Positions 1-64,000 of a stretch of 64,000 nucleotides of DNA are shown here, piece by piece. The DNA comes from Candidatus Rokuibacteriota bacterium (GTDB lineage: Bacteria > Methylomirabilota > Methylomirabilia > Rokubacteriales > CSP1-6): NCBI GenBank assembly GCA_003220435.1, contig QHSL01000062.1, positions 1 to 64,000 of the forward strand. The letters are read 5' to 3'. The notes beneath the pieces are model-generated. The model made no database searches. It saw only the letters and a program-made list of their open reading frames with translations, and was not told the origin of the DNA. The stretch's first letter is position 1. Every line of letters starts with the position of its first letter. A program made the position numbers and the translations under genes.

Positions 1-2552
1 CGGCGCCCACCGGGGCCGGCAAGACGCTCGTCGCCGAGTTCGCGATTCACGCCGCGCTCGCGGCCGGCCGCCGTCTAGCCTACACGACTCCGCTGAAGGC
101 GCTCTCGAATCAGAAGTTCGCCGATTTCACCCGCGCGTTCGGCGCTGACAACGTCGGGATCCTGACCGGCGACGTGAAGGTGAACCCACATGCTGCCGTC
201 CTTGTGATGACGACAGAGATTCTGAGGAACGCGCTTTACGGCAGCGGACTGGACGGGCTCGGCTACATCGTGCTCGACGAGTGTCATTATATGGGCGACG
301 AGGGGCGCGGCACCGTCTGGGAGGAGATCATCGTCAGCGCCCCCAAGGACGTGATCCTGGTCGCCCTCTCGGCCACCGTCGCCAACGTCAAGGAGATCGC
401 CGACTGGATCTCGATCGTCCACCGGCCCATCGTCCCGATCTTCCATCCGCACCGACCGGTGCCGCTCGCGTACGTGATCGCGGACCTGGCCGGGGAGATC
501 CACGAGCTCGCCGCGGTCCGCACCGGCCGCGCGCGGGTCATCGGCGACGAGCCGCGCGGTGGGGACGACCGGGGGCGGTGGTACGCGCGGCGCGTGGTGC
601 CGCCGACCGTCCTCATCGACGCGCTGGCGGCGCGCGGATGGCTCCCGGCCATCTACTTCATCTTCAGCCGTGCCGGATGCGAGCGCGCGATGCAGGACGT
701 GCTCACGGAGGGCCGGAGCTTGCTGACGGCGCCGCAGCAGTACCTCGTGGACACCGCGATCGGCGACCTCCTGCGCGAGAGCCCAACGGTCGGCGAGTCG
801 CCGCTGAACCAGAGCGTGTTCGAGGCGCTGCGGCTGGGCATCGGGCTCCATCACGCCGGGATCCTGCCGAGCCTCAAGCGCCTCATCGAGCTCCTGTTCG
901 AGCGCGGCCTCTGCCGCGTGGTGTTCGCCACCGAGACGATGTCGCTCGGCATCCACATGCCGGCTCGCTCGGTCGTCCTCCAGGGCCTCACCAAGCGGAC
1001 GGATCGCGGCTTCCGGTCGCTGACCCACAACGAGCTGACCCAGATGGCCGGTCGGGCCGGCCGTCGCGGGATCGACCCCGAGGGCACGTGCGTGGTCGCG
1101 CTCGACGCGCGCGACGGCCTCGAGGACATGCTGCGCGTCCTCGACGGCTCGCCGGAGCCGATCGAGAGCCAGTTCAAGCTCGGCTACGGGTCGGCGGCGC
1201 TCCTGCTGGGGACCGGAGCTCCCCCGGAGGCCCTGCGCCGCCGCATCGAATCGTCGTTCGGCCAGTACCAGAATCTCAAGCGGATCCGCTCGATGGAGAC
1301 CGAGGTCGGTGCGCTCCAGTCGTCGCTCGACAGGTTGCGCGGCTACGACGCGCCCTGCGGCGACTTCCAGCGGATCGGCCGCTACCGGCGGGCGCGCCAG
1401 GAAGTGGAGGCGCGGCGCCAGGCGCTGGGCCGCGGCGCTCGGCGCGGCGAGCGGACCGCCGCCGAGGCTGAGCCCGGGCGGCTCATCCTGGTGCGACGCG
1501 GTGGCGCGCCGGCGCTCGCGATGGTGCTCGGGGTCCATTCGATCCGCGGCCACCGGGTGCTCATCGAGGCGCTCTTGCCTCACGGGGCCACCGTGCGCGT
1601 GAAGAGCGGCGTCATCAAGCGCATCTTCTGGGCGACGCCGCCGCTGCACGTGCCGCGCGACGGCCGCGAGACACGCGAGGACGGCCGCTGGCGGCGCGAC
1701 GGGCGCGAGGGACGCGACCACGACCGGCGCGGTCACGACGGCCGCGGGCTGCGCCACCTGGCCGAGCAGCTCGAAAGCTTGTCGGTGGCCGAGCTGCTCG
1801 ATCGCGAACGATCGCAGGGACCGGAGGCCGTCCTGGCGTCCATCGAGTGCCATCGCTGCCCGTGGGGCGCCACCGCGCGATGCGAGCGAGAGTGGCGCGA
1901 GCTCGAGACCGTCACCGAGCGGCTCGGCGTGCGCCGCCGCCAGCTCGAGCACCTGCGCGGCGCGTACTGGCAGGAGTTCCTGCGGGTCGTCGAGACGCTT
2001 GAGCAATTCGGCGCGGTGCGCGACCACAAGCTCGAGCCGAAGGGACGGCTCATCGCCGGGCTTCGCCACGACAACGAGCTCCTGGTCGCCGAGAGCGTGA
2101 CGCAGGGGATCTTCGAGGGCGTCAGCGTGCCCGAGGCGGCGGCGATTTGCTCGACGCTGATCGAGGAGGCGCGGTCGGGCGACCCGGCCGTCGCGCGCCT
2201 CTTTCTGAAGAAGCGAGCCAAGCTCAAGCGCAAGCTGGACCAGCTCGCGCGAATCGCCGCCACCGTGCACGAGGCCCAGCGGGCGCGCCACCTCAGCGTC
2301 CCGGTGGGGGTGCACCCGGGCTTCATGCCCTCGGTCTTCCGCTGGGCGTCCGGAGAGGACGACTGGAGCGGCGTGGTGGAGGAGTCCTTCGGCGGCCACG
2401 AGGGCGACCTGATTCGGGCGATGCGCCGGCTCATCGACCTGCTCCGCCAGCTCGGCGACGCCGAGGAGGTCGGCGCCGAGCTGGGACGGCTGCTGGTCCA
2501 GGCCGCCCGCGTGATCGATCGAGGCATCGTTCTGGAGTCGGCCCTGATATGA
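1..2552 (+). CDS. Ski2/Mtr4-type DExH RNA helicase (5' truncated)
   Basis: ATP-dependent superfamily 2 RNA helicase of the Ski2/Mtr4/HelY group, probably acting in RNA turnover or remodelling in the cytoplasm. The frame is open from base 3 and begins with Walker A (APTGAGKT), so only a short N-terminus is missing. Motif II is DECH (276-287), motif III is LSAT (near 367) and motif VI is QMAGRAGRRG (1041-1070). The last 150 or so codons resemble the DSHCT domain typical of this group. Codons around 1650-1750 encode a low-complexity insert rich in Arg, Asp and Gly, a possible RNA-contacting arm. The stop overlaps the next gene by ATGA. The family call is firm; the RNA substrate is unknown. Confidence 0.93.
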   Translation, partial: APTGAGKTLVAEFAIHAALAAGRRLAYTTPLKALSNQKFADFTRAFGADNVGILTGDVKVNPHAAVLVMTTEILRNALYGSGLDGLGYIVLDECHYMGDEGRGTVWEEIIVSAPKDVILVALSATVANVKEIADWISIVHRPIVPIFHPHRPVPLAYVIADLAGEIHELAAVRTGRARVIGDEPRGGDDRGRWYARRVVPPTVLIDALAARGWLPAIYFIFSRAGCERAMQDVLTEGRSLLTAPQQYLVDTAIGDLLRESPTVGESPLNQSVFEALRLGIGLHHAGILPSLKRLIELLFERGLCRVVFATETMSLGIHMPARSVVLQGLTKRTDRGFRSLTHNELTQMAGRAGRRGIDPEGTCVVALDARDGLEDMLRVLDGSPEPIESQFKLGYGSAALLLGTGAPPEALRRRIESSFGQYQNLKRIRSMETEVGALQSSLDRLRGYDAPCGDFQRIGRYRRARQEVEARRQALGRGARRGERTAAEAEPGRLILVRRGGAPALAMVLGVHSIRGHRVLIEALLPHGATVRVKSGVIKRIFWATPPLHVPRDGRETREDGRWRRDGREGRDHDRRGHDGRGLRHLAEQLESLSVAELLDRERSQGPEAVLASIECHRCPWGATARCEREWRELETVTERLGVRRRQLEHLRGAYWQEFLRVVETLEQFGAVRDHKLEPKGRLIAGLRHDNELLVAESVTQGIFEGVSVPEAAAICSTLIEEARSGDPAVARLFLKKRAKLKRKLDQLARIAATVHEAQRARHLSVPVGVHPGFMPSVFRWASGEDDWSGVVEESFGGHEGDLIRAMRRLIDLLRQLGDAEEVGAELGRLLVQAARVIDRGIVLESALI

Positions 2553-3040
2553 TTCGGGACGTGAGGCGAATTCTCCTCGTCGCGGGCCTCGTCACCCTGG
2601 CCGCGTGCGCGTCGGCTCGGATCAAGGAGCAGCGGACGACCCAGGGGCCCATGGCCGAGGACCTCTGGATGATGAGCGTCGTCCTCGCCAACGGGCGGGA
2701 GCCGAACTTCGACGAGCGACGCCACTGGACCAACCAACTCGAGCTGAAGATCTCGCAGTACCTGCACCAGCATCCCGAGGTCGCCAACTCCCTCGACGTG
2801 TCGACCTTCCGCTTCGTCCGCCAGGTGTCGGTCGGGCAGAGCAAGGAGCAGGTGCTGATCCTGCTGGGTCGGCCTATGGCGGCCACCACGGACATCGCGG
2901 AGATGGAGAAGCTGGCCCGCGCGTACTGGCCCGCCGTCAAGGGCACGGACGCGTCTGAAGCATGGGTGTACCCGGCGGGCTGGCGCCTCTACTTCAAGGA
3001 TTCGACGGTGGTCGACATCACGCAATACCTCGTCCCCTGA
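2549..3040 (+). CDS. Lipoprotein with SmpA/BamE-like motif
   Basis: A 163-residue predicted lipoprotein. The start is the ATG inside the ATGA overlap with the helicase stop; it is followed by a basic n-region (RDVRR), a hydrophobic segment and a lipobox LAAC, so the mature protein should be lipid-anchored from the Cys near residue 19. The central part (VSVGQSKEQVLILLGRP) resembles the G-x-s-x-x-x-V-x-x-l-l-G-x-P signature of SmpA/OmlA/BamE proteins of outer-membrane assembly. The C-terminus predicts beta strands (YPAGWRLYFKD). The similarity is short, so the BamE link is a suggestion; membrane anchoring is much more secure. It is translationally coupled to the helicase. Confidence 0.75.
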   Translation: MIRDVRRILLVAGLVTLAACASARIKEQRTTQGPMAEDLWMMSVVLANGREPNFDERRHWTNQLELKISQYLHQHPEVANSLDVSTFRFVRQVSVGQSKEQVLILLGRPMAATTDIAEMEKLARAYWPAVKGTDASEAWVYPAGWRLYFKDSTVVDITQYLVP

Positions 3041-3041
3041 C

Positions 3042-4709
3042 GTGATCCACTCGCAGCTGCTCGTGACGAAGCGGACACCACCCGCCCCGCGCGGGATGGT
3101 CGTCGCCGAGCATCCCGTCGGCGCCCGCGTGGGCGCCGACATTCTCCAGACGGGTGGCAACGCGGTCGACGCCGCCGTCGCCGCTGCGTTCGCCATGACC
3201 GTGGTCGAGCCGTTCATGTCCACGATCGGCGGGTCCGGCACGATGCTCGTCCACGTGGCCAGGCGCGGCGAGACGGTGGCGCTCGATTTCAACGGCTGCG
3301 CGCCCGGACGAGCCCATGAGTCGATGTTCGAGATCGCGCCGGGAATCTCCCGCGGGCTCTTCGCCTGGCCGAATGTCGAGGGCGCCGCGAACGACCGCGG
3401 CCACCTCGCTGTCGCTGTGCCGGGGTCGGTCGCCGGGCTTTCGCTCGCGCTCGAGCGATTCGGGACGATGACGCTCCGCGACGTGTTGCAGCCGGCGATC
3501 GCGCTCGCGCGTGAAGGCTTCGTCCCCGACTGGTACCAGACTCTGAGCACGACGCGGTCGCTCGAGGAGCTCCTCCGATTCGACGAGGCGACGCGCGTCT
3601 ACTTGAGAAACGGCCGCTCGGTGCACCGGCCTCCGACGGGCATGGAAGAGGGCGATAGGGTCACGTACCCGGACCTCGCCCGGAGCCTGGAGCTCATCGC
3701 GCGCGAGGGCCCCGCGGCATTCTATCGCGGCGCGCTGGCCGGAGCGATCCACGGCGCGATGGCCGCTCACGGCGGGCTGATCACACGCGAGGACCTGGCC
3801 GCGTACGAGGTGAGGGTCGGCCCACCGCTCGTCGGCAGCTACCGCGGGCTCGAGCTCGCCTTCTCGCCCGGGTCCACCGGCGGCGTCACCGCGATCGAGA
3901 TCCTCAACATCCTGGAGCAGTTCCCGGCGGCCGCGGTCGGGTGCGGGACGGCGCGGGGGCTCCACACGCGGGCGGCAGCGGTCCGGCGCGCCTTCGCCGA
4001 CCGCTTCGAGTACCTCGGCGATCCGGCGGTCGTGAAGAACCCGGTGGAGCGGCTCACGTCGAAGGAATACGCGCGCGCGGTCGCCGCCGAGATCCGGCGC
4101 CCACGCCGGAGCACCGAGCAGGCGCCCGGGTCCGGCGCGCTGGCGGCGGGCGGTGATTGCACGACGCACATCGGTGTGGTGGACCGGCAGCGGAACGCGG
4201 TGGCGCTGACGCATACCGCGGTGTCGCTGTTCGGATCACACGTCGTCGTGCCCGGAACGGGAATCCTCCTCAACAACGGTATGATGTGGTTCGATCCGCG
4301 GCCCGGCCGGCCGAACTCGATCGCCCCCGGAAAGCGAGCGCTGGTGAACATGGTGCCGGTCCTCGGCTTCAAGAGGGGCAAGCCGCACCTCACCCTCGGC
4401 GCGCCCGGCGGCCGCCGGATCGTCTCGGCGATTCCGCAGGTGATCGCGACCCTGACCGACACTCGCTGCACCCTGCAGGCGGCGATCGAGGCGCCGCGCC
4501 TGCACGACGAAGGGCGCGAGCTCCTCGTCGATGCGCGGGTCGGCGAGAAGGTGCTCGCGGCGCTCCGGGGGTTCGGTCATGAGGTCGCGCCGCGGGAAGA
4601 GACCTACGCGACGCTGAACTTCGCCAAGCCGGTCGGCATCCGGGTGGGCCCGCGTGGGCTCGAGGCGGGCCTGGACCCGCTGCGCCCCGCCGCGGCGGCC
4701 GGGCACTAG
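3042..4709 (+). CDS. ggt: Gamma-glutamyltransferase
   Basis: Ntn-hydrolase that cleaves gamma-glutamyl bonds of glutathione and related peptides after autoprocessing into two subunits. Length (555 residues) suits the family. GTG start one base after the lipoprotein stop. The processing and nucleophile site is DCTTHIGVVD, placing the new N-terminal Thr at residue 374. Other hallmarks are GGNAVDAAVA near the N-terminus, GSG in the large subunit and GILLNNGM in the small subunit. No signal peptide is evident, unlike enterobacterial periplasmic GGT, so this copy may be cytosolic. Related acylases share the fold, so substrate preference is not certain. Confidence 0.93.
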   Translation: MIHSQLLVTKRTPPAPRGMVVAEHPVGARVGADILQTGGNAVDAAVAAAFAMTVVEPFMSTIGGSGTMLVHVARRGETVALDFNGCAPGRAHESMFEIAPGISRGLFAWPNVEGAANDRGHLAVAVPGSVAGLSLALERFGTMTLRDVLQPAIALAREGFVPDWYQTLSTTRSLEELLRFDEATRVYLRNGRSVHRPPTGMEEGDRVTYPDLARSLELIAREGPAAFYRGALAGAIHGAMAAHGGLITREDLAAYEVRVGPPLVGSYRGLELAFSPGSTGGVTAIEILNILEQFPAAAVGCGTARGLHTRAAAVRRAFADRFEYLGDPAVVKNPVERLTSKEYARAVAAEIRRPRRSTEQAPGSGALAAGGDCTTHIGVVDRQRNAVALTHTAVSLFGSHVVVPGTGILLNNGMMWFDPRPGRPNSIAPGKRALVNMVPVLGFKRGKPHLTLGAPGGRRIVSAIPQVIATLTDTRCTLQAAIEAPRLHDEGRELLVDARVGEKVLAALRGFGHEVAPREETYATLNFAKPVGIRVGPRGLEAGLDPLRPAAAAGH

Positions 4710-4710
4710 C

Positions 4711-5022
4711 ATGGCGGACGTCACCCTGACGGCGGCGTTCTCGACCGTGCCGGCGGCCGAGGCCGAGGAGATCAAGCGCGTCATCGTCGAGACCGTGCAG
4801 CAGCTCGCCCAGGACGACGGGGCCTTCAAGAAGGCGCGGATCGTCTTCACCGAGTCGGACGAGCGCTGCGGGCTCACGGCCGAGCTCGACGGCGTCAAGC
4901 GCGAGGGCGTCCCGCTGCAGCTCGACATCGAGCAGCTCGAAGACGCGAAAACCTCGGCCGGCGCGCGGGCCCAGCTGAAGGAAGCGCTGCGGCTCTACTT
5001 CCGCCGAGTCCTTGGAAAGTAA
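4711..5022 (+). CDS. Conserved-looking small protein, function unknown
   Basis: A 103-residue acidic protein beginning MADVTLTAAFSTVP, with an ATG one base after the GGT stop. It has no signal peptide or membrane segment and seems a mixed alpha/beta soluble protein with a charged helical C-terminus. I do not recognise a family. Its end overlaps the methyltransferase start, and spacing to GGT is one base, so it belongs to the same transcript. Codon usage matches its neighbours, which supports a real gene. Nothing in the sequence shows a specific function. Confidence 0.7.
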   Translation: MADVTLTAAFSTVPAAEAEEIKRVIVETVQQLAQDDGAFKKARIVFTESDERCGLTAELDGVKREGVPLQLDIEQLEDAKTSAGARAQLKEALRLYFRRVLGK

Positions 5023-5713
5023 CGACGCCGGCGTTCTCACGTTCTCCTGGCGTGGATGTCTCTTCCGCGTCCCGGATCAGGTCCAGCCGCCCAAGGCCGG
5101 CTCGCTCTTCTTCTGCCGGCACCTGGTCGTGCGCCCGGGCGAGCGGATGCTCGAGATCGGCGCCGGGCTGGGCCTGGCCGCGGTGCTGGCCGCCAAGCAG
5201 GGGGCGCACGTGGTCGCGACGGACCTCGTTCCGGAGGCCGTCGAGGTGATTCGCGCCAACGCGGTGCTCAACGGCGTCGAAGTGGACGCGCGGCTCGGTG
5301 ACTGCTGGGCTCCCCTCGGCGGCGAGCGATTCGATCTCGTGTGCACGAACCCTCCGCAGATGCCCACGCCGCCCGGCCGCGCCCGGCGCGCCGCGACGGC
5401 CGCTGCCGACAACGGCGGCGTCGACGGCTGGGAGATCCTGGACCGGGTGATCGACGGCGTCCGCGCGCATCTCGACCCCGGGGGCCGATTGGTATTCACG
5501 CTCTTCGCGTTTCTCGGCCTCAAGAGCGCCTTCGCGCGGCTCGAGGCCGCCGGGCTCGAGCCGACGGTCGTCGCCCGCGAGGTCCACGCGTTTCCGCGGA
5601 TCGGGTACGAGCGGCTCGAGCACATCCGGTCGCTCGATGCCGAGGCCACGGTCGGCGCGGGAGTTCCGGCGACCGTCGAGCGCTTCCTGATCCAGGGCAC
5701 CGTTCCCTCGTGA
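5012..5713 (+). CDS. Class I SAM-dependent methyltransferase (HemK/RsmC-like)
   Basis: A 233-residue S-adenosylmethionine methyltransferase. SAM-binding motif I is LEIGAGLGLAAVLA (about residues 48-61), the acidic motif II residue is in VVATDLVPEA, and motif IV is NPPQ near residue 112. The NPPY/NPPQ signature is typical of enzymes that methylate amide or amino nitrogens of proteins or nucleic acids (HemK/PrmC, RsmC-like). The chosen TTG start overlaps the upstream stop by 11 bases; a slightly later start is possible. The substrate cannot be told from sequence. Confidence 0.85.
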   Translation: MESNDAGVLTFSWRGCLFRVPDQVQPPKAGSLFFCRHLVVRPGERMLEIGAGLGLAAVLAAKQGAHVVATDLVPEAVEVIRANAVLNGVEVDARLGDCWAPLGGERFDLVCTNPPQMPTPPGRARRAATAAADNGGVDGWEILDRVIDGVRAHLDPGGRLVFTLFAFLGLKSAFARLEAAGLEPTVVAREVHAFPRIGYERLEHIRSLDAEATVGAGVPATVERFLIQGTVPS

Positions 5714-5720
5714 GCGGCGC

Positions 5721-6464
5721 ATGATCCGGCGACTGATCGTCAACGCCGACGACTTCGGTCTCACTCCGCAGGTGAGCGCCGGCATCCTCACGGCGCATCG
5801 CCACGGGATCGTCAGCAGCACGACGGCCCTCGTCACCGCCGCGCTCGATGCCGACGCCGTCAGCGCCCTCCGCGAGTCGGGCCTCGGCGTGGGACTGCAC
5901 GTGAACCTGACGCTCGGCCGGCCGCTCTCGCGAGGGCGCTCGCTCGTCGACGCGAGCGGCCGCTTCGTCCGCGACCCGCGCCAGGCCGCCGCCCGGGCCG
6001 CCAGTCGGGACATCGAGCGTGAGGTGACGGCGCAGATCGAGAAATTCACTTCGCTGATGCGGCGTAGCCCGACTCATCTCGACACCCACCATCACGTCGG
6101 CCTTCTGGACCCGGTCACGGACGTGGTGCTGGACGCGGCCCGAAGTCTGGGCGTCCCGGTGAGGAGCCAGAACGAGTCGGCGCGCGCGCGGGCGCGGAGC
6201 GCCGGCCTGCGGACGCCGGATCACTTCTTCGGTGAGTCGGGTCCCGGTCCCTACTGGTCGCTCGTGCGTACCCTCGCGCACCTCAAGAAGCTGCCGTTCG
6301 GGGTCTCGGAGTTCATGGCCCATCCCGGCTGGTTCGACGACGAGCTGGCGTACAGCCGGTACGGGCGACAGCGCGAGACGGAGATGGTCGGCCTCGGGAC
6401 GCCGGCCGTGCGCGCGGCGGTCGAGAGTCTCGGGATCGGGCTCTGCCACTTCGGCGCGCTCTAG
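5721..6464 (+). CDS. ChbG/HpnK (YdjC-like) family deacetylase
   Basis: A 247-residue member of the YdjC superfamily of metal-dependent carbohydrate deacetylases. The N-terminal IVNADDFG motif carries the Asp-Asp metal ligands, and the HLDTHHH segment (near residue 118) supplies the His cluster. Characterised relatives remove an acetyl group from chitin disaccharides (ChbG); the HpnK branch is linked to hopanoid synthesis. ATG start eight bases after the methyltransferase stop. A ROK-type sugar kinase follows after 29 bases, which favours a role in amino-sugar salvage over hopanoids, although no other sugar or hopanoid gene is adjacent. Confidence 0.88.
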   Translation: MIRRLIVNADDFGLTPQVSAGILTAHRHGIVSSTTALVTAALDADAVSALRESGLGVGLHVNLTLGRPLSRGRSLVDASGRFVRDPRQAAARAASRDIEREVTAQIEKFTSLMRRSPTHLDTHHHVGLLDPVTDVVLDAARSLGVPVRSQNESARARARSAGLRTPDHFFGESGPGPYWSLVRTLAHLKKLPFGVSEFMAHPGWFDDELAYSRYGRQRETEMVGLGTPAVRAAVESLGIGLCHFGAL

Positions 6465-6493
6465 CAGGTGGGCGGCCGCGGCCGCGCGCGCCG

Positions 6494-7474
6494 TTGATCG
6501 TGGGTGTGGACGTCGGCGGCACCACGACCGTGGCCGGCGTGGTCGCTCGAGACGGGGATGTCGTCGCCGACGCGACCGCGCCGACGGAGCGACTGAACCC
6601 CGGCCGCGCTCTGGATGGGGTCGTGGCGCTGATCGCGCAGGTGGGTCGGCAGGTCGGACGCCGCGCGAGCGCCATCGGCATCGGCGTGCCGGGTCCAGTC
6701 GACGCCCGGCGCGGGCGCGTCGGCGAGCCCGTCACTCACGTTCCCGCGCTCGCTGGACGGGCGTTGGGCGCCGAGCTCGGGCGGCGCTGCGGGCTTCCGG
6801 TGTTCGTCGACAACGACGTGAACGCGCTGGCGCTGGGCGAATTGATGTTCGGCGCCGGCCGCGGCGCGCGCTCGCTCGTCGTCCTGGCGGCGGGAACGGG
6901 CGTCGGCGCCGGCATCGTGCTGGACGGCCGTCTGGTGCGGGGCGCGGCGGGCTTCGGAGGCGAGCTCGGGCACACGCCCGTGAAGTTCGACGGGCCGCGG
7001 TGCTTCTGCGGCGGCCGCGGGTGCCTCGCGATCTACGCCAGCGGGCGCGGGATCGCCGAAGCGGCTCGGGCGCGCACCGCGGGTGACGCGGGCTCGCGCA
7101 TGCTGGTCGCCGCGGGCGGCGATCCGATGGCGATCACGGCGGCGATGGTCTTTCGTGCGGCCGGCGAGGGTGATCCCGTCGCGCAGTCGGTGATCGACGA
7201 GACGTGCCGCGCGCTCGGCGCGGCGATCGGGACCGTCGTGAACGGGCTCAACCCGGACGTGGTCGTGATCACCGGAGGCGTCGCGCGGTCGTTGGCGCCG
7301 CTCGAGGCGAGGATCCTCGCGGCGGCGCGCGACCACGCGTTCGCTCCGGCGCTCGCCGCGACGCGCGTCGTGATCGTGCCAGGGGATAAGCGGGCCGGCG
7401 TGCGCGGCGCCGCGGCGCTGGCCCTCTACGAGATGCGGGAGCGAACAGCCAAACGGCGGAGGGCGTCGTCATGA
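6494..7474 (+). CDS. ROK family sugar kinase
   Basis: A 326-residue ATP-dependent sugar kinase of the ROK family (glucokinase, N-acetylglucosamine or N-acetylmannosamine kinase). Features: ATP-binding DVGGTTT at residues 5-11, a second phosphate loop around AAGTGVGAG, the ELGHTP motif and the ROK zinc site CFCGGRGC. TTG is the likely start (GTG two codons later is possible). The sugar is undefined; pairing with the upstream YdjC-type deacetylase suggests an amino sugar. The stop overlaps a 10-codon open frame that runs to 7503 and is followed by a convergent gene. Confidence 0.9.
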   Translation: MIVGVDVGGTTTVAGVVARDGDVVADATAPTERLNPGRALDGVVALIAQVGRQVGRRASAIGIGVPGPVDARRGRVGEPVTHVPALAGRALGAELGRRCGLPVFVDNDVNALALGELMFGAGRGARSLVVLAAGTGVGAGIVLDGRLVRGAAGFGGELGHTPVKFDGPRCFCGGRGCLAIYASGRGIAEAARARTAGDAGSRMLVAAGGDPMAITAAMVFRAAGEGDPVAQSVIDETCRALGAAIGTVVNGLNPDVVVITGGVARSLAPLEARILAAARDHAFAPALAATRVVIVPGDKRAGVRGAAALALYEMRERTAKRRRASS

Positions 7475-7504
7475 AAGCGATCACGGTGATGCTGCGGCCC
7501 TGAC

Positions 7505-7999
7505 TCAGGCGGGCTTCGGCTCCTTTTTTAATATCTCGTCGAGGATGCGCGGCAGCCGCGTGATGGCGGATTCGCCCTTGATCTGCGCAACCATCTCGCC
7601 CTTCTGGTCGATCACCACGGTGTACGGTGTGCCCTTGAAGCCGAACGAGTTGCCGATCGAGAGCTTCGGGTCGAGCGCGATCGGGTACGTCACCTTGTTG
7701 GCGCGCACGAAGGCCCGCGTGTCGGCGACGGTGTCCTGGACGTGGAACGCCAGCACCTCGACCCCCCGCGTCTTGTAGCGGTCGAAGAGGCGTCCGAGGC
7801 CCGGCGACTCCTTCGCGCACGGCTTGCAGTAGGACGCCTGGAAGCGAAGCACCAGGATCCTCTTGCCGATCAGATCACGCGAGTCGATCGAGGTCTTGCC
7901 GTCGAGCAGATGGACCTTGAACCCGGGCGCCGCCGGCGCCGCGTGAGCGGAGACCGCGAGCGCCAGCATCAGGGCGAGAGCGAGGAGGCGGGCCGCCAC
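7505..7999 (-). CDS. TlpA/AhpC-like thioredoxin-fold protein, exported
   Basis: A 164-residue envelope thiol-disulfide or peroxide-active protein. From the GTG at 7999 it has a hydrophobic signal peptide ending at AHA (about residue 20). The thioredoxin-like active site CKPC is at residues 58-61 (QASYCKPCAK) and GTPYTVV supplies the cis-Pro. It resembles TlpA/ResA and the AhpC/TSA family. This start was preferred over an upstream in-frame start because TACTAT sits six bases before it and the upstream one would overlap the divergent oxidase gene. Redox partner unknown. Confidence 0.85.
   Translation of the reverse strand: MAARLLALALMLALAVSAHAAPAAPGFKVHLLDGKTSIDSRDLIGKRILVLRFQASYCKPCAKESPGLGRLFDRYKTRGVEVLAFHVQDTVADTRAFVRANKVTYPIALDPKLSIGNSFGFKGTPYTVVIDQKGEMVAQIKGESAITRLPRILDEILKKEPKPA
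7511..7529 (+). terminator. Possible intrinsic terminator after the ROK kinase
   Basis: GGGC, a TTCG tetraloop and GCTC form a 4-bp stem (one G-U pair) closely followed by six T residues. It lies inside the 3' end of the convergent TlpA-like gene, so the T-run also encodes its lysines. The short stem makes it a weak candidate. Confidence 0.3.
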
Positions 8000-8054
8000 G
8001 CCGCTATAGTACCCGCAAAGGTGGGGCGTCGCCGCCACCGAGTATAATGTCCCG
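8000..8054. promoter_or_regulatory. Divergent promoter region, both genes apparently leaderless
   Basis: Fifty-five bases separate two divergent start codons. On the minus strand TACTAT (8010-8005 region) lies six bases from the GTG at 7999. On the plus strand a consensus TATAAT (8043-8048) lies six bases before the GTG at 8055. With the usual 6-8 base spacing between -10 box and transcription start, both mRNAs would begin at or next to the start codon. No good -35 boxes are visible. Confidence 0.6.
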
Positions 8055-10919
8055 GTGAACGACCTCGAACGCGAGCTCCGCAAGGTGATTCGCGGGGACG
8101 TCCGCTTCGATCCGGCGTCCCGTCTCCTCTACTCCACCGACGCGTCCATGTATCAGGTCGAGCCCATCGGCGTCGTGATCCCGCGCGACGGTGAGGACGT
8201 GCAGGCCGCACTCGAGGTCGCCGGCAAGCATCGCGTGGCCGTCCTCCCGCGCGGCGGCGGCACGTCGCTCACCGGCCAGACGGTGAACCACGCCCTCGTG
8301 CTCGACTTCTCGCGCCACATGGATCAGGTGCTCGAGGTGAACACCGAGGAGCTCTGGGCGCGTGTGCAGCCGGGGCTCGTGCAAGACAATCTGAACCACC
8401 ACGTGCGGTCGCTCGGCCTGCAGTTCGGCCCGGACACCTCGACCTCGAACCGCGCGACGCTCGGCGGCATGCTCGGCAACAACTCCGGCGGCTCGCACTC
8501 GATCGCGTACGGCCTCACCGTCGAGCACGTCATCGAGCTGACCGCGCTGCTCTCCGACGGCACCCGTGTGGTCTTCGGCGAAGTAACGCCCGAGGCGTTC
8601 GCCGCCAAGTGCGGGGCCCCGGGACTTGAAGGGCAGATCTACCGCGAGGTCGCGCGCATCCGCGAAACGTACGCCGATGAGATTCGCTCGCACTACCCGA
8701 AGCACTGGCGTCGCGTCTCCGGCTACAACCTGAACGAGCTGGTGAAGGAGCGGCCGCTCAACATGGCGCGCCTCGTCGTCGGGTCCGAGGGCACCCTGTT
8801 GACGGTGCTCGAGGCGAAGGTCCGGCTCGTGCGACGCCCGAAGAAGACCGCGCTCGAGATCATCCATTACCACGACATCCAGGAGGCGCTGGAGTCCTCG
8901 CAGCCGATCCTCGAGACGGGCCCGTACGCAGTCGAGCTGACCGACAAGATGATCCTCGACCTGGCCCGGAACAACCTCGAGCAGTCTCAGCGGATGGGGT
9001 TCGTCCAGGGCGACCCGGCGGCGATCATGATCGTCGAGTACGCCGGCGAGACCGACGCCGAGGTGCGGGCGAAGGTCGAGGCCCTCGACGCCCGGCGCCA
9101 GCGGGGGCGGTTCGGCTACGCCGCCCACGTCGCCCACGACACCGCCGAGCAGCAGTCGATCTGGAAGCTCCGCAAGGCCGGCCTGGGCCTGCTGCTCGGC
9201 ATGAAAGGCGACAAGAAGCCGATCGCCTTCGTGGAGGACACGGCGGTCGAGCCCCGGCACCTGGGCGAGTTCGTGTCGAGCTTCCGCGAAATCTTCGCCA
9301 AGCACGACACCGTCGGCGCCTACTACGGCCACTGCTCCGTCGGCTGCCTGCACATCCGCCCGGTCATCGACCTCAAGACGCCGCGCGGGCTCGAGCAGGT
9401 ACGCGCGATCGCCGACGAGATCACCGACCTCGTCGTGCGGTTCGGCGGGACCCTGTCGAGCGAGCACGGCGACGGGCGCGCGCGCAGCCCGTTCCTCGAG
9501 CGGCTGTTCGGCCCGCGCATGATGCAGGCGTTCCGCGAGTTCAAGCACGCCTTCGATCCGGACAACCGGATGAACCCGGGCAACATCGTCGCGCCGGCCG
9601 GGATCACCGACCACCTGCGCTACGGCACCCAGTACACGACATGGGAGCCGTCGTCGACGCTGCTCGATTTCTCGGAGCAGGGTGGGTTCGCGGCGTCGGT
9701 CGAGATGTGCAACGGTGTCGGCGCCTGCCGCAAGACGCTCGAGGGCACGATGTGCCCGTCCTACATGGCCACGAAGGACGAGGAGCACTCGACGCGCGGC
9801 CGCGCCAACGCGCTGCGGGCGGCGCTCTCCGGTCGCCTCCCGAAGACAGAGTTCACGGGCCGGCGCCTCTATGAGGTCATGGACCTCTGCCTCGAGTGCA
9901 AGGGATGCAAGGCCGAGTGCCCCGCCAACGTGGACATGGCGAAGCTCAAGTACGAGTTCCTCCACCATTACTACGCCGCCAACGGGCTGCCCCTGCGCAA
10001 TCGCCTCTTCGGTGAGATCGCGCGGGTCAACCGTCTGGGCTCGTGGCTGCCGGGACTCGTCAACTGGCTCTCCGGCCTGGCGCCCAGCCGCTGGGCACTC
10101 GAGAAGATCGTCGGGATCGATCGCCGGCGGCCGCTGCCGTCGCTGGCGGCGGAGACGTTCGGCAACTGGTTCCGGCGCCACACGCCGCCCGCGGCGGCGC
10201 CCCGCGGCGACGTGGTGCTGTTCGACGACACGTTCGTCACCTACAACGTGCCGGAGATCGCCCGGGCCGCCGTCGAGGTCCTCGAGGCGGCCGGCTATCG
10301 CGTCGTGCTGGTCGACCGGAAGTGCTGCGGGCGTCCGCTGATCTCCAAGGGGATGCTGAGCCGGGCGCGCGAGCACGCCGCCTGGAACGTGGCGCAGCTG
10401 GCACCCTATGCGCGACGCGGCGTCGCGATCGTCGGGCTCGAGCCGTCGTGTCTGCTCACGCTGCGCGACGAGACCGTGGATCTCCTGCGCACCGACGACG
10501 CCCGCGCCGTCGCGCGCCAGTCGTTCCTGTTCGAGGAGTTCCTCGTGCGCGAGCGCGGCCGCGGCCTGGCGTTGAAGTTCGGCGGCGCGGGCCGCCAGGC
10601 GCTGCTCCACGGCCACTGCCACCAGAAGGCGCTGGTGGGCACCGCGCCAACGGTCGCGGCGCTGCGCTGGGCGGGGTTCGAGGTCTCCGAGGTGGACTCG
10701 GGCTGCTGCGGGATGGCTGGCTCGTTCGGCTTCGAGCGCGAGCACTACGACCTCTCGATCGCGCTCGGCAACCGCCGGCTGGCGCCGGCCGTGAAGGCCG
10801 CGCCGTCGGAGACGGAGATCGTCGCGCCCGGCATCTCCTGTCGCCAGCAGATCCAGCACCTGGCCGGCCGCCGGGCCAAGCACCCCGCCGAGGTACTGCG
10901 AGAGGCGCTCTCGCGCTAG
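8055..10919 (+). CDS. FAD-linked 2-hydroxyacid oxidase fused to Fe-S (GlcD-GlcF/YdiJ-type)
   Basis: A 954-residue flavo-iron-sulfur dehydrogenase that combines a GlcD-like FAD half with a GlcF-like half, as in YdiJ-type D-2-hydroxyglutarate or D-lactate dehydrogenases. The PCMH FAD domain shows RGGGTSLTGQTV (near residue 72) and GGMLGNNSGGSH. Two cysteine clusters near residues 551-564 and 611-622 (CLECKGCKAECP) bind 4Fe-4S centres. Two CCG domains follow, with CCGRP near residue 757 and CCGMAGSFG near 883. GTG start directly after a TATAAT box. It probably feeds electrons from a D-2-hydroxyacid into the quinone pool; the exact acid is unknown. Confidence 0.92.
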   Translation: MNDLERELRKVIRGDVRFDPASRLLYSTDASMYQVEPIGVVIPRDGEDVQAALEVAGKHRVAVLPRGGGTSLTGQTVNHALVLDFSRHMDQVLEVNTEELWARVQPGLVQDNLNHHVRSLGLQFGPDTSTSNRATLGGMLGNNSGGSHSIAYGLTVEHVIELTALLSDGTRVVFGEVTPEAFAAKCGAPGLEGQIYREVARIRETYADEIRSHYPKHWRRVSGYNLNELVKERPLNMARLVVGSEGTLLTVLEAKVRLVRRPKKTALEIIHYHDIQEALESSQPILETGPYAVELTDKMILDLARNNLEQSQRMGFVQGDPAAIMIVEYAGETDAEVRAKVEALDARRQRGRFGYAAHVAHDTAEQQSIWKLRKAGLGLLLGMKGDKKPIAFVEDTAVEPRHLGEFVSSFREIFAKHDTVGAYYGHCSVGCLHIRPVIDLKTPRGLEQVRAIADEITDLVVRFGGTLSSEHGDGRARSPFLERLFGPRMMQAFREFKHAFDPDNRMNPGNIVAPAGITDHLRYGTQYTTWEPSSTLLDFSEQGGFAASVEMCNGVGACRKTLEGTMCPSYMATKDEEHSTRGRANALRAALSGRLPKTEFTGRRLYEVMDLCLECKGCKAECPANVDMAKLKYEFLHHYYAANGLPLRNRLFGEIARVNRLGSWLPGLVNWLSGLAPSRWALEKIVGIDRRRPLPSLAAETFGNWFRRHTPPAAAPRGDVVLFDDTFVTYNVPEIARAAVEVLEAAGYRVVLVDRKCCGRPLISKGMLSRAREHAAWNVAQLAPYARRGVAIVGLEPSCLLTLRDETVDLLRTDDARAVARQSFLFEEFLVRERGRGLALKFGGAGRQALLHGHCHQKALVGTAPTVAALRWAGFEVSEVDSGCCGMAGSFGFEREHYDLSIALGNRRLAPAVKAAPSETEIVAPGISCRQQIQHLAGRRAKHPAEVLREALSR

Positions 10920-11641
10920 CCCTCGGCGCGATCGCCGCGGTCTTCGTCGCTGCCTTCGTCAAGGGCGCGATTGGCTTCGGGTTCCCCACGCTGGGCACGC
11001 CACTGCTGGCGCTCGTCGTCGACGTCAAGGTCGCGGTGGCGTCGCTGGTCATTCCGAACCTCGCGATGGACGGGATCCAGCTCCGCCGTCAGGGGCCCCT
11101 GGGCGCCACGCCGCGCCGGCTGGCGCCGCTGCTGGTCTTCACGCTGGTGGGGACCGTCATCGGCACGAAGCTCCTCGTCGTGCTGTCGGGCCGAGCGGTG
11201 ACGCTCGTCCTCGGCGTGTTCGTCGTGGCCTTCGTCGTGTTCGACCTCGTTCGCTTCTCGCCGCGGGTGGATCAGCGCTGGGAGCGGATGCTCGCGGCGC
11301 CCGTCGGGCTCCTGGCCGGAATCATGGGCGGGATCACCAGCGCGCCCGGCACGCCGCTGGCGGTGTACTTCATCGCGCTCGGCATGGACAAGCGCGAGTT
11401 CGTCCGGTCGGTCGCGTTCACCTTTCTCATCGTCAAGGCCGTTCAGCTCGCGACGCTCGCGTGGTACGGGCTCCTGACCGGCGCGATCGTGCTGGGCTCG
11501 GTGGGGCTGACCGTGGCGGCGCTGGCGGGGTTCGCCCTGGGCGTCCGGTTACAAGACAAGCTCGACCAGCGCGCGTTCAACCGCGCGGTGCTGGTCTTCC
11601 TCGCCCTGCTCGGAGTCTGGCTGGTGGTGCGGGCGATCTGA
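10916..11641 (+). CDS. TauE/SafE family permease, no canonical start codon
   Basis: A TSUP-family membrane carrier of about 241 residues with 7-8 hydrophobic helices (for example AAVFVAAFVKGAIGFG, LVGTVIGTKLLVVL, LGVWLVVRAI at the end). TauE/SafE proteins export or import sulfite, sulfonates and other organic anions. The protein-like frame runs right up to the upstream TAG stop, but I find no ATG, GTG or TTG in frame before GTG 11036, which would delete the first helix. The CTA codon overlapping the stop as CTAG, or ATC at 10931, are the plausible starts. A partner role with the upstream hydroxyacid oxidase is possible. Confidence 0.8.
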   Translation, partial: LALGAIAAVFVAAFVKGAIGFGFPTLGTPLLALVVDVKVAVASLVIPNLAMDGIQLRRQGPLGATPRRLAPLLVFTLVGTVIGTKLLVVLSGRAVTLVLGVFVVAFVVFDLVRFSPRVDQRWERMLAAPVGLLAGIMGGITSAPGTPLAVYFIALGMDKREFVRSVAFTFLIVKAVQLATLAWYGLLTGAIVLGSVGLTVAALAGFALGVRLQDKLDQRAFNRAVLVFLALLGVWLVVRAI

Positions 11642-11647
11642 GCGGCG

Positions 11648-12136
11648 TCAGGACTGGGCGCCGGTCAGCAACGAGAAGATGCGGCGGATCAGCATCTCGT
11701 GGTCCTCGACGTTGTGCTGGAAGATCTTGAGCTCCTTCAGCTCCACGAGGTCCACCGTGCGAAACGGCTCGCCCGGGCGCAGCGACCCGAAGGCAATCGC
11801 CTGGAAACACGAGCGGCCCGCCTCGGGCCGGTCGGTCACCAGGACGAAATAGAGGTTGGGCCACTGGCGGCGCGCCATGTAGAAGATGGAGCGCTCGCCG
11901 CGCTGGTTCTCGACCGAGACGAACTGGTCGGCCGACGGCCGATACTTGACCTCCACCAGGAACTCGGAGGCGCGGTCCGACTCCGACGAGACACGAAAGT
12001 CGGGCGAGAAGTCCTCACGGCCAAAGCGCAACGGAAACGCCTCGGTGCGGAACGGGCGGATCTGGTAGCGGGCGCGGCGGAAGATAGATTCGACGAGGGC
12101 CTCAGCAATACGGCTCTTGACCTCGAGCAGATCCAT
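11648..12136 (-). CDS. PD-(D/E)XK nuclease-like protein
   Basis: A 162-residue protein with no signal peptide. DFRV followed about 15 residues later by EFLVEVKYR gives the D...ExK pattern of the PD-(D/E)XK restriction-endonuclease-like fold. The basic N-terminus (FRRARYQIRPFR) would suit nucleic-acid contact. The start is the ATG at 12136, preceded by GGAGG three bases upstream; a longer in-frame version begins at 12175. No methylase or other restriction partner is adjacent, so a solitary repair or housekeeping nuclease is more likely than restriction. Function is inferred from motif only. Confidence 0.65.
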   Translation of the reverse strand: MDLLEVKSRIAEALVESIFRRARYQIRPFRTEAFPLRFGREDFSPDFRVSSESDRASEFLVEVKYRPSADQFVSVENQRGERSIFYMARRQWPNLYFVLVTDRPEAGRSCFQAIAFGSLRPGEPFRTVDLVELKELKIFQHNVEDHEMLIRRIFSLLTGAQS

Positions 12137-12296
12137 GATCCTCCCCGAACCGGGAAGAGGCGCTGAAACCCGCACCGAAGTGGTGCGTCAACATAGTATC
12201 ATCCGTCCACCTCGAGCCCCGAAACCCAAAGTCGCGGGCCGGAGTTACTAGCCCGGAGCCAATCCAACGTCCGCGGCAACGAACAAGGAGGATACG

Positions 12297-13127
12297 ATGC
12301 TGACGCGCCGTGAAATGCTCGCCGGCAGCACGACTTTCGCCGGCTACGCCCTGTCCGTCGATACCGTTCTGGCCCAGGCGATCAAGACTGACACCGACGG
12401 GATCGTCGCCGGCGACCAGGCCGTCCCGATCGGGGACTACCAGATGCCGGTCTACGCCGCGAGACCGGCGAGTGGGAAGGACCATCCGATCCTGATCGTG
12501 ATCTCCGAGATCTGGGGGGTCCACGAGTACATCCGCGATTGCACACGGCGCTTCGCCAAGGCGGGCTTCTGCGCGGTCGCGCCCGAGCTGTTCAAGCGCG
12601 AGGGCGGGGTGGGGCACATCCCGAACGTCCAGGACGTGCTGAAGGTCGTCCTGGCCCAGAAGCGCGAGCAGACGCTGGGCGATCTCAAGGCGGCGGCCGA
12701 CTGGGCCAAGACCCGCCCCAACGTGAAGGCGAGCGCCATCGGTGTCACCGGCTGGTGCTGGGGCGGCTCGACCGTCTATCAGGTTGCGGCCACCAACCCC
12801 GACATGAAGGCCGCCGTCGCGTGGTACGGGCCGCCGGCTCGGCCCTATCCGGGGGCGTCGGGCCCGGTGACGGGCTTCGATCTGGCCAAGGACATCAAGA
12901 TCCCGCTCCTCGGCCTGTACGGGGAGACCGATCAGAACCCGAAGCCGGAGGACGCCCGGCGCCTCGGCGAGCTGGTGAAGCAGCACAACCCCAACGTCGA
13001 GATCATCGTCTACCCCGGCGCCGGCCACGGCTTCCACGCCGACTACCGTCCGTCCTACAGCGCCACGGCGGCCGCCGACGGCTGGAAGCGCTGCAACGAC
13101 TTCCTGAACAAGAATCTGAGGGCGTAG
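12297..13127 (+). CDS. Dienelactone hydrolase family protein with export signal
   Basis: A 276-residue alpha/beta hydrolase related to carboxymethylenebutenolidase. The nucleophile is Cys154 in GWCWGGS, the dienelactone hydrolase version of the elbow; Asp (YGETDQN) and His (GAGHGFH) complete the triad, and EIWG matches the conserved Glu region. The N-terminus TRREMLAG plus a hydrophobic stretch to VLAQA looks like a Tat-type signal. ATG start with AAGGAGG five bases upstream. The 160 bases before it (12137-12296) hold the divergent promoter region and a small GCACC/GGTGC hairpin. Likely hydrolyses lactones or esters from aromatic breakdown; substrate unproven. Confidence 0.88.
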   Translation: MLTRREMLAGSTTFAGYALSVDTVLAQAIKTDTDGIVAGDQAVPIGDYQMPVYAARPASGKDHPILIVISEIWGVHEYIRDCTRRFAKAGFCAVAPELFKREGGVGHIPNVQDVLKVVLAQKREQTLGDLKAAADWAKTRPNVKASAIGVTGWCWGGSTVYQVAATNPDMKAAVAWYGPPARPYPGASGPVTGFDLAKDIKIPLLGLYGETDQNPKPEDARRLGELVKQHNPNVEIIVYPGAGHGFHADYRPSYSATAAADGWKRCNDFLNKNLRA

Positions 13128-13163
13128 CGAGCGTGGCCGATACCAGGTCGGGCGCGATCGCTC

Positions 13164-14210
13164 TCACGTTGCCGACGATTCCCGCATGATGATCGTCAAC
13201 GCGTTGAGGGTTCCGCGTCCCGCCGTCATCCAGAACGGTCGAACCGTCAGACTCGACGCGGCCGCGACCACGCGTCTCGGCGTGCCCAGGTCGGACCAGG
13301 TCAGCGGCGGAAGAAGCGAGACGGCGAGAGACGGCGGGCACCGCACGAGAACGTCGCGAGAGAAGTCGCTCTTCGGCGCGAGTGCGTAGGCCTGGCGGAT
13401 CGCCCAAACCCCGTCCCCGCTTCGCTCGAAGGCGTTGATGAGCTTGAGGCGCGCGTCGACCTCCGGGAGGAACTGCCGGCCGACGTCGAGGAGCGTCGGC
13501 AGGGTCGTCACGAACGCGAAGGTGTTCCACAGCCACCCGGTCGATAGGCAGCGCTGGGCGGTCTCGAGCCCTGGCTTTTCCAGGAAGCCTTGCACGCGAC
13601 AGACGAGCCCATCGCTCGTCTCGCTGAGGGGCGCGCCGGGCTTGATCCAGCCGTATTCGATCTCCGGAGTGCTCGGGCGCGCTCCCAGCAGCACCATCCA
13701 CTGGGGGTGGCGCTCCACGACGGCCGCGACCTCGGCGAGGTGGCCCAGGAACCGATCCTCCTCGCGGATGAAGTGATCGGACGGAAGGACGGCGATCGTG
13801 GCCTCGGGGTCCCATCGACGGATCATGTGCGCCGCGAAGAGCACCGCCGCACTGGTCCCACGATCCTCGGGCTGCAGCAGCACGCGCGGCGCGGGCCCGG
13901 CGCCGAGCTCGCGGGCGATGTACCGTGCGTGCTCGGCGCGGCTCACGACGACGGTGCGCTCGGCGGGGATGAGGCGCGCCACCCGGTCCAGGGTCTGCCG
14001 CAGGAGCGACGTCGGGCCCAGGAGCTGGATGTACTGCTTGGGCCGGTCATCGCCGAAGAGCCGTCGCACCAGCGGCCGCAGTCGGCGCCCCTCGCCGCCC
14101 GCGAGGACGATCGCCCAGTTATGCATGGGGCGAACGGTCTGCGGGAGGCGCTGGGAAGCGCGCGCGGGGGCCGGGAGAGACTCGAGCGCTGGGGATAGCA
14201 AATGGTTCAT
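13164..14210 (-). CDS. Mannose-1-phosphate guanylyltransferase-type nucleotidyltransferase
   Basis: A 348-residue sugar-nucleotide transferase making an NDP-hexose, most likely GDP-mannose, for glycan synthesis. Motifs in order: AIVLAGGEGRRL (NTP binding), RPKQY, QPEDRGTSAAV, VLPSDHFI (metal-binding Asp), EYGWI, FLEKP, WNTFAF and SDLGTP. No phosphomannose-isomerase domain follows. I chose the ATG at 14210 over the one at 14225 because AAGGAG sits seven bases before it. The gene lies 112 bases downstream of the cyclase gene and may be transcribed on its own. Confidence 0.88.
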   Translation of the reverse strand: MNHLLSPALESLPAPARASQRLPQTVRPMHNWAIVLAGGEGRRLRPLVRRLFGDDRPKQYIQLLGPTSLLRQTLDRVARLIPAERTVVVSRAEHARYIARELGAGPAPRVLLQPEDRGTSAAVLFAAHMIRRWDPEATIAVLPSDHFIREEDRFLGHLAEVAAVVERHPQWMVLLGARPSTPEIEYGWIKPGAPLSETSDGLVCRVQGFLEKPGLETAQRCLSTGWLWNTFAFVTTLPTLLDVGRQFLPEVDARLKLINAFERSGDGVWAIRQAYALAPKSDFSRDVLVRCPPSLAVSLLPPLTWSDLGTPRRVVAAASSLTVRPFWMTAGRGTLNALTIIMRESSAT

Positions 14211-14322
14211 AAGCGCTCCTTCCATCAGACTATGTCAGGATCGTCGGGCCCTCGGGGGCCGAACAATTAGGGAAATCCCTGAAATCGCGGCTGGGGAAGA
14301 CCGGAGCCCGGGGGCTCGGTTG

Positions 14323-14988
14323 TCAGATCGTCGCGAAGAAGCGGGCCGGCGCGCCTTCGGTGCCGGCGATCTTGTAGAAGGGCGCGGCGAAATCCACGCG
14401 CCGCCGGTCCAGCGCGCCGAGGTTCGTCAGCCCCTCCATGATGACGACCCCGGCGCCGAGGATCACGCGATGCATCGGGAAGTCCTCGGACGAGAAGTCG
14501 GGCAGCCGCGCGCAGTACTCCTCGAAGAAATCGAAGCCGATGTTCTTGGGACCCCGGGCGACCAGCCACTCCGCCGTCTCGGGCGGGAAGTACGGTGACT
14601 GGGTGAAGTAGTCGGGCCACCGGCCGTACATCTTGTCCGTCCAGCCGGTGCGCAGGAGCACGATGTCGCCCTGCCGCACGTCGTCCGCGCCCCCGCGCTT
14701 GAGGTCGTCGACCGTGATCGCGTGGTTTGCCCCCGCGAACGAGAGGTCGACGACCAGCGCCTCGCCCATCACCTGATCGAGCGAGATCTCGGCGGTGGTG
14801 ATCCCGTCCCGGAAGACGTGGAGCGGGGAGTCGATGTGAGCCCCGGTGTGAAGGCTCTGGTTCACGCTCGACACCTGCCAGAACCCCGGCCCGCGCCGGT
14901 GCGGAGTGATCGCGAGCCGCATATTGGTGGAAGGCGGGGACATCGTGGTGTCGTCGACGGTCACGGACAGATCGATGTATCGCTTCAC
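14323..14988 (-). CDS. Cyclase family protein (kynurenine formamidase-like)
   Basis: A 221-residue metal-dependent hydrolase of the cyclase/KynB family. The signature HTGAHIDSPLH (near residue 46) gives the metal-binding His and Asp residues, and VIMEGLTNL near the end is also typical. Members open cyclic amides or hydrolyse formamides and lactones. It sits 13 bases after the UbiD gene in the same direction, so it probably acts on a decarboxylated product or a ring-derived intermediate. Substrate unknown. Confidence 0.87.
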   Translation of the reverse strand: MKRYIDLSVTVDDTTMSPPSTNMRLAITPHRRGPGFWQVSSVNQSLHTGAHIDSPLHVFRDGITTAEISLDQVMGEALVVDLSFAGANHAITVDDLKRGGADDVRQGDIVLLRTGWTDKMYGRWPDYFTQSPYFPPETAEWLVARGPKNIGFDFFEEYCARLPDFSSEDFPMHRVILGAGVVIMEGLTNLGALDRRRVDFAAPFYKIAGTEGAPARFFATI

Positions 14989-15001
14989 GCGGCCGTGCCT
15001 C

Positions 15002-16378
15002 CTATCGCCGAGCGAGCCGGTCGACGAGGGCCCGGGCCCACGCGATCTTCTCGGGCGACATCATGAGCTTCTGGGCGAACGGCTCGCCGAAGGGCCGGGT
15101 CGCGTCGATGCCGAGCTTGGCGGTGACACCCCGGTCGTCGGCGCTCGGGTCCAGCATCGCGCCGAGGCTCCCGGCGATGACCACCAGATCGCGGTCGGCC
15201 TGCATGCGGGTGGCCACGGCCCACAGGACCTCGGCCTCGTCGAACACGTCGATGTCGTCGTCCACCACGATGACCAGCTTCAGGTAGTGGTCGACGCCGA
15301 GCACGATCGGGATCACGTGCTTCGCCTCGCCCGGCCGGCTCTGCGCGATCGAGACGTAGGCGGTGAACGACGAGGTGCCCGAGAGCGGCACATGCACGGC
15401 GCGCACGTTCGGGATGACGCGCGCGAGCGCGTTGGCGATCTCGGCCTCGCGGACGAGGCCGAGCGTCGTGATGTGGTCGCCCGCGCGCCCGGAGCCGATC
15501 GACTGGAACCACGGCCGCTCCCGCATCGCGATCGCCGTCGCCACGAAGACGTGCTCGGTGGATCGGCGCGAGACGTAGCCGGTGAACTCGCCGAACGGGC
15601 CCTCGGGCTCGCGCACGTTCGGGAGGATCTCGCCCTCGATGACGATCTCGGCTGCCGCCGGCACGTGCAAGTCGATCGACGTGCACGGGGCGATCTCCAG
15701 CGGCTCGCCCAGCAACCCGCCGACCACCTCGAACTTGCCGACGTCGGGCGGTGGGTACGCGAGCGAGCCCATCGACACGAGCGGGTGCAGACCCAACGCG
15801 ACCGCGCACGGGAGCGGTCGGCCCTTGGCCTCGGCCCGCCGCTGGTACTCGAACATGCGCCGGCGCGAGTGGAGGCTCACGCCCATGCGGTCGCGGCCCT
15901 TGACCTGGAAGCGGTGATAGCCCTCGGTCTCGACGCCGGTGTCGGGGTCGCGCGCGACCAGCATCCCGGCGGTGAGGTAGCGCCCGGCGTCGCCGGGGAA
16001 GTAGCGGGGGATGGGCAGCGCCGCCAGGTCGAGGGCCGGCCCCGTGAGCACGCGCTGGTGGAAGGGCGGGCTCGGGACGACGATCGGCTTGATGTGGTCC
16101 TTGATCCGGCGCGCGTACTCGCCGGCGAGCGCGGTCGGCGCGACGCCGAGGGCCCAGGCCAGCGCGCCCCGGCTCGCCACCACGTTGCAGACGATCGGGA
16201 TGTCGTGGCCGTCGACCTTGTCGAAGAAGAGGATCGGATAGCGGCGCCGGCGCTCGTATTCGAGCACGAGCGCCATCACGTCCTCCTCGATCGAGACGCG
16301 CTCGGAGACGTGGATCACCTCGCCAGGATGGGCGTGCCCGTACGCGGCCACGAAGCTCCGGAGGTCCTGGTCGGCCAT
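15002..16378 (-). CDS. UbiD family decarboxylase
   Basis: A 458-residue enzyme of the UbiD family, which uses prenylated FMN (made by a UbiX protein) to decarboxylate or carboxylate aromatic and alpha,beta-unsaturated acids. Hallmarks: the EGPFGEFTGY segment with the catalytic Glu region, and VVDDDIDVFD near the C-terminus, where metal and prFMN ligands lie. No ubiX partner is in the window. It lies between a DUF1207 gene and the cyclase gene in a run of same-strand genes starting with a Liv-type importer. That context suggests catabolism of an imported acid rather than ubiquinone synthesis. Confidence 0.93.
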   Translation of the reverse strand: MADQDLRSFVAAYGHAHPGEVIHVSERVSIEEDVMALVLEYERRRRYPILFFDKVDGHDIPIVCNVVASRGALAWALGVAPTALAGEYARRIKDHIKPIVVPSPPFHQRVLTGPALDLAALPIPRYFPGDAGRYLTAGMLVARDPDTGVETEGYHRFQVKGRDRMGVSLHSRRRMFEYQRRAEAKGRPLPCAVALGLHPLVSMGSLAYPPPDVGKFEVVGGLLGEPLEIAPCTSIDLHVPAAAEIVIEGEILPNVREPEGPFGEFTGYVSRRSTEHVFVATAIAMRERPWFQSIGSGRAGDHITTLGLVREAEIANALARVIPNVRAVHVPLSGTSSFTAYVSIAQSRPGEAKHVIPIVLGVDHYLKLVIVVDDDIDVFDEAEVLWAVATRMQADRDLVVIAGSLGAMLDPSADDRGVTAKLGIDATRPFGEPFAQKLMMSPEKIAWARALVDRLARR

Positions 16379-16409
16379 GCGCGACGATCCTACCTCGGGA
16401 CGGCCCGCC

Positions 16410-17333
16410 TCAGAAGTGGAAGTGCGTGCCGAGGCCGAAGTACTCCACCCGGTCCTTGTAGAACTGCCCGTTGGGCGAGTGGCCGTTGAAGTACTCGAAC
16501 AGGATCTGCAACCTGCGGGTAGCCAGCACGCCCTCGATCTGCAGCCCGGCGCGGGCCGACACGTCCGCGATCCAGCCGTTCTCCTCGCGATGCTGGATGT
16601 CGACCGCGGCGATCGGCCGCCAGCGCGCGTCAGGCCCGGGCCACGGGCTGGTCAACTCGATGCCGTATTGGGCGGAGAGCGGATCGAGGTTCGACGGCTC
16701 CTGGTGGAAGAGATACCCGCCGCCGCCGTACAGGCGCAGGACGGTGCCGATCTCGTAGGAGAGCCTGAGGTCCACGCTCTCGTAGCTGAGATTGACCCGG
16801 TTGCTGCGCGTGCGCAGCAGGAACTCGTCGCCCAGGTGACTGCTCTGGTGGAACAGCCGGAGGATCGCCGAGAAGTCGCCGACGCGATAGGTGAGCGGGA
16901 ACCCCACGAGATAGTCCGCGTTGACGAGGTCCGCCGACTCGGCGTCGAGGTCGAAGACCGCGAAGACGCCCGCGTGGAGGCCGAACTCCCACCAGCCGCG
17001 GCCGATCCGGTCACGGTACAGCGCGAAGCTCTCCCCGAAGCTCACCGCGGCGACGTCGGCGAGCTGGCGGTCGTCGACGTAGCGCTGCCAGCTCGCCGCA
17101 AAGTGCGGCCAGCGCGGGTCGGCGACCAGCGGCCGGAAGAGTACGCCACCCGGGAGCGGGCCGGTTTGCCACTCGGCGAGCCCGCGGGGCTGCTCCGTCG
17201 TCACGGTCACCGGTGGCGGGGCTGGCGGCTGGGCGCCAGCCTCGACGAGGCCGTCGTCGGTGGGACCGGCGGAGGTCCCCGTCGCACACGCGAGCAGCAG
17301 CAGAGCCGCGAGACACGATGTGAAGTCATTCAT
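16410..17333 (-). CDS. DUF1207 family outer-membrane-type protein
   Basis: A 307-residue exported protein. The N-terminal hydrophobic stretch ends in LLLACATG, a probable lipobox, followed by a Pro/Ala-rich linker. The body has many amphipathic strands and ends HFHF, as outer-membrane barrels often do. The HQSSHLGDEF segment is the family hallmark of DUF1207. The function of the family is not known; some relatives are annotated as phospholipase-like by fold only. It is 31 bases upstream of UbiD in the same direction. Confidence 0.78.
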   Translation of the reverse strand: MNDFTSCLAALLLLACATGTSAGPTDDGLVEAGAQPPAPPPVTVTTEQPRGLAEWQTGPLPGGVLFRPLVADPRWPHFAASWQRYVDDRQLADVAAVSFGESFALYRDRIGRGWWEFGLHAGVFAVFDLDAESADLVNADYLVGFPLTYRVGDFSAILRLFHQSSHLGDEFLLRTRSNRVNLSYESVDLRLSYEIGTVLRLYGGGGYLFHQEPSNLDPLSAQYGIELTSPWPGPDARWRPIAAVDIQHREENGWIADVSARAGLQIEGVLATRRLQILFEYFNGHSPNGQFYKDRVEYFGLGTHFHF

Positions 17334-17361
17334 TCTCTTCGATTCCCCCGGCCCGTTGAGG

Positions 17362-18246
17362 TCAGGCTCGCGCGAGCCCGGCCATGCCTTCGAGCGTCGT
17401 GATGACGGCCGCGAGGTCCTGGCCGCCTCGCCCGGCCGCGGCGGTCGCGGTGCAGAGCTGCTGGGTGAGGCTCGTCAGCGGCAGCGCCACGCCGAGCCGC
17501 TGCCCCTCCTCCAGCATCAGGCGGAAGTCCTTGAGGAACAGATCAAGCTTCATCTGAGGCTCGAAGCGGTGGCCGACCATCAGCGGGCCACGGACCTCGA
17601 GCATCTTCGAGGCGGCCGCGCTGTCGCGCAGGATCTCGACGAGCACGGCCGGATCGAGGCCTCCCTTCGCGCCGAGCACCAGCGCCTCGGCGAGCGCGGC
17701 GGTATTGAGCCCCACCAGGAGGTTCGTCACGAGCTTGGCGAGCGAGGCGATGCCGGCCCCTCCCACGTGGATGGTGCGGCGCGCGATCGCCGCGAAGGCC
17801 GGGCGGCATGCTTCCAGGTGATCCGGGTCACCGCCCACGAAGATCACGCAGTCGCCGCGCGCCACCATCGCGCTCGTTCCGCTCATCGGGGCGTCGAGAA
17901 AGGGGCGCCCCCTCGCGGCCGCGGCCTCCGCGAGACGCCGCGAGAGCGCGGGCGAGATCGTGCTCATCTGGATCAGCGTCGTGGACGGCGGCGCGGACTC
18001 GATGAGCCCGCCGGCGCCGAGGAGCACCGCCTCGACGGAATCGGGCGACGGCAGCATGGTGAAGATCGCGTCGGCGTTCGCGGCGACGTCCGCGAGGCCT
18101 GCGGCGACGACGAGCCCGCGCACGCGGAGCGGGACGACCTGGCCGGGGCTCGTGTCGTAACCGATCACCTCGAAGCCGCCCTCGAGGAGGCGCGAGGCCA
18201 CCGCGGTGCCGAGCAGTCCGACGCCGACGATCCCGATGCGCTTCAT
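17362..18246 (-). CDS. 3-hydroxyisobutyrate dehydrogenase family oxidoreductase
   Basis: A 294-residue NAD(P)-dependent beta-hydroxyacid dehydrogenase. The N-terminal Rossmann motif is GIVGVGLLGTAVA. The substrate-binding DAPMSGT motif lies near residue 120. The catalytic Lys is in LAKLVTNLL (near 168), inside a GGAG-containing helix. Members reduce or oxidise 3-hydroxyisobutyrate, tartronate semialdehyde or similar compounds. It follows LivF after 10 bases, and so appears part of the importer operon. The exact substrate is open. Confidence 0.88.
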   Translation of the reverse strand: MKRIGIVGVGLLGTAVASRLLEGGFEVIGYDTSPGQVVPLRVRGLVVAAGLADVAANADAIFTMLPSPDSVEAVLLGAGGLIESAPPSTTLIQMSTISPALSRRLAEAAAARGRPFLDAPMSGTSAMVARGDCVIFVGGDPDHLEACRPAFAAIARRTIHVGGAGIASLAKLVTNLLVGLNTAALAEALVLGAKGGLDPAVLVEILRDSAAASKMLEVRGPLMVGHRFEPQMKLDLFLKDFRLMLEEGQRLGVALPLTSLTQQLCTATAAAGRGGQDLAAVITTLEGMAGLARA

Positions 18247-18256
18247 CGCGTGTCCC

Positions 18257-18946
18257 TCACAGTCCGAGATACCGTGACTTGATCTCCTCGTTCCGCCACA
18301 GCGCGTCGGGCGCGCCGGAGTGCACGACCCGTCCGCGAGAGAGGACGTGGACGTGGTCGGCCAGCCGCAGGGCCAGCGGCAGATTCTGCTCCACGAGCAG
18401 GATCGAGAGCCCCCGTGCCTTGAGGCCCTCGATGACGCGGCCGACCTCGCGGACCAGCAACGGCGCCAGCCCTTCGGTCGGCTCGTCCATCAACAAGAGC
18501 TCCGGGTTGGTCATGAGGGCGCGCGCGATCGCCAGCATCTGCTGCTCGCCGCCGGAGAGCTTCCCGGCTCGGTGGGCGCCGCGCTCGCGGAGGCGCGGGA
18601 ACAGATCCAGCACGCGCTCGAGCGTCCACTCGCCACGGCTCTTGGCCGCCACCGAGAGGTTTTCCAGCACGCTTAGCGAGGGGAAGACGCGGCGGCCCTG
18701 CGGCACCAGCCCGAGCCCGAGCGCCACGGCGCGGTTCGAGGGCCACGCCGTGATGTCGCGCTCCTTGAACACGATCTGTCCCTGGCGAGGCGGCGTGAAG
18801 CCGATGATCGAGCGGATCAGCGTGGTCTTGCCCATGCCGTTCCGCCCGAGAATGCCCACGACCTGGCCGCGCTCCAGGCGCAGCGAGATGCCCTGCAGCA
18901 CGTGGCTCCCGCCGTAGTAGGTGTGGATGTCGCGGATCTCGAGCAT
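18257..18946 (-). CDS. livF: ABC transporter ATP-binding protein, LivF type
   Basis: A 229-residue ATPase of a branched-chain-amino-acid-type (HAAT) importer. Walker A is GRNGMGKTT (near residue 36), the signature is LSGGEQQ and Walker B is LLLMDEP. Short length, the HTYYGGSHVLQ start and the C-terminal YLGL are typical of LivF. Its ATG overlaps the LivG stop by one base. Works with LivG, LivH, LivM and the binding protein encoded just upstream. HAAT systems import amino acids, urea, amides and aromatic acids. Confidence 0.93.
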   Translation of the reverse strand: MLEIRDIHTYYGGSHVLQGISLRLERGQVVGILGRNGMGKTTLIRSIIGFTPPRQGQIVFKERDITAWPSNRAVALGLGLVPQGRRVFPSLSVLENLSVAAKSRGEWTLERVLDLFPRLRERGAHRAGKLSGGEQQMLAIARALMTNPELLLMDEPTEGLAPLLVREVGRVIEGLKARGLSILLVEQNLPLALRLADHVHVLSRGRVVHSGAPDALWRNEEIKSRYLGL

Positions 18947-19698
18947 CAGGACGTGCCCAGGTAGATCTCCTGCACGAGCGAGTTCGCCTTGACCTCGCGC
19001 CCCAGGCCATCGGCGACGACCTTGCCGTAGTGCAGGACCGTGATCCGGTCGGTGAGCGCGAAGGCGACGTCCATGTCGTGCTCGATCACCAGCAGCGTGA
19101 TGGTCGGGTCGAGCGTTTTGAGCAATGCCGTCATCGCGTGGGACTCCGCCGGCGAGAGCCCCGCGGTGGGCTCGTCCAGCAGCAGCAGCCGCGGCGCGCC
19201 GGCCAGCGCCAGCGCGATCTCGAGCTGACGCTGCTCGCCGTGGGAGAGGTTGCGGACGACCTCGTCAGCTTGGTCGCCGAGCCCGACCGCCTTCAGGACC
19301 GCCCGGGCGCGCTCGAAGAAGAGCGGGTAGCGGCCCAGCGCCCGGTGGAGGTGGAATTTCGCGCCCGTCAGGGCCTGGACCGCGAGCAGGCAGTTCTCGA
19401 GGGCGGTGAGCCCGGGAAAGAGATTGGTGATCTGGTAGGTGCGCGCCAGCCCCAAGCCGGCGCGTCGATGGGGCGAGAACCGCGTGACATCCCGGCCGAA
19501 CAGCGAGATCCGGCCGCCGGTCGGGCGTGTCTCACCGCTGATCAGGCTGAACAGCGTCGTCTTGCCCGCCCCATTGGGGCCGATGATCGCGCGGCGCTCG
19601 CCCGGCGTCACCTCGAGGCTCACGCCGTCCACCGCGCGGAGCCCACCGAACTCCTTGGAGAGGTCGGCGAGGCTCAGCGCGGAGGCGGCGCCGTTCAT
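18946..19698 (-). CDS. livG: ABC transporter ATP-binding protein, LivG type
   Basis: A 250-residue ATPase partner of LivF. Walker A is GPNGAGKTT, the signature region is LSHGEQRQLEIA, in which LSHGE replaces the more common LSGGQ, and Walker B is LLLLDEP. The LARTYQ segment and the C-terminal EIYLG are LivG traits. The start codon overlaps the stop of the LivM-LivK gene by one base. It energises the same importer as LivF. Confidence 0.93.
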   Translation of the reverse strand: MNGAASALSLADLSKEFGGLRAVDGVSLEVTPGERRAIIGPNGAGKTTLFSLISGETRPTGGRISLFGRDVTRFSPHRRAGLGLARTYQITNLFPGLTALENCLLAVQALTGAKFHLHRALGRYPLFFERARAVLKAVGLGDQADEVVRNLSHGEQRQLEIALALAGAPRLLLLDEPTAGLSPAESHAMTALLKTLDPTITLLVIEHDMDVAFALTDRITVLHYGKVVADGLGREVKANSLVQEIYLGTS

Positions 19699-21893
19699 CA
19701 GCAGTGCTTGCAGGGGGGGAAGTTGCGGTCGTACACGGGCTGCTTGAGGAACTCCTCCGGCTTGTACTTCCAGAACTGCGAGACGGCGGGGAAGGTGTGG
19801 ACGACGGTGTTCCAGAGCTCGCCGTCCTTCCTCTCGACCTTCCGCACGTAGATGTTCTGGATCGGGTTGCCGTAGGCGTCGAGCTTGATGGGACCCCGCG
19901 GCGCGTCGGGGATCTCCACTTTGCGCAGGGCCTCCAGGAACTTCTCGCGGTTCTCCACATCGCCGCCGATCGCCCGGACCGCCTCCGCGATCCAGCGGGT
20001 GCTGGTGTAGCTGGTCTCCGAGAAGTACGACGGGACCTTCCCGTACTTCTTGCGGTATTCGGCGACGAACTTCTTGTTGACGGGAGTGTCGAGGGCGGCG
20101 CTGTAGATCAGCGGGCTCATGCCGCCGATGGCCTCGTCGCCGAGCGAGGGCAGCACGAACTCGTCGAACGTGGTGCCGCCGCCGATCAGCGGCAGCCGGG
20201 CCTTGAGCCCGGCGTCCTGGTACTGCTTCGGGAAGCGCGACGCCGAGATCGACACCATCAGCGCGAACACCGCGTCGGCGTCACGCTTGATTTGGCTCAG
20301 GTACGGCGCGAAGTCCGTCGTGTTGAGCGGGGCCCACAGCTTCTGGATGATCTGGCCGCCGTTCTCCTCGAACGTCTTCTGGAAGCCGCCGACCTGCTCC
20401 CAGCCGAAGGCGTAGTCGATGGCCACCGTGACGACGCGCTTGTAGCCAAGGGTCTTGGCCACGTACTCACCGAACGGATGGTTCGGCTGGCTGGACGCCC
20501 AGCCGGTCCGGACGACCCACTTCGCCGGCTTGCGCTGGGTGAGGTCGTCGGCCGCGATAACCGGATACAGCATGGGGATGCGGTACTCGTCGACTTTGGG
20601 CGCCATCGCGTAGCCGATATGGGCGAAGATCTCGCCGACCAGCACGTGGACGCGGTCGCTCTCCACGAGCTTCTGCAGCTTGGTCAGCGCGATGTTCGGC
20701 TGCCCCTGGCTGTCCTCGACGATCACCTCGACCTTGCGGCCCGCGATCGTCCCGCCGTGCTCGTCGAGCCACATCGCGATGCCATTGGTCATGTCCTTGC
20801 CGACCTGCGCGGCGCCGCCCGTCATCGCCGTGATCACGCCGATCCGGATCGCCCCCTTCTGTGCCCACGCCGCCGGCGGCTCTCCGAACGCGACCAGGAC
20901 CATCGCCGCCAGGATCGAGACGGCCGCCTTCTTGCCCATTCTCAGTTCTCCTTTCGTCCACTGTCGGATCGCTCCCACGACTCCTTCGGGCGCGTACACG
21001 ATCGTCCCGATGTACACGCCGCCCAGGATGAGCAGCCAGCGATGCGTATAGACGGACACGAGGTTCTTCAACCCCACGATGAGCACCGCGCCCAGCGCCG
21101 GCCCCACCAGCGTCCCGCGTCCGCCGAGCGCGACCATCAGGAGAATCTCGACCGAGGTGGCCAGCTCGAGGTCGGACGGGCTCACGAAGCCGTTGTAGTA
21201 CGCCCACAGCACGCCGGCAAACCCGCCCGTCCCGCCGGCGATCACGAAGCCGAGATACTTGTGCAGCCAGACGTTGTAGCCGAGGGTCCGCATGCGGGAC
21301 TCGCTCTCGCGGATCCCGACCAGCGTCTGGCCGAACGGCGAGGTGACGATTCTGCGCAGCACGAACAGCGCCAGGAAGAAGCCGGCGAGCGCCAGATAGT
21401 AGAAAGGAATCCCGCTCGAGAAGGACCACGCCAGGCCTAGGTTCGGGCGCGGCACTCCGGAGATCCCGTTGTCGCCTTGCGTGAGGGTGACCCAGCGGTG
21501 GGCCAGGCCCCAGACCACCATGCCGAGAGCCAGCGTGATCATCAGGAAGTACACGCCGGTGGCGCGCAGGGCCACCAGCCCAAAGATCGCCGCGACCGCC
21601 GTCGCCAGCACCACGCCGACGGCCAGCGTGGTCCAGAACGAGGCGCCGTGTCGCGTGGCGAGGATGCCGACGCTGTAGGCGCCGATCCCGAGATAGGCGG
21701 CATGGCCCAGCGAGGAGAGGCCGATGTAGCCCAGGATGAGGTCGAGGCTCATCGCCAGCACCGCGTAGATCACGGCCTGGGTGAGCAGCGACAGCAGGAA
21801 CGAGGAGATCACGGGCGGCGCGCCCAGCAGGACGAGGAACGCGACGGCGATCGCGATCCGCGACGCGCCGGGCGGCAGCCCCCGCCGCATCAC
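19698..21893 (-). CDS. LivM permease fused in frame to LivK-type binding protein
   Basis: One uninterrupted 731-codon frame. Residues 1-318 form a complete LivM permease (about ten helices, family loop around QTLVGIRESESRMRTLGYN, usual C-terminal YAPEGVVG). Residues 319-731 are a complete periplasmic binding protein beginning MGKKAAVSILAAMVLVAFG, itself a signal peptide ending at AWAQ. No stop separates them. The junction Met (ATG at 20939) has AAAGGAG eight bases before it, so a free binding protein can also be made from internal initiation. Either a true permease-receptor fusion or loss of the livM stop; one base change could explain it. ATGA overlap with livH upstream. Confidence 0.88.
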   Translation of the reverse strand: MMRRGLPPGASRIAIAVAFLVLLGAPPVISSFLLSLLTQAVIYAVLAMSLDLILGYIGLSSLGHAAYLGIGAYSVGILATRHGASFWTTLAVGVVLATAVAAIFGLVALRATGVYFLMITLALGMVVWGLAHRWVTLTQGDNGISGVPRPNLGLAWSFSSGIPFYYLALAGFFLALFVLRRIVTSPFGQTLVGIRESESRMRTLGYNVWLHKYLGFVIAGGTGGFAGVLWAYYNGFVSPSDLELATSVEILLMVALGGRGTLVGPALGAVLIVGLKNLVSVYTHRWLLILGGVYIGTIVYAPEGVVGAIRQWTKGELRMGKKAAVSILAAMVLVAFGEPPAAWAQKGAIRIGVITAMTGGAAQVGKDMTNGIAMWLDEHGGTIAGRKVEVIVEDSQGQPNIALTKLQKLVESDRVHVLVGEIFAHIGYAMAPKVDEYRIPMLYPVIAADDLTQRKPAKWVVRTGWASSQPNHPFGEYVAKTLGYKRVVTVAIDYAFGWEQVGGFQKTFEENGGQIIQKLWAPLNTTDFAPYLSQIKRDADAVFALMVSISASRFPKQYQDAGLKARLPLIGGGTTFDEFVLPSLGDEAIGGMSPLIYSAALDTPVNKKFVAEYRKKYGKVPSYFSETSYTSTRWIAEAVRAIGGDVENREKFLEALRKVEIPDAPRGPIKLDAYGNPIQNIYVRKVERKDGELWNTVVHTFPAVSQFWKYKPEEFLKQPVYDRNFPPCKHC
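20937..20954 (-). promoter_or_regulatory. Internal ribosome binding site and start for the LivK part
   Basis: On the minus strand AAAGGAG (20954-20948) is followed after eight bases by ATG (20939-20937), which opens a signal peptide. The same bases encode the Lys-Gly-Glu-Leu linker of the fusion, so the linker looks like a translated former intergenic region. Confidence 0.75.
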
Positions 21894-22744
21894 GCGCGGC
21901 CGAAGAGCCCGGTGGGCCGCACGGCCAGGATCGCCGCCATCGGGGCGAAGAGGGTGAAGTAGGAGAGCTCGGGGAAGAGCGCCTTGCCGAAGTTATCGAG
22001 CAGACCGACCATGAGGCTGCCGATCAAGGCCCCCTTCAAGCTGCCCATACCACCGACGATCACCACGACGAACGCGTAGGGCAGGATCTCGAAGTCCGCG
22101 CCCGGGTAGACGCCGACGAACCCGCCGGCCACCACCCCGGCCAGGGCGGCGAGCGTCGCGCCCAGGGCGAAGACGGCCATCGAGATCGCGTAGACGTTGA
22201 TCCCGATCCCGCGGGCCATCTCGGGGTCGTCGACGGTCGCGCGTATCATCGCGCCGATCCGTGTACGCTCGAGCGCCAGCCAGAGAACCAGCGCGATGAA
22301 CACGGCGACGACGATGATGAACACGCGGTAGACCGGGAAATACAGGCGGCCCACCGTGTAGGAGCCCGAGAGCAGCGCGGGCACCGGGAGCATATAGGGG
22401 TCACCGCCCCACAGCACCAGCGCCAGATCCTGGAAGATCAGGGCGAAGCCCATCGTGGTGAGCACCTGACCGAGCTCCTGCCCGCTCAGCCGTTTGAGGA
22501 ACGCGTTCCACTCCGCGATGCCGATGAAGGCAATCGCCAGCGTGCCGACCACGATCGCCAGCAGGAAGGGACCGTTCCGCCAGGTCACCGTGAGCGCGAC
22601 GTAGCCGCCCAGCAGGTAGTATGAGCCGTGGGTCATGTTGACGATGCGCATCATGCCGAAGATGAGCGAGAGGCCTCCGGCGAGGAGGAACAGCAGGGCG
22701 CCGTAGGAGACGCCGTTGAAGAGCTGGCTGATCCAGAAGTCCAC
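21890..22744 (-). CDS. livH: Branched-chain-type ABC transporter permease, LivH type
   Basis: A 284-residue membrane permease with about eight helices. The N-terminal GALLFLLAGGLSLIFGMM and the NMTHG motif are LivH hallmarks, as is the GMGSLKGALIGS loop near the C-terminus. It pairs with LivM to form the channel. GTG start; the stop overlaps the LivM start by ATGA. It is the first gene of the minus-strand block that runs down to the UbiD and cyclase genes, so its promoter probably drives the whole set. Confidence 0.93.
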   Translation of the reverse strand: MDFWISQLFNGVSYGALLFLLAGGLSLIFGMMRIVNMTHGSYYLLGGYVALTVTWRNGPFLLAIVVGTLAIAFIGIAEWNAFLKRLSGQELGQVLTTMGFALIFQDLALVLWGGDPYMLPVPALLSGSYTVGRLYFPVYRVFIIVVAVFIALVLWLALERTRIGAMIRATVDDPEMARGIGINVYAISMAVFALGATLAALAGVVAGGFVGVYPGADFEILPYAFVVVIVGGMGSLKGALIGSLMVGLLDNFGKALFPELSYFTLFAPMAAILAVRPTGLFGRA

Positions 22745-22790
22745 GCCGTGATCAGGCGAGTCGCGGGGTCCGGGTCACGGCTGGTGATTG

Positions 22791-22802
22791 TACTATAGGC
22801 GC
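22791..22802 (+). promoter_or_regulatory. -10 box six bases before a start codon
   Basis: TACTAT (22791-22796) is followed by six bases and the ATG at 22803. The spacing predicts a leaderless transcript and favours this ATG over a TTG 15 bases upstream. The box lies in the 58-base gap to the divergent livH gene. Confidence 0.55.
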
Positions 22803-23672
22803 ATGAGACTGCCCCCCGAGCGCTTCGACTACTCGCCCATCGCCGCCCGCCGGCCGTGGAAGCTTCCGCGCGGCGCGCGCATCGCCGTGTGGACCATCGT
22901 CAACGTCGAGGAATGGGACATCGAGAAGGCGATGCCGCGAGGCGTCCTGTCGGCGCCGCAGGGCGTCGCGACGGTGCCCGACGTGCCGAACTGGGCCTGG
23001 CACGACTACGGGATGCGCGTGGGGTTCTGGAGGATGCACGAGGCGCTCGTGCGGCGGAAGATTCCTGCGACGACCGCGATCAACGCCAACGTCTGCCGGT
23101 CGTACGAGCCGGTCGCGCGGGCGATGCTCGACGCCGGCTGGGAGTTCATGGGACACGGCGTGAAGCAGGGCGCGATGCACCTGATTCCGGACCAGCGCGA
23201 CGCGATCCGCACGGCCGTCCGGATGTTGCAGGAATTCACCGGCAAGAAGCCCAAGGGCTGGCTGGGCCCGGGCTTGACCGAGACGTGGGAGACCCTCGAT
23301 ATCCTTGCCGCGGAGGGCATCGAGTACGTGTCGGACTGGGTCAACGACGACCAGCCCTACGAGATCCGGACCACCGCGGGCCCGCTCGTGTCCGTGCCCT
23401 ACACGCTCGAGCTCAACGACATCCCGATGATGCTGATCCAGCACCACGAGTCGGTCGCCTGGTCGCAGCGGGTGCGAGACCAGTTCGACCGGCTCTACCT
23501 CGAGGGCGCCCGCAACCCCCGCGTCATGGCGATCGCCGTCCACCCCTACATCCATGGGGTGCCGCATCGGATCAAGTACTTCGAGGCGGTCTACGACTAC
23601 ATCCGGAAGCGCAAGGGCGTCTGGATGACGACCGGCGAGGAGATCTACGAGTGGTTCAAGCGGGGACGATGA
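22803..23672 (+). CDS. Polysaccharide deacetylase family protein (PuuE-like)
   Basis: A 289-residue protein of the NodB/polysaccharide deacetylase superfamily, closest in look to the PuuE allantoinase-type and related amide hydrolases: RFDYSPI near the N-terminus, INANVC, EFMGHG and GWLGPGLTET motifs, then DWVNDDQP. The metal site appears altered compared with true chitin deacetylases (the usual HSxxH is replaced around GHGVKQGAMH), as in PuuE. So amide or ureide hydrolysis is as likely as sugar deacetylation. The 3' end overlaps the convergent hydrolase gene by 17 bases. Confidence 0.83.
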   Translation: MRLPPERFDYSPIAARRPWKLPRGARIAVWTIVNVEEWDIEKAMPRGVLSAPQGVATVPDVPNWAWHDYGMRVGFWRMHEALVRRKIPATTAINANVCRSYEPVARAMLDAGWEFMGHGVKQGAMHLIPDQRDAIRTAVRMLQEFTGKKPKGWLGPGLTETWETLDILAAEGIEYVSDWVNDDQPYEIRTTAGPLVSVPYTLELNDIPMMLIQHHESVAWSQRVRDQFDRLYLEGARNPRVMAIAVHPYIHGVPHRIKYFEAVYDYIRKRKGVWMTTGEEIYEWFKRGR

Positions 23673-25596
23673 AGTCCCAGAGGCGTCCCGCCCGCTCCAC
23701 CACCGCGTCCACGTCCTCGCCCAGCATGCGTCGCTCGGCGACCAGCGCCAGCGCCGCCTCCCGCACGCGCGCGAGATACGCCGCGCGCGACGGGTAGCGC
23801 TCCTCGATCGAGGGACGCGGATCGCCGCTCGCCGCGCGCGCTGCGCGCGTCGGCGCGAAGGCCAGCGTGGACCCGAGCATGCTCATGAGGTCTCCGGGCG
23901 CGCCCTGATCGGGGTGGCGCGGGTTCCAGCCGGTGAACGTCGCGAGCGGCACGCGCAGCTCGACCCCGCGCACCCCTGGGACGTCGTTGCCGTCGTCGTC
24001 GACGGCGGGCACGAACGTGTTGAACGGCGCCCCGATCTTGGGCGGAAGCTCACCCACCACGCCTCGCTCGAAGCCCGGCCCGAAGTCGAGTCGACGCGGA
24101 CGCTCGAGGCGGTCGGGGAAGCGGACCCCGGGAAGGACCGTGAAGCGCGCGCGCGCCGCGTCGGCCGCGACCGCGGTGCCGTCGGCGATGCGGGGCACCG
24201 AGCTCGGCGGCGGCTCGACGCCCTCGCTGACCCAGCGGTCGAGGTTGACGAGGACCGCGCGCAGCAGCGGCGAATAGTCGACGACGTTGAATCGATGGAG
24301 TCCGCGGCTGCCGGTGTTGGGATCGGCGTCGGGCGGCGGCAGCGTGCCGGGCGTGTGCTGGGCGCCGGCCAGAAGATAGACCCGCGTCTCCGGATGCGCT
24401 TCGACGTCTCGCGTGCCCTCGACGTCGGTGTGGACGAGCGAGGCGTCACCGCGCCAGTACTCGGCCGACGTGTTCGTGCTGAGGATCTTCGGCAGCGTGC
24501 CGCGGGCCTCGAGTCGCGCGAGCAGCGCGCCGCGCGCGCCGGTCACCCGGTCGATCTGCGGCGTGTCCGTGAAAGGAAACAGGCTGCCGGAGCTCAGCGT
24601 CGCGTTGAGCGACGGCTGGCCGAACCGCTGGTTGAACTCGCCGCGCCGCGCGCCGGCGACGTGCGGGATCGCGCCGTCGAAGACCTGCCGCCCGGTCTCG
24701 TCCTCGTTCAGGCCGAGGAAGAGCAGGTGGCGGAGGAAGCGCCCGGACTGCGAGACGCCGAACACGTACGCGTGATCGACCCCGAACGCGCACGGGTTCC
24801 CGGCGTCGGCCGTCGCGAACCGCAGCCAGGCTCCGGTGTCACGCACCGCGGCGAGCCCCAGCCCCACCAGCGGCGGGTCCTCCGCGCGGTACACGAGCTC
24901 GTAGATCTTGCCCGGCTCGAACCCCGCGAAGAGCGTCAGGTGCGAGGGATCGGGGAAGCGCCACGCCGACCGCGGCAGGGCGACGGCCGGCGCGCCCGCG
25001 CGCGCGCGCACGGTGAGGCGGGCGCCCGGGTCGTCGAGATCGGCGGTGCGGTACGGGATGTGGTACCGGTCGGCCAGTGGCAGCGTCGTGGCGGGGACGT
25101 TGGGCCGCCACTCGCAGAGCACCGGTCCGTTGATGGGCCCGTAGTCGCCGCGGGCCGTGGGCGCCGTGAGCACCATCAACCCGTCCTGACGCGGCACGTC
25201 GAGCTGCCAGCCGCACCAGGCGACCGTGAAGCCGTGACGCATCAGGAAGCCGTTGCCGAAGTCCTCGGGCGTCGTGGGGTCGGGGACCCGGACGGTGCTG
25301 TTGAGCATGCCGAGGGCGACCTTGCGGCCGCGGTTCGGGATGTCGAGGAGGAGCCGGCGATTGGAGCGCGCTCCGTCGACCGGCTTGAGCACGTAGAAGT
25401 CGGCCGTGTATTCGACGAGGCCGGCGGAATTGCGCGGCGCCAGCGAGAGGTCGGCGATCGCCTGGTTTGCGACGTGCGCCGGGTCGACCGCGCCGCGGAG
25501 CACCCCGGCGATCTTCTCGTAGGGACCCACCGCGCCGAAGGGACGACCGTCGAGCACCAGGGAGCGATTCGCGATTTCGAGCGAGGTCACGGCCAC
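23656..25596 (-). CDS. Large alpha/beta hydrolase domain protein
   Basis: A 646-residue protein matching the alpha/beta hydrolase family found in many soil bacteria (PF20091-like). The nucleophile elbow is GVSQSGR (near residue 283), preceded by a beta-rich N-terminal half (SLEIANRSLVLDGRPFG, VGPYEKI). It has no clear signal peptide. GTG start with GGAGGG eight bases upstream. It is third in an apparent operon after an aminotransferase and a 2-hydroxyacid dehydrogenase, 19 bases downstream of the latter. Probably an esterase or lactonase; substrate unknown. Confidence 0.8.
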   Translation of the reverse strand: MAVTSLEIANRSLVLDGRPFGAVGPYEKIAGVLRGAVDPAHVANQAIADLSLAPRNSAGLVEYTADFYVLKPVDGARSNRRLLLDIPNRGRKVALGMLNSTVRVPDPTTPEDFGNGFLMRHGFTVAWCGWQLDVPRQDGLMVLTAPTARGDYGPINGPVLCEWRPNVPATTLPLADRYHIPYRTADLDDPGARLTVRARAGAPAVALPRSAWRFPDPSHLTLFAGFEPGKIYELVYRAEDPPLVGLGLAAVRDTGAWLRFATADAGNPCAFGVDHAYVFGVSQSGRFLRHLLFLGLNEDETGRQVFDGAIPHVAGARRGEFNQRFGQPSLNATLSSGSLFPFTDTPQIDRVTGARGALLARLEARGTLPKILSTNTSAEYWRGDASLVHTDVEGTRDVEAHPETRVYLLAGAQHTPGTLPPPDADPNTGSRGLHRFNVVDYSPLLRAVLVNLDRWVSEGVEPPPSSVPRIADGTAVAADAARARFTVLPGVRFPDRLERPRRLDFGPGFERGVVGELPPKIGAPFNTFVPAVDDDGNDVPGVRGVELRVPLATFTGWNPRHPDQGAPGDLMSMLGSTLAFAPTRAARAASGDPRPSIEERYPSRAAYLARVREAALALVAERRMLGEDVDAVVERAGRLWDFIVPA

Positions 25597-25615
25597 GGCG
25601 GAGTCCCTCCTTGAG

Positions 25616-26602
25616 TCAGCGTCTGGTCTTGACGGGAGCGACGACGACGTCGCTCGGCTTGCCCTTCACGTAGTTCTCGACGTTCTCGATGGCGCGCAGC
25701 AGGCCGTCGCGGATGACCTCGGGCGTCTGCCCCGCGTTGTGCGGTGAGAGGACGACGCTCGGGAGCGTCACGAGCGGGTCGCCCGGCTTCAGGGGCTCGT
25801 CATGAAAGACGTCGAGGCCGGCCCCGGCGATCTTGCCCTGCCCGAGCGCGTCGAGCAGCGCGTCGCGCTCGATCAGCGCGCCGCGCCCCGTGTTCACGAG
25901 AATCGCGGTGGGCTTCATCATCGCGAGCTCGCGGCGGCCGAGGAAGCCGCGCGTCTCGGGCCCGAGGCGCAGGTGAAGGCTGATGACGTCGGCGGCGCGG
26001 CAGATCTCGTCCTTGGCGGCGGCGCGGACGCCCAGCGTCGACACCGCGGCCGCATCACCGCGGGCGCTCCACGCCAGCACGTCCATCCCGATAGCCCGGG
26101 CCAGCGTGATCACGCGCCGGCCGATCGTGCCGGTGCCGAAGACGCCGAGCGTCTTGCCCAGGAGCTGGGTCAGTAGCTCGCGGGGCCAGGCGCCGCCGCG
26201 CATCTCGCGGTCGATGCGCGGGATCTTGCGGGCGGTGGCCAGCATGAGCGCCAGCGTGTGCTCGGCAACGGCGAAGGCGTTGACCCCCGGCGTGTTGCAG
26301 ACCGTGATTCCGTGGCGGCCGGCTGCGTCGAGGTCGATGTTGTCGGTGCCGGTGCCCCAGATCGAGATCATCTCGAGCTTCCGGCACCCGGCCATCACAC
26401 CCTCGGAGAAACGCGCGTGGGCCCGGATGTTGATGGCGTAGCGCGCGTAACCGATTCGACGGATCAGCTCGCCCTCGTCGTCGGCGCCGCGCTCGGTGTA
26501 GACGCGTGTCTCGCCGAGCTTCTTGCATCGTTCGTGGGCGGGCGTGCCGTTGAAGACGGACGGAAAGTCGTCCGGGACCGCGATCACGGGCTCGCCGGGC
26601 AT
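25616..26602 (-). CDS. D-isomer-specific 2-hydroxyacid dehydrogenase
   Basis: A 328-residue NAD-dependent dehydrogenase. The Rossmann motif is GVFGTGTIGRRV (near residue 150), the catalytic Arg lies in LVNTGRGALI, the Glu in DVFHDEPL and the His in LSPHNAGQT. Members reduce hydroxypyruvate, glyoxylate, 3-phosphohydroxypyruvate or other 2-oxoacids. The gene is eight bases downstream of a serine-glyoxylate-type aminotransferase, whose product hydroxypyruvate would be a natural substrate, giving D-glycerate. Start at ATG 26602, where family similarity begins. Confidence 0.9.
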   Translation of the reverse strand: MPGEPVIAVPDDFPSVFNGTPAHERCKKLGETRVYTERGADDEGELIRRIGYARYAINIRAHARFSEGVMAGCRKLEMISIWGTGTDNIDLDAAGRHGITVCNTPGVNAFAVAEHTLALMLATARKIPRIDREMRGGAWPRELLTQLLGKTLGVFGTGTIGRRVITLARAIGMDVLAWSARGDAAAVSTLGVRAAAKDEICRAADVISLHLRLGPETRGFLGRRELAMMKPTAILVNTGRGALIERDALLDALGQGKIAGAGLDVFHDEPLKPGDPLVTLPSVVLSPHNAGQTPEVIRDGLLRAIENVENYVKGKPSDVVVAPVKTRR

Positions 26603-26610
26603 GGCGGCGC

Positions 26611-27825
26611 TCAGCCGGCGTCGGCGAAGGCCGCCTGCGCGGCGGCGACCCCGGCCCCGGGCTCGCCCTTGTGGCCGAGGTCGCGGAGCGCCAGCTCCAA
26701 CGCCGACAGCGTCGGCAGGACGTACTGCGGGCTGGCGGTGATGCCCATCGTGCCGATGCGCAGCGTGCTCGTCCGCATCTTGTCGAGACCGGTGCCGATC
26801 AGGATGCCGTATTGATCCCGCATCCGAGTGACCACCGCGGCCGGATCGATTGCCGGGGGCGTCTTCAGACACGAGACCGTGTTCGACAGCAGCGAGGCGT
26901 CGGGAAACATCTCGAGCCCCATCGCGGCGATCCCGCGGCGCATCGCTCCGCCGGCTACCGCGTGACGGCGGAAGCGGTGAGCCAGGCCTTCCTCGAGGAT
27001 CAGGCGCGCCGCGACGTTCATCGCGCTGGTCAGATGCGTCGGGATCGACACCGGCTGGCGGCGGGGTGCGCCGTCCGGCACCTTGCCGCCGCGCGAGACC
27101 GGAATCCACCACTCTTTCCAGCGGAGCAGGTCGTAGACGTAGCTGCCGGCCTTGCGCTTACGGCGCTCCATCGCCTCGAAGGCGCGCGGGCTGACCGAGA
27201 CCAGCGACATTCCGAGCGGCGCCGCCAGGCACTTCTGCGACCCGGTCATGTTGAGGTCGACGCCCCATTCGTCCGTGCGCACGTCGATGCCGGCGATCGA
27301 GGAGACCGTGTCGAGCAGGAAGAGGGCGTCGACCGACTTCGCGATGCGACCGACGTCCGCCGCCGGATAGGTCGTGCCAGTGGAGGTCTCGTTGTGGACG
27401 AGCGAGATCGCCTTGGGCCGGATCCGCTCGGCCTCCCGCGCCAGGCGGTCCAGGTCGAGCCGTGCGCCCCACTCGACCGGGAACTCGGTCCAGTCGGCGC
27501 CGACCCGGTTCATGATCTCGCGCATCAGGACGCCGAACTGGCCCGCGCCGACGACGAGCACGCGGTCACCGGGCTCGATGACCGAGAGCGCGCCGGCCTC
27601 GAGCGCGGTGCGACCCGAGCCGGGCATGAGGATGACTTCGCTCTTGGTCTGGAACACCTCGCGCAGCGCGAGCGTCGTCGGCTCGAGGACGCCCTCGTCG
27701 AAGCTCCGGTCGTACTGGATCGCCGGCGGCTGGTTCATGGCGTGGATCACCGGAAACGGCAGCTCGGTCGGCCCGGGGATCATCAGCACGGGACGCGTGT
27801 GGCATTGGGCCCAATTGATCGTCAC
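26611..27825 (-). CDS. Class V aminotransferase (serine/alanine-glyoxylate type)
   Basis: A 404-residue PLP enzyme of the alanine-glyoxylate/serine-pyruvate aminotransferase group. MIPGPTELP near the N-terminus, the HNETSTGT segment, the PLP-phosphate region DTVSSIAG and the PLP Lys in TGSQKCLAAP are all present. The start is the GTG at 27825, nine bases after AAAGGAG; an upstream in-frame ATG (27870) lacks such a site. With the next gene it would turn serine plus glyoxylate into glycine plus glycerate. First gene of a three-gene operon. Confidence 0.92.
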   Translation of the reverse strand: MTINWAQCHTRPVLMIPGPTELPFPVIHAMNQPPAIQYDRSFDEGVLEPTTLALREVFQTKSEVILMPGSGRTALEAGALSVIEPGDRVLVVGAGQFGVLMREIMNRVGADWTEFPVEWGARLDLDRLAREAERIRPKAISLVHNETSTGTTYPAADVGRIAKSVDALFLLDTVSSIAGIDVRTDEWGVDLNMTGSQKCLAAPLGMSLVSVSPRAFEAMERRKRKAGSYVYDLLRWKEWWIPVSRGGKVPDGAPRRQPVSIPTHLTSAMNVAARLILEEGLAHRFRRHAVAGGAMRRGIAAMGLEMFPDASLLSNTVSCLKTPPAIDPAAVVTRMRDQYGILIGTGLDKMRTSTLRIGTMGITASPQYVLPTLSALELALRDLGHKGEPGAGVAAAQAAFADAG

Positions 27826-28013
27826 AGAACGAGTCTCCTTTGGAGCGGGTGCCTCGAGGCCGGCTCCCACCAGGGTGGCCTGTTGGAGATGCGAGCCGGC
27901 TCCGACACGGCGAGCCCACGATAGAAAGGTCGGCTGGCTTGGCTTCCGGCTGCGTCACCTGCGGCTCAAAATGTTCGCGTGCGGTTCGCATGCTTGGTTC
28001 GCCGGCGATTCTA
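27826..28013 (-). promoter_or_regulatory. Leader of the aminotransferase operon with direct repeats
   Basis: A 188-base gap. Two copies of GCCGGCTCC (27859-27867 and 27895-27903, plus-strand reading) lie 36 bases apart in what would be the 5' leader, with a small CAGG/CCTG hairpin between them and AAAGGAG near its end. On the minus strand TATCGT-like and TTCTAT-like boxes precede the repeats. This may be a structured leader or a protein-binding site. I do not recognise a known riboswitch class. Confidence 0.3.
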
Positions 28014-28298
28014 TCACCCTGGAAGCGGCAGGGGGGGCTCGGGGTTGCGGAGGATGAAATAGAGGTTGCGGCTGTAGACGACCAGGCCGGCGGCCTGGCC
28101 CAGGATGAACACCGGATCGAGGCGATAGATCGCGTACGCGAGGAGGGTCATGCCGCCGCCGATCGAGAAGTACCAGAACGGGCGCGGGACCACGCTCTTG
28201 CGCTGACGCTCCGAGGCGATCCACTGGATCAGGAAGCGAGCCGAGAAGAGCGCCTGGCCGAGAAAGCCGATGCCGAGCCACAGCTGGTCCATCGTCAT
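28014..28298 (-). CDS. Lipid-A-biosynthesis N-terminal domain (LAB_N) membrane protein
   Basis: A 94-residue protein with three hydrophobic helices (LWLGIGFLGQALFSARFLIQ, FWYFSIGGGMTLLAYAIY, DPVFILGQAAGLVVYSRN). The QW...SE segment and G-x-x-x-Y-x-R-N end are typical of the LAB_N family, often found beside lipid A or lipid-linked glycosyltransferase genes and sometimes fused to them. ATG start at 28298 with GAGGG upstream. No glycosyltransferase is adjacent here. Likely an inner-membrane accessory protein; role inferred from family only. Confidence 0.82.
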   Translation of the reverse strand: MTMDQLWLGIGFLGQALFSARFLIQWIASERQRKSVVPRPFWYFSIGGGMTLLAYAIYRLDPVFILGQAAGLVVYSRNLYFILRNPEPPLPLPG

Positions 28299-28371
28299 GA
28301 TCACACCCTCATCGGAGCGACCGATCGTGGACGGCGCGCGCGGCGCCGAACGATACCGGTGGCGGGGAATC

Positions 28372-28725
28372 TTACGAGGCGCGGCTGAACATGGCGCGGA
28401 GGACGTTGTAGGCCTTGCGGACGTCCTCCGGACGGCGCCGGCCCGAGACGAGCGCGAAGATCCGCTCGGCTTCCTCGGTCGGCACGCTGCTGTTCTTGTC
28501 GCCGACGTCGGTGAGGTCGCGCAGGGGGACCTCCAGCGCGACCGAGACGCGGTAGAGGCTGTCGATGGAGATCGACTTCTCGCCGCGCTCGACCTCACCG
28601 ATGAATTTTCCGCTGAGCCCGGATCCCTTGCCGAGTCGCTCCTGGCTGAGCGCGCGCTGCTTGCGCAGTGCACGAAGGCGCTGGCCGAGGAATTTCCTGA
28701 CGTGTTTGACGGCGCGCTCTGTCAC
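28372..28725 (-). CDS. XRE family transcriptional regulator
   Basis: A 117-residue DNA-binding protein. The helix-turn-helix spans roughly residues 14-68: LRALRKQRALSQERLG, then LSGKFIGEVERGEKSISI, a standard Cro/CI fold. A Pro/Glu-rich C-terminal tail of about 45 residues has no known ligand domain. GTG start; AGGAGG lies 11 bases upstream. A near-perfect inverted repeat overlaps its own -10 box, so autorepression is likely. The genes upstream (Rieske and selenoprotein) lie on the same strand and are candidate targets. Confidence 0.87.
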   Translation of the reverse strand: MTERAVKHVRKFLGQRLRALRKQRALSQERLGKGSGLSGKFIGEVERGEKSISIDSLYRVSVALEVPLRDLTDVGDKNSSVPTEEAERIFALVSGRRRPEDVRKAYNVLRAMFSRAS

Positions 28726-28748
28726 CGGGCTCTGGACCTCCTAGTGGT

Positions 28749-28782
28749 GTCTACAGTAAACATCATTCCGAGAATTTCGCAA
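28749..28782 (-). promoter_or_regulatory. XRE gene promoter with overlapping inverted repeat
   Basis: On the minus strand TTGCGA (28782-28777), an 18-base spacer and TACTGT (28758-28753) form a promoter. A 13-base near-palindrome with arms GTTTAC and GTAGAC around one base (28761-28749) covers the -10 box. That is the expected layout of an autoregulatory operator. Confidence 0.5.
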
Positions 28783-28846
28783 CCGATTGAGGGTGGTCGC
28801 CGTCACCTCGCCGCGCGGGCGGGCGGCGGCGCGCCGTCGAGCCGCC

Positions 28847-29155
28847 TCACGCCAGATCCACTTCGACGGCGGTGCCGCTGACGCGGACGGGATAGACCTT
28901 CACCGAAAAATCTGGCGCGACACGGCAGGCGCCGCTCGTGAGGTCGAAGTCGTAGCCGTGCCATGGGCACACCACCGCGCCGCCCTCGAGCCAGCCTTCG
29001 GCGAGCGGGCCGTCCTCGTGCGGGCAGACGGGACTGCAGGCATAGAAGCGGCCGTTGCCACCGTTGAACAGCGCCAGCGAGATCCCGTCGCGCTCGATGA
29101 ACGCGCCCTCGCCGACGGCGATCTCGTCCAGCTCGGCAACCTTGACGAACGCCAT
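28847..29155 (-). CDS. Rieske [2Fe-2S] protein
   Basis: A 102-residue Rieske ferredoxin, soluble and without signal peptide. The cluster ligands are in VCPHEDG and VCPWHGYDFD, the C-x-H ... C-x-x-H pattern. It resembles the small subunit of NADH-nitrite reductase and dioxygenase ferredoxins. The ATG overlaps the stop of the upstream DsbA-family selenoprotein (TGATG), and no strong Shine-Dalgarno precedes it, so translation is probably coupled. It likely carries electrons to an unidentified partner. Confidence 0.9.
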   Translation of the reverse strand: MAFVKVAELDEIAVGEGAFIERDGISLALFNGGNGRFYACSPVCPHEDGPLAEGWLEGGAVVCPWHGYDFDLTSGACRVAPDFSVKVYPVRVSGTAVEVDLA

Positions 29156-29751
29156 CAGCGTCGCGCCTTCAACGCGTCCTCGACGAGCGCGCGCAGCTCT
29201 TCGAGCGGGAGCCCGCCGACGATCTTGCGACCGTTGATGAGGAAGGTCGGCGTGCCGGTGATGCCGAGCGCCTGGGCCTGCACGACGTCCGCCTCGACCT
29301 GAGCCGCGTACCGCCGCTCGTCGACACAACGGGTGAATTCGGTGAGGTTGAGGCCGAGCTCGGTGGCGTAGCGCAGCAGGTCGTCGCGGCGAAACGCCGG
29401 CTGCGCCTCGAAGAGCAGATCATGGTAGGGCCAGTATTTTCCGGCGGCGCCGGCGCAGCGCGCGGCCTCGTGCGCCCCGCGCGCCAGCGTGTGCATGGGC
29501 AGCGGGCGATCCTTGAAGACGAGCCGGATGCGACCGTCGTACTCCTGCATGATCGCGTCCAGCGACCGCTGGACGTTTCGGCAGTGTGGTCACTGGTAGT
29601 CCGAGAACTCGATGATCGTGACCGCCGCGTCGGCGGGACCCTTGACCATCGCGGCGTACAGCGTGAGCTCGATCTGCGCGCCGGCGCCGGGCGGTCGCGC
29701 GGTGGATGCGACGACAAGGGCGACGATCACGAGCAGGAATCTATAGTACAC
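29155..29751 (-). CDS. DsbA-family selenoprotein with UPHC active site
   Basis: A 198-residue thiol-disulfide oxidoreductase read through an in-frame TGA. The N-terminus is a signal peptide (YYRFLLVIVALVVAS, cleavage near GAGAQ), so it acts outside the cytoplasm. FSDYQ is followed by TGA (29592-29590) and then PHC, exactly where DsbA/Thioredoxin_4 proteins have C-x-x-C; the frame continues with RLVFKDRPLPMH and the cis-Pro motif GTPTFLING to a normal TGA stop. Selenocysteine is residue 54 and the resolving Cys is 57. A SECIS-like hairpin follows the TGA. The GTG at 29751 is the probable start; CTG at 29739 and an ATG further upstream are alternatives. The stop overlaps the Rieske start. Confidence 0.88.
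29556..29575 (-). promoter_or_regulatory. Bacterial SECIS-type hairpin of the DsbA-family selenoprotein
   Basis: Fourteen bases after the TGA the mRNA forms a perfect 8-bp stem, CGUCCAGC paired with GCUGGACG, closed by a GGUC loop. The loop begins 23 bases after the TGA. Bacterial SECIS elements need a short stem with a G at the start of the apical loop about 16-37 bases after UGA, so this fits well and resembles the GGUC loop of E. coli fdhF. Confidence 0.82.
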
Positions 29752-29841
29752 TCGCGGCGGCCGACGACCGTGGAGCAGCACGCGCCTCACAGACCGAGAA
29801 TACGATGGGGCCGGGCGCATCGCAACGGGCAGGAGGACGTC

Positions 29842-30300
29842 ATGGACAACCTGGTCGAGCTCGTGTTCGGCACGTATCCCTCGTGGTCTCACCTGGTGGT
29901 GCGCCTCGTGCTGGGCATCGTCTTCTTCGCCCACGGCGCCCAGAAAGTCTTCGGGTGGTTCGGCGGCCGCGGGCTGTCGGCGACCATCGGCGGATTCCGG
30001 CAGATGCACATCCCGCCGGCGGCGACCGTCCTCGCCGCGTTCACCGAGTGCTTCGGCGGGCTGGCGATGATCGTCGGTTTCCTGGCGCGCCCCGCGGGGG
30101 TGGGGCTCGTCGTCGTGATGCTGGTGGCCATCGCGAAGGTGCACGGGCCGAACGGGTTGTTCCTCAACATGATGATGACCCCGGGCAAGGGACACGGTTA
30201 CGAGTTCAACCTGGCGCTGATCGCCATGGCGTTGTCGATCGTCATCGGTGGCGCCGGGTTGCTGTCGATCGACCGGATCATCGCGCCGCTCGGCAACTAG
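29842..30300 (+). CDS. DoxX family membrane protein
   Basis: A 152-residue protein with four hydrophobic helices. RLVLGIVFFAHGAQKVFGWF near residue 22 is the DoxX signature, followed by FGGRGLSATIGGF and GKGHGYEFNLAL. DoxX-like proteins are inner-membrane redox-related proteins, some tied to thiosulfate:quinone reduction or oxidative stress. ATG start with AGGAGG five bases upstream. The start of the DsbA-family selenoprotein lies 90 bases away, divergently, so the two may share control. Confidence 0.9.
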   Translation: MDNLVELVFGTYPSWSHLVVRLVLGIVFFAHGAQKVFGWFGGRGLSATIGGFRQMHIPPAATVLAAFTECFGGLAMIVGFLARPAGVGLVVVMLVAIAKVHGPNGLFLNMMMTPGKGHGYEFNLALIAMALSIVIGGAGLLSIDRIIAPLGN

Positions 30301-30674
30301 TGGGCATCGTCGTCCGCGTCGCCATCAACGCGGTCGCGATCTATCTCGCGGCCCGCCTGGTGCCGGGCATCGAGCTCCGGGGGGAGGCGATCTGGCCCGC
30401 GCTCCTGGCTGGGCTCGTGCTGGCGATCCTCAACGCGGTGGTGCGCCCGCTGCTGGTGCTGATCACATTGCCGCTGACCCTGGTGACCCTGGGGCTCTTC
30501 CTACTTGTGCTGAACGCCTTCTGCCTGTGGCTGACGGCGGTCATCGTGACGGGCTTCGTCGTCCACGGCTTCCGGGCGGCGCTCCTCGGCTCGCTGGTGA
30601 TCTCGGTCGTGAGCTGGGTACTGACGATCTTCGTCAGCGACGCGGGGCGGATCGGCCGTCTGGGCCGTTTCTAG
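30300..30674 (+). CDS. Four-helix membrane protein of the phage-holin-like PF04020 family
   Basis: A 124-residue membrane protein with four helices and short loops: VAINAVAIYLAARLVPGIEL at the start, LAILNAVVRPLLVLITLPLT in the middle, then FLLVLNAFCLWLTAVIV. The N-A-V-V-R-P-L-L/TLPLT pattern is the signature of this family, wrongly called holin in some databases. The GTG start overlaps the DoxX stop as TAGTG. Function unknown; it is widespread in bacteria and not phage-linked here. Confidence 0.88.
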   Translation: MGIVVRVAINAVAIYLAARLVPGIELRGEAIWPALLAGLVLAILNAVVRPLLVLITLPLTLVTLGLFLLVLNAFCLWLTAVIVTGFVVHGFRAALLGSLVISVVSWVLTIFVSDAGRIGRLGRF

Positions 30675-31438
30675 GCGGCGCGCCCGCCTTCCTCGGTGAG
30701 CGCGGTGATCACGTAGGTCCCGCTCTTCTCGTCCCGCTCGAGCGAGACGATCCGCTGCTTGGCCGCCTCCTCGAGGAGCTTCGAGAAGGTCGAGAAGCCG
30801 TAGTACGACTCGTTGAAGGCCGGGTTCTTGCGGATCATGGTCTGCTTGACCATCGATCCCCAGAGGGTTTCCTTGTTCTCGCGCTGGAGGGCCTGGATGG
30901 CGTCGATGAGCTGCGCCATCGCCTCCGCTTTCTTCTCAGGCAGCCCGCGCAGGAGCGTCGTCTTCTTGGTGTCGCGGATGAGGTCCTCGTAGAAGATGAA
31001 CTCGTCGCAGTTGGCCACCAGCAGATCGGACGAGGACGACTTGACGCCCAGGCCGATCACGTAGCGGTCATTCTCCCGGAGCTTGGAGACCAGTGGCGAG
31101 AAGTCCGAATCGCCCGACACCAGCGCGAAGCTGTCGATGTGCGTCTTTCCATAGGCCAGGTCGAGGGCGTCGACGACCATCCGGATGTCGGCCGAGTTCT
31201 TGCCGCTGTAACGCGACTGCGGCACGTCGATGAGCTCGATCGCCCACTCGTGGAACGGCCGCTTGTATTCGGTGAACCGGTTCCAGTCGGCGTACGCGCG
31301 CCGGACGATGATCTTGCCCTTCTCGAGGAGCCGTTCCAGAACCAGCTTGAGCTCGAACTGCTTGTACTGCGCTTCCTTGACCCCGCGGGCGATGTTCTCG
31401 AAGTCCATGAACATCGCGAGCTTCCGTTCACCGTTCAT
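30671..31438 (-). CDS. NYN-domain ribonuclease-like protein with C-terminal LOTUS-type domain
   Basis: A 255-residue cytoplasmic protein. Residues about 5-160 form a NYN (PIN-like) nuclease domain with the acidic residues in [22 protein letters not shown] and [12 protein letters not shown], the expected metal site. The C-terminal 80 residues resemble the OST-HTH/LOTUS RNA-binding domain ([19 protein letters not shown]). The start is ATG 31438: a TATAAT box at 31503-31498 lies only two bases from the upstream ATG at 31495, so that codon would be upstream of the transcript start. Likely RNA processing or decay; target unknown. Confidence 0.87.
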
Positions 31439-31497
31439 CCCGTTGCGTCCTTTCGTGCGTCCATCGGAACCCAGGTCGGCCGGGTCCGGCTTCATCG

Positions 31498-31503
31498 ATT
31501 ATA
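31498..31503 (-). promoter_or_regulatory. Consensus -10 box of the NYN gene
   Basis: TATAAT on the minus strand, about 60 bases before the chosen ATG. A TTGCGG with 19-base spacing is a possible -35. It defines a short leader that contains AAAGGA. Confidence 0.55.
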
Positions 31504-31601
31504 CGGCGCGACCGCGTCGCGCCCGCAAAGCTTCCGGCGGCACGGCGCGGCGGTATAGTGGTGCGGTGGCGAAGCCGCTCGACAATCTCTGGAGGTCACG
31601 G

Positions 31602-32243
31602 ATGAAGCAGGTCGACCCCGCGCTCGCACATCGCGTCCCGCCCGGGCAAACGCTCACCGCCAAGTGGCCGGTCCTGACCTACGGGCTCACGCCGCGGTTC
31701 GATCCCGCCCGCTGGACGTTCCGCTGCTTCGGCCTGGTCGAATACGAGACGACCTGGACCTGGGAGGAGTTCCTGAAGCTCCCGCGCGTAACGATCACGT
31801 CCGACATCCACTGCGTGACGCGCTGGTCGAAGCTGGACAACGAATGGGAGGGCGTGCCCGTCCGGGAGATCGTGAGCCGGGTCAAGCCACGGCCGGAGGC
31901 CACGTTCGTCATGCAGCACGCCGATCCGGACTACACGACCAACATCGCGCTGGCCGACCTCGTCGACGACGACGTGCTGCTGGCGGTCAAGCACAACGGC
32001 CGCGACCTCGAGCCGGACCACGGCGGCCCGATGCGCCTGGTCGTCCCGAGGCTCTACTTCTGGAAGAGCGCCAAGTGGCTCCGCGGGCTCGAGTTCCTCG
32101 ACGTGAACCCGCCGGGCTTCTGGGAGCAGAACGGCTACCACATGCACGCCGACCCGTGGACGGAGGAGCGCTATTCCGATCAGGAGACACGGGCGATGCA
32201 GCTGATGCGCGCGGAGGCCGCCCGGAAGCTCCGCGATCGGTAG
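31602..32243 (+). CDS. Sulfite-oxidase-like molybdopterin protein
   Basis: A 213-residue soluble protein of the sulfite oxidase/YedY-like molybdopterin-binding fold (YuiH type). PPGQ...WPVLTYG at the start, then [11 protein letters not shown] with the likely Mo-ligand Cys, then [20 protein letters not shown] and the C-terminal FWEQNGYH. Two starts are possible: ATG 31602 with GGAGG six bases upstream, chosen here, or GTG 31566 lying six bases after TATAGT. No heme or signal peptide is present, and the physiological substrate is unknown. Confidence 0.88.
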
Positions 32244-32259
32244 CGGCGCCCCCGCGCCG

Positions 32260-33084
32260 TCACGAGCCCAGGAACTCATCGACCAGTGCGCGGAAGACGG
32301 CGGGCTGATCGCCCGGCACCGTGTGGCCGGCCCCCGCCACCTCGACGAGCCGCGCGTTCGCGTTCTCGCTCACCATCCGCTTGGCGGTCTCCGGCTCGAG
32401 CACGTCGGAGTCGCCGCCGCGCACGATCAGGATCGGGCAGGCGATGGCGCGCCAGAACGGCCACAGGTCGATCGGATCGCGCCACGTTCCGGAGCGCGCG
32501 GCGTCGCGCAGGCCGCGGTCGTACTTCCAGGTGAGGCCGCCCGGCACCGGCCGGGTGCCGTGGAGCACGCGATGGCGCAGCATCGCGTCGGCGTAGCGCG
32601 GGCTGGTCGCACGGTGGAAGGCGTACGCTTCGTCGAAGCTCGCGAAGCGCTCGGGCGCCCTGGCCATGAGCATGCCGACGCGCGCGCGCCCGATCTGGGA
32701 GATGTCTGGACCGATGTCGACCACCACGAGCTTGTCGACGCGACGGGGATGCTGCCCGGCGAACGCGATCGCCACGCGGCCGCCCATCGAGAGGGCGACG
32801 ATCGACAGGCGGGGCAAACCCAGCGCGTCCACGAACGCCGTGAGGTCGCCGGCCATCGTCGCGACGGTGTAATCGCCGTCGAGCGCTGGGTCGGAGTCCC
32901 CGTGTCCGCGCTGATCGAGCGCCAGCACGCGATAGCGCGAGGCGAGCCCGGCGGCCTCTTCGTCCCAGGTGCGGGCGTGGCCGGTGACGCCGTGGAGCAT
33001 GACGAGCGCGGGGGCGGCCGCGTCGCCCCATTCGGTGTAGTGGAACCGCTGGCCGTGCAGGAGCAGGGTCTGGTCGCGGTGCAT
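32260..33084 (-). CDS. Alpha/beta hydrolase
   Basis: A 274-residue soluble hydrolase. Catalytic elements: oxyanion region HGVTGHARTWD, nucleophile elbow ALSMGGRVA, acid near DSDVLEP and His in GAGHTVPGD. Similar to epoxide hydrolase and menaquinone-pathway-like hydrolases, without enough detail to pick a substrate. The ATG is five bases after TAGAAT on the minus strand, consistent with a leaderless mRNA. Divergent from the cation efflux gene. Confidence 0.87.
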   Translation of the reverse strand: MHRDQTLLLHGQRFHYTEWGDAAAPALVMLHGVTGHARTWDEEAAGLASRYRVLALDQRGHGDSDPALDGDYTVATMAGDLTAFVDALGLPRLSIVALSMGGRVAIAFAGQHPRRVDKLVVVDIGPDISQIGRARVGMLMARAPERFASFDEAYAFHRATSPRYADAMLRHRVLHGTRPVPGGLTWKYDRGLRDAARSGTWRDPIDLWPFWRAIACPILIVRGGDSDVLEPETAKRMVSENANARLVEVAGAGHTVPGDQPAVFRALVDEFLGS

Positions 33085-33138
33085 AGACGATTCTAGCAGG
33101 GCGCCGATCAGACGAGCGAGATGCTAGGATTCGCTTCG
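33085..33138. promoter_or_regulatory. Divergent promoter region with close -10 boxes
   Basis: Fifty-four bases between two start codons. On the minus strand TAGAAT ends five bases before ATG 33084. On the plus strand TAGGAT (33125-33130) ends eight bases before ATG 33139. Both spacings fit leaderless transcripts, and the second makes an upstream in-frame ATG (33121) unlikely. Confidence 0.5.
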
Positions 33139-34044
33139 ATGGAGGCGCCTCCGCACCGCCAGACAGCCGCCGCGCACTCGCGCGGCCGGTTGACCGCGAC
33201 CCTGGTCCTGACGTGTGGCTTTCTCGTCGTCGAGGTCGCCGGCGCCCTCTGGTCGGGCAGCCTCGCACTGCTGGCCGACGCCGGCCACATGCTCACCGAC
33301 GCTGGCGGCCTCGGCCTGGCTCTCTTCGCCATCTGGGTTGCCGCGCGCCCGCCCACGCCGGCCAAGACCTACGGGTACTACCGAGCCGAGATCCTCGCCG
33401 CCCTGGTGAACGCGATCCTGCTGCTCGTCGTCGCCGGCGGGATCCTGGTCGAGACCTACCGGCGCCTGCTGGCGCCGTCGGAGATCCTGGGCGGCCCGAT
33501 GCTCGCGGTCGCGCTGCTGGGGCTCGCCGTGAACCTCCTGTGCGCGCGCTTGCTCCACCACGCCGCCGGGCAGAGCCTCAACGTCCGGGCGGCCTACCTC
33601 GAAGTGCTCGGCGACGCGCTGAGCTCCGCCGGGGTGGTGCTCGCCGCGCTGGTCGTCGTCGGCACTGGCTGGACGCCGGCCGACCCGCTCGTGAGCGGCG
33701 CGATCGCGCTCGTCATCGTGCCGCGGACCTGGCGCCTGCTCCGGCAGGCGGTCAACGTCCTGCTCGAGGGCACGCCGGCCCACCTCGACCTCGGCGAGAT
33801 CGAGCTCGCGATGCTCCGGGTGCCTGGCGTGCGCCGCGTGCACGACCTGCACGTGTGGACATTGACGTCGGGTCGCGAGGCAATGAGCGCGCACGTGGTC
33901 GTCGACGACGTGCGCGAGAGCGAGCGGCTGCTGGACGCGCTCCACGCCGTCCTGCACGCGCGCTTCGGCATCGATCACACCACGATCCAGCTCGAGACCG
34001 CGCCACCGGCAGTGCTCCACATCCAGGGACCCAATCCGGTATAG
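33139..34044 (+). CDS. Cation diffusion facilitator (CzcD/ZnT-like)
   Basis: A 301-residue inner-membrane zinc or other divalent-cation/proton antiporter. Six helices, with the metal-site motifs LADAGHMLTDAGGL in helix 2 and LEVLGDALSSAG in helix 5, a His-poor cytosolic loop, and the C-terminal CDF domain (VHDLHVWTLTSGREAMSAHV) that dimerises on metal binding. The start was set by the -10 box spacing. It stands alone with its own promoter. Specificity between Zn, Cd, Co and Fe is not resolved. Confidence 0.92.
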   Translation: MEAPPHRQTAAAHSRGRLTATLVLTCGFLVVEVAGALWSGSLALLADAGHMLTDAGGLGLALFAIWVAARPPTPAKTYGYYRAEILAALVNAILLLVVAGGILVETYRRLLAPSEILGGPMLAVALLGLAVNLLCARLLHHAAGQSLNVRAAYLEVLGDALSSAGVVLAALVVVGTGWTPADPLVSGAIALVIVPRTWRLLRQAVNVLLEGTPAHLDLGEIELAMLRVPGVRRVHDLHVWTLTSGREAMSAHVVVDDVRESERLLDALHAVLHARFGIDHTTIQLETAPPAVLHIQGPNPV

Positions 34045-34080
34045 TGGCGCGCTGGGAGTTGTGCGAAGGAGAAAGAGCCC

Positions 34081-35625
34081 ATGGCGACATACGCGCTCAC
34101 CGACAAGGCGGTGCTGCTCCGCGCGGAAGACGACGTCGCGGTCGCGAACGCCGAGCTGGCGGCCGGGACCGTGCTGGAGGACGGTACCAATCGGATCGAG
34201 GTGCGCCAGGACATCAAGCCCGGCCACAAGGTCGCGCGCAAGGCCGTACGAACAGGGGCTCCCGTCCGGCGGTACGGTCAGGTCATCGGCTTCGCGACGC
34301 AGGACATCGCGGTCGGCGACCATGTCCACACGCAGAACCTCGGGATCGGTGAGCTGCAGCGGGAGTACGAGGTCGGCGTGGACGTGAAGCCGGTCGACTA
34401 CTATCCGCCCCAGGCGATGCGGTACTTCGACGGCTACCGGCGGGACGACGGCCGCGTCGGCACGCGCAACTACGTCGCGATCATCTCCGGCGTGAACTGC
34501 TCGGCGAGCGTGAGCCAGTTCGTCAAGGATCGCTTCCGCGACGTCCAGAAGGAGTACCCGAACGTCGACGGCGTGCTGGCGATCACCCACAAGTCGGGCT
34601 GCGGTACCAAACTCTTCGGCGAGGATCACCTGGCGCTGCAGCGGGTGCTGGCCGGCTACGCCAAGCATCCGAACGTGGCCGCGTACATCCTGGTCGGGCT
34701 CGGGTGCGAGACCAACCAGGCGGCGGTGATGGTCGAGCGCCAGCGGATGGCGGCGCCCGGTCACCCCGAGCGCAAGCCGTTCGTGATCAACATTCAGGAG
34801 GCGGGCGGCATCCGGAAGACGGTGGAGCGCGCCTCGCAAGAGGTCGCGAAGCTCCTCCCGCTGGCGAACGCGGCGCAGCGCAGCCGGCAGCCGATCTCGG
34901 AGCTGACGCTCGCCACGAACTGCGGCGGATCGGACGCCAACTCCGGCATGACCGCCAACCCGGCACTCGGCTGGGCGGTCGACGAGCTGGTGCGCTACGG
35001 CGGGACCGGGGTGCTGGCCGAGACGCCGGAGATCTACGGCGCCGAGCACCTGCTGATCAGACGGGCGATCAACGAGGGCGTCGCCAAGAAGCTCGTCGAC
35101 CGCTACAAATGGTGGGAGTGGTATTGCCGTGGACTTGAAGCGATGGATAACAATCCGGCGCCGGGTAACAAGGCTGGAGGAATCACGACCGTTTTCGAAA
35201 AGTCTCTCGGCGGCGTGACCAAGGGCGGCACGACACCGATGATGGACGTGTTCCTCTACGGCGAGCCGATCACGACACGGGGGTTCGTCTTCATGGATAC
35301 GCCCGGCCACGATCCGGTGTCGATCACCGGGCTCGTTGCAGGCGGCTGCAACCTGATCTGCTTCACGACCGGCCGCGGCTCTGTGTTCGGGTGCAAGCCG
35401 GTGCCGTCGATCAAGCTGGCGACCAACTCCCTGATGTACCGTCACATGGCGGAGGACATGGACATCAACTGCGGCGTCGTCCTCGAGGGAACGCCGATCG
35501 CGACGGTCGGCCGTCAGATCTTCGAGGAGATGATCGCGGTCGCGTCCGGGAAGCGGTCGAAGAGCGAGCTTTCCGGCGTCGGCGAGGAAGAGTTCGCGCC
35601 CTGGATCATCGGGCCGGTGATGTAG
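34081..35625 (+). CDS. UxaA family dehydratase (altronate/galactarate type)
   Basis: A 514-residue Fe-dependent sugar-acid dehydratase. The first 90 or so residues form the SAF domain (DDVAVANAELAAGTVL...), followed by the UxaA catalytic domain: GTRNYVAIISGVNCSA, HKSGCGTKLFGEDH, LGCETNQ, TNCGGSDANSG and the C-terminal GRGSVFGCKPVPSIKLATNS. It probably dehydrates D-altronate, D-galactarate or a similar acid in uronate-type catabolism. ATG start with GAAGGAG nine bases upstream, and a TATAGT box near 34042. No other sugar-acid genes are adjacent. Confidence 0.92.
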   Translation: MATYALTDKAVLLRAEDDVAVANAELAAGTVLEDGTNRIEVRQDIKPGHKVARKAVRTGAPVRRYGQVIGFATQDIAVGDHVHTQNLGIGELQREYEVGVDVKPVDYYPPQAMRYFDGYRRDDGRVGTRNYVAIISGVNCSASVSQFVKDRFRDVQKEYPNVDGVLAITHKSGCGTKLFGEDHLALQRVLAGYAKHPNVAAYILVGLGCETNQAAVMVERQRMAAPGHPERKPFVINIQEAGGIRKTVERASQEVAKLLPLANAAQRSRQPISELTLATNCGGSDANSGMTANPALGWAVDELVRYGGTGVLAETPEIYGAEHLLIRRAINEGVAKKLVDRYKWWEWYCRGLEAMDNNPAPGNKAGGITTVFEKSLGGVTKGGTTPMMDVFLYGEPITTRGFVFMDTPGHDPVSITGLVAGGCNLICFTTGRGSVFGCKPVPSIKLATNSLMYRHMAEDMDINCGVVLEGTPIATVGRQIFEEMIAVASGKRSKSELSGVGEEEFAPWIIGPVM

Positions 35626-35638
35626 TGGGTTTCCCCTC

Positions 35639-35926
35639 TCACGACTGAACGACCGTGACCACGAGGCCGATGGCGGCCAGGACGTTGCCGACCCGGACGC
35701 ACTCCGGCTCTGCCCCGACCTTGACCACGGCCCTGCCGGTGTTGTGGACCTGCCAGGCGATCTCCCAGCCCTTGGCCTCGCTGCAGCCGATCGCCTTCTG
35801 AAGCTGGGCGACCACCTGCTCGAAGGTGTGGCAGTCGCAATTGTGTAAGATGGTCATCCACGGCGGGGCGAGGGCCTCCTGGCCGACCTCCTCGACGTCG
35901 GATTCGGGAACGACCCTCTCGCTCAT
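35639..35926 (-). CDS. clpS: ATP-dependent Clp protease adaptor ClpS
   Basis: A 95-residue adaptor that delivers N-degron substrates to ClpA-ClpP. The core matches ClpS: PPWMTILHNCDCHTFEQVV, where the usual N-D-D is N-C-D, then AWQVHNTGRAVVKVG. The N-terminal 20 residues are acidic and flexible. It begins seven bases after an acyl-CoA dehydrogenase, so it is probably on that transcript. No clpA follows, which is unusual. The altered binding-pocket residue might change substrate choice. Confidence 0.88.
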   Translation of the reverse strand: MSERVVPESDVEEVGQEALAPPWMTILHNCDCHTFEQVVAQLQKAIGCSEAKGWEIAWQVHNTGRAVVKVGAEPECVRVGNVLAAIGLVVTVVQS

Positions 35927-35933
35927 CCCCGTG

Positions 35934-37226
35934 TTACCCCTTGACCTCCCGGAGGAGCTCCCGCGCGATCAGAAACTTCATGATCTCGTCGGATCCGGCG
36001 CCGATCCGCATGAGCCGCGCGTTGCGGAAGATCGCCTGGACCGGGAAGTCGGTCGTGTAGCCGATGCCGCCCAGCACCTGCATCGCGTGGTCGACGATCT
36101 TCCACACCGCTTCGGCGGTGAACAGCTTGGTGACGGCGGACTCGCGCTGGGCCGGGCGGCCGGCCTCGATCATCTTGGCCGTGCGGTAGATGAGCTGGCG
36201 CGCGGCGTCGAGCTGCGCGTACATCTCGGCGAGCTTGAACGAGACGCCCTCGAACATCGCGATCGGCTGCTTGAACTGGACGCGCTTGGTGGCGTACTCC
36301 GTCGCGATCTCGAGGCAACGGCGGGCGCCGCCCAGCGAGGCCATGCAATAGGTCACGCGCTCGGTGTCCAGCTCGTCCATCAGCACGTGATAGCCGCCGT
36401 TGAGCGGCCCCAGGAGATTGTCCCTCGAAATGTCCACGTCGTCGAACTCGATCAAGGCGTTGTCCATCCAGTCGGCCATGATCACCTCGTCGAGCTGGCG
36501 CAGGATGCGCACGCCCGGGTGATCCATCGGCACGATGAAAGCGGACATCCCCTTGTGCGGGTGCGTCGACGCGTCGGTGATGGCGAACAGGGTCAGGTAG
36601 TCGGCGAGGCCGCCGCCGGTGATGAACCGCTTCTGGCCGTTGACGACCCAGCGGTCGCGTCTCAAGATTGCGCGCGTCTGCATGCCCGAGGTGTCGCTGC
36701 CGATCTGCGGCTCGGTGATCGCGATCGCGGCGAGCTCCTCGCCGGCCAGGCGCGGCGGGATGTGCCGCCGCTTCTGGGCCTCGGTGCCGTAGCGGAGGAT
36801 GGAGATGGTTCCGAGCGTGAGCGTCACCGAGCGGATGGTGTCGGCCGGATGGCCGACCGCCGCCAGCTCCTCGTCCACGAGGCACTCGGCGACGACGCCG
36901 CGGCCGTTGCCTCCGTAGGTCTCGGGGAACAGCGCGCCGGTGAGCCCGGCTTCCCCGATCAGCTTGAGGTACGACCGCGCCATCTCGCGCAGCAGGCGGC
37001 GCCGCTCCGGGCCGGCCTCGTGCTTCGCCTTGATCTCCTTGACCCGCCGGTGGGCGGCGGCCGACTGGGTCAGGATCTCTCGCTGGGCGAACGCCCGCGC
37101 CTCGTGCATCAGCCGCTGCTCGGGCAGTGTGTAGAGGAAGGTCTGTCCGGCGGATACTGACCAGCCGCCCGGCATGGTGAGATCGTCGAGCGAGATGGCA
37201 CGGAAGCGCTCGGAGTCGACGGTCAT
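35934..37226 (-). CDS. Acyl-CoA dehydrogenase
   Basis: A 430-residue FAD-dependent acyl-CoA dehydrogenase. FAD/substrate motifs: AITEPQIGSDTSGMQT, FITGGGLADY, RVQFKQPIAMFEGVSFKLAEM, VLGGIGYTTDFP, and the catalytic-base region RIGAGSDEIMK. In this last segment the usual EGT...EI is replaced by GAGSDEI, as in short-branched and glutaryl-type members, so the base may come from elsewhere. Its ATG overlaps the stop of the NHL-repeat gene (ATGA). Chain length or ring substrate unknown. Confidence 0.9.
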   Translation of the reverse strand: MTVDSERFRAISLDDLTMPGGWSVSAGQTFLYTLPEQRLMHEARAFAQREILTQSAAAHRRVKEIKAKHEAGPERRRLLREMARSYLKLIGEAGLTGALFPETYGGNGRGVVAECLVDEELAAVGHPADTIRSVTLTLGTISILRYGTEAQKRRHIPPRLAGEELAAIAITEPQIGSDTSGMQTRAILRRDRWVVNGQKRFITGGGLADYLTLFAITDASTHPHKGMSAFIVPMDHPGVRILRQLDEVIMADWMDNALIEFDDVDISRDNLLGPLNGGYHVLMDELDTERVTYCMASLGGARRCLEIATEYATKRVQFKQPIAMFEGVSFKLAEMYAQLDAARQLIYRTAKMIEAGRPAQRESAVTKLFTAEAVWKIVDHAMQVLGGIGYTTDFPVQAIFRNARLMRIGAGSDEIMKFLIARELLREVKG

Positions 37227-38257
37227 GGCTTGGGGAGTCCCTGGATCGGCGGCAGCTGGGCGTTGATCTTCGAGATCGTATGCGTGGTGACCTGGGCCGC
37301 CCACTGAGCGTCGACTGGCTGAGGGAGACCGAACTGCCGGAGGTCCAGCGACAGATTGGTGACGTAGACGAAGTTGCCGCTCCGGACCAGGCTCGCCGGG
37401 AACAGGAGCCCCTTGGGGGCGCCGTTGGGAGTGATCCCGTCGAAGTCGCCGAGCTTGGCGATCACGCGGCCGGTCGGATCGATGACGACGATCTCGTCGG
37501 CCTGATTCGCGGCGACCCAGACGTTGTCCTGCTCGTCGATGATCAGGCCGTCGGCGCCGTTGACACTGTTGACGAACACCGCGGGCGTGCCGGGCACCCC
37601 GCCGCTCACCGGAATCTTCACGACGGTATCGTTGCCGGTGTTCGCGACGAAGAGCGCGGTGCGGCCATTGTTGAACGCGAGCCCGTTCGCGCCGAAGGGC
37701 GGCACGCCGGTGGTCGTCAGCAAGGCGCTCGTGACCCACGCGATCGGGACGCCACCCGACGGTCCGGTGCGCCAGATGATTCCCTGGAACGAGTCGGAGA
37801 TGTAGACGTTGCCGGCGCCGTCGAACGTGAGGACGTTCGGACCAGCCGACGTCCCACCCGGGATCGTTGCGAAGGCGGTCGAGGCGCCGGTCACCGGATC
37901 GACGGCGAGCACCTGATGGGCGCCGAAGTCGATGACGAGCAGCGCGCCGGTGGTGGGATGGAAGGCCAGGTCGAGCAGCAGGGGGCTCGAGCCGGCGACG
38001 TTCACCTGGCGAACGAGCTGGCCGTTGTGGCTGAAGACGAACAGCTGCCCGTTCCCGGTCGGGGTCCCGTCGATCGAGAAGGTGGTGACGTAGATGTTGC
38101 CCTCGGCGTCGGCGGTGATGCCCTCGGGATGCGCCGCGCCGGCCGGGAGCGTCGCGAAGGTCGTGGCCGGGCTGCGAGTCCACGCGTGCGCGGGCTGCGC
38201 GAGGGACACGGCGAGCAGTAGCGAGATGGCCAGCGTCGGAAGAAAGAGCATCGTCAT
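37223..38257 (-). CDS. Secreted NHL/SMP-30-type beta-propeller protein
   Basis: A 344-residue exported protein. The first 24 residues are a signal peptide ending AHA. The rest is a six-blade-like propeller with repeats such as HPEGITADAEGNIYV, GPNVLTFDGAGNVYI and GADGLIIDEQDNVWV, typical of NHL and gluconolactonase-like proteins. ATG 38257 has AGGAGG six bases upstream. It overlaps the acyl-CoA dehydrogenase by ATGA, so the two are co-translated. Function unclear: lactonase or binding protein. Confidence 0.85.
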   Translation of the reverse strand: MTMLFLPTLAISLLLAVSLAQPAHAWTRSPATTFATLPAGAAHPEGITADAEGNIYVTTFSIDGTPTGNGQLFVFSHNGQLVRQVNVAGSSPLLLDLAFHPTTGALLVIDFGAHQVLAVDPVTGASTAFATIPGGTSAGPNVLTFDGAGNVYISDSFQGIIWRTGPSGGVPIAWVTSALLTTTGVPPFGANGLAFNNGRTALFVANTGNDTVVKIPVSGGVPGTPAVFVNSVNGADGLIIDEQDNVWVAANQADEIVVIDPTGRVIAKLGDFDGITPNGAPKGLLFPASLVRSGNFVYVTNLSLDLRQFGLPQPVDAQWAAQVTTHTISKINAQLPPIQGLPKP

Positions 38258-38346
38258 GTGTGGCCTCCTGGCAACGAATGGGTGACCGTCGAGGGGCGAC
38301 ACTATCACGAGGCCGCGGTCTCTGGATCGGCGCCCCGAAGACGATC

Positions 38347-40554
38347 CTAGAGGCGACCCCGCGCCGCCACGCGGCGGGCCAGATCGCGCCGCTCGGCTTG
38401 ATTGGCGGTGGGAGAGGACGCGAGCCCGGCGGCGTCTCGATAATAGCGTTCCACCGGGAACTCGCTCGTGTAGCCGTAGCCGCCGTGGACGCGCATCGCG
38501 TCGAGGGCAACCTGATACGCCGTCTCCGAGGCGTAGACCTTGGCCATCGCCAGCGGCACGTCGTCTCCGTCGCGCCCGGCGGCCGCGTCGACGAGGAGGC
38601 GAGCGGCGGTGATCCGCGTGGCCATGTCGGCCAGGAGCAGCTGAACAGCCTGATGCTGGGCGATGGGCTTGCCGAACGTCGTCCGCTGCTGTGAATAGCG
38701 CAGCGCGGCCTCGAACGACGCTTGGGCGACCCCGAGTGCCGTCGCGGCGGCGCCGAGCCGCGCGAACGCGAGCGTCGCGGCAGCCTGCGAGGCTCCGCGC
38801 CCGGCCGCGCCGCCCAGGAGATCGCGCGATGCGACGCGGCAGCCCGCGAAGCGAAGCGCGCACGAATCGAGGCCGCGCAGGCCGAGCGTCGCGAGGGGGG
38901 CGCCGGCGTGCACGCCGCGCGCCTCGCGGTCGACCAGGAAGCATCCGGTCTCTGCGGCCGCGACCAGGAAGCGTGTCGCATGACCACCGTGCTCGACGAG
39001 CGCGATCGCGCCGTCCAGAATCCAGTCGTCACCGGCCGGCGCGGCGCGCACCCCGTCGAACGCGACGGCGGCGATCATCTCGCCGCGGGTCATCGGGCCG
39101 AGGAGCCGCTCGCGCTGCTCCACGGTTCCGAAGATCGAGATCGCGTGAGCGGCGGCGAGGTGGCCGGCGGCGATCGTCGCCAGGACCGCGGAGCCGCGAG
39201 CGAGCTCCTCGACGACCATCGCCCACGTGCGGGCCTCGAGGCCGAGACCGCCCCAGGTGGGGTCCACGCCGGCGCCGAGGATGCCGAGCTCGGCGAGCGC
39301 GGCCACAAGCCCATCCGGATGGGCGCCCGCGGCGTCCAGCTCGCCGACCGCGGGGATCACCTGCTTGTCGACGAACTGACGCACGGCCAGGACGATCTGC
39401 TTCTGGTCGGCGGGCATCCGCTCGCGCGAGGTCAACGCGCCCAGCCGCTCGCCGTACCGGTCGACGAGGTTCCGCGCGATGATCGTCCGCTGGATCTCGT
39501 TCGTCCCTTCGCCGATGATCATGAGCGGCGTGTCCCGGTAGTAGCGCTCGACGTTCAGCTCCGCCCGCACGCCGGCGTTGCCGTGGAGGCGGAGCGCCTC
39601 CACCGCGATCTCCTGGGCGGCCTCGGAGGCGAAGAGCTTCGCCATGCCCGCCTCGAGATCGCACCGCTCGCCGTGGTCCTTCATGTCCGCGGCCCAGTAG
39701 GTGAGGGCTCGCGCCGCGGCGAGCCGGGTCGCCATGTCTGCGACCACCGGCGGCGGATCCTCGCCCCCGCGCCCGAGCAGGGCGAGCGCGTCGTCGAATG
39801 CCGCCTGGGCGACGCCCACCGCGCGCGCTGCGATGTTGATCCGCCCCGCCTCGAGGCCTCCCATCACGTGCTTGAAGCCGCGCCCCTCGACCCCGCCCAC
39901 GAGGTTGGCCGCCGGGACGACACACTCGTCGAACACGAGCTCGGCGGTGTCGACGCCCTTGTAACCGAGCTTCGCGACGGACTTCGCCACGCGGAACCCG
40001 GGATGTCCCTTCTCGACGATGAAGCAGGACATCCCCCGGTGGCGGGGCTCGGCACGGGGGTCGGTCAGCGCCAGCAGCGCGAGCGTGTTGCCCTCGCGGC
40101 CGTTCGTGATGAACATCTTGGTGCCGGTCACCACGTAGTCGTCGCCCCGACGGACCGCGACCGTCCGGATCGCCTGGACGTCGGTGCCGGCGTGCGGCTC
40201 GGTCAGCGCGAGGCCGCCGCGCGCCTCGCCCCGGGCGAAGCGGGGCAGGAAGCGCTGCCGCTGCGCGTCGGTCCCGTGGTTCAGCACGATCAGCGCCGCC
40301 ATCGTGTGGCTGTTGATGACGCCCGCGAGCGACATCCAGCCGCGGCAGAGCTCCTCGATCACGCGCGCGTACGTGGTCACTCCGAGGCCGAGACCGCCGT
40401 AGGCGGCGGGGACCAGGGCGCCGAAGAGCCCGAGCTCGCGCATCCGGGCGACGAGCGCGTGGGGGTAGGTGTCGGCGTGCTCGAGCGCCGCCGCCAGGGG
40501 CCGCACCTCGGCGTCCACGAACTCGCGGACCGCGACGACGATGTGGTGGTCCAT
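38347..40554 (-). CDS. Two-domain (tandem) acyl-CoA dehydrogenase, second domain apparently inactive
   Basis: A 735-residue fusion of two acyl-CoA dehydrogenase modules. Module 1 (about 1-375) is complete: LTEPHAGTDVQ, MFITNGREG, LHGNAGV and the catalytic Glu in IIGEGTNEIQR. Module 2 (about 380-735) keeps the fold (RQFVDKQVIPAVGELD, QQRTTFGKPIAQHQAVQLLL, VHGGYGYTSEFPVERYYRD) but lacks the TEP-GSD FAD-site motif, and the EGT segment reads SSPTANQ, so the Glu is replaced by Pro. This is like heteromeric ChsE1/ChsE2-type dehydrogenases, joined on one chain. The ATG is 28 bases from the divergent EEP gene. Confidence 0.88.
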   Translation of the reverse strand: MDHHIVVAVREFVDAEVRPLAAALEHADTYPHALVARMRELGLFGALVPAAYGGLGLGVTTYARVIEELCRGWMSLAGVINSHTMAALIVLNHGTDAQRQRFLPRFARGEARGGLALTEPHAGTDVQAIRTVAVRRGDDYVVTGTKMFITNGREGNTLALLALTDPRAEPRHRGMSCFIVEKGHPGFRVAKSVAKLGYKGVDTAELVFDECVVPAANLVGGVEGRGFKHVMGGLEAGRINIAARAVGVAQAAFDDALALLGRGGEDPPPVVADMATRLAAARALTYWAADMKDHGERCDLEAGMAKLFASEAAQEIAVEALRLHGNAGVRAELNVERYYRDTPLMIIGEGTNEIQRTIIARNLVDRYGERLGALTSRERMPADQKQIVLAVRQFVDKQVIPAVGELDAAGAHPDGLVAALAELGILGAGVDPTWGGLGLEARTWAMVVEELARGSAVLATIAAGHLAAAHAISIFGTVEQRERLLGPMTRGEMIAAVAFDGVRAAPAGDDWILDGAIALVEHGGHATRFLVAAAETGCFLVDREARGVHAGAPLATLGLRGLDSCALRFAGCRVASRDLLGGAAGRGASQAAATLAFARLGAAATALGVAQASFEAALRYSQQRTTFGKPIAQHQAVQLLLADMATRITAARLLVDAAAGRDGDDVPLAMAKVYASETAYQVALDAMRVHGGYGYTSEFPVERYYRDAAGLASSPTANQAERRDLARRVAARGRL

Positions 40555-40582
40555 GGACGACCCGATACTACAATACAGATCT
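40555..40582. promoter_or_regulatory. Ultra-short divergent promoter, overlapping -10 boxes
   Basis: Only 28 bases separate two start codons. On the plus strand TACAAT (40569-40574) lies eight bases before ATG 40583. On the minus strand TAGTAT (40570-40565) lies ten bases before ATG 40554. The two hexamers share bases, so both polymerases cannot bind at once, and the -35 regions must lie in the opposite coding sequences. Confidence 0.5.
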
Positions 40583-41365
40583 ATGCGCCTCGACGGAGCG
40601 GCCCGGCGTCTGGTCGTCGTGAGCTACAACATCCACCGCGGTGTGGGCCTCGACGGACGCCGGGACCTGGATCGGATCGCCGACGTGATCGCCGAAGTGG
40701 CGCCCGACGTGGTCGGGCTGCAGGAGGTGATCAGGGAGGCGGGCGTGCCCCACGCCGACCAGGCCGCCTATCTGGCGGAGCGGCTCGAGATGACAGAAGT
40801 CGTCATGGGGGAGACCCGGCCGCACGGCAACGGGATCTACGGCAACGCCGTTCTCACTCGACTGCCGGTGCTGGGCTCGGACCGGTGCGATCTGAGCCGC
40901 GGCGCGCGCGAGCCGCGCGGCTGCCTCCGCGTCGATCTCGACGTGCGGGGCACCCCGCTGCACGTCTTCAACTGCCACTTCGGCCTGGCACTACGCGAGC
41001 GGCGCGAGCAGCTCGAGCTCCTGAGCGGGTTCATCCGAGGCCGCGAGCTTCTCGCCGGACCGCGCGTGGTCATGGGCGACTTCAACGAGTGGCATCGAGG
41101 CCCGGTGACGCGAGGGCTCCGCCGCGAGTTCTCGTCGCCAATGCGCCGCATGCGCCGCACGCATCCGGCGATGTTCCCGCTGTTCCCCCTGGACCGGATC
41201 TACTGGGACAGCGAGCTCCAGGCCGCCGCGTTCCACACCCATCGGAGCCGGCTGTCGCGGGTGGCCTCCGACCATTTGCCGGTCGTGGCGCACCTGCACG
41301 TTCGCCACCGGGGGGTGCGTCCGGCGTCCTACGTGGTCGGCGACGCGCTTCCGCCCGCGGAGTAG
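40583..41365 (+). CDS. Endonuclease/exonuclease/phosphatase family protein
   Basis: A 260-residue Mg-dependent phosphodiesterase or phosphatase of the EEP fold. Motifs: SYNIHRGVG (Asn ligand), GLQEV (Glu), HFGLALRERREQL, MGDFNEW (Asp/Asn) and RVASDHLPVVA (Asp-His). No signal peptide. The starting ATG follows a TACAAT box by eight bases. Such proteins include nucleases, sphingomyelinase-like and phospholipid phosphatases; this one resembles YafD/cardiolipin-associated members. The 3' end overlaps the convergent amidase by 37 bases. Confidence 0.87.
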   Translation: MRLDGAARRLVVVSYNIHRGVGLDGRRDLDRIADVIAEVAPDVVGLQEVIREAGVPHADQAAYLAERLEMTEVVMGETRPHGNGIYGNAVLTRLPVLGSDRCDLSRGAREPRGCLRVDLDVRGTPLHVFNCHFGLALRERREQLELLSGFIRGRELLAGPRVVMGDFNEWHRGPVTRGLRREFSSPMRRMRRTHPAMFPLFPLDRIYWDSELQAAAFHTHRSRLSRVASDHLPVVAHLHVRHRGVRPASYVVGDALPPAE

Positions 41366-42579
41366 TCGGCGAGGTCGAGGGCCGCCAGCAGGAGCGTGTT
41401 GGCGCCGTCTTCGATGTCGTCGATCGCCGTGAACTCCTCCTCGCAGTGGCTCCGGCCGTCGTGCGACGGCACGAAGACCATCCCGGCCGGTCCGATCGCC
41501 GCCATGTACTGGGCGTCGTGGCCCGCGCCCGAGCGGATGCGGCGGTAGCGCGCGCCGGCCCCCTTGGCGGCGCGCTCGACGGCGCCGACGACGTCACGAT
41601 CGAACGGCGTGGAGGGGACGCGCCAGTAGTGCTCGAGCTCGTACCGCACGCCCTCGCGCGCGCAGGCCTCGCGCACCAGCGACTCCAGCATCGCCCGGGC
41701 CCGGTCGAGCGTCGCGTCGCTCGGATCACGCATGTCGATCGAGAGCGTCACCCGACCCGGGATCGCATTCACGATGTTCGGCGCCACCACGAGGTTGCCG
41801 ACGGTCGTCACCAGGTCGCCGCCGATCTCGCGCGCGATACGGCGGACGGAGCCGACGACCTCGCCGGCGGCCACGAGCGCGTCGTGGCGGATGCGCATCG
41901 GCGTCGGTCCGGCGTGGTCCTGGACGCCGTGGATCGTCAGGCGCGACCACGCAATCGCGACGATACCCTCGACGACGCCCACCGTGAGGCCCTCCTCCTC
42001 CAGGAACGGCCCCTGCTCGATGTGGAGCTCGAGATAGGCGCGGAACGGCCGGGCGACGCAGGGCTCTGTGCCGAGATAGCCGATGCGCTCGAGCTCGTCG
42101 ACGAGACGAATCCCGTCCTTGTCGCGGGCGTTGTAGGCATCCTCGAGCGCGATCTTGCCGGCCATCACCCCGCTGGCGATCATCGCCGGCTGGAAGCGCG
42201 CCCCCTCCTCGTTTGTGAAGATCGCGAGGGCGATCGGATATCGGGTCTTGATGCCGCCGTCGTTCAGCGCGCGGATCACTTCGAGGCCGCAAAGGACCCC
42301 GAGTTGCCCGTCGTACTTGCCGCCGGTCGGCACCGAGTCGATGTGCGAGCCCATGATGACCGGGGGCAGCCCGGCCTCTGCCCGGCGCTGGCCGAAGATG
42401 TTACCCATCTGGTCGACGCTCACGGCGAGGCCGGCCTCGCGCATGCGAGCCACCATCCAGTCCCGCCCACGCTTGTCCTCGTCGCTGAGCGCCAGCCGGG
42501 TGAGCCCCCCGCGCGGCGTCTGGCCGATCCTCCCGAGCTCTTCGATTGAACGCTCCAGGCGCCCCTTGTCGACCTTCAT
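41329..42579 (-). CDS. M20 family Zn-dependent amidase/hydantoinase-carbamoylase
   Basis: A 416-residue metalloenzyme of the N-carbamoyl-L-amino-acid hydrolase/allantoate amidohydrolase type. Metal ligands and neighbours: MGSHIDSVPTGGKYDG, TNEEGARF, LHIEQGP, then the lid-domain contacts GVQDHAGPTPM and SGAGHDAQYMA, and the final SHCEEEF. ATG 42579 is preceded by GGAGG six bases away. It removes ammonia and CO2 from N-carbamoyl compounds or hydrolyses related amides; which one is not evident. Stands alone between convergent and co-directional genes. Confidence 0.92.
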   Translation of the reverse strand: MKVDKGRLERSIEELGRIGQTPRGGLTRLALSDEDKRGRDWMVARMREAGLAVSVDQMGNIFGQRRAEAGLPPVIMGSHIDSVPTGGKYDGQLGVLCGLEVIRALNDGGIKTRYPIALAIFTNEEGARFQPAMIASGVMAGKIALEDAYNARDKDGIRLVDELERIGYLGTEPCVARPFRAYLELHIEQGPFLEEEGLTVGVVEGIVAIAWSRLTIHGVQDHAGPTPMRIRHDALVAAGEVVGSVRRIAREIGGDLVTTVGNLVVAPNIVNAIPGRVTLSIDMRDPSDATLDRARAMLESLVREACAREGVRYELEHYWRVPSTPFDRDVVGAVERAAKGAGARYRRIRSGAGHDAQYMAAIGPAGMVFVPSHDGRSHCEEEFTAIDDIEDGANTLLLAALDLADYSAGGSASPTT

Positions 42580-42617
42580 GGAGATCCTCCCCTCGTGAGC
42601 CCCAACATACTGAAGTG

Positions 42618-43046
42618 TCAGGGCGACGGCCGGTGCAGGAGCACGCGAAGCGCCACGACCCAGGCGACGACCGCGATGGCGTCCAGGAGAAGCGCGAAGA
42701 TCCAGAAGAACGCGCCGACGATGATGCGCGGCGCGTCGCGGGAGAGGACGAGGGGCCCGCCGGCCGCGAGCGCATGCCATGTCAGCAGCAAGGCGCCCAT
42801 GGTGACGAAGGTCAGAAGGGCCGCGGCGCCGAGCAAGCGCCGCGTCCACGGCGTGGGCAACACGAGCGAAACGATGTAGCTGCCGCTAAAGAAGACGCCG
42901 AGCCCCAGCAGCGCAGCGAGCCAGCGCGGAGCGCCGAATGTCTTGTCGGGCACCGGGAGCACGTCGCCCGCGGCCAGGAAGAGCACCGCACCCGTGGCGA
43001 CGGTCAGTGCTCCGACGACCAGGGGCCCCCGCCGATCGTCCGGCAT
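42618..43046 (-). CDS. Small four-helix membrane protein, unknown
   Basis: A 142-residue membrane protein beginning MPDDRRGPLVVGALTVATG. Four hydrophobic stretches are visible: VVGALTVATGAVLFLAAG, WLAALLGLGVFFSGSYIVSL, LLGAAALLTFVTMGALLL and VGAFFWIFALLLDAIAVVAW. I do not recognise a family. TATTCT lies ten bases before the ATG on the minus strand. It is divergent from the Nudix gene, 36 bases away. Confidence 0.7.
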   Translation of the reverse strand: MPDDRRGPLVVGALTVATGAVLFLAAGDVLPVPDKTFGAPRWLAALLGLGVFFSGSYIVSLVLPTPWTRRLLGAAALLTFVTMGALLLTWHALAAGGPLVLSRDAPRIIVGAFFWIFALLLDAIAVVAWVVALRVLLHRPSP

Positions 43047-43082
43047 TGTCGCGTCCAGAATAGCTGGTTTAGACTCTGAGAG
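43047..43082. promoter_or_regulatory. Divergent promoter between membrane protein and Nudix genes
   Basis: Thirty-six bases. TAGACT (43070-43075) is seven bases before GTG 43083. On the minus strand TATTCT (43062-43057) is ten bases before ATG 43046. Both fit near-leaderless transcription. Confidence 0.45.
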
Positions 43083-43628
43083 GTGAGCGACGGCCACCCG
43101 CATCCGTTTCTGGGGCCCTCCACGATCCGCTTCTGCCCGCTCTGTGGCGCGCTGCTGGTGCTGGAGCGAGTTCCGCCGGACCACCGCGAGCAGCAGGTAT
43201 GCTCGCGGTGCCGCTTCGTGTACTACCTGAACCCGAAGGTCGTCGCCGCGACCATTCCGGAGCAGGATGGGAAGGTGCTGCTGACCCGGCGCTCGATCAA
43301 CCCGGGACGCGGCCTGTGGACGTTCCCCGGCGGATTCGTCGACTTCGGCGAGGCCGTGACCGATGCGGCGGCGCGCGAGACGTTCGAGGAGACGGGGCTG
43401 AAGGTGGATCTCACCGGTCTCCTGAACGTCTACACGTACCCAGCCGCGCCCGTGATCATCGTCTACACGGCGCGGGTCGTCGGCGGCACCCTCACGACGT
43501 GCGACGAGAACGACGCGCTCGAGTGGGTCAGCGCTTCGCAAATCCCGTGGGACGTGCTGGCGTTCCAATCGACGCGCGAAGCGCTGCGGGACTGGCTGGC
43601 TACGCGGGAGAAGAAGCCGGGAGGCTAG
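43083..43628 (+). CDS. Nudix hydrolase with N-terminal zinc ribbon
   Basis: A 181-residue pyrophosphohydrolase. An N-terminal zinc ribbon (FCPLCG ... CSRCRFVYY) precedes the Nudix domain, whose box fits G-x5-E-x7-REtFEEtGL (around residues 81-103), giving the Mg-binding Glu residues. This arrangement is like NudC-type NADH or RNA-cap pyrophosphatases but shorter. Cytoplasmic. GTG start seven bases after TAGACT. The stop overlaps the convergent MaoC gene by four bases. Likely clears NADH or oxidised nucleotides. Confidence 0.9.
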   Translation: MSDGHPHPFLGPSTIRFCPLCGALLVLERVPPDHREQQVCSRCRFVYYLNPKVVAATIPEQDGKVLLTRRSINPGRGLWTFPGGFVDFGEAVTDAAARETFEETGLKVDLTGLLNVYTYPAAPVIIVYTARVVGGTLTTCDENDALEWVSASQIPWDVLAFQSTREALRDWLATREKKPGG

Positions 43629-44059
43629 GTCCGTGCGGGGAGGATGACCGTGGCGCGGCCCGTGACGACCTTCTCGGCCTTCTGGTTCTCGGCCCACACC
43701 TCGAGCTCGACGAGATTCACGTCGTCCTTCGACGACCTGGCCACGACGCGTCCCCGGCAGGTCACGACGTCCTTCAGTCGCACGAGGGCCGCAAAGCGCA
43801 CGCCGAGCTTGCGGACCGATCCGGCCCCCGCCCAGTCGGTCAGCGCCTGGGCCACGAACCCCATCGAGAGCATGCCGTGGGCGAAGACCCCGCCCATCCC
43901 GGCCGCCCGCGCGAACTCGTCGTCCTGATGGATCGGGTTGAAGTCGGCGGACGCGCCCGCGTAGCGGGTGAGCTGGATCTGCTGAACCGGCCCCTTGACC
44001 AGGGGCGGCAGCTCGTCGCCCACCATGACGTCGTCGAAGTACACCTTGGCGTACTTCAT
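43625..44059 (-). CDS. MaoC-like hot-dog dehydratase
   Basis: A 144-residue (R)-specific enoyl-CoA hydratase-like protein. The hydratase-2 motif is YAGASADFNPIHQDDEFA (Asp and His catalytic), followed by GGVFAHGMLSMGF. ATG start overlaps the stop of the upstream hot-dog gene (TGATG). With the neighbouring FAS1-type dehydratase-like protein it probably forms a heterodimer, as MaoC pairs do in other bacteria. Substrate is a 2-enoyl or 3-hydroxyacyl thioester of unknown chain. Confidence 0.9.
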   Translation of the reverse strand: MKYAKVYFDDVMVGDELPPLVKGPVQQIQLTRYAGASADFNPIHQDDEFARAAGMGGVFAHGMLSMGFVAQALTDWAGAGSVRKLGVRFAALVRLKDVVTCRGRVVARSSKDDVNLVELEVWAENQKAEKVVTGRATVILPART

Positions 44060-44514
44060 CAGAGGCGGACGATCGTGATATGCCGCATGGCGGCGACGAC
44101 TTCGTTCGTGCGGTCGGTGATCGTGGTCTCGCGAACCACGAACGCCATCGGCCCGCTCCGTCCGGACTTCTCGTAGATGTCGACGATCTTGGCCCGGCAC
44201 AGATAGGTCTGGCCGGGCTGCAACGGGCGGAACAGCTCGAACTCCTGCTCGCCGTGCAGGATCCGCGAAATGTCGGTGCCCAGGTCGCGGAGCATCGAGC
44301 CGGTGTCGGCCGTCTCGTCACGGAACGTGATCGCGAACGTCGGCGGCGCGATCAGATCGCGCCACTCGGAGGCCGCTCCGACCCGGTCGTCGAGATAGAA
44401 CGGGTTGAGGTCGCCGATCGCCCGCGCGAACTCCTTGATCTTCCCGCGCTCCACCGTGACCGGGTAGGGGGGATACTCCTTGCCGATCAGGGCCTTGCTG
44501 ATCGAGATCGGCAT
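44059..44514 (-). CDS. FAS1-type MaoC N-terminal dehydratase-like protein
   Basis: A 151-residue hot-dog protein of the MaoC-N (FAS1_DH_region) type: YPPYPVTVERGKIKEFARAI at the N-terminus, LNPFYLD, APPTFAITF and LHGEQEFELFRPLQPGQT. It lacks the D-x-x-x-x-H hydratase motif of the next gene, so it is probably the substrate-binding or partner subunit, as in HadA/HadC-HadB dehydratases. It is two bases downstream of the thioesterase-like gene and overlaps the MaoC gene by one base. Confidence 0.88.
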   Translation of the reverse strand: MPISISKALIGKEYPPYPVTVERGKIKEFARAIGDLNPFYLDDRVGAASEWRDLIAPPTFAITFRDETADTGSMLRDLGTDISRILHGEQEFELFRPLQPGQTYLCRAKIVDIYEKSGRSGPMAFVVRETTITDRTNEVVAAMRHITIVRL

Positions 44515-44516
44515 CG

Positions 44517-44909
44517 TCACCGGCCCTTGCTCATGGCCCGCGCGAGAAACTTCTCCATGTCCGGCACGACCGCGCGCTCGTGCCGGCCCTCGGCGATCTT
44601 GTCCTTCTCGTCCCACGCCTCGACCGCGAACAGAAAGCGCCGCCCGTCGCTTTGTAAGAGCGTCGCCTTCGCCCGGACCCTCATCCCGACGGGCGTGGCC
44701 GCCAGGTGCTTCATGTCGACCGTGGTGCCCACGGTGCCGGCTCCGGGCGGCAGGTGGGGCTTGAGGACGGCGCCGGCGGCGTCCTCGAGCATGCCGATGA
44801 CGAATGGCGTGGCGAAGACGTGCACGCCGCGGTTGCCCATCGCGTGCGCCGTCTGCTCCGCGCCGACCGTGCAGGTCACCTCCGCCGTCGCGCCGAGCTC
44901 GATGTCCAT
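44517..44909 (-). CDS. Thioesterase-like hot-dog protein (FlK type)
   Basis: A 130-residue single hot-dog domain similar to fluoroacetyl-CoA-specific thioesterase FlK relatives: MDIELGATAEVTCTVG at the start, FATPFVIGMLEDAAGAVL with the Glu-containing helix, GTTVDMKHLAATPVGMRV, then AEGRHERAVV. In this family the Thr/Glu/His set carries out CoA-thioester hydrolysis. It is the first gene of a three-gene hot-dog set. Likely a housekeeping or detoxifying acyl-CoA thioesterase. Confidence 0.82.
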   Translation of the reverse strand: MDIELGATAEVTCTVGAEQTAHAMGNRGVHVFATPFVIGMLEDAAGAVLKPHLPPGAGTVGTTVDMKHLAATPVGMRVRAKATLLQSDGRRFLFAVEAWDEKDKIAEGRHERAVVPDMEKFLARAMSKGR

Positions 44910-44969
44910 GGGGCACGGTTTTACCGTGGAAACAGAAGGAACTGCAAGCGGCGTGTCATCATACGCGCG

Positions 44970-46136
44970 ATGACCCATTGGCTCGCGGCGGCGGGCGCGC
45001 TCCTCGTGTCGCTCGACTCCATGATGAACATCGCGTTCCCCGCCATCGCGGCGACGTTCGCGGCGCCGCCCGAGCGCGTGCGCTGGATCATCATCTGCTA
45101 CGTGCTGACCTACGCGATCATGTCGTTCGCCGGCGGGGCCGCCGCCGACCGGCTCGGTTACGTCGCGGTGTTTCGAGCCGGCACCGCGCTGAGCGTGATC
45201 GCGTTCGTGATGGGAGGTGCCGCGGCTGGCTTCGGCTCGCTCCTCGTGGCGCGCGTCGTCCAGGGCTTCGCCGGTGGACTGATCTACGGAACGGCGCCCG
45301 CGCTCGCCACCGCCGGGGCGCCGGTCGCGATCCGGGGACGCCGTCTCGGGTTCCTGAACGGGGCGATGGGCCTCGGCGCGCTGGGCTCGCTGCCGGCCGG
45401 ACTGCTCGTCGACCGCTTCGGCTGGCGCCCGGTCTTCCACGTCCGGGTGCCGCTCGCTCTCGGTGTGCTCGCCTGGTCGACGGCGGCGCTCGCCTCCCAG
45501 CCGCTGGCGCGTGCGCGGCAGCCCGTGACCGTCGGGGATGTGACGCGAGGTCCCGTGCTGGGGGCGAGCGCGTTGTCCTTCGTCGCCCGGGGAGCGATCT
45601 TCGCCATCTGGCTCCTGGTCCCGTTCTACCTCGTCGACGCGCGTGGACTCAGCGCGGCCGTCGGCGGAGCCTTCTTCATGCTGGCGCCGCTCGGCACCGC
45701 GTTCGCCGCGCCGCTCTCTGGCCGTCTGGCCGACCGTGTCGGTCCGTGGGCGCCCGCCGTGGCCGGGCTCGTGGTCGAGAGCGTGGGGCTGGCGCTCGTC
45801 GGAATGGCCGACGGCGCGACCCCGCTCGGCCTGTTCGCGATCGCCTTGTTCACGGCGGGATTCGGGCTCGGCTTCTTCGAAGTCCCCAACATGACGGCGG
45901 TCATGGCAGCGTTCGCGCCGACCCAGCAAGGGGCCGCCGGCGGTCTCACGTTCCTGTCGCGCACGCTCGGAGTGGTCGTCGGCGTCGCGACGCTGGCCGA
46001 GATCTTCGCGGTGCGGCGGGTCACCGTCGGGTTCCTCGGCGCGTTCGCCGAGGCGCACACGGTGGCGGCGGTCGCGGTCGGGGCCGCCGCGCTCCTGGCA
46101 CTCGTCGGCCGGCGCGGTATACTGCGGGGGCCATGA
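44970..46136 (+). CDS. MFS transporter
   Basis: A 388-residue major facilitator with twelve predicted helices and no large loops. The A-type signature is visible as GGAAADRLGY after helix 2, RVVQGFAGG in helix 4, RLADRVG after helix 8. It resembles drug/proton antiporters of the DHA1 or DHA2 type. Substrate unknown. CATCAT seven bases upstream of the ATG is a weak -10 candidate. The stop overlaps a ten-codon frame that leads to the UGSC operon. Confidence 0.88.
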   Translation: MTHWLAAAGALLVSLDSMMNIAFPAIAATFAAPPERVRWIIICYVLTYAIMSFAGGAAADRLGYVAVFRAGTALSVIAFVMGGAAAGFGSLLVARVVQGFAGGLIYGTAPALATAGAPVAIRGRRLGFLNGAMGLGALGSLPAGLLVDRFGWRPVFHVRVPLALGVLAWSTAALASQPLARARQPVTVGDVTRGPVLGASALSFVARGAIFAIWLLVPFYLVDARGLSAAVGGAFFMLAPLGTAFAAPLSGRLADRVGPWAPAVAGLVVESVGLALVGMADGATPLGLFAIALFTAGFGLGFFEVPNMTAVMAAFAPTQQGAAGGLTFLSRTLGVVVGVATLAEIFAVRRVTVGFLGAFAEAHTVAAVAVGAAALLALVGRRGILRGP

Positions 46137-46164
46137 AGGCGGCGGGGATTCCAGGGAGGCGCTG

Positions 46165-47202
46165 ATGGCGACGGTGCTCACGTCCAAGCGGTACCAGGCG
46201 CAGGAGGTCAGTGACGCGATCGAGTTCTGCTTCCAGCAGGGCTGGACCGACGGTCTTCCGGTGATCCCGCCGACGCCGGACCGGGTGAGCGCGATGCTCG
46301 AGGCGGCGCGCCTGGACCCGGCGAAGCAGGTCGCCTTCATCGCGCACCGGTCGGTGGCCATCACCGCCGAGAAAGTCGCCGTGAACGCGGTCATGGCCGG
46401 CTGCAAGCCCGAATACATGCCGGTGGTGGTGGCGGCGGTCGAGGGGATCGGCGACCCGCGCTGGAGCTATCACGGGCCGGGGACGTCGACCGGCGGCGCC
46501 GCCGTGCTCATGATCGTCAATGGGCCGATCGCCCGGGAGCTCGACATCAACGCCGGCGACAACCTGTTCGGACCCGGCTGGCGATCCAATCTCACGATCG
46601 GTCGGGCCCTTCGCCTGGTGATGCGCAACGTCTGTGGCTCGCTCCCCGGCCTGCTCGACCGCGGCACGCTCGGTCATCCGGGCAAGCTCTCGTACGTGAT
46701 CGCGGAGAACGAGACCGACAGCCCGTGGACGCCGCTGCACGTCGAGCGCGGGTTCCGCCCGGAGCAGAGCAGCGTCACGGTGATCGCGTCCGAGGCGCCC
46801 CACCAGTTCTACAACCAGCTCTCGCCGACCGCCGAGGGCGTCCTGACGACGCTCGCCGACTCGATGCGGATATCCGGCACCGTCATGGGGCAGTCGACCT
46901 ACGTCGTGATCATCGCCGGCGAGCACATGCGGACGATCGCGGGCAGCGGGTGGGGCAAGAAGGAGATCCGGCAGTTCCTGTTCGACCACACCCAGAACTC
47001 GCACGCCCATCTGAAGCTCACGCAGCGGATGGCGGGCGCCATCCAGCCCAGGGACGAGACGACGATGCGTCCGCTCGTCGCGAGCCCCGACGACATCCTC
47101 GTCGTGGCCGCCGGCGGTCGCGCCGGCGCCTTCTCGGCGTTCGTCCCGGGGTGGGGGAGCGCGCGCAACTCTCAGGCCGTCACCAAGGAGGTCAAGCGAT
47201 GA
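46165..47202 (+). CDS. Partner protein of the UGSC selenoprotein, function unknown
   Basis: A 345-residue soluble protein beginning MATVLTSKRYQAQEVSDA. It has the segments FCFQQGWTDGLPVIPPTP, VMAGCKPEYMPVVVAAVEGI, GPGTSTGGAAVLMIVNGP and NLFGPGWRSNLTIGRAL. I know GWTDGLPV-containing proteins as frequent neighbours of UGSC selenoproteins, but their activity is not established. No signal peptide, membrane segment or known cofactor motif is seen. ATG with GGGAGG five bases upstream; the stop overlaps the selenoprotein start by ATGA, so the two are made together. Confidence 0.8.
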   Translation: MATVLTSKRYQAQEVSDAIEFCFQQGWTDGLPVIPPTPDRVSAMLEAARLDPAKQVAFIAHRSVAITAEKVAVNAVMAGCKPEYMPVVVAAVEGIGDPRWSYHGPGTSTGGAAVLMIVNGPIARELDINAGDNLFGPGWRSNLTIGRALRLVMRNVCGSLPGLLDRGTLGHPGKLSYVIAENETDSPWTPLHVERGFRPEQSSVTVIASEAPHQFYNQLSPTAEGVLTTLADSMRISGTVMGQSTYVVIIAGEHMRTIAGSGWGKKEIRQFLFDHTQNSHAHLKLTQRMAGAIQPRDETTMRPLVASPDDILVVAAGGRAGAFSAFVPGWGSARNSQAVTKEVKR

Positions 47203-47729
47203 TCGAGTTCCTCGATCCCACCGTCGAGGCGGCGAACCAACCGATCGCGTACGTCGATCGGCCGCACTCGCTGGCCGGCAAGCGCGTCGGGCTCATCGAG
47301 AACACCAAGTTCAACTCCGACAAGCTGCTGCAGCGGATCGGCGAGATCCTGAAAGCCGAGTACGGCGTCGCCGAGACGCGCATGTTTCGCAAGCACAACG
47401 CGTCGGTGCCCGCGCACGAGGAGATCGTCCAGGAGGTGCGCAAGACCTGCGACGTCATCGTCGCGGGCGTCGGAGACTGAGGGTCCTGCTCGTCGGGCAG
47501 TGTGCTCGACGGAATCCTGCTGGAGAAGAACGCGGTGCCGTCCGCCTCGATCATCACCGATGTGTTCGAGAAGACCGGACGCGCAATGGCCGAGCAATGG
47601 GGCGTGCCGACGTACAAGTTCCTGATGATGCCGCATCCGATCGCGAACCTCACGGAGGTGGAGCTCGACCGCCGCGCTCGCGAGATGGCGCCGGAGATCG
47701 TGAAGCTGCTGCTCCAGGGCCAGGTATAG
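47199..47729 (+). CDS. UGSC family selenoprotein
   Basis: A 176-residue selenoprotein read through TGA 47478-47480. Residues 1-93 (MIEFLDPTVEAANQPIAY...VIVAGVGD) continue in frame after the TGA with GSCSSGSVLDGILLEKN and on to TAG at 47727. The motif is GVGD-U-GSCSSGS, so selenocysteine is residue 94 and forms U-G-S-C with Cys97. That is the defining motif of the UGSC (seleno)protein family, whose members have Sec or Cys at this place. A SECIS-like hairpin follows. The fold looks alpha/beta and cytoplasmic. Enzymatic role unknown; coupled to the upstream partner by ATGA. Confidence 0.9.
47491..47511 (+). promoter_or_regulatory. Bacterial SECIS-type hairpin of the UGSC gene
   Basis: Starting 11 bases after the TGA, CGUCGGGCA pairs with UGCUCGACG (nine pairs, one G-U) around a GUG loop, which begins 20 bases after the TGA. 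The position and a G at the loop start fit bacterial SECIS rules. Two further pairs may extend the stem. Confidence 0.72.
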
Positions 47730-48724
47730 CGTCCGCGTTCCGGCCGCCGTGGTGGTGCCGGAACGCGCACGTGCAGACGATGTGGGGCCCGCTCTTCCGG
47801 CGTGACCGGCTGCGGTGGCGCCGGGAGCGGGTCGCCACGTCGGACGATGACTTCGTCGACCTCGACTGGACGGTCGCCGACGTGCCGTCCGGCGCGCCGC
47901 TGCTCCTGATCCTTCACGGCCTAGAAGGCTCCTCCGGGTCCCACTACGCGGTCGGCCTCGCGCGCGCGGCGCTGGCCCGGGGCTGGCGGGCCGTCGTGCT
48001 GAACTTCCGCTCGTGCAACGGGGAGCTGAACCGCCGGCCGCAGTTCTACCACTCCGGCCACACCGACGACCTCGACGACGTCGTCCATGTGCTCGTCGCG
48101 CGTGAGCCGGCGGCGCGCCTGGGAGCGGTGGGCGTGTCGCTCGGCGGCAACGTGCTGCTGAAGTGGCTCGGCGAGCGGGAGGCGAAGGTGCCGCCGCAGG
48201 TCGCCGCGGCCGTGGCGATCTCGGCGCCGTTCGATCTGGTGCCGTGCGCCCGCGGGCTCGACCAGGGGCTTCGCCGCCGCGTCTACACCGCGAACTTCCT
48301 CCGCACGATGCGGGCCAAGGCGGCGGGCAAGGCCGCGCGCGACCCGGGCTTCGCCGGGCTCGTCGATCTCCCGAGGGCGCTTCGAGCGCGGACGTTCGCT
48401 GAGTACGACCGCGCGGTCACCGCGCCGCTGCACGGCTTCGCCGATGAGGTGGACTACTGGGTACGCGCGTCCAGCGCGCCGTATCTCTCGCGGATCCGGC
48501 GACCGGCGCTCCTGGTGAACGCGCTCGACGATCCGATCGTGCCGCGCGAAGCGCTCCCCGACCCCGGCACGCTGCCGCCGGGCGTGCGGGTCGAGTGCCC
48601 GGCGCGCGGCGGCCACGCCGGGTTCATCGAAGGCAGCTGGCCCTGGCGAGCTCGGTCGTGGGTCGAGCGCCGCGCCATCGAATTCCTCGCTCCGTTCGTC
48701 GCCTCGGGCCGGCCCGTCTGCTAG
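47726..48724 (+). CDS. YheT-type alpha/beta hydrolase, no canonical start codon
   Basis: A hydrolase of about 332 residues like E. coli YheT: RPPWWCRNAHVQTMWGPLFR near the N-terminus, LHGLEGSSGSHY, FRSCNGELNR, nucleophile GVSLGGNVLLKW, acid near ALDDPIVP and His in RGGHAGFIEG. The frame begins at the selenoprotein stop. There is no ATG, GTG or TTG between ATG 47597, which would overlap by 130 bases and add an unlike 43-residue tail, and the conserved FRPPWW. ATA, overlapping the stop as ATAG, is where the protein should begin. Probably an esterase. Confidence 0.85.
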   Translation: MASAFRPPWWCRNAHVQTMWGPLFRRDRLRWRRERVATSDDDFVDLDWTVADVPSGAPLLLILHGLEGSSGSHYAVGLARAALARGWRAVVLNFRSCNGELNRRPQFYHSGHTDDLDDVVHVLVAREPAARLGAVGVSLGGNVLLKWLGEREAKVPPQVAAAVAISAPFDLVPCARGLDQGLRRRVYTANFLRTMRAKAAGKAARDPGFAGLVDLPRALRARTFAEYDRAVTAPLHGFADEVDYWVRASSAPYLSRIRRPALLVNALDDPIVPREALPDPGTLPPGVRVECPARGGHAGFIEGSWPWRARSWVERRAIEFLAPFVASGRPVC

Positions 48725-48733
48725 CATTCCCTG

Positions 48734-48870
48734 ATGCGCCACGATGCCTACGGCCTGCCGATCACCACCGCGTCGACGCCGGATTCACCGCGTTCAAGCG
48801 CGCGCGTGCCCTCGTGGGCGACGAGTCGGGACCGCAGCTCGCGCACCTCGTGCTGGAGGCGATCGCGACG
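48734..48870 (+). pseudogene. Remnant of a TPR-type protein gene
   Basis: MRHDAYGLPITTAS is a typical opening of bacterial TPR-repeat proteins (D-x-Y-G-L-P-x-T-T-x-S). After about 15 codons the similarity moves to another frame, where AFKRARALVGDESGP and LAHLVLEAIA look like its continuation, then ends. TAGCAT stands six bases before the ATG, so a working promoter is still present. It appears to be a frameshifted and truncated gene. The call rests on a short motif. Confidence 0.4.
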
Positions 48871-48939
48871 CGTGGGACGATCGCTCCGGCGCCGGACGGG
48901 CGAATCACCCGCGCGGGCCGCGAGTGCTCCGCGGGGTCC

Positions 48940-48968
48940 TTGACTTGGCCGAGCGCCGAGGCAATCAT
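48940..48968 (+). promoter_or_regulatory. Promoter of the first 102-residue secreted protein
   Basis: TTGACT (48940-48945), a 17-base spacer and AATCAT (48963-48968) precede the ATG at 48975 by six bases. The paralogue at 54123 has the same elements (TTGACT, ATCAT), so the upstream region was duplicated with the gene. Confidence 0.6.
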
Positions 48969-48974
48969 GACCGC

Positions 48975-49283
48975 ATGCTCCGCCAACGCGGCATGGTCGC
49001 GATGATTCTCGCGCTCCTGCTCGTCGGGCTGACGCCGATCGCGTACGCGGATCCGCCCGATCCGACGTGGATTGGCGGCTACTGGGACGACGACGATTTC
49101 GACACCGTCGTCGACTTCATCACCAGCGCATCGGCGATCTCGGCTCCACTCTTCGTCGACGCCGGACCCCTATGGATTCCGGGGGCCTGGGTCGAACCGG
49201 TTGAACCGAGCGCCCGCTCGGTGCCGCTCCAAACGCTCGCCTGCCCTCGCGCTCCGCCCGCCCGCCTCTCGTCCGACAGCTGA
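48975..49283 (+). CDS. Small secreted protein, paralogue 1 (DPPDPTW...YWDDDDFD)
   Basis: A 102-residue exported protein: signal peptide VAMILALLLVGLTPIAYA, then DPPDPTWIGGYWDDDDFD and a Pro-rich tail (WIPGAWVEPVEP). No Cys pair or known domain. It aligns end to end without gaps with the 102-residue product at 53815-54123 on the other strand. The start is set by that alignment and by the promoter spacing. The run of four Asp residues could bind a cation. Function unknown; the conserved block must matter. Confidence 0.8.
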   Translation: MLRQRGMVAMILALLLVGLTPIAYADPPDPTWIGGYWDDDDFDTVVDFITSASAISAPLFVDAGPLWIPGAWVEPVEPSARSVPLQTLACPRAPPARLSSDS

Positions 49284-49369
49284 TTCGCAACTCACGGCAG
49301 GCTGACCCGCGCGACGCAGCCGCACGCCTGCCAAGGATCCACGTCGCGACCTTGAGAGGCTCAACGTCA

Positions 49370-51274
49370 ATGTGTGGCATTGCCGGGTTCGTGACCACCG
49401 GCGTTCGGGGCGACCATCGCGCCGTCGTGCACCGCATGGTGACAGCGTTACGCCATCGGGGCCCAGACGATCAGGGCGCGTACATCGACGCCCAGGCCGC
49501 GCTCGGCGCATGTCGCCTCAGCATCATCGACCTGCCGGGCGGGCGGCAACCGATCGGGAACGAGAACCGAACGGTTCACGCCGTCCTCAACGGCGAGATC
49601 TACAACTTCCGTGAGCTCCGTTCGCGGCTCCAGCAGCGCGGCCACCGATTCAAGACCCAGTCGGACACCGAAGTCATCGTGCACGCGTACGAGCAGGACG
49701 GGGAGGACTTCGTCGCCGACCTCGACGGCATGTTCGCCTTGGCGCTGTGGGACGGGCCGGAGCGGAAGCTCCTGCTCGCGCGGGACCGAATGGGCGAGAA
49801 GCCACTCTATTATTACGACGGCCCCGGAGTGTTCGTGTTCGGCTCCGAGCTTCGAGCGTTGCTCGAGCACCCCGACGTTCCCCGCGCGCTCGATTTCCGA
49901 AGCCTCTCACGATACCTGCTGGTCGACGCCATCCCCGCGCCATACTCGATCCTGGCCGGGACCGCGAAGCTCCCTCCAGCGCACACGCTCGTGGTTTCGC
50001 CCGGCGCCAAACCACAGATCACGCCGTACTGGACCTTGTCGTTCGCGCCCGACAACTCCCTCGACGAAGGCGAATGGCGTAGACGGCTGATCCACCAACT
50101 CGAGGCGTCGGTGAGGAGTCGGCTCGTCGGCGACGTCCCGGTCGGGGTCTTTGTGAGTGGAGGCATCGACTCCGGGGCGGTCGCCGCCTTCGCGGCACGC
50201 CACGCGAACGGGCCCCCGCTCCAAACCTTCGCGGTCGGCTTCGACCCGCCCAGCTACGACGAGCGGCGCTTCGCGCGGGTTGTCGCCGCTCGCTTCGGCA
50301 CCGAGCACCACGAGATCGTGTTCTCGGCGACCGAGGCGTTGTCCCTGATGGAGCGGGTCGGTGGTCTTCTGGACGAGCCGCTGGTCGACGCCTCGTTCTT
50401 GCCGAAGTACGCGCTCGCCCGGGCCGCCAGAGGATCCATCAAGGTGGCGCTGAGCGGCGACGGCGGCGACGAGATCTTTTGCGGCTATCCTACCTTTCTC
50501 GCCGATGCGGTAGCCCGATGGGTTCAGGCGACACTCACGCCGCGCGCCCGGCGCATCATGGGCCGGCTTGTCGACGGCCTGCCAGCGTCGTCGAAGTACG
50601 CCAGCGTCGACTTCTTGCTCAAGCAGTTTATGCGCGCGCTGCCGTATCCGGCCGAGGTCCGGACCCAACTCCTGCTGGGTGGTATCACCCCCGCTGACCA
50701 GTCTCGTCTCTTGTCTCCCGGCCTGCGCCACGCCCTCGAGAGCTTCGATCCATATGCCGAGCTGACGACCGCGATCGAACAGCTCGAGCTTCGAGACCCG
50801 ATCGAGCGCCTGATCTCCCACCACGCCAGGTTCTACCTCGCCGACCAGACGCTGGTCGCCATGGATCGAGCGAGCATGGCCGCCGGCCTCGAAGTCCGTG
50901 CGCCCTTCCTCGACCCGGCGCTCATCGAGCTTGCCGCAACAATTCCCAGCGGGTTGAAGCTCCACCGGTGGACGACGAAGTACATCCTCAAGAGCGCGCT
51001 CACGGGGCTCTTGCCGGCCACGGTCATCCGGCGACGGAAGCAAGGTCTCGGAGTTCCCATCGCGGCGTGGTTGCGTGGGCCGCTGCGCGACGTGCTGGAG
51101 TCGCGACTGCTCCCGGCCCGCGTGCGACATCGCGGCCTCTTCGATCCGACGGCCGTGACGCGGCTCGTCTCGGAGCACGTCGGCGGTCGGCAGGACCATC
51201 GCAAGATCCTCTGGGCCCTCCTGATGCTCGACGCGTGGTGCGACCACTACCTGCCCCATGAGCGCTGGACGTAA
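49370..51274 (+). CDS. asnB: Glutamine-hydrolysing asparagine synthase
   Basis: A 634-residue class II glutamine amidotransferase plus synthetase. Met-Cys-Gly-Ile-Ala-Gly at the start gives the Cys2 nucleophile, and the ATG at 49370 was chosen for this. The glutaminase half has RGPDDQG, LNGEIYN and SDTEV. The synthetase half has the ATP loop SGGIDSG (near residue 265) and SGDGGDEIFCGY. Such genes in glycan loci often amidate sugars or peptides rather than make free asparagine. It overlaps the next gene, a glycosyltransferase, by 17 bases, which supports an envelope-glycan role. Confidence 0.92.
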   Translation: MCGIAGFVTTGVRGDHRAVVHRMVTALRHRGPDDQGAYIDAQAALGACRLSIIDLPGGRQPIGNENRTVHAVLNGEIYNFRELRSRLQQRGHRFKTQSDTEVIVHAYEQDGEDFVADLDGMFALALWDGPERKLLLARDRMGEKPLYYYDGPGVFVFGSELRALLEHPDVPRALDFRSLSRYLLVDAIPAPYSILAGTAKLPPAHTLVVSPGAKPQITPYWTLSFAPDNSLDEGEWRRRLIHQLEASVRSRLVGDVPVGVFVSGGIDSGAVAAFAARHANGPPLQTFAVGFDPPSYDERRFARVVAARFGTEHHEIVFSATEALSLMERVGGLLDEPLVDASFLPKYALARAARGSIKVALSGDGGDEIFCGYPTFLADAVARWVQATLTPRARRIMGRLVDGLPASSKYASVDFLLKQFMRALPYPAEVRTQLLLGGITPADQSRLLSPGLRHALESFDPYAELTTAIEQLELRDPIERLISHHARFYLADQTLVAMDRASMAAGLEVRAPFLDPALIELAATIPSGLKLHRWTTKYILKSALTGLLPATVIRRRKQGLGVPIAAWLRGPLRDVLESRLLPARVRHRGLFDPTAVTRLVSEHVGGRQDHRKILWALLMLDAWCDHYLPHERWT

Positions 51275-52643
51275 AGGCCGATCGCCCCTGGCCGGCTGGG
51301 CGTCCTTCGCCGTCGTGCTCGCGGCGAGCGCGATGCTGTTCGGCTTCGATCTCGGCGGGCGCGTGCTCGCGACGAACGACGAGGCCCGGTTCCCGATGAT
51401 GGCGCGGGACATCGTGTCGAACGGCCACTGGCTCCTGCCCGAAATCAGCGGGGTGCCGATGCTCAACAAGCCGCCCCTTCACGCCTGGCTGATCGCGCTC
51501 GGCGCATGGCCGACGGGCGCGGTGTCGCAGCAGACGGCTGTCATCCCCTCGTTTCTCGGAGCTCTGGGCCTGGTGGCGCTGACGTGCTGGATCGCCCGGC
51601 GCTTGTTTGGCGCCGATGCCGGGCTCGTGGCCGGATTGATCGTCGCGACGACGGCCGGCGTGTTCGCGTTGGCGCGCTCGGCGGTGCCCGACATGACGCT
51701 CTCGCTCGGTATCGCGGCCGCCATGGCCGCTTTCGTGGCGGTCGAGCTCGACGGCCGCCGGGGCGCGTGGCTCGGCTTCTACGGTCTGGGGGGGATCGCG
51801 TGCTGGGCGAAGGGTCCCGCTGGGCTTCTGCCGATCGTCGTCGTGGTCGCCTACCAGCTGGCGACCTCCGGCTGGCGAGGCGTGACGCGCATGCGAGCCG
51901 GGGCCGGCCTCGCCATTCTCGTGGTGCTGGTCGCGCCCTGGTGGCTGCTCGCCGCCCATGTCGGGCGAGATCAGTTCTTACGAGACGTGGTGCGGACCGA
52001 CATGCTGCAAGGCTACAACCCGCTGCGCGCGCTGGCCTGGCGCCGAGTCTTCGAGCCCCTCGGCGCCGCCGTGACGATCCTCTTTCCGTGGTCCCTCTTG
52101 CTCCCGTTTGCCGTGCGCTGGGCCGCGCGGCGCTGGAAGACGGACTCCGCGGCGGGCGAGCGGATGGCCCTCATCTGGTCGATCACCGTCTTCGTCGTAG
52201 TCGCCGTCTCGGCTCGCCAGCGATGGCGCTACTATCTGCCGCTCTGTGTGCCCGGCTCCTTACTCATCGCGGGTTGGCTCTCGTCCTGTTGGGTGTGGCG
52301 CCACAGGCCGGTCTGCGTCGCCGCCTGGGCCGTGGTCGCCAGCACCTTGATGCTCGGCGAAATCTACGTCACGGCGCGCGACAATCGCGGCACCCAATTG
52401 CCCACGATCGCAAGGGCACTCGAGCGAGTGTCGGCGCCCCTCTTTGCGCTCGAAGCGCCAGAGCTGGTCTTCTCTTTCTACCTCGGAAGGCCGATCCCGG
52501 CGGTCTCCAACCTGGCGGAGCTCCGCGGAATCGATCCTCCGGTCTATGTCATCGCGAGGGATTCACCGGCGCCCGAATCCTTTGGCCCGATCGCCGAGGG
52601 CCTCGTGAAGGGCCGGCGCTTCGTGCTCTGGTCGAAGCAATAA
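51258..52643 (+). CDS. GT39/ArnT-like membrane glycosyltransferase
   Basis: A 461-residue polytopic protein with about eleven helices. The first periplasmic loop has ATNDEARFP, with the acidic pair (Asp-Glu) needed for catalysis in ArnT and protein-mannosyltransferase relatives, and NKPPLHAWL follows. It should move a sugar from a polyprenyl-phosphate donor to lipid A, protein or another acceptor on the outer face of the inner membrane. It overlaps asnB and has no close downstream partner: 175 bases with no confident gene follow (52644-52818). Confidence 0.9.
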   Translation: MSAGRKGRSPLAGWASFAVVLAASAMLFGFDLGGRVLATNDEARFPMMARDIVSNGHWLLPEISGVPMLNKPPLHAWLIALGAWPTGAVSQQTAVIPSFLGALGLVALTCWIARRLFGADAGLVAGLIVATTAGVFALARSAVPDMTLSLGIAAAMAAFVAVELDGRRGAWLGFYGLGGIACWAKGPAGLLPIVVVVAYQLATSGWRGVTRMRAGAGLAILVVLVAPWWLLAAHVGRDQFLRDVVRTDMLQGYNPLRALAWRRVFEPLGAAVTILFPWSLLLPFAVRWAARRWKTDSAAGERMALIWSITVFVVVAVSARQRWRYYLPLCVPGSLLIAGWLSSCWVWRHRPVCVAAWAVVASTLMLGEIYVTARDNRGTQLPTIARALERVSAPLFALEAPELVFSFYLGRPIPAVSNLAELRGIDPPVYVIARDSPAPESFGPIAEGLVKGRRFVLWSKQ

Positions 52644-52818
52644 CCCGTGGTCCGTTCGACGTGGGCCTTGCCCCCTCGGTCCTCGTGGGTCCACGCGGTC
52701 GGGGAGGCAGACATATCGAAAGGTCTGAATCCCGGCAGCCTTTTCATCGGGCTTGTCGGAGCGGAAATGCACCACTTGAACGGCGTCGCCCAGAACTTTC
52801 AAGAGGGCGCCCACCTCC

Positions 52819-53679
52819 TCAGAATCGGATGGTCACTCCGAGTCGGACGGCATTGTCGATCAATTCGAACAGGTTGATGTCCTCGCGGCTTGTCTCGTGC
52901 TGACGGAAGTACGTGAAGTGATATCCGGCCTCGACCTGAACCCGGGGGCTCACGAGATACGCGATCCCGATGCCGAGATCGGCGTGGGCTTGATCCAGGT
53001 AGAGCGTGCCGCTCTTGTCCTCGGTGCGCCCGCTGTTGACGCTCGGCAGCCCGCCGCCCGACAGGGACGTGCGGAGCAGCATGTTCGGGATGAGCACGTG
53101 ATCCCAGCGGAGTCCCAGGATCGGGACAGGGATCTGCTGCCGGTAGACGATGTTGCCGAAGTCCTCGCTGTTGCGCTTGCCCTGGCCCGTCAGCGTGGGA
53201 TTCACATGGACATAGGTGAGTCCGGCGGTGCCGATGAACTGCTCTCCCGAGGGTCGGCTGAGCAGCCGGCGCTCGTAGTCGAGGCTGAGTCGATAAAAAT
53301 CCGCATTGGTGGTGAGCGAGCCCGGCACGAACTCTTCGCCGTTGTAGAACACCGAGCGATCCTGCGTGCTGCTCCCGCGCAGGAAATAGTAGAGGGCGGT
53401 TGCGCGCACGGCGTCGTGCGCGGTCAGATGGAATGTGCCACTGCCCTCGAGCGCTTCGGACACGTGGATTCCGAGGTCTCGCAGGTGAAGAGTCGTGCCG
53501 GGCGTCGGGCGGTCCATCACCCGCAGCGTGCCCGTCGGGACACCGACACGCCCATCGAGGGTGAATTCCCACCGCTCGACCTCGACGGAGCCGGAACCCG
53601 TCTGCGCCCAGCACGTGAGAGGGATCGTCAGCGTCAACGCCAACGCGAACCCCGCGCATGGAACGTTCAGCCTCGGCAT
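52819..53679 (-). CDS. Outer-membrane beta-barrel protein
   Basis: A 286-residue protein with signal peptide (LNVPCAGFALALTLTIPLTC, cleavage near CWAQ) and alternating strands such as RATALYYFLRG, FYRLSLDYERRLL and VEAGYHFTYFRQ. It ends RLGVTIRF with a C-terminal Phe, the barrel-assembly signal. No known porin or enzyme family is recognised. A Cys near the end of the signal might make it a lipoprotein instead, but the Cys-Trp-Ala-Gln context favours cleavage by signal peptidase I. Confidence 0.8.
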   Translation of the reverse strand: MPRLNVPCAGFALALTLTIPLTCWAQTGSGSVEVERWEFTLDGRVGVPTGTLRVMDRPTPGTTLHLRDLGIHVSEALEGSGTFHLTAHDAVRATALYYFLRGSSTQDRSVFYNGEEFVPGSLTTNADFYRLSLDYERRLLSRPSGEQFIGTAGLTYVHVNPTLTGQGKRNSEDFGNIVYRQQIPVPILGLRWDHVLIPNMLLRTSLSGGGLPSVNSGRTEDKSGTLYLDQAHADLGIGIAYLVSPRVQVEAGYHFTYFRQHETSREDINLFELIDNAVRLGVTIRF

Positions 53680-53814
53680 GGTGCACCTCCCGATTGCTCG
53701 CCCTGTTCGTCATACGTCCCGACGCTGACGACGCGGCTGGACTCGGAGCGCCGCCGCCGGCGACGCGCGCGCACCCGGGCTGGGCGTGCAGCGAGAACAG
53801 CCGCTAGTCGGGAA

Positions 53815-54123
53815 TCAGAAGTAGGAGAGGAAGGTCCAGGGCGGGGAGCGCGGGCCCGCCAACGGGCCCAGCAACACCGAGCGAACCGTAGGGTCCGTCG
53901 GTTCGACGCGGACTGCCGGGACCCAGACCGGTCCCGCATCGGCTGAAGAGGCGGCGGCGATCGCGCAGATGCCGCAGATGAAGACGACCGCATTGTCGAA
54001 ATCGTCGTCATCCCAGTAGCCACCAAGCCAGGTGGGGTCGGGTGGATCTCCGTAGGCGAGCGGCGCGAGCCCGATGAGCAGGGTGACGACGACCAGGGCG
54101 AGGACGACGCCGGCGCGAGGCAC
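53815..54123 (-). CDS. Small secreted protein, paralogue 2 (DPPDPTW...YWDDDDFD)
   Basis: A 102-residue paralogue of the product at 48975-49283. Signal peptide VVLALVVVTLLIGLAPLAYG, then DPPDPTWLGGYWDDDDFD, then a segment with two Cys (FICGICAI) not present in paralogue 1. GTG 54123 was chosen over GTG 54147 because it gives the same length and start as the paralogue and lies five bases after GATCAT. The last residues differ completely, so only the signal peptide and acidic block are conserved. Function unknown. Confidence 0.78.
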   Translation of the reverse strand: MPRAGVVLALVVVTLLIGLAPLAYGDPPDPTWLGGYWDDDDFDNAVVFICGICAIAAASSADAGPVWVPAVRVEPTDPTVRSVLLGPLAGPRSPPWTFLSYF

Positions 54124-54430
54124 GCCGCATGATCGCCCCTCCGTCACGGCCTAGTCAAGGCCACCTGACGGCGGTGTCGCCGGGATGGGCACCGAGGGTA
54201 CCGATATCCACATATCCCCAGAAATCCACATCGCGAAAATCGCACGGTGTGGTGCTGCGCGATGGCCACGGCCCCTTGTGAACGTAGGAAACGTCGGACC
54301 CCGCGCTCGCCCGTCTCGGTCCGTCGAGTGGAGATGCGGCGCTTTCGAGCGCCGTCGAGCGAATCCCGCATTTTTCGCGGCGATGTTCGTCGTTGAACTC
54401 ATCACGCCGAGCCCGTATCGTGAGCGAACC
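54124..54430. promoter_or_regulatory. Intergenic promoters of the secreted protein and response regulator genes
   Basis: A 307-base gap between divergent genes. On the minus strand TTGACT (54158-54153), 18 bases and GATCAT (54134-54129) precede GTG 54123. On the plus strand TTGAAC (54393-54398), 17 bases and TATCGT (54416-54421) precede GTG 54431 by nine bases. The middle is less GC-rich and holds two ATCCACAT copies 18 bases apart (54205-54231), perhaps a binding site. Confidence 0.55.
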
Positions 54431-54808
54431 GTGCTCCACCCGCCGCGTGTCCTGGTCATCGACGACGAACGGTACATCCGGGGCCTTCTGGCCGAGCTGC
54501 TCACGGTCTGGGGCTGCGAGACCGATGTCGCGGCGAACAGCACCGAGGGGCTGGCGCTCCTCGACTTGAAGAGCTACGACCTTGTCCTGACCGACTACGT
54601 CATGCCCGGGGGCACGGGACTGGAGCTCGTCGAGCGTGTCCGAAGTCGCGACCCGGGCATCGGCGTGATCATGCTGACCGGATCCGGGGCCGATCTCGAA
54701 AACGACGGGCGCCGTCTCGGGTTCACGCTGCTTCGCAAGCCTCTGCAGATCGATCGCCTGGAGACGGCGGTGAAACAGCTGCTGAATCACCGCCAGATCG
54801 AGGCCTGA
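54431..54808 (+). CDS. Single-domain response regulator
   Basis: A 125-residue CheY-like receiver. Acidic pocket VIDDE at residues 9-13, phosphoacceptor Asp55 in LTDYVMP, the Thr in MLTGSG and Lys in LLRKPL. No output domain, so it signals by protein contact. The GTG start follows TTGAAC-17-TATCGT by nine bases and gives the usual receiver length; longer in-frame ATG starts (54383, 54185) would add an unlike N-terminus. No histidine kinase is nearby. The stop abuts the convergent OppC gene. Confidence 0.9.
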   Translation: MLHPPRVLVIDDERYIRGLLAELLTVWGCETDVAANSTEGLALLDLKSYDLVLTDYVMPGGTGLELVERVRSRDPGIGVIMLTGSGADLENDGRRLGFTLLRKPLQIDRLETAVKQLLNHRQIEA

Positions 54809-55747
54809 TCAGCGGCCCAGCACCTTGCGCGGATCGAGCGCGTCGCGCAGCGCGTCTCCGATGTAGTTGATCGAGAGCACGGTCAGGAAGATCGCGGTCC
54901 CCGGAAAGATCGCCCAGTGCGGGGCGAAGTCCAGGTTGTCCTTGGCGTCGAACAGGATCCGTCCCCACGTGGGAATGTCCGGCGGGAACCCGAGGCCCAG
55001 GAAGGACAGGGTCGATTCCGCGATGATTGCCGCCGCGACGTCGATGGTGGCGGCGACCAGCACCGGGCCCATCGAGTTCGGCAGGAGGTGACGGAACATC
55101 TGACGGAAGGCCGGCGCTCCGAGACTGCGCGCCGCCTCGACGAACTCCTTCTCGCGGAGCGACAGGAACTGGGCGCGCACCAGGCGCGCGACCGGCATCC
55201 AGCGCAACCCCCCGATGACCGCGACGATCAGGATGAAGATGCCGGCCTCCGGGCCGAGCGTCTTGCGCAGCGTGTCGCGGAAGAGGTACACGATCAGCAG
55301 CAGCAGGGGGAGCCCCGGGAGCGACAGGAACATGTCGGTGATGCGCATCAGCGTGTTGTCGAGCTTGCCGCCCACGAACCCCGACGTCGCGCCGATCGTG
55401 GTCCCGATCGAGATCGCGATCAGCATCGCCGCGATCCCCACCGCGAGCGAGATGCGGCCGCCGTAAAGCATCCGCGCCAGCAAATCCTGGCCGAGGTCGT
55501 CGGTACCGAGCGGGTGGCTCCAGGACGGACCCTTGAGCTTGGCCTTGAAGTCGATCTCGTTGATCGGCTGGCGCCACACCAATGGACCGGTTAGCACCGC
55601 GACCACCATCGATATCAAGATGACGCTGCCGACCATGGCGAGGTGGTGGCGACGGAAACGGCGTCCAGCCTCGAGCCACAGCGAGGGGGTCGCGTCGGCC
55701 GCGGCGCTGACCGCGAACACGGCTTCGGACGCGCCCCGCGTCGCCAC
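54809..55747 (-). CDS. Peptide-type ABC transporter permease, DppC/OppC type
   Basis: A 312-residue inner-membrane permease with six helices. RFRRHHLAMVGSVILISMV near the start, HPLGTDDLGQDLLARMLYGG, and the EAA loop around EAARSLGAPAFRQMFRHLLPN. It pairs with the DppB-type protein encoded just upstream. The GTG start overlaps the DppB stop as TAGTG. The DppD and DppF ATPases are not adjacent, so ATP-binding subunits must be supplied by another locus. Confidence 0.92.
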   Translation of the reverse strand: MATRGASEAVFAVSAAADATPSLWLEAGRRFRRHHLAMVGSVILISMVVAVLTGPLVWRQPINEIDFKAKLKGPSWSHPLGTDDLGQDLLARMLYGGRISLAVGIAAMLIAISIGTTIGATSGFVGGKLDNTLMRITDMFLSLPGLPLLLLIVYLFRDTLRKTLGPEAGIFILIVAVIGGLRWMPVARLVRAQFLSLREKEFVEAARSLGAPAFRQMFRHLLPNSMGPVLVAATIDVAAAIIAESTLSFLGLGFPPDIPTWGRILFDAKDNLDFAPHWAIFPGTAIFLTVLSINYIGDALRDALDPRKVLGR

Positions 55748-56706
55748 TACCGGTAGCTGATCCGCGGGTCGAGCCATCCGTAGAGGAGGTCGGCCGCGAG
55801 ATTGGACAAGAGCACGAGGCACGAGAACACGAACGTCACCGCCATGACCACCGGCGTGTCGTTGGCGAGGATCGACGCGATCAAGAGCGAGCCGATCCCC
55901 GGCACTCGGAAGATCTGCTCTGTAACAATGGCTCCTCCGAAAATGCCTGGAATCTGAAGTGCCACGAGCGTCACCACCGGAATCAACGCGTTTCTGACGA
56001 CGTGTTTGACCAGAGTCACGCCTTCTGAGAGACCCTTCGCCCGCGCGGTATTCACATAGTCGAGGCGGATCACGTCGAGGACGGCGGCGCGCATGAACCG
56101 GGTCATCGACGCTGCCTGGAAGAGCCCGAGCACCGCGACCGGCATGATCGACTGGCGGAGGTGCTCCCAGTACCATCGCCATCCCGTCGCGCTGATGTCC
56201 GCCCGGTAGATGAAGGGCAGCCAGTCCAGATGGATGCTGAACAACAGAATGAACAGAAGGCCCGTGAAGAAGGTCGGGAGCGAAAAGCCGATGAACGCGA
56301 ACGTGGTCGCGGCCTGGTCGAACAACGAGTACGGTCGTAACGCCGAGAGCGTGCCGATCGGCACGGCGACGACGATCGCCAGGACCAGGGCCGAGCCCAG
56401 GACCACCATCGTCACCGGCAGCCGCTGCATGATCAGCGTGTCGACGTTGACGCGGCTGACGAACGAGAAGCCCCAGTCGCCGCGCACCATCGCCACCACC
56501 CAGCGGGCGTAGCGGATCGGAATGGGGTCGTCGAGGCCGAACTTCGCGCGGAGGTTCATGCGAACCTCGGCCGGCACGTTGGGGTTGGTCGCCAGCTCCT
56601 CGAACGGATCGCCGGGGGCGAGGGCGAGGATCGTGAACAGGACGGCGCTGATCCCGGCGAGCACCGGGATCAAGATCAGGGTCTGACGCAGAAAGTATTT
56701 CGACAT
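55747..56706 (-). CDS. Peptide-type ABC transporter permease, DppB/OppB type
   Basis: A 319-residue inner-membrane permease with six helices: YFLRQTLILIPVLAGISAVLF at the start, LAPGDPFEEL loop, FGLDDPIPIRYARW, and the EAA loop near NTARAKGLSEGVTLVKHVVRN. The channel partner of the DppC-type protein. ATG start 67 bases after the first binding protein gene, so it is probably in the same transcript. Import of di- or oligopeptides, nickel or other solutes is possible. Confidence 0.92.
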   Translation of the reverse strand: MSKYFLRQTLILIPVLAGISAVLFTILALAPGDPFEELATNPNVPAEVRMNLRAKFGLDDPIPIRYARWVVAMVRGDWGFSFVSRVNVDTLIMQRLPVTMVVLGSALVLAIVVAVPIGTLSALRPYSLFDQAATTFAFIGFSLPTFFTGLLFILLFSIHLDWLPFIYRADISATGWRWYWEHLRQSIMPVAVLGLFQAASMTRFMRAAVLDVIRLDYVNTARAKGLSEGVTLVKHVVRNALIPVVTLVALQIPGIFGGAIVTEQIFRVPGIGSLLIASILANDTPVVMAVTFVFSCLVLLSNLAADLLYGWLDPRISYR

Positions 56707-56773
56707 CCGCGTGGGGCGGGGAGGCCGGGCTCACCGAGGGTCGAGACCCTCGCGAGCCCGGCCGCGCTCCGTG

Positions 56774-58570
56774 CTACGTCTGCTTGGACCAGAAGGGCAG
56801 GGCCCAGAAGTCGCCGTCCCACCCGCTCTGGACCACGTCACGCATCCGATTGGAGATCGCGGCGACGCGCGGGCGGAACACCACGGGAATGACCACGATG
56901 TTCTGGATCACCAAGTCGTTCATCTTGACGAACAGCGCCGCGCGCTTGACCGGGTCCATCTCGGTCTCGGCCGCTTTCCAGGCGCGGTCGTACTCCTCGC
57001 TCCGCCAGCGCGTCTTGTTGGTCAGCGCGAACTTGTTGTCCTTGGCGGAGACTTCCCAGGACGTGAACTGATCCATGAACCGCTGGGGATCCGGCTGGGT
57101 CATGGTCGTCGTGTACATCTGAAGATCGTTGTAGAAGTGCGAATAGGTGTCCGGATTGGCCGGATCGGACGAAAAGTAGACGCCCGCCAGGATGGCCTTG
57201 AGGTCGAGGTCGATCCCCGCCTTGGCGCACGCTTGCTTGACGATCTGCTGCGTCTTCTGGCGCGGAGCGTTCACCGAGGTCTGGTAGCCGAACCTCAGCT
57301 TCTTGCCGTCCTTGGCGCGGATGCCGTCCCCGCCGCGCTTCCAGCCGGCGGCCTCGAGGATCTGGTTGGCCTTCTCGACGTTGAATTCCCATTTCGTGTT
57401 CTTCGACACGAACCGCGTCGGGGCGTTCACGAAGTTCGCGGTGGCGATGCCGGTGCGCCCGTAGATCTCCTCCTGAACCGAGCCGCGGTCGACCAGGAGA
57501 TTGAGCGCCTGGCGCACGGCGAAATCGCTCAGGATCGGATGCTTGGTCTTGATCGACGACTTCTCCCCGTCGACCTCGGTCCACGGATCGGTGAAGTTGA
57601 CCTGGATGTGCTCGATGTTGCCGCCGGAGACGATGTCGGCGCGGCCCTTGCCGCCTTGCTCCCAGCGCTTCAGGATCTCGTCCTCGACCTGCATGTTCCA
57701 GGCGTAGTCGAACTCGGCGGTCTGGAGCACCGCGCGCGCCGCCGACGGCGCGTCGCCGCCACCCTTCATCTCGATCTGATCGAAGAACGGCCGGTTCGGC
57801 ACGTGATAGGTGGAGTTCAGCTCTCCCCGGACGATGTCGCCGGGCTTGAAGTCCACGAACCGGTAGGGTCCGGTGCCGATCGGCTTCAGGTTGGTCGGTG
57901 CCTCCCGCGACTTGTCGCCCTTGAAGGGCTGGAACAGGTGCTTGGGGATGATCATCCCCGATGGGCCGCAGAAGGCCGCCGACCAGAACGGCGTCGGCGA
58001 CTTGAAGACGAGCTTGACGGTGTGGCTGTCGAGCTTGTCGATCCCCTTGATGTCGCGGTACTGGCCGACCGTCACCGCGGCGGTCGCCGAATCCATCACG
58101 TATTCCCAGTTGAACACCACGTCATCGGCCGTGAACGGCTTGCCGTCGTGCCAGGCCACGTTCTTCTTGAGCCGCCACGTCACCGACAGCCCATCTCTGG
58201 CCACCAGGCCGTTCTGGAGGCTCGGGACCTCCGCCGCCAGCACCGGGACGATGTTGCCATCGGGATCGTAAGCGCCGAGTGGCTCGTAGAAGATCCGGCA
58301 CGCGTCCTGATCCTTGGTGCCGTTGGCGAAGTGCGGGTTCAGCAGGGTCGGCGCCTGCCACCAGAGCGTCTTGACCTGGCCGCCGCCGCCGCGCTTGGTG
58401 GGGTTGAACGTCCACTTGGCCTGCGCCTGCGCCACGCCGGCCGAGGCCAGCATCTGCGCAGCCATCGGCCCGGTGAGGCCCAGCCCGACCATCAGCTGGA
58501 CGAAGCGACGGCGACTGAGCGTCCCCGCCTTGACGGCACCGATCAGCGTTCGCAGCTCGCGCTCTTCCAT
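56774..58570 (-). CDS. DppA-type substrate-binding protein, copy 1 (Tat signal)
   Basis: A 598-residue periplasmic binding protein of the SBP_bac_5 family. The N-terminus LSRRRFVQLMVGLGL is a twin-arginine signal. Family motifs: WQAPTLLNPHFA, VTWRLKKNVAWHDGKPFTADDVVF and GTGPYRFVDFKPGD. The tandem gene after 69 bases encodes a paralogue of equal length, and the two are clearly alike along the whole chain. A Tat signal suggests folding before export, perhaps with bound ligand. Peptide, glutathione, metal-chelate or other substrate is unknown. Confidence 0.9.
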   Translation of the reverse strand: MEERELRTLIGAVKAGTLSRRRFVQLMVGLGLTGPMAAQMLASAGVAQAQAKWTFNPTKRGGGGQVKTLWWQAPTLLNPHFANGTKDQDACRIFYEPLGAYDPDGNIVPVLAAEVPSLQNGLVARDGLSVTWRLKKNVAWHDGKPFTADDVVFNWEYVMDSATAAVTVGQYRDIKGIDKLDSHTVKLVFKSPTPFWSAAFCGPSGMIIPKHLFQPFKGDKSREAPTNLKPIGTGPYRFVDFKPGDIVRGELNSTYHVPNRPFFDQIEMKGGGDAPSAARAVLQTAEFDYAWNMQVEDEILKRWEQGGKGRADIVSGGNIEHIQVNFTDPWTEVDGEKSSIKTKHPILSDFAVRQALNLLVDRGSVQEEIYGRTGIATANFVNAPTRFVSKNTKWEFNVEKANQILEAAGWKRGGDGIRAKDGKKLRFGYQTSVNAPRQKTQQIVKQACAKAGIDLDLKAILAGVYFSSDPANPDTYSHFYNDLQMYTTTMTQPDPQRFMDQFTSWEVSAKDNKFALTNKTRWRSEEYDRAWKAAETEMDPVKRAALFVKMNDLVIQNIVVIPVVFRPRVAAISNRMRDVVQSGWDGDFWALPFWSKQT

Positions 58571-58639
58571 TGACGATTCCCCTCTCGTCGGTCGCGGCGA
58601 CCGCGTGATTGGCTTCTTATCGTTTCGCGCGTCGTGGTG

Positions 58640-60436
58640 TCAAGACTGCCGGTACCAGTAGGCCAGGCGCCACAGGTTGGAGTCCCATCCGGAAATGTCC
58701 GTCGATTTCAGCCGGTTCGAGACGCCCGCGACGGCGTTGCGCCAGACGATCGGAATGACCACCACGTGCTGGATCAGCATGTCGTTCATCCGGATGAACT
58801 GCGCTGCCCGCTTCACCGGATCCGTCTCGCTCTCCGCCATCTTCCAGACCCGGTCGTATTCCTCGTTGCGCCAGCGGGCGATGTTGCGCCCTTGCCACTT
58901 GTTGCTCTTGGAGACGATCTCGACGGTGGTGAAGTTCGACATGAAGGTCTGGGGATCGGGCGCGCCCGGGCCCGTGCTGTACATCTGGATGTCGGCGTAG
59001 AACTTGGTGTACGTGTCCGGGTTGCCGACGTCGGAGGAGAAGTATACGGACGACACGACCGACTTCAGCTCGACCTCGATGCCGGCCTTTGCGCATGCCT
59101 GCTTGACGATCGCCTGGGTCTTCTGCCGCTCCGGGTTGATCGACGTCTGGTACAGGAGCGTGAGCCGCCGGCCATCCTTCGCCCGGACCCCGTCGGAGCC
59201 GCGCCGCCACCCGGCTCCGTCGAGGATTTGGTTCGCGCGCTCCACGTTGAATTCCCAGCGCATGTTCGGTGACCGGAAGCGCGCCGGCCCGTTGAGGAAG
59301 TTCGGCGTGGCCTGGCCGAGGCGGCCGTAAATCTCCTCGTGAATGGCAGACCGGTCAACCAGCAGGTTGAGCGCCGCCCGCACGGGGGCCTCCGTGAGGA
59401 AGGGGTGCGTCGTCTTCAGCGACGAGCGCTCCCCGTCCACCTCTTTCCACGGGTCGGTGTTGTTGAGCTGGATGTGCTCGACGGCGCCTCCGATCGCCAT
59501 GTCCACGTGCCCCCGGCCTCCCTGCTCGAGCCGCTTGAGGACGTCGTCGGCTACCTGGAGGTTCCAGGCGAAGTCGTACTCACCGGTCTGAAGCACGGCG
59601 CGGGCGGCCGAGGCGGCGTCGCCGCCGCCCTTCATCTCGAACTGGTCGAAGAACGGCCGGTTCGGAACGTGGTAGGTCGGGTTGATCTCTCCCCGGACGA
59701 TATCGCCGGGCTTGAAGTCCACGAACCGGTAGGGGCCTGTGCCGACCGGCTTCAGATTCGCCGGGGCCTCGCGCGACTTGGCGCCCCGGTAGGCGTCGAA
59801 CAGGTGTTTCGGGATGATCATGCCGCGGGCGCCGCAGAACGCGTCGAACCAGAACGGCGTCGGGTTCTTGAAGACGAGCCTCGCGGTGTGGGAGTCGAGC
59901 TTCTCGACGCGCTCGAGATCGCGATAGGAAGTGATCGTCACGGCCGCGGTCGCCGGATCCGCAGCGTACTCCCAGTTGAAGATGAGATCGTCGACGGTGA
60001 AGGGTTTTCCATCGTGCCAGGTCACACCGCGCTTGAGCTTCCAGATGACGGATTTGCCGTCTCGGGCGACCCCGCCGTTCTCGAGGCTCGGGATCTCCTG
60101 GGCGAGAACGGGAAAGAGGTTGCCCTCTGGGTCGTAGGCGGCCAGCGGCTCGTAGAAGACCCGCGAGCCGTCTTGATCCTTCGTGCCGAGCGCGAAGTGC
60201 GGATTCAACAGGGTCGGCGCCTGCCACCAGAGCACCTTGAGCTGGCCGCCGCCACCCCGCCGAGTCGGGGAGAAGCTGTCGATCTTCGGCTGCGCGGCCA
60301 CGCCCGCCGCCGCGAGCAACTGGGCGGCCAGCGGGCCAGTCAGGCCGAGCCCGACCATGATCCGAGTGAAGGCACGTCGCGACAGCCTGCCCGCCCGGAT
60401 GTCCGTGATGAAGTCGCGGACCTCTCGCTCGTCCAT
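58640..60436 (-). CDS. DppA-type substrate-binding protein, copy 2 (Tat signal)
   Basis: A 598-residue paralogue of the next gene. Twin-arginine signal LSRRAFTRIMVGLGLTGP, then WQAPTLLNPHFA, GVTWHDGKPFTVDDLIFNW and GTGPYRFVDFKPGD. The ATG at 60436 has AGGAGG eight bases upstream. Two receptors feeding one DppBC channel would widen the substrate range, or one may be under different demand. First gene of the importer operon; a TATAGT box in the leader (near 60510 on the minus strand) is a possible promoter. Confidence 0.9.
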   Translation of the reverse strand: MDEREVRDFITDIRAGRLSRRAFTRIMVGLGLTGPLAAQLLAAAGVAAQPKIDSFSPTRRGGGGQLKVLWWQAPTLLNPHFALGTKDQDGSRVFYEPLAAYDPEGNLFPVLAQEIPSLENGGVARDGKSVIWKLKRGVTWHDGKPFTVDDLIFNWEYAADPATAAVTITSYRDLERVEKLDSHTARLVFKNPTPFWFDAFCGARGMIIPKHLFDAYRGAKSREAPANLKPVGTGPYRFVDFKPGDIVRGEINPTYHVPNRPFFDQFEMKGGGDAASAARAVLQTGEYDFAWNLQVADDVLKRLEQGGRGHVDMAIGGAVEHIQLNNTDPWKEVDGERSSLKTTHPFLTEAPVRAALNLLVDRSAIHEEIYGRLGQATPNFLNGPARFRSPNMRWEFNVERANQILDGAGWRRGSDGVRAKDGRRLTLLYQTSINPERQKTQAIVKQACAKAGIEVELKSVVSSVYFSSDVGNPDTYTKFYADIQMYSTGPGAPDPQTFMSNFTTVEIVSKSNKWQGRNIARWRNEEYDRVWKMAESETDPVKRAAQFIRMNDMLIQHVVVIPIVWRNAVAGVSNRLKSTDISGWDSNLWRLAYWYRQS

Positions 60437-60596
60437 CGTGTCGTCCTCCTGCCGGTGGCCCCGGCGCGGTGCGCCTGCGGACCGCCTCTGCGCGGCGGGT
60501 CGGCCTACTATATCAAGGGTGTGCGGGTCGATGAGCGAATGTGGCGGTATACTTGCGTATTCTCCACGTGATGATGCCGACGACCCAGGCAAGGAC
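60437..60596. promoter_or_regulatory. Divergent promoter region of the binding protein and TlpA genes
   Basis: A 160-base gap. The minus strand has TATAGT about 75 bases before ATG 60436 and AGGAGG just before it. The plus strand has TATACT (60548-60553) about 45 bases before ATG 60597, with AAGGA (60592 area) as ribosome site. Unlike other gaps here, both genes have leaders with ribosome binding sites. Confidence 0.45.
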
Positions 60597-61244
60597 ATGC
60601 GGCGCGATCTCGCCCTGACCCTCGCGGTCGGCGTCGTCGCCGCGGTCGTGGGGACGGGATTCCTGGCGATCATGCGGCCGGGACCAGGTGCCCCTGCAGC
60701 AGCCCCCGAGGAACCGGCGGCTCCACGTTTCGAGGGCTCGAGCGAAGGGGCGCCGGCGCCCGATCGACTCGCGATAGCCCTGGACGAGGCGGCGCGCGAG
60801 CTCGATCTGGTCCGCCCGCCGCGCCCGAGGCTGGCCGACGACTTCGCTGTGGCCCTCGTGCGCGGCGACACCTTCCGGCTTCGTGAGCAGCGGGGCAAGC
60901 CGGTCATGATCAACTTCTGGGCGACGTGGTGCGCACCGTGCCGTGAGGAGATGCCGGCGATGGAGCGCCTCTATCGCCGATACAAGGAGCAGGGCTTCGT
61001 GATGCTCGCGGTCTCCATCGACTCGGACCTGGCCCTCGTGACTCCCTTCCTGGAGGCCCACAAGCTCACGTTCCCGGTGGCGCTCGACGCGAAGATGGAA
61101 CTGGCCAACACATACCGTGTTCGTGCGCTGCCCTCGAGCTTCATCGTCGACCGCCAGCGTTACCTCGCGGCGCTGGCGCTGGGCCCCCGCGCGTGGGACA
61201 GCCGCGCTGCTCACTCGCTGGTCGAGGGGATGCTCCGCCAGTGA
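60597..61244 (+). CDS. TlpA/ResA-like membrane-anchored thioredoxin
   Basis: A 215-residue protein with an N-terminal signal anchor (LALTLAVGVVAAVVGTGFLA), a Pro/Ala-rich linker and a thioredoxin domain with active site WATWCAPCREEMP. The cis-Pro is in ALPSSFIVD. It should reduce disulfides of apocytochrome c or other envelope proteins, receiving electrons from CcdA, encoded next to it. Its stop overlaps the CcdA start by GTGA, so the two are made together. The start is the ATG after AAGGA. Confidence 0.9.
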   Translation: MRRDLALTLAVGVVAAVVGTGFLAIMRPGPGAPAAAPEEPAAPRFEGSSEGAPAPDRLAIALDEAARELDLVRPPRPRLADDFAVALVRGDTFRLREQRGKPVMINFWATWCAPCREEMPAMERLYRRYKEQGFVMLAVSIDSDLALVTPFLEAHKLTFPVALDAKMELANTYRVRALPSSFIVDRQRYLAALALGPRAWDSRAAHSLVEGMLRQ

Positions 61245-61981
61245 CGGGTGAGTCGCTCGGCGTTGCGGTCGCGTTCAGCGCGGGGCTCTTCTCGTTCCTC
61301 TCGCCGTGCGTGCTACCGCTTTTCCCATCGTACGTGTCGTTCATCACGGGCATGTCGGTCGCCGATCTCACCGCCGACCTCACGGCGGCGGCGCGCCGGC
61401 GCGTCCTGATCCACGCCGCGGCGTTCGTCCTCGGATTCTCCCTGGTCTTCGTGGCGCTGGGCGCCTCGTTCAGCGCGGCCGGGCAGTTCCTGCTGGACTA
61501 TCGCGACTGGATTAGGCGGATCGGCGGAGTGCTGATCGTGGTATTCGGGCTCTACATCATCGGCATTCTCCGGATCGGCCTCTTCGGGCGGACCCAGCAG
61601 TGGCAGCTCAGGGAGAAGCCGGCCGGCTACCTCGGCTCGCTCGCGGTGGGCATCACCTTCGCGATCGGCTGGACGCCCTGCGTCGGTCCTATCCTGGGCG
61701 CGATCCTCTCGCTCGCCGGCACCTCTGAGACGGTCCAGCGGGGCATCGGCCTGCTCGTCGCCTACTCGGCGGGCCTGGGCCTGCCGTTCCTGGTCTCGGC
61801 GGCGGCGCTGGGTCCGTTCCTCAGCTTCTTCAGGCGCTACCGGCCGTTCATCCCGATCGTGGAGCGCGCGGCCGGCCTCGTCCTCGTCGTCGTCGGCGTC
61901 CTCGTGTTCACGAACTACTATGTTGTCCTGAACTCCTGGGCGATCTCGCTCACCCCCGACTGGCTCCTGAAGCGGCTGTAG
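61241..61981 (+). CDS. ccdA: Cytochrome c biogenesis protein CcdA
   Basis: A 246-residue inner-membrane protein with six helices that carries reducing power from cytoplasmic thioredoxin to the periplasm. The redox Cys pair lies in SPCVLPLFPSY (helix 1) and GWTPCVGPILG (helix 4). GTG start in a GTGA overlap with the TlpA stop. Operon partner of the preceding TlpA-like protein in the c-type cytochrome or disulfide pathway. Confidence 0.94.
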   Translation: MTGESLGVAVAFSAGLFSFLSPCVLPLFPSYVSFITGMSVADLTADLTAAARRRVLIHAAAFVLGFSLVFVALGASFSAAGQFLLDYRDWIRRIGGVLIVVFGLYIIGILRIGLFGRTQQWQLREKPAGYLGSLAVGITFAIGWTPCVGPILGAILSLAGTSETVQRGIGLLVAYSAGLGLPFLVSAAALGPFLSFFRRYRPFIPIVERAAGLVLVVVGVLVFTNYYVVLNSWAISLTPDWLLKRL

Positions 61982-61985
61982 CCGC

Positions 61986-62885
61986 GTGCGCGTCCAGATC
62001 CGCGTTCCCGCCACCTCCGCGAACCTCGGCCCGGGCTTCGATGCGCTCGGTCTGGCGCTGGCCCTCCATAACGAAGTCGTCGCCGAGGAGGCCGACGGCG
62101 TCCTCGTGCGCATCGAGGGAGAGGGCGCGGACCGCCTCGCCCGCACCGGTGACAACGTCGTCGCTCGCGGCGTGCGCCTGGCGTACGAGGAAGCGGGGCG
62201 GGCCTTCAAGGGATGCGCGCTGACGTGCCTGAACCGGATCCCCACCGCGCGCGGCCTCGGCTCGAGCGCCGCGGCGTGGGTCGGTGGCCTCGTCGCCGGG
62301 AACGCGCTGCTGGGCGAGCCTCTGTCGAAGGAGACGCTGCTGGGGCTCGCGGCGCGCGCCGAGGGCCACCCCGACAATGTTGCGGCCGCGGTCCTCGGAG
62401 GCCTGACGGTGTCCTGCGTGACAGCCGCGGGGATCACGGCGGTCTCGCTGCCAGTGCCTCGGAGCCTCGCGTGGGTCGTCCTGGTCCCGGCGGTGACGAG
62501 CTCGACCGCCGAGGCGCGGGCGCTCCTTCCTCGGACCGTGCCGCGCGAGGACGCGGTGTTCAATGTGCAGCGCGTCGCGCTGTTGCTGGCGAGCCTTCAG
62601 GCCGGGCGGCCGGAAAGCCTCGGCGTGGCGCTCGACGATCGGCTGCACCAGCCATACCGGCTCAAGCTCTTCCCGTGGCTGCCGGAGGTGGCCGCGGCCG
62701 CCCGTGCCGCGGGCGCGCTCGGCTGTGTCCTCAGCGGCGCTGGCCCCGCGCTCCTCGCGGTCGTCGCCGGAGACGGCGGCGGCGTCGCCCGCGCGATGGA
62801 GGATGCCTTGAAGAAGGCGGGGGTTGGCGGCTCGGCGCGAGCGTTCGACGTCGATGCCACGGGCGCCACTCGCCGGATCCTCTAG
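61986..62885 (+). CDS. thrB: Homoserine kinase
   Basis: A 299-residue GHMP kinase that phosphorylates homoserine in threonine synthesis. VRVPATSANLGPGFDALG at the N-terminus is diagnostic of ThrB. The ATP loop is PTARGLGSSAAA (near residue 88) and the C-terminal motif GCVLSGAGPALLAV matches GHMP motif 3. GTG start four bases after the ccdA stop. No threonine synthase gene is adjacent. Its stop (CTAG) overlaps the frame of the next gene. Confidence 0.94.
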   Translation: MRVQIRVPATSANLGPGFDALGLALALHNEVVAEEADGVLVRIEGEGADRLARTGDNVVARGVRLAYEEAGRAFKGCALTCLNRIPTARGLGSSAAAWVGGLVAGNALLGEPLSKETLLGLAARAEGHPDNVAAAVLGGLTVSCVTAAGITAVSLPVPRSLAWVVLVPAVTSSTAEARALLPRTVPREDAVFNVQRVALLLASLQAGRPESLGVALDDRLHQPYRLKLFPWLPEVAAAARAAGALGCVLSGAGPALLAVVAGDGGGVARAMEDALKKAGVGGSARAFDVDATGATRRIL

Positions 62886-64000
62886 GTCACCGCGCCATTT
62901 CCGCCCCGCCCCGCGCCACGATCGTCGCCGTCGTGTGGGTGTCGCTCGCGGTGGCGAACGGGGTCTATTTCTCGTTCTCGGTCTTTCTGCCGCCGCTCGT
63001 CGAGGAGTTCCGCTGGTCCCGCGCGCTGACCGCCGGTGCCCTGTCGCTGTCGACGGTCGTGCAGGGGGCGCTCGCTCCCGTCGCGGGTCTCCTCGTCGAT
63101 CGGTTCGGCCCACGCCGCGTGATCCTCGGCGGCGTCTGCGCCCTGTCCTCCGCCACGCTCCTGGCCTCGACGATTCGCGGTCCGTGGGAGCTCTATCTCT
63201 ACACCGGGGTCCTCGGTGCCGTGGGGCTCGTCGGCCTCGGCCCGGTGCCGATGAGCGTGCTTCTGTCGCGCTGGTTCCTGGAGAAGCGTGGACGCGCGGT
63301 CGGCATCGCGTTCTCGGGGATGGGCGCCGGCGTCTTCGTGACCGGCCCGCTCGCTCAGTGGCTCATCAGCGCGTTCGGCTGGCGCGCCGCAAGCGCTGCC
63401 CTCGGCGCCAGCGCCCTGGTGGTGCTGCTTCCGCTCATCTGGTTGTGGGCCCGAGAGTCGGGGCCGCCGCTCGAGCGGCCGCCGGCGGCAGGAGCGGACC
63501 CGCGGCCAGCCCCCGAATCCACCCTGGCGTTGGCGATGGGGACGCGCGCGTTCTGGGCGCTGTGGCTCGCGAACCTGTTCACGCCGCTGGCCGTCTTCCC
63601 GGTGACCACGCACCAGGTGGCGTTCGCGATCGATCGCGGCTTCCAGCCGATGCTGGCCGCGACGCTCTTCGGCGTCATGGGGCTCATGTCGAGCATAGGC
63701 CGGGTCAGCTTCGGGCTTGCCGCCGACCGGCTCGGCGGCGCGCTGGCGGCGACGATTTCGTTCGGGTGCAGCGCCGGGGGCGCGCTCGCCCTGCTGGCGC
63801 TCGAGGGCGATCCGCGCGTCGGGTGGCTGGTCGCGTACGCGCTCGTCTTCGGCCTGGGCTTCGGCGCCCGCGGCCCGATCATCACCGCGATGGCGTCGGA
63901 CCTTTTCGGTGGGCGTCGCTTCGGCCTGATCTACGGCGCGCTCAGCATCGGGAACGGCGTCGGCGGCGCGATCGGTCCCTGGTTCGGTGGCGTCGTCCAC
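62882..64000 (+). CDS. MFS transporter, 3' truncated by the window, no canonical start
   Basis: A major facilitator of at least 373 residues, cut off by the window end. It has ATIVAVVWVSLAVANGVYF as helix 1, the VDRFGPRRV loop after helix 2, RWFLEKRGRAVGIAFSG in the helix 4-5 area and AADRLGG after helix 8, like oxalate/formate-type carriers. The coding frame begins at the thrB stop but has no ATG, GTG or TTG before GTG 62933, which would start inside helix 1. The CTA in the CTAG overlap or ATT 62897 are the candidates. Substrate unknown. Confidence 0.85.

Follow-up and report, generated by a model that had tools for sequence, protein, structure and literature searches.

Does the TGA that interrupts a thiol oxidoreductase gene of Candidatus Rokuibacteriota end translation, or does it encode selenocysteine (Sec)? 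The gene lies in the window, i.e., the whole stretch of 64,000 nucleotides analysed here, on contig C100 of a 5.4 Mb assembly that is 95.5% complete (Table 1). The frame reads VYYRFLLVIVALVVASTARPPGAGAQ...IIEFSDYQ-U-PHCRNVQRSLDAIMQEYDG...GITGTPTFLING... and runs for 144 sense codons beyond the internal TGA, until a second TGA (29157-29155, minus strand) closes it. The Pfam domain Thioredoxin_4 (PF13462, E = 1.8e-32) matches residues 34-192 and covers both flanks of the TGA, and is a better match than DSBA (PF01323, E = 4.1e-24). Within the context FSDYQ-U-PHC, the TGA stands at the first Cys of the CxxC of Thioredoxin_4/DsbA proteins, residue 54 being the catalytic Cys in every aligned Cys homologue; in an alignment of 29 sequences the C54 column is invariant, and so is T167-P168, which holds the cis-Pro. 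Hence a preliminary description of the locus, according to which the TGA replaces the first active-site Cys in a frame that stays open with all family motifs, was right on both points. The start MYY/VYY is kept among relatives and supports the GTG at 29751. The N-terminal segment reaches a hydropathy of 3.55, its pLDDT stays low as far as roughly residue 30, and the protein is predicted to be exported to the cell envelope. AlphaFold models a thioredoxin fold with confidence (mean pLDDT 90.9), and the domain match, the fold with its helical insert, the CxxC-type motif and the cis-Pro place the protein in the Thioredoxin_4/DsbA superfamily; the structures nearest to the model are TsdA/DsbA of Corynebacterium, a Silicibacter oxidoreductase and BdbD.

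Table 1. Coordinates of the features discussed, in the window unless a locus of a relative is named.
Feature	Position	Strand	Remarks
DsbA/DsbG-like (Thioredoxin_4) selenoprotein gene	29155..29751	-	GTG start, 198 residues, predicted Sec54 in U-P-H-C, cis-Pro TGTPT
In-frame TGA, predicted Sec54 codon	29590..29592	-	TGA in 45 syntenic orthologues, TGC/TGT in 3
Predicted N-terminal signal segment	29683..29751	-	hydrophobic residues, then ARPPGAGAQ
bSECIS hairpin	29556..29575	-	8 bp, GGUC tetraloop; apical loop 22 nt after UGA
Rieske [2Fe-2S] protein gene	28847..29155	-	102 aa, ferredoxin-like; Pfam Rieske E = 5.7e-17
DoxX-like membrane protein gene	29842..30300	+	152 aa, divergent; DoxX read from the sequence without a profile hit
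CcdA/DsbD-type membrane thiol transporter gene	61193..61981	+	PF02683, 59.3 bits; not adjacent
TGA-bearing VKOR gene, relative G005	L165:3115-3558	-	Pfam 42-47 bits (range for the three)
TGA-bearing VKOR gene, relative G023	L166:3319-3765	-	as above
TGA-bearing VKOR gene, relative G025	L167:2919-3362	+	as above

A TGA is normally a stop, and a 131-residue open reading frame that begins past it (ATG at 29550) could be translated on its own, so that the gene might be a pseudogene or encode a truncated protein, or the TGA might be an assembly error. Orthologues were searched, reading through stops, in 148 genomes, the named relatives being metagenome genomes of Candidatus Rokubacteria/Rokuibacteriota, and the gene with its single TGA proved present throughout the family (in G024 the matched stretch holds a TAA in addition). 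Of the 48 syntenic Rokubacteria orthologues, 45, the window gene among them, have TGA as codon 54, and three have TGC or TGT; on inspection, all 45 have the TGA at the active-site position. The flanking genes, upstream for a NYN protein and holin-like/DoxX membrane proteins, downstream for LAB_N, a class-V aminotransferase and a 2-hydroxyacid dehydrogenase, are kept in most loci, which marks these genes as true orthologues. Resequencing that returned a Cys codon had been named as an observation able to overturn the Sec reading, but the recurrence of the TGA in 44 relatives excludes a sequencing error. Downstream of the TGA (145 codons) the nearest relative differs by 18 synonymous and 10 non-synonymous codon changes, and upstream of it (52 codons) by 7 and 8, respectively; judging from these counts, change downstream of the TGA is of the purifying type. 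A stop or an error accords poorly with this pattern, with the same TGA in 45 sequences across the family, and with the covarying hairpin and the Sec machinery described below, and we hold it to be very improbable.

The preliminary description had also pointed to an 8-bp hairpin with a GGUC loop and considered it to follow the rules of bacterial SECIS elements. The hairpin, CGUCCAGC-GGUC-GCUGGACG, has its first base 14 nt past the UGA and a minimum free energy (MFE) of -14.9 kcal/mol, and an equally good fold arose in 9 of 200 shuffles. The bSECIS model asks for a loop of 3-9 nt with a G within its first two bases, a stem of 4-16 bp, a distance of 16-37 nt from the UGA and an MFE of at most -7.5 (PMC13188914), and the hairpin falls inside all of these limits with its 4-nt GGUC loop, 8 bp, 22 nt and -14.9 kcal/mol. 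Taken singly, it has a fold z-score between -1.5 and -2.1. A scan of the window for TGA codons followed by at least 60 open codons returned 318 sites, several of which carry chance hairpins of at least 8 bp, so that a hairpin by itself is not decisive; some of those in this GC-rich window are longer than the one considered here. The other TGA candidates were unconvincing by eye, with no thiol motif in a recognisable protein context. Three features exceed what chance would give, namely the homology on both sides of the TGA, the presence of the TGA in 45 of the 48 syntenic orthologues and the covariation of the stem.

The position of the hairpin is constant in all Sec sequences, mostly as TCCAGC-loop-GCTGGA with loops GGTC, AGGT, GGGC or GGAC. 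Covariation was counted in 43 distinct sequences, which are related to one another, so that the changes are not independent events: two-sided changes affect the pairs 18-35 (G-C to C-G), 19-34 (U-A to C-G) and 20-33 (C-G to U-A), and the loop-closing pair 25-28 also covaries, from G-C to A-U in 11 sequences. Each of these pairs joins two codons, so that the amino acids vary in concert (V-D, L-E, A-G, V-N), and they appear to follow the RNA pairing in a way that protein function would not obviously demand. All 45 Sec sequences keep at least five of the seven fixed pairs and 41 keep at least six, while among the 85 Cys homologues five pairs occur in five sequences and six or more in none. When the sequences were recoded synonymously, the stem came out as good as the observed one or better in, on average, 13% of cases for the Sec sequences and 59% for the Cys homologues, the mean MFE z-scores being -1.86 and +0.12, respectively.

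The presence of selA, selB, selC and selD in the same genome was a further point on which the preliminary description wanted the Sec reading judged, and the full set was found. A tRNA-Sec (69.8 bits, anticodon TCA) lies together with selB (351 bits) and selA (569 bits) on contig C138, and selD (341 bits; C100:66727-67671, L153) shares its contig with the window, from whose end it is 2.7 kb away. The gene selD is itself a TGA-bearing selenoprotein gene (...AACAGUASKM..., CAG-U-ASK), its TGA being followed by a bSECIS-like 8-bp hairpin with a GAUC loop, in a geometry resembling that of the DsbA-like gene. Of the 57 genomes of the Rokubacteria family, 51 have a selA match above the cut-off and 46 a tRNA-Sec. 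Contamination is an unlikely origin of the sel genes; a sister genome (G003) has selA and tRNA-Sec on one contig, and their matching spacing argues against it. Neither gene was found in the assemblies of four TGA-bearing relatives, G038 (listed as 100% complete), G039, G029 and G055, probably owing to assembly gaps or lost contigs. The sel cluster on C138 has a 5S rRNA gene at most about 11 kb away, a location by which lost contigs perhaps explain its absence from these four. An open frame across a UGA would suit any residue, including Trp or Cys inserted through a reassigned code or a suppressor, but UGA terminates other genes and the selenoprotein gene itself, the position is that of the catalytic Cys in all aligned Cys homologues, and there is a tRNA-Sec that decodes UGA as well as a dedicated bSECIS; such recoding seems to us even less credible than a stop.

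We are therefore highly confident in reading the gene as that of a putative exported DsbA/DsbG-like (Thioredoxin_4) thiol-disulfide oxidoreductase, with Sec54 decoded from UGA via the downstream hairpin. The sequences establish that a UGA lies in frame, that the bSECIS is conserved, that the Sec machinery is complete, to which family and fold the protein belongs, and that some relatives have Cys instead; the insertion of Sec itself, export and the catalytic direction are predicted. The selenium-dependent envelope oxidoreductase proposed at the outset thus gains support from the machinery, the conserved TGA and the covarying bSECIS, its Sec incorporation and activity being predictions. SelB and Sec-tRNA would decode the UGA under the direction of the hairpin, and selenocysteine would stand where the active site otherwise has its N-terminal, nucleophilic Cys. 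Outside the cytoplasm, a Sec54-Cys57 selenenylsulfide would be exchanged with substrate thiols, with Sec54 presumably the attacking and Cys57 the resolving residue, as family knowledge suggests; the exchange would be quicker than with Cys, and recovery from over-oxidation easier.

The comparison of Sec and Cys forms at residue 54, which had been suggested as a check, is afforded by the three syntenic Cys orthologues, in G051, G056 and G010 (L149, L150 and L151). Both selA and tRNA-Sec occur in G056 and G010, and neither was found in G051 (95% complete). In the tree, 44 Sec and the three Cys rows group together with support (100/99), the Cys forms lying inside the Sec group, and three Sec/Cys label changes are needed; most simply, and with inferred polarity, these would represent one gain of Sec and two reversions to Cys. 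One of the two apparent reversion lineages includes G051. Such natural Sec-to-Cys reversions at one locus let the benefit of Sec be measured.

The protein may act as oxidase, isomerase or reductase. DsbB and VKOR were looked for in its own genome (95.5% complete) and neither was found, so that a classical DsbA relay would be hypothetical; the CcdA/DsbD-type protein is the only one found among the three families of membrane electron partners sought there. Sec is typical of enzymes that need quick reduction. These observations, and the name DsbG-like borne by the nearest catalogued selenoprotein, would suit a selenoprotein that is not a DsbA-type oxidase, namely a DsbG/ScsC-like reductase, an isomerase or a peroxidase-type enzyme fed by CcdA/DsbD. 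Against this, CPHC is the DsbA motif, two oxidases of the DsbA type, TsdA and BdbD, are among the nearest solved folds, and 24 of the 57 family genomes have a VKOR-family match; we give the reductive or protective role somewhat less than an even chance. As to partners closer by, the ATG of the Rieske gene overlaps the selenoprotein stop by one base (TGATG), and the two proteins are likely co-translated. In most relatives the DoxX-like gene also sits divergently beside the selenoprotein gene, and both the Rieske and the DoxX-like proteins are candidate electron partners.

The preliminary description was unaware that UxxC selenoproteins of the Thioredoxin_4/DsbG-like type had already been catalogued. 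DsbA-like and DsbG-like forms were described in 2005-2006 (PMC1088965, PMC1794560), by 2016 the DsbA-like group counted 45 sequences in 41 organisms (PMC5029168), and the DsbG-like selenoprotein has been filed under Thioredoxin_4 (PMC9312934). With the latter (NF041057, Rcas_1661; PMC9312934, PMC13188914) the window protein shares PF13462, UxxC and a predicted extracytoplasmic thioredoxin-like nature, but its score is 106 bits where the cut-off is 190, over model positions 81-246 of 247 only, and it has no Cys before Sec54 that could be that of a lipobox, so that it does not appear to be a lipoprotein; it falls in a separate Rokubacteria clade. A match below the cut-off of what is a lipoprotein model indicates a distinct, family-wide member of the known UxxC class. 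The DsbA-like selenoprotein first seen in the Sargasso Sea selenoproteome (PF01323/COG2761; PMC1088965) likewise has UxxC at a DsbA-type site and a bSECIS, but the COG2761 (FrnE-like) group is another branch, and the window protein fits PF13462 better. DsbA/TsdA of C. diphtheriae (4pwo, 7unn) and BdbD of B. subtilis (3eu3) resemble it at about 26-31% identity and TM 0.72-0.77 by query length, but have Cys where the window protein has Sec. UxxC Thioredoxin_4 selenoproteins are therefore known, and what is new is the conservation of one across most of a bacterial family not previously studied in this respect. On selenoproteins of Rokubacteria or Methylomirabilota, literature searches gave only a review mention of a Methylomirabilota MAG with 63 selenoproteins, and neither DsbA nor Rokubacteria is named in the text of the deep-Sep paper (PMC12013277). 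Automatic gene calling is apt to end the gene at residue 53 or to begin it past the TGA, in dozens of genomes of this soil and groundwater lineage, which is uncultured. Throughout the family, selenium appears to be used stably in an enzyme that is predicted to belong to the cell envelope.

In three relatives, G005, G023 and G025, which also have the Sec-DsbA, a membrane protein of the VKOR family carries an in-frame TGA in place of the second CxxC Cys (CPLU), which we take to be the quinone-side Cys. Its loop Cys are in CGADTSSC, and the 14 residues past the TGA, IAGHALHAAVAALL, are nearly identical (IVG in one). A hairpin GCGGC-GGTC-GCCGC, 26 nt after the TGA, is nucleotide-identical in all three, although synonymous positions outside it differ. 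VKOR goes unmentioned in a 2026 review of prokaryotic selenoproteins, and literature searches showed no such case; the CPLU VKOR is probably an undescribed selenoprotein, and would extend the use of selenium to the membrane step. We know of no described selenium-dependent pathway for disulfides from quinone to protein. That both halves of the envelope disulfide relay, Sec-DsbA and CPLU VKOR, are selenoproteins in some Rokubacteria is a tentative and rather unlikely proposal, and it concerns these relatives and not, as assembled, the organism of the window, in whose genome no VKOR was seen. Finally, two distant paralogues of the window protein (36-38% identity), with one internal TGA each, occur in G013 (C142:2441-2947) and G034 (C61:1606-2106), and are possible further Sec-containing thioredoxin-fold proteins.
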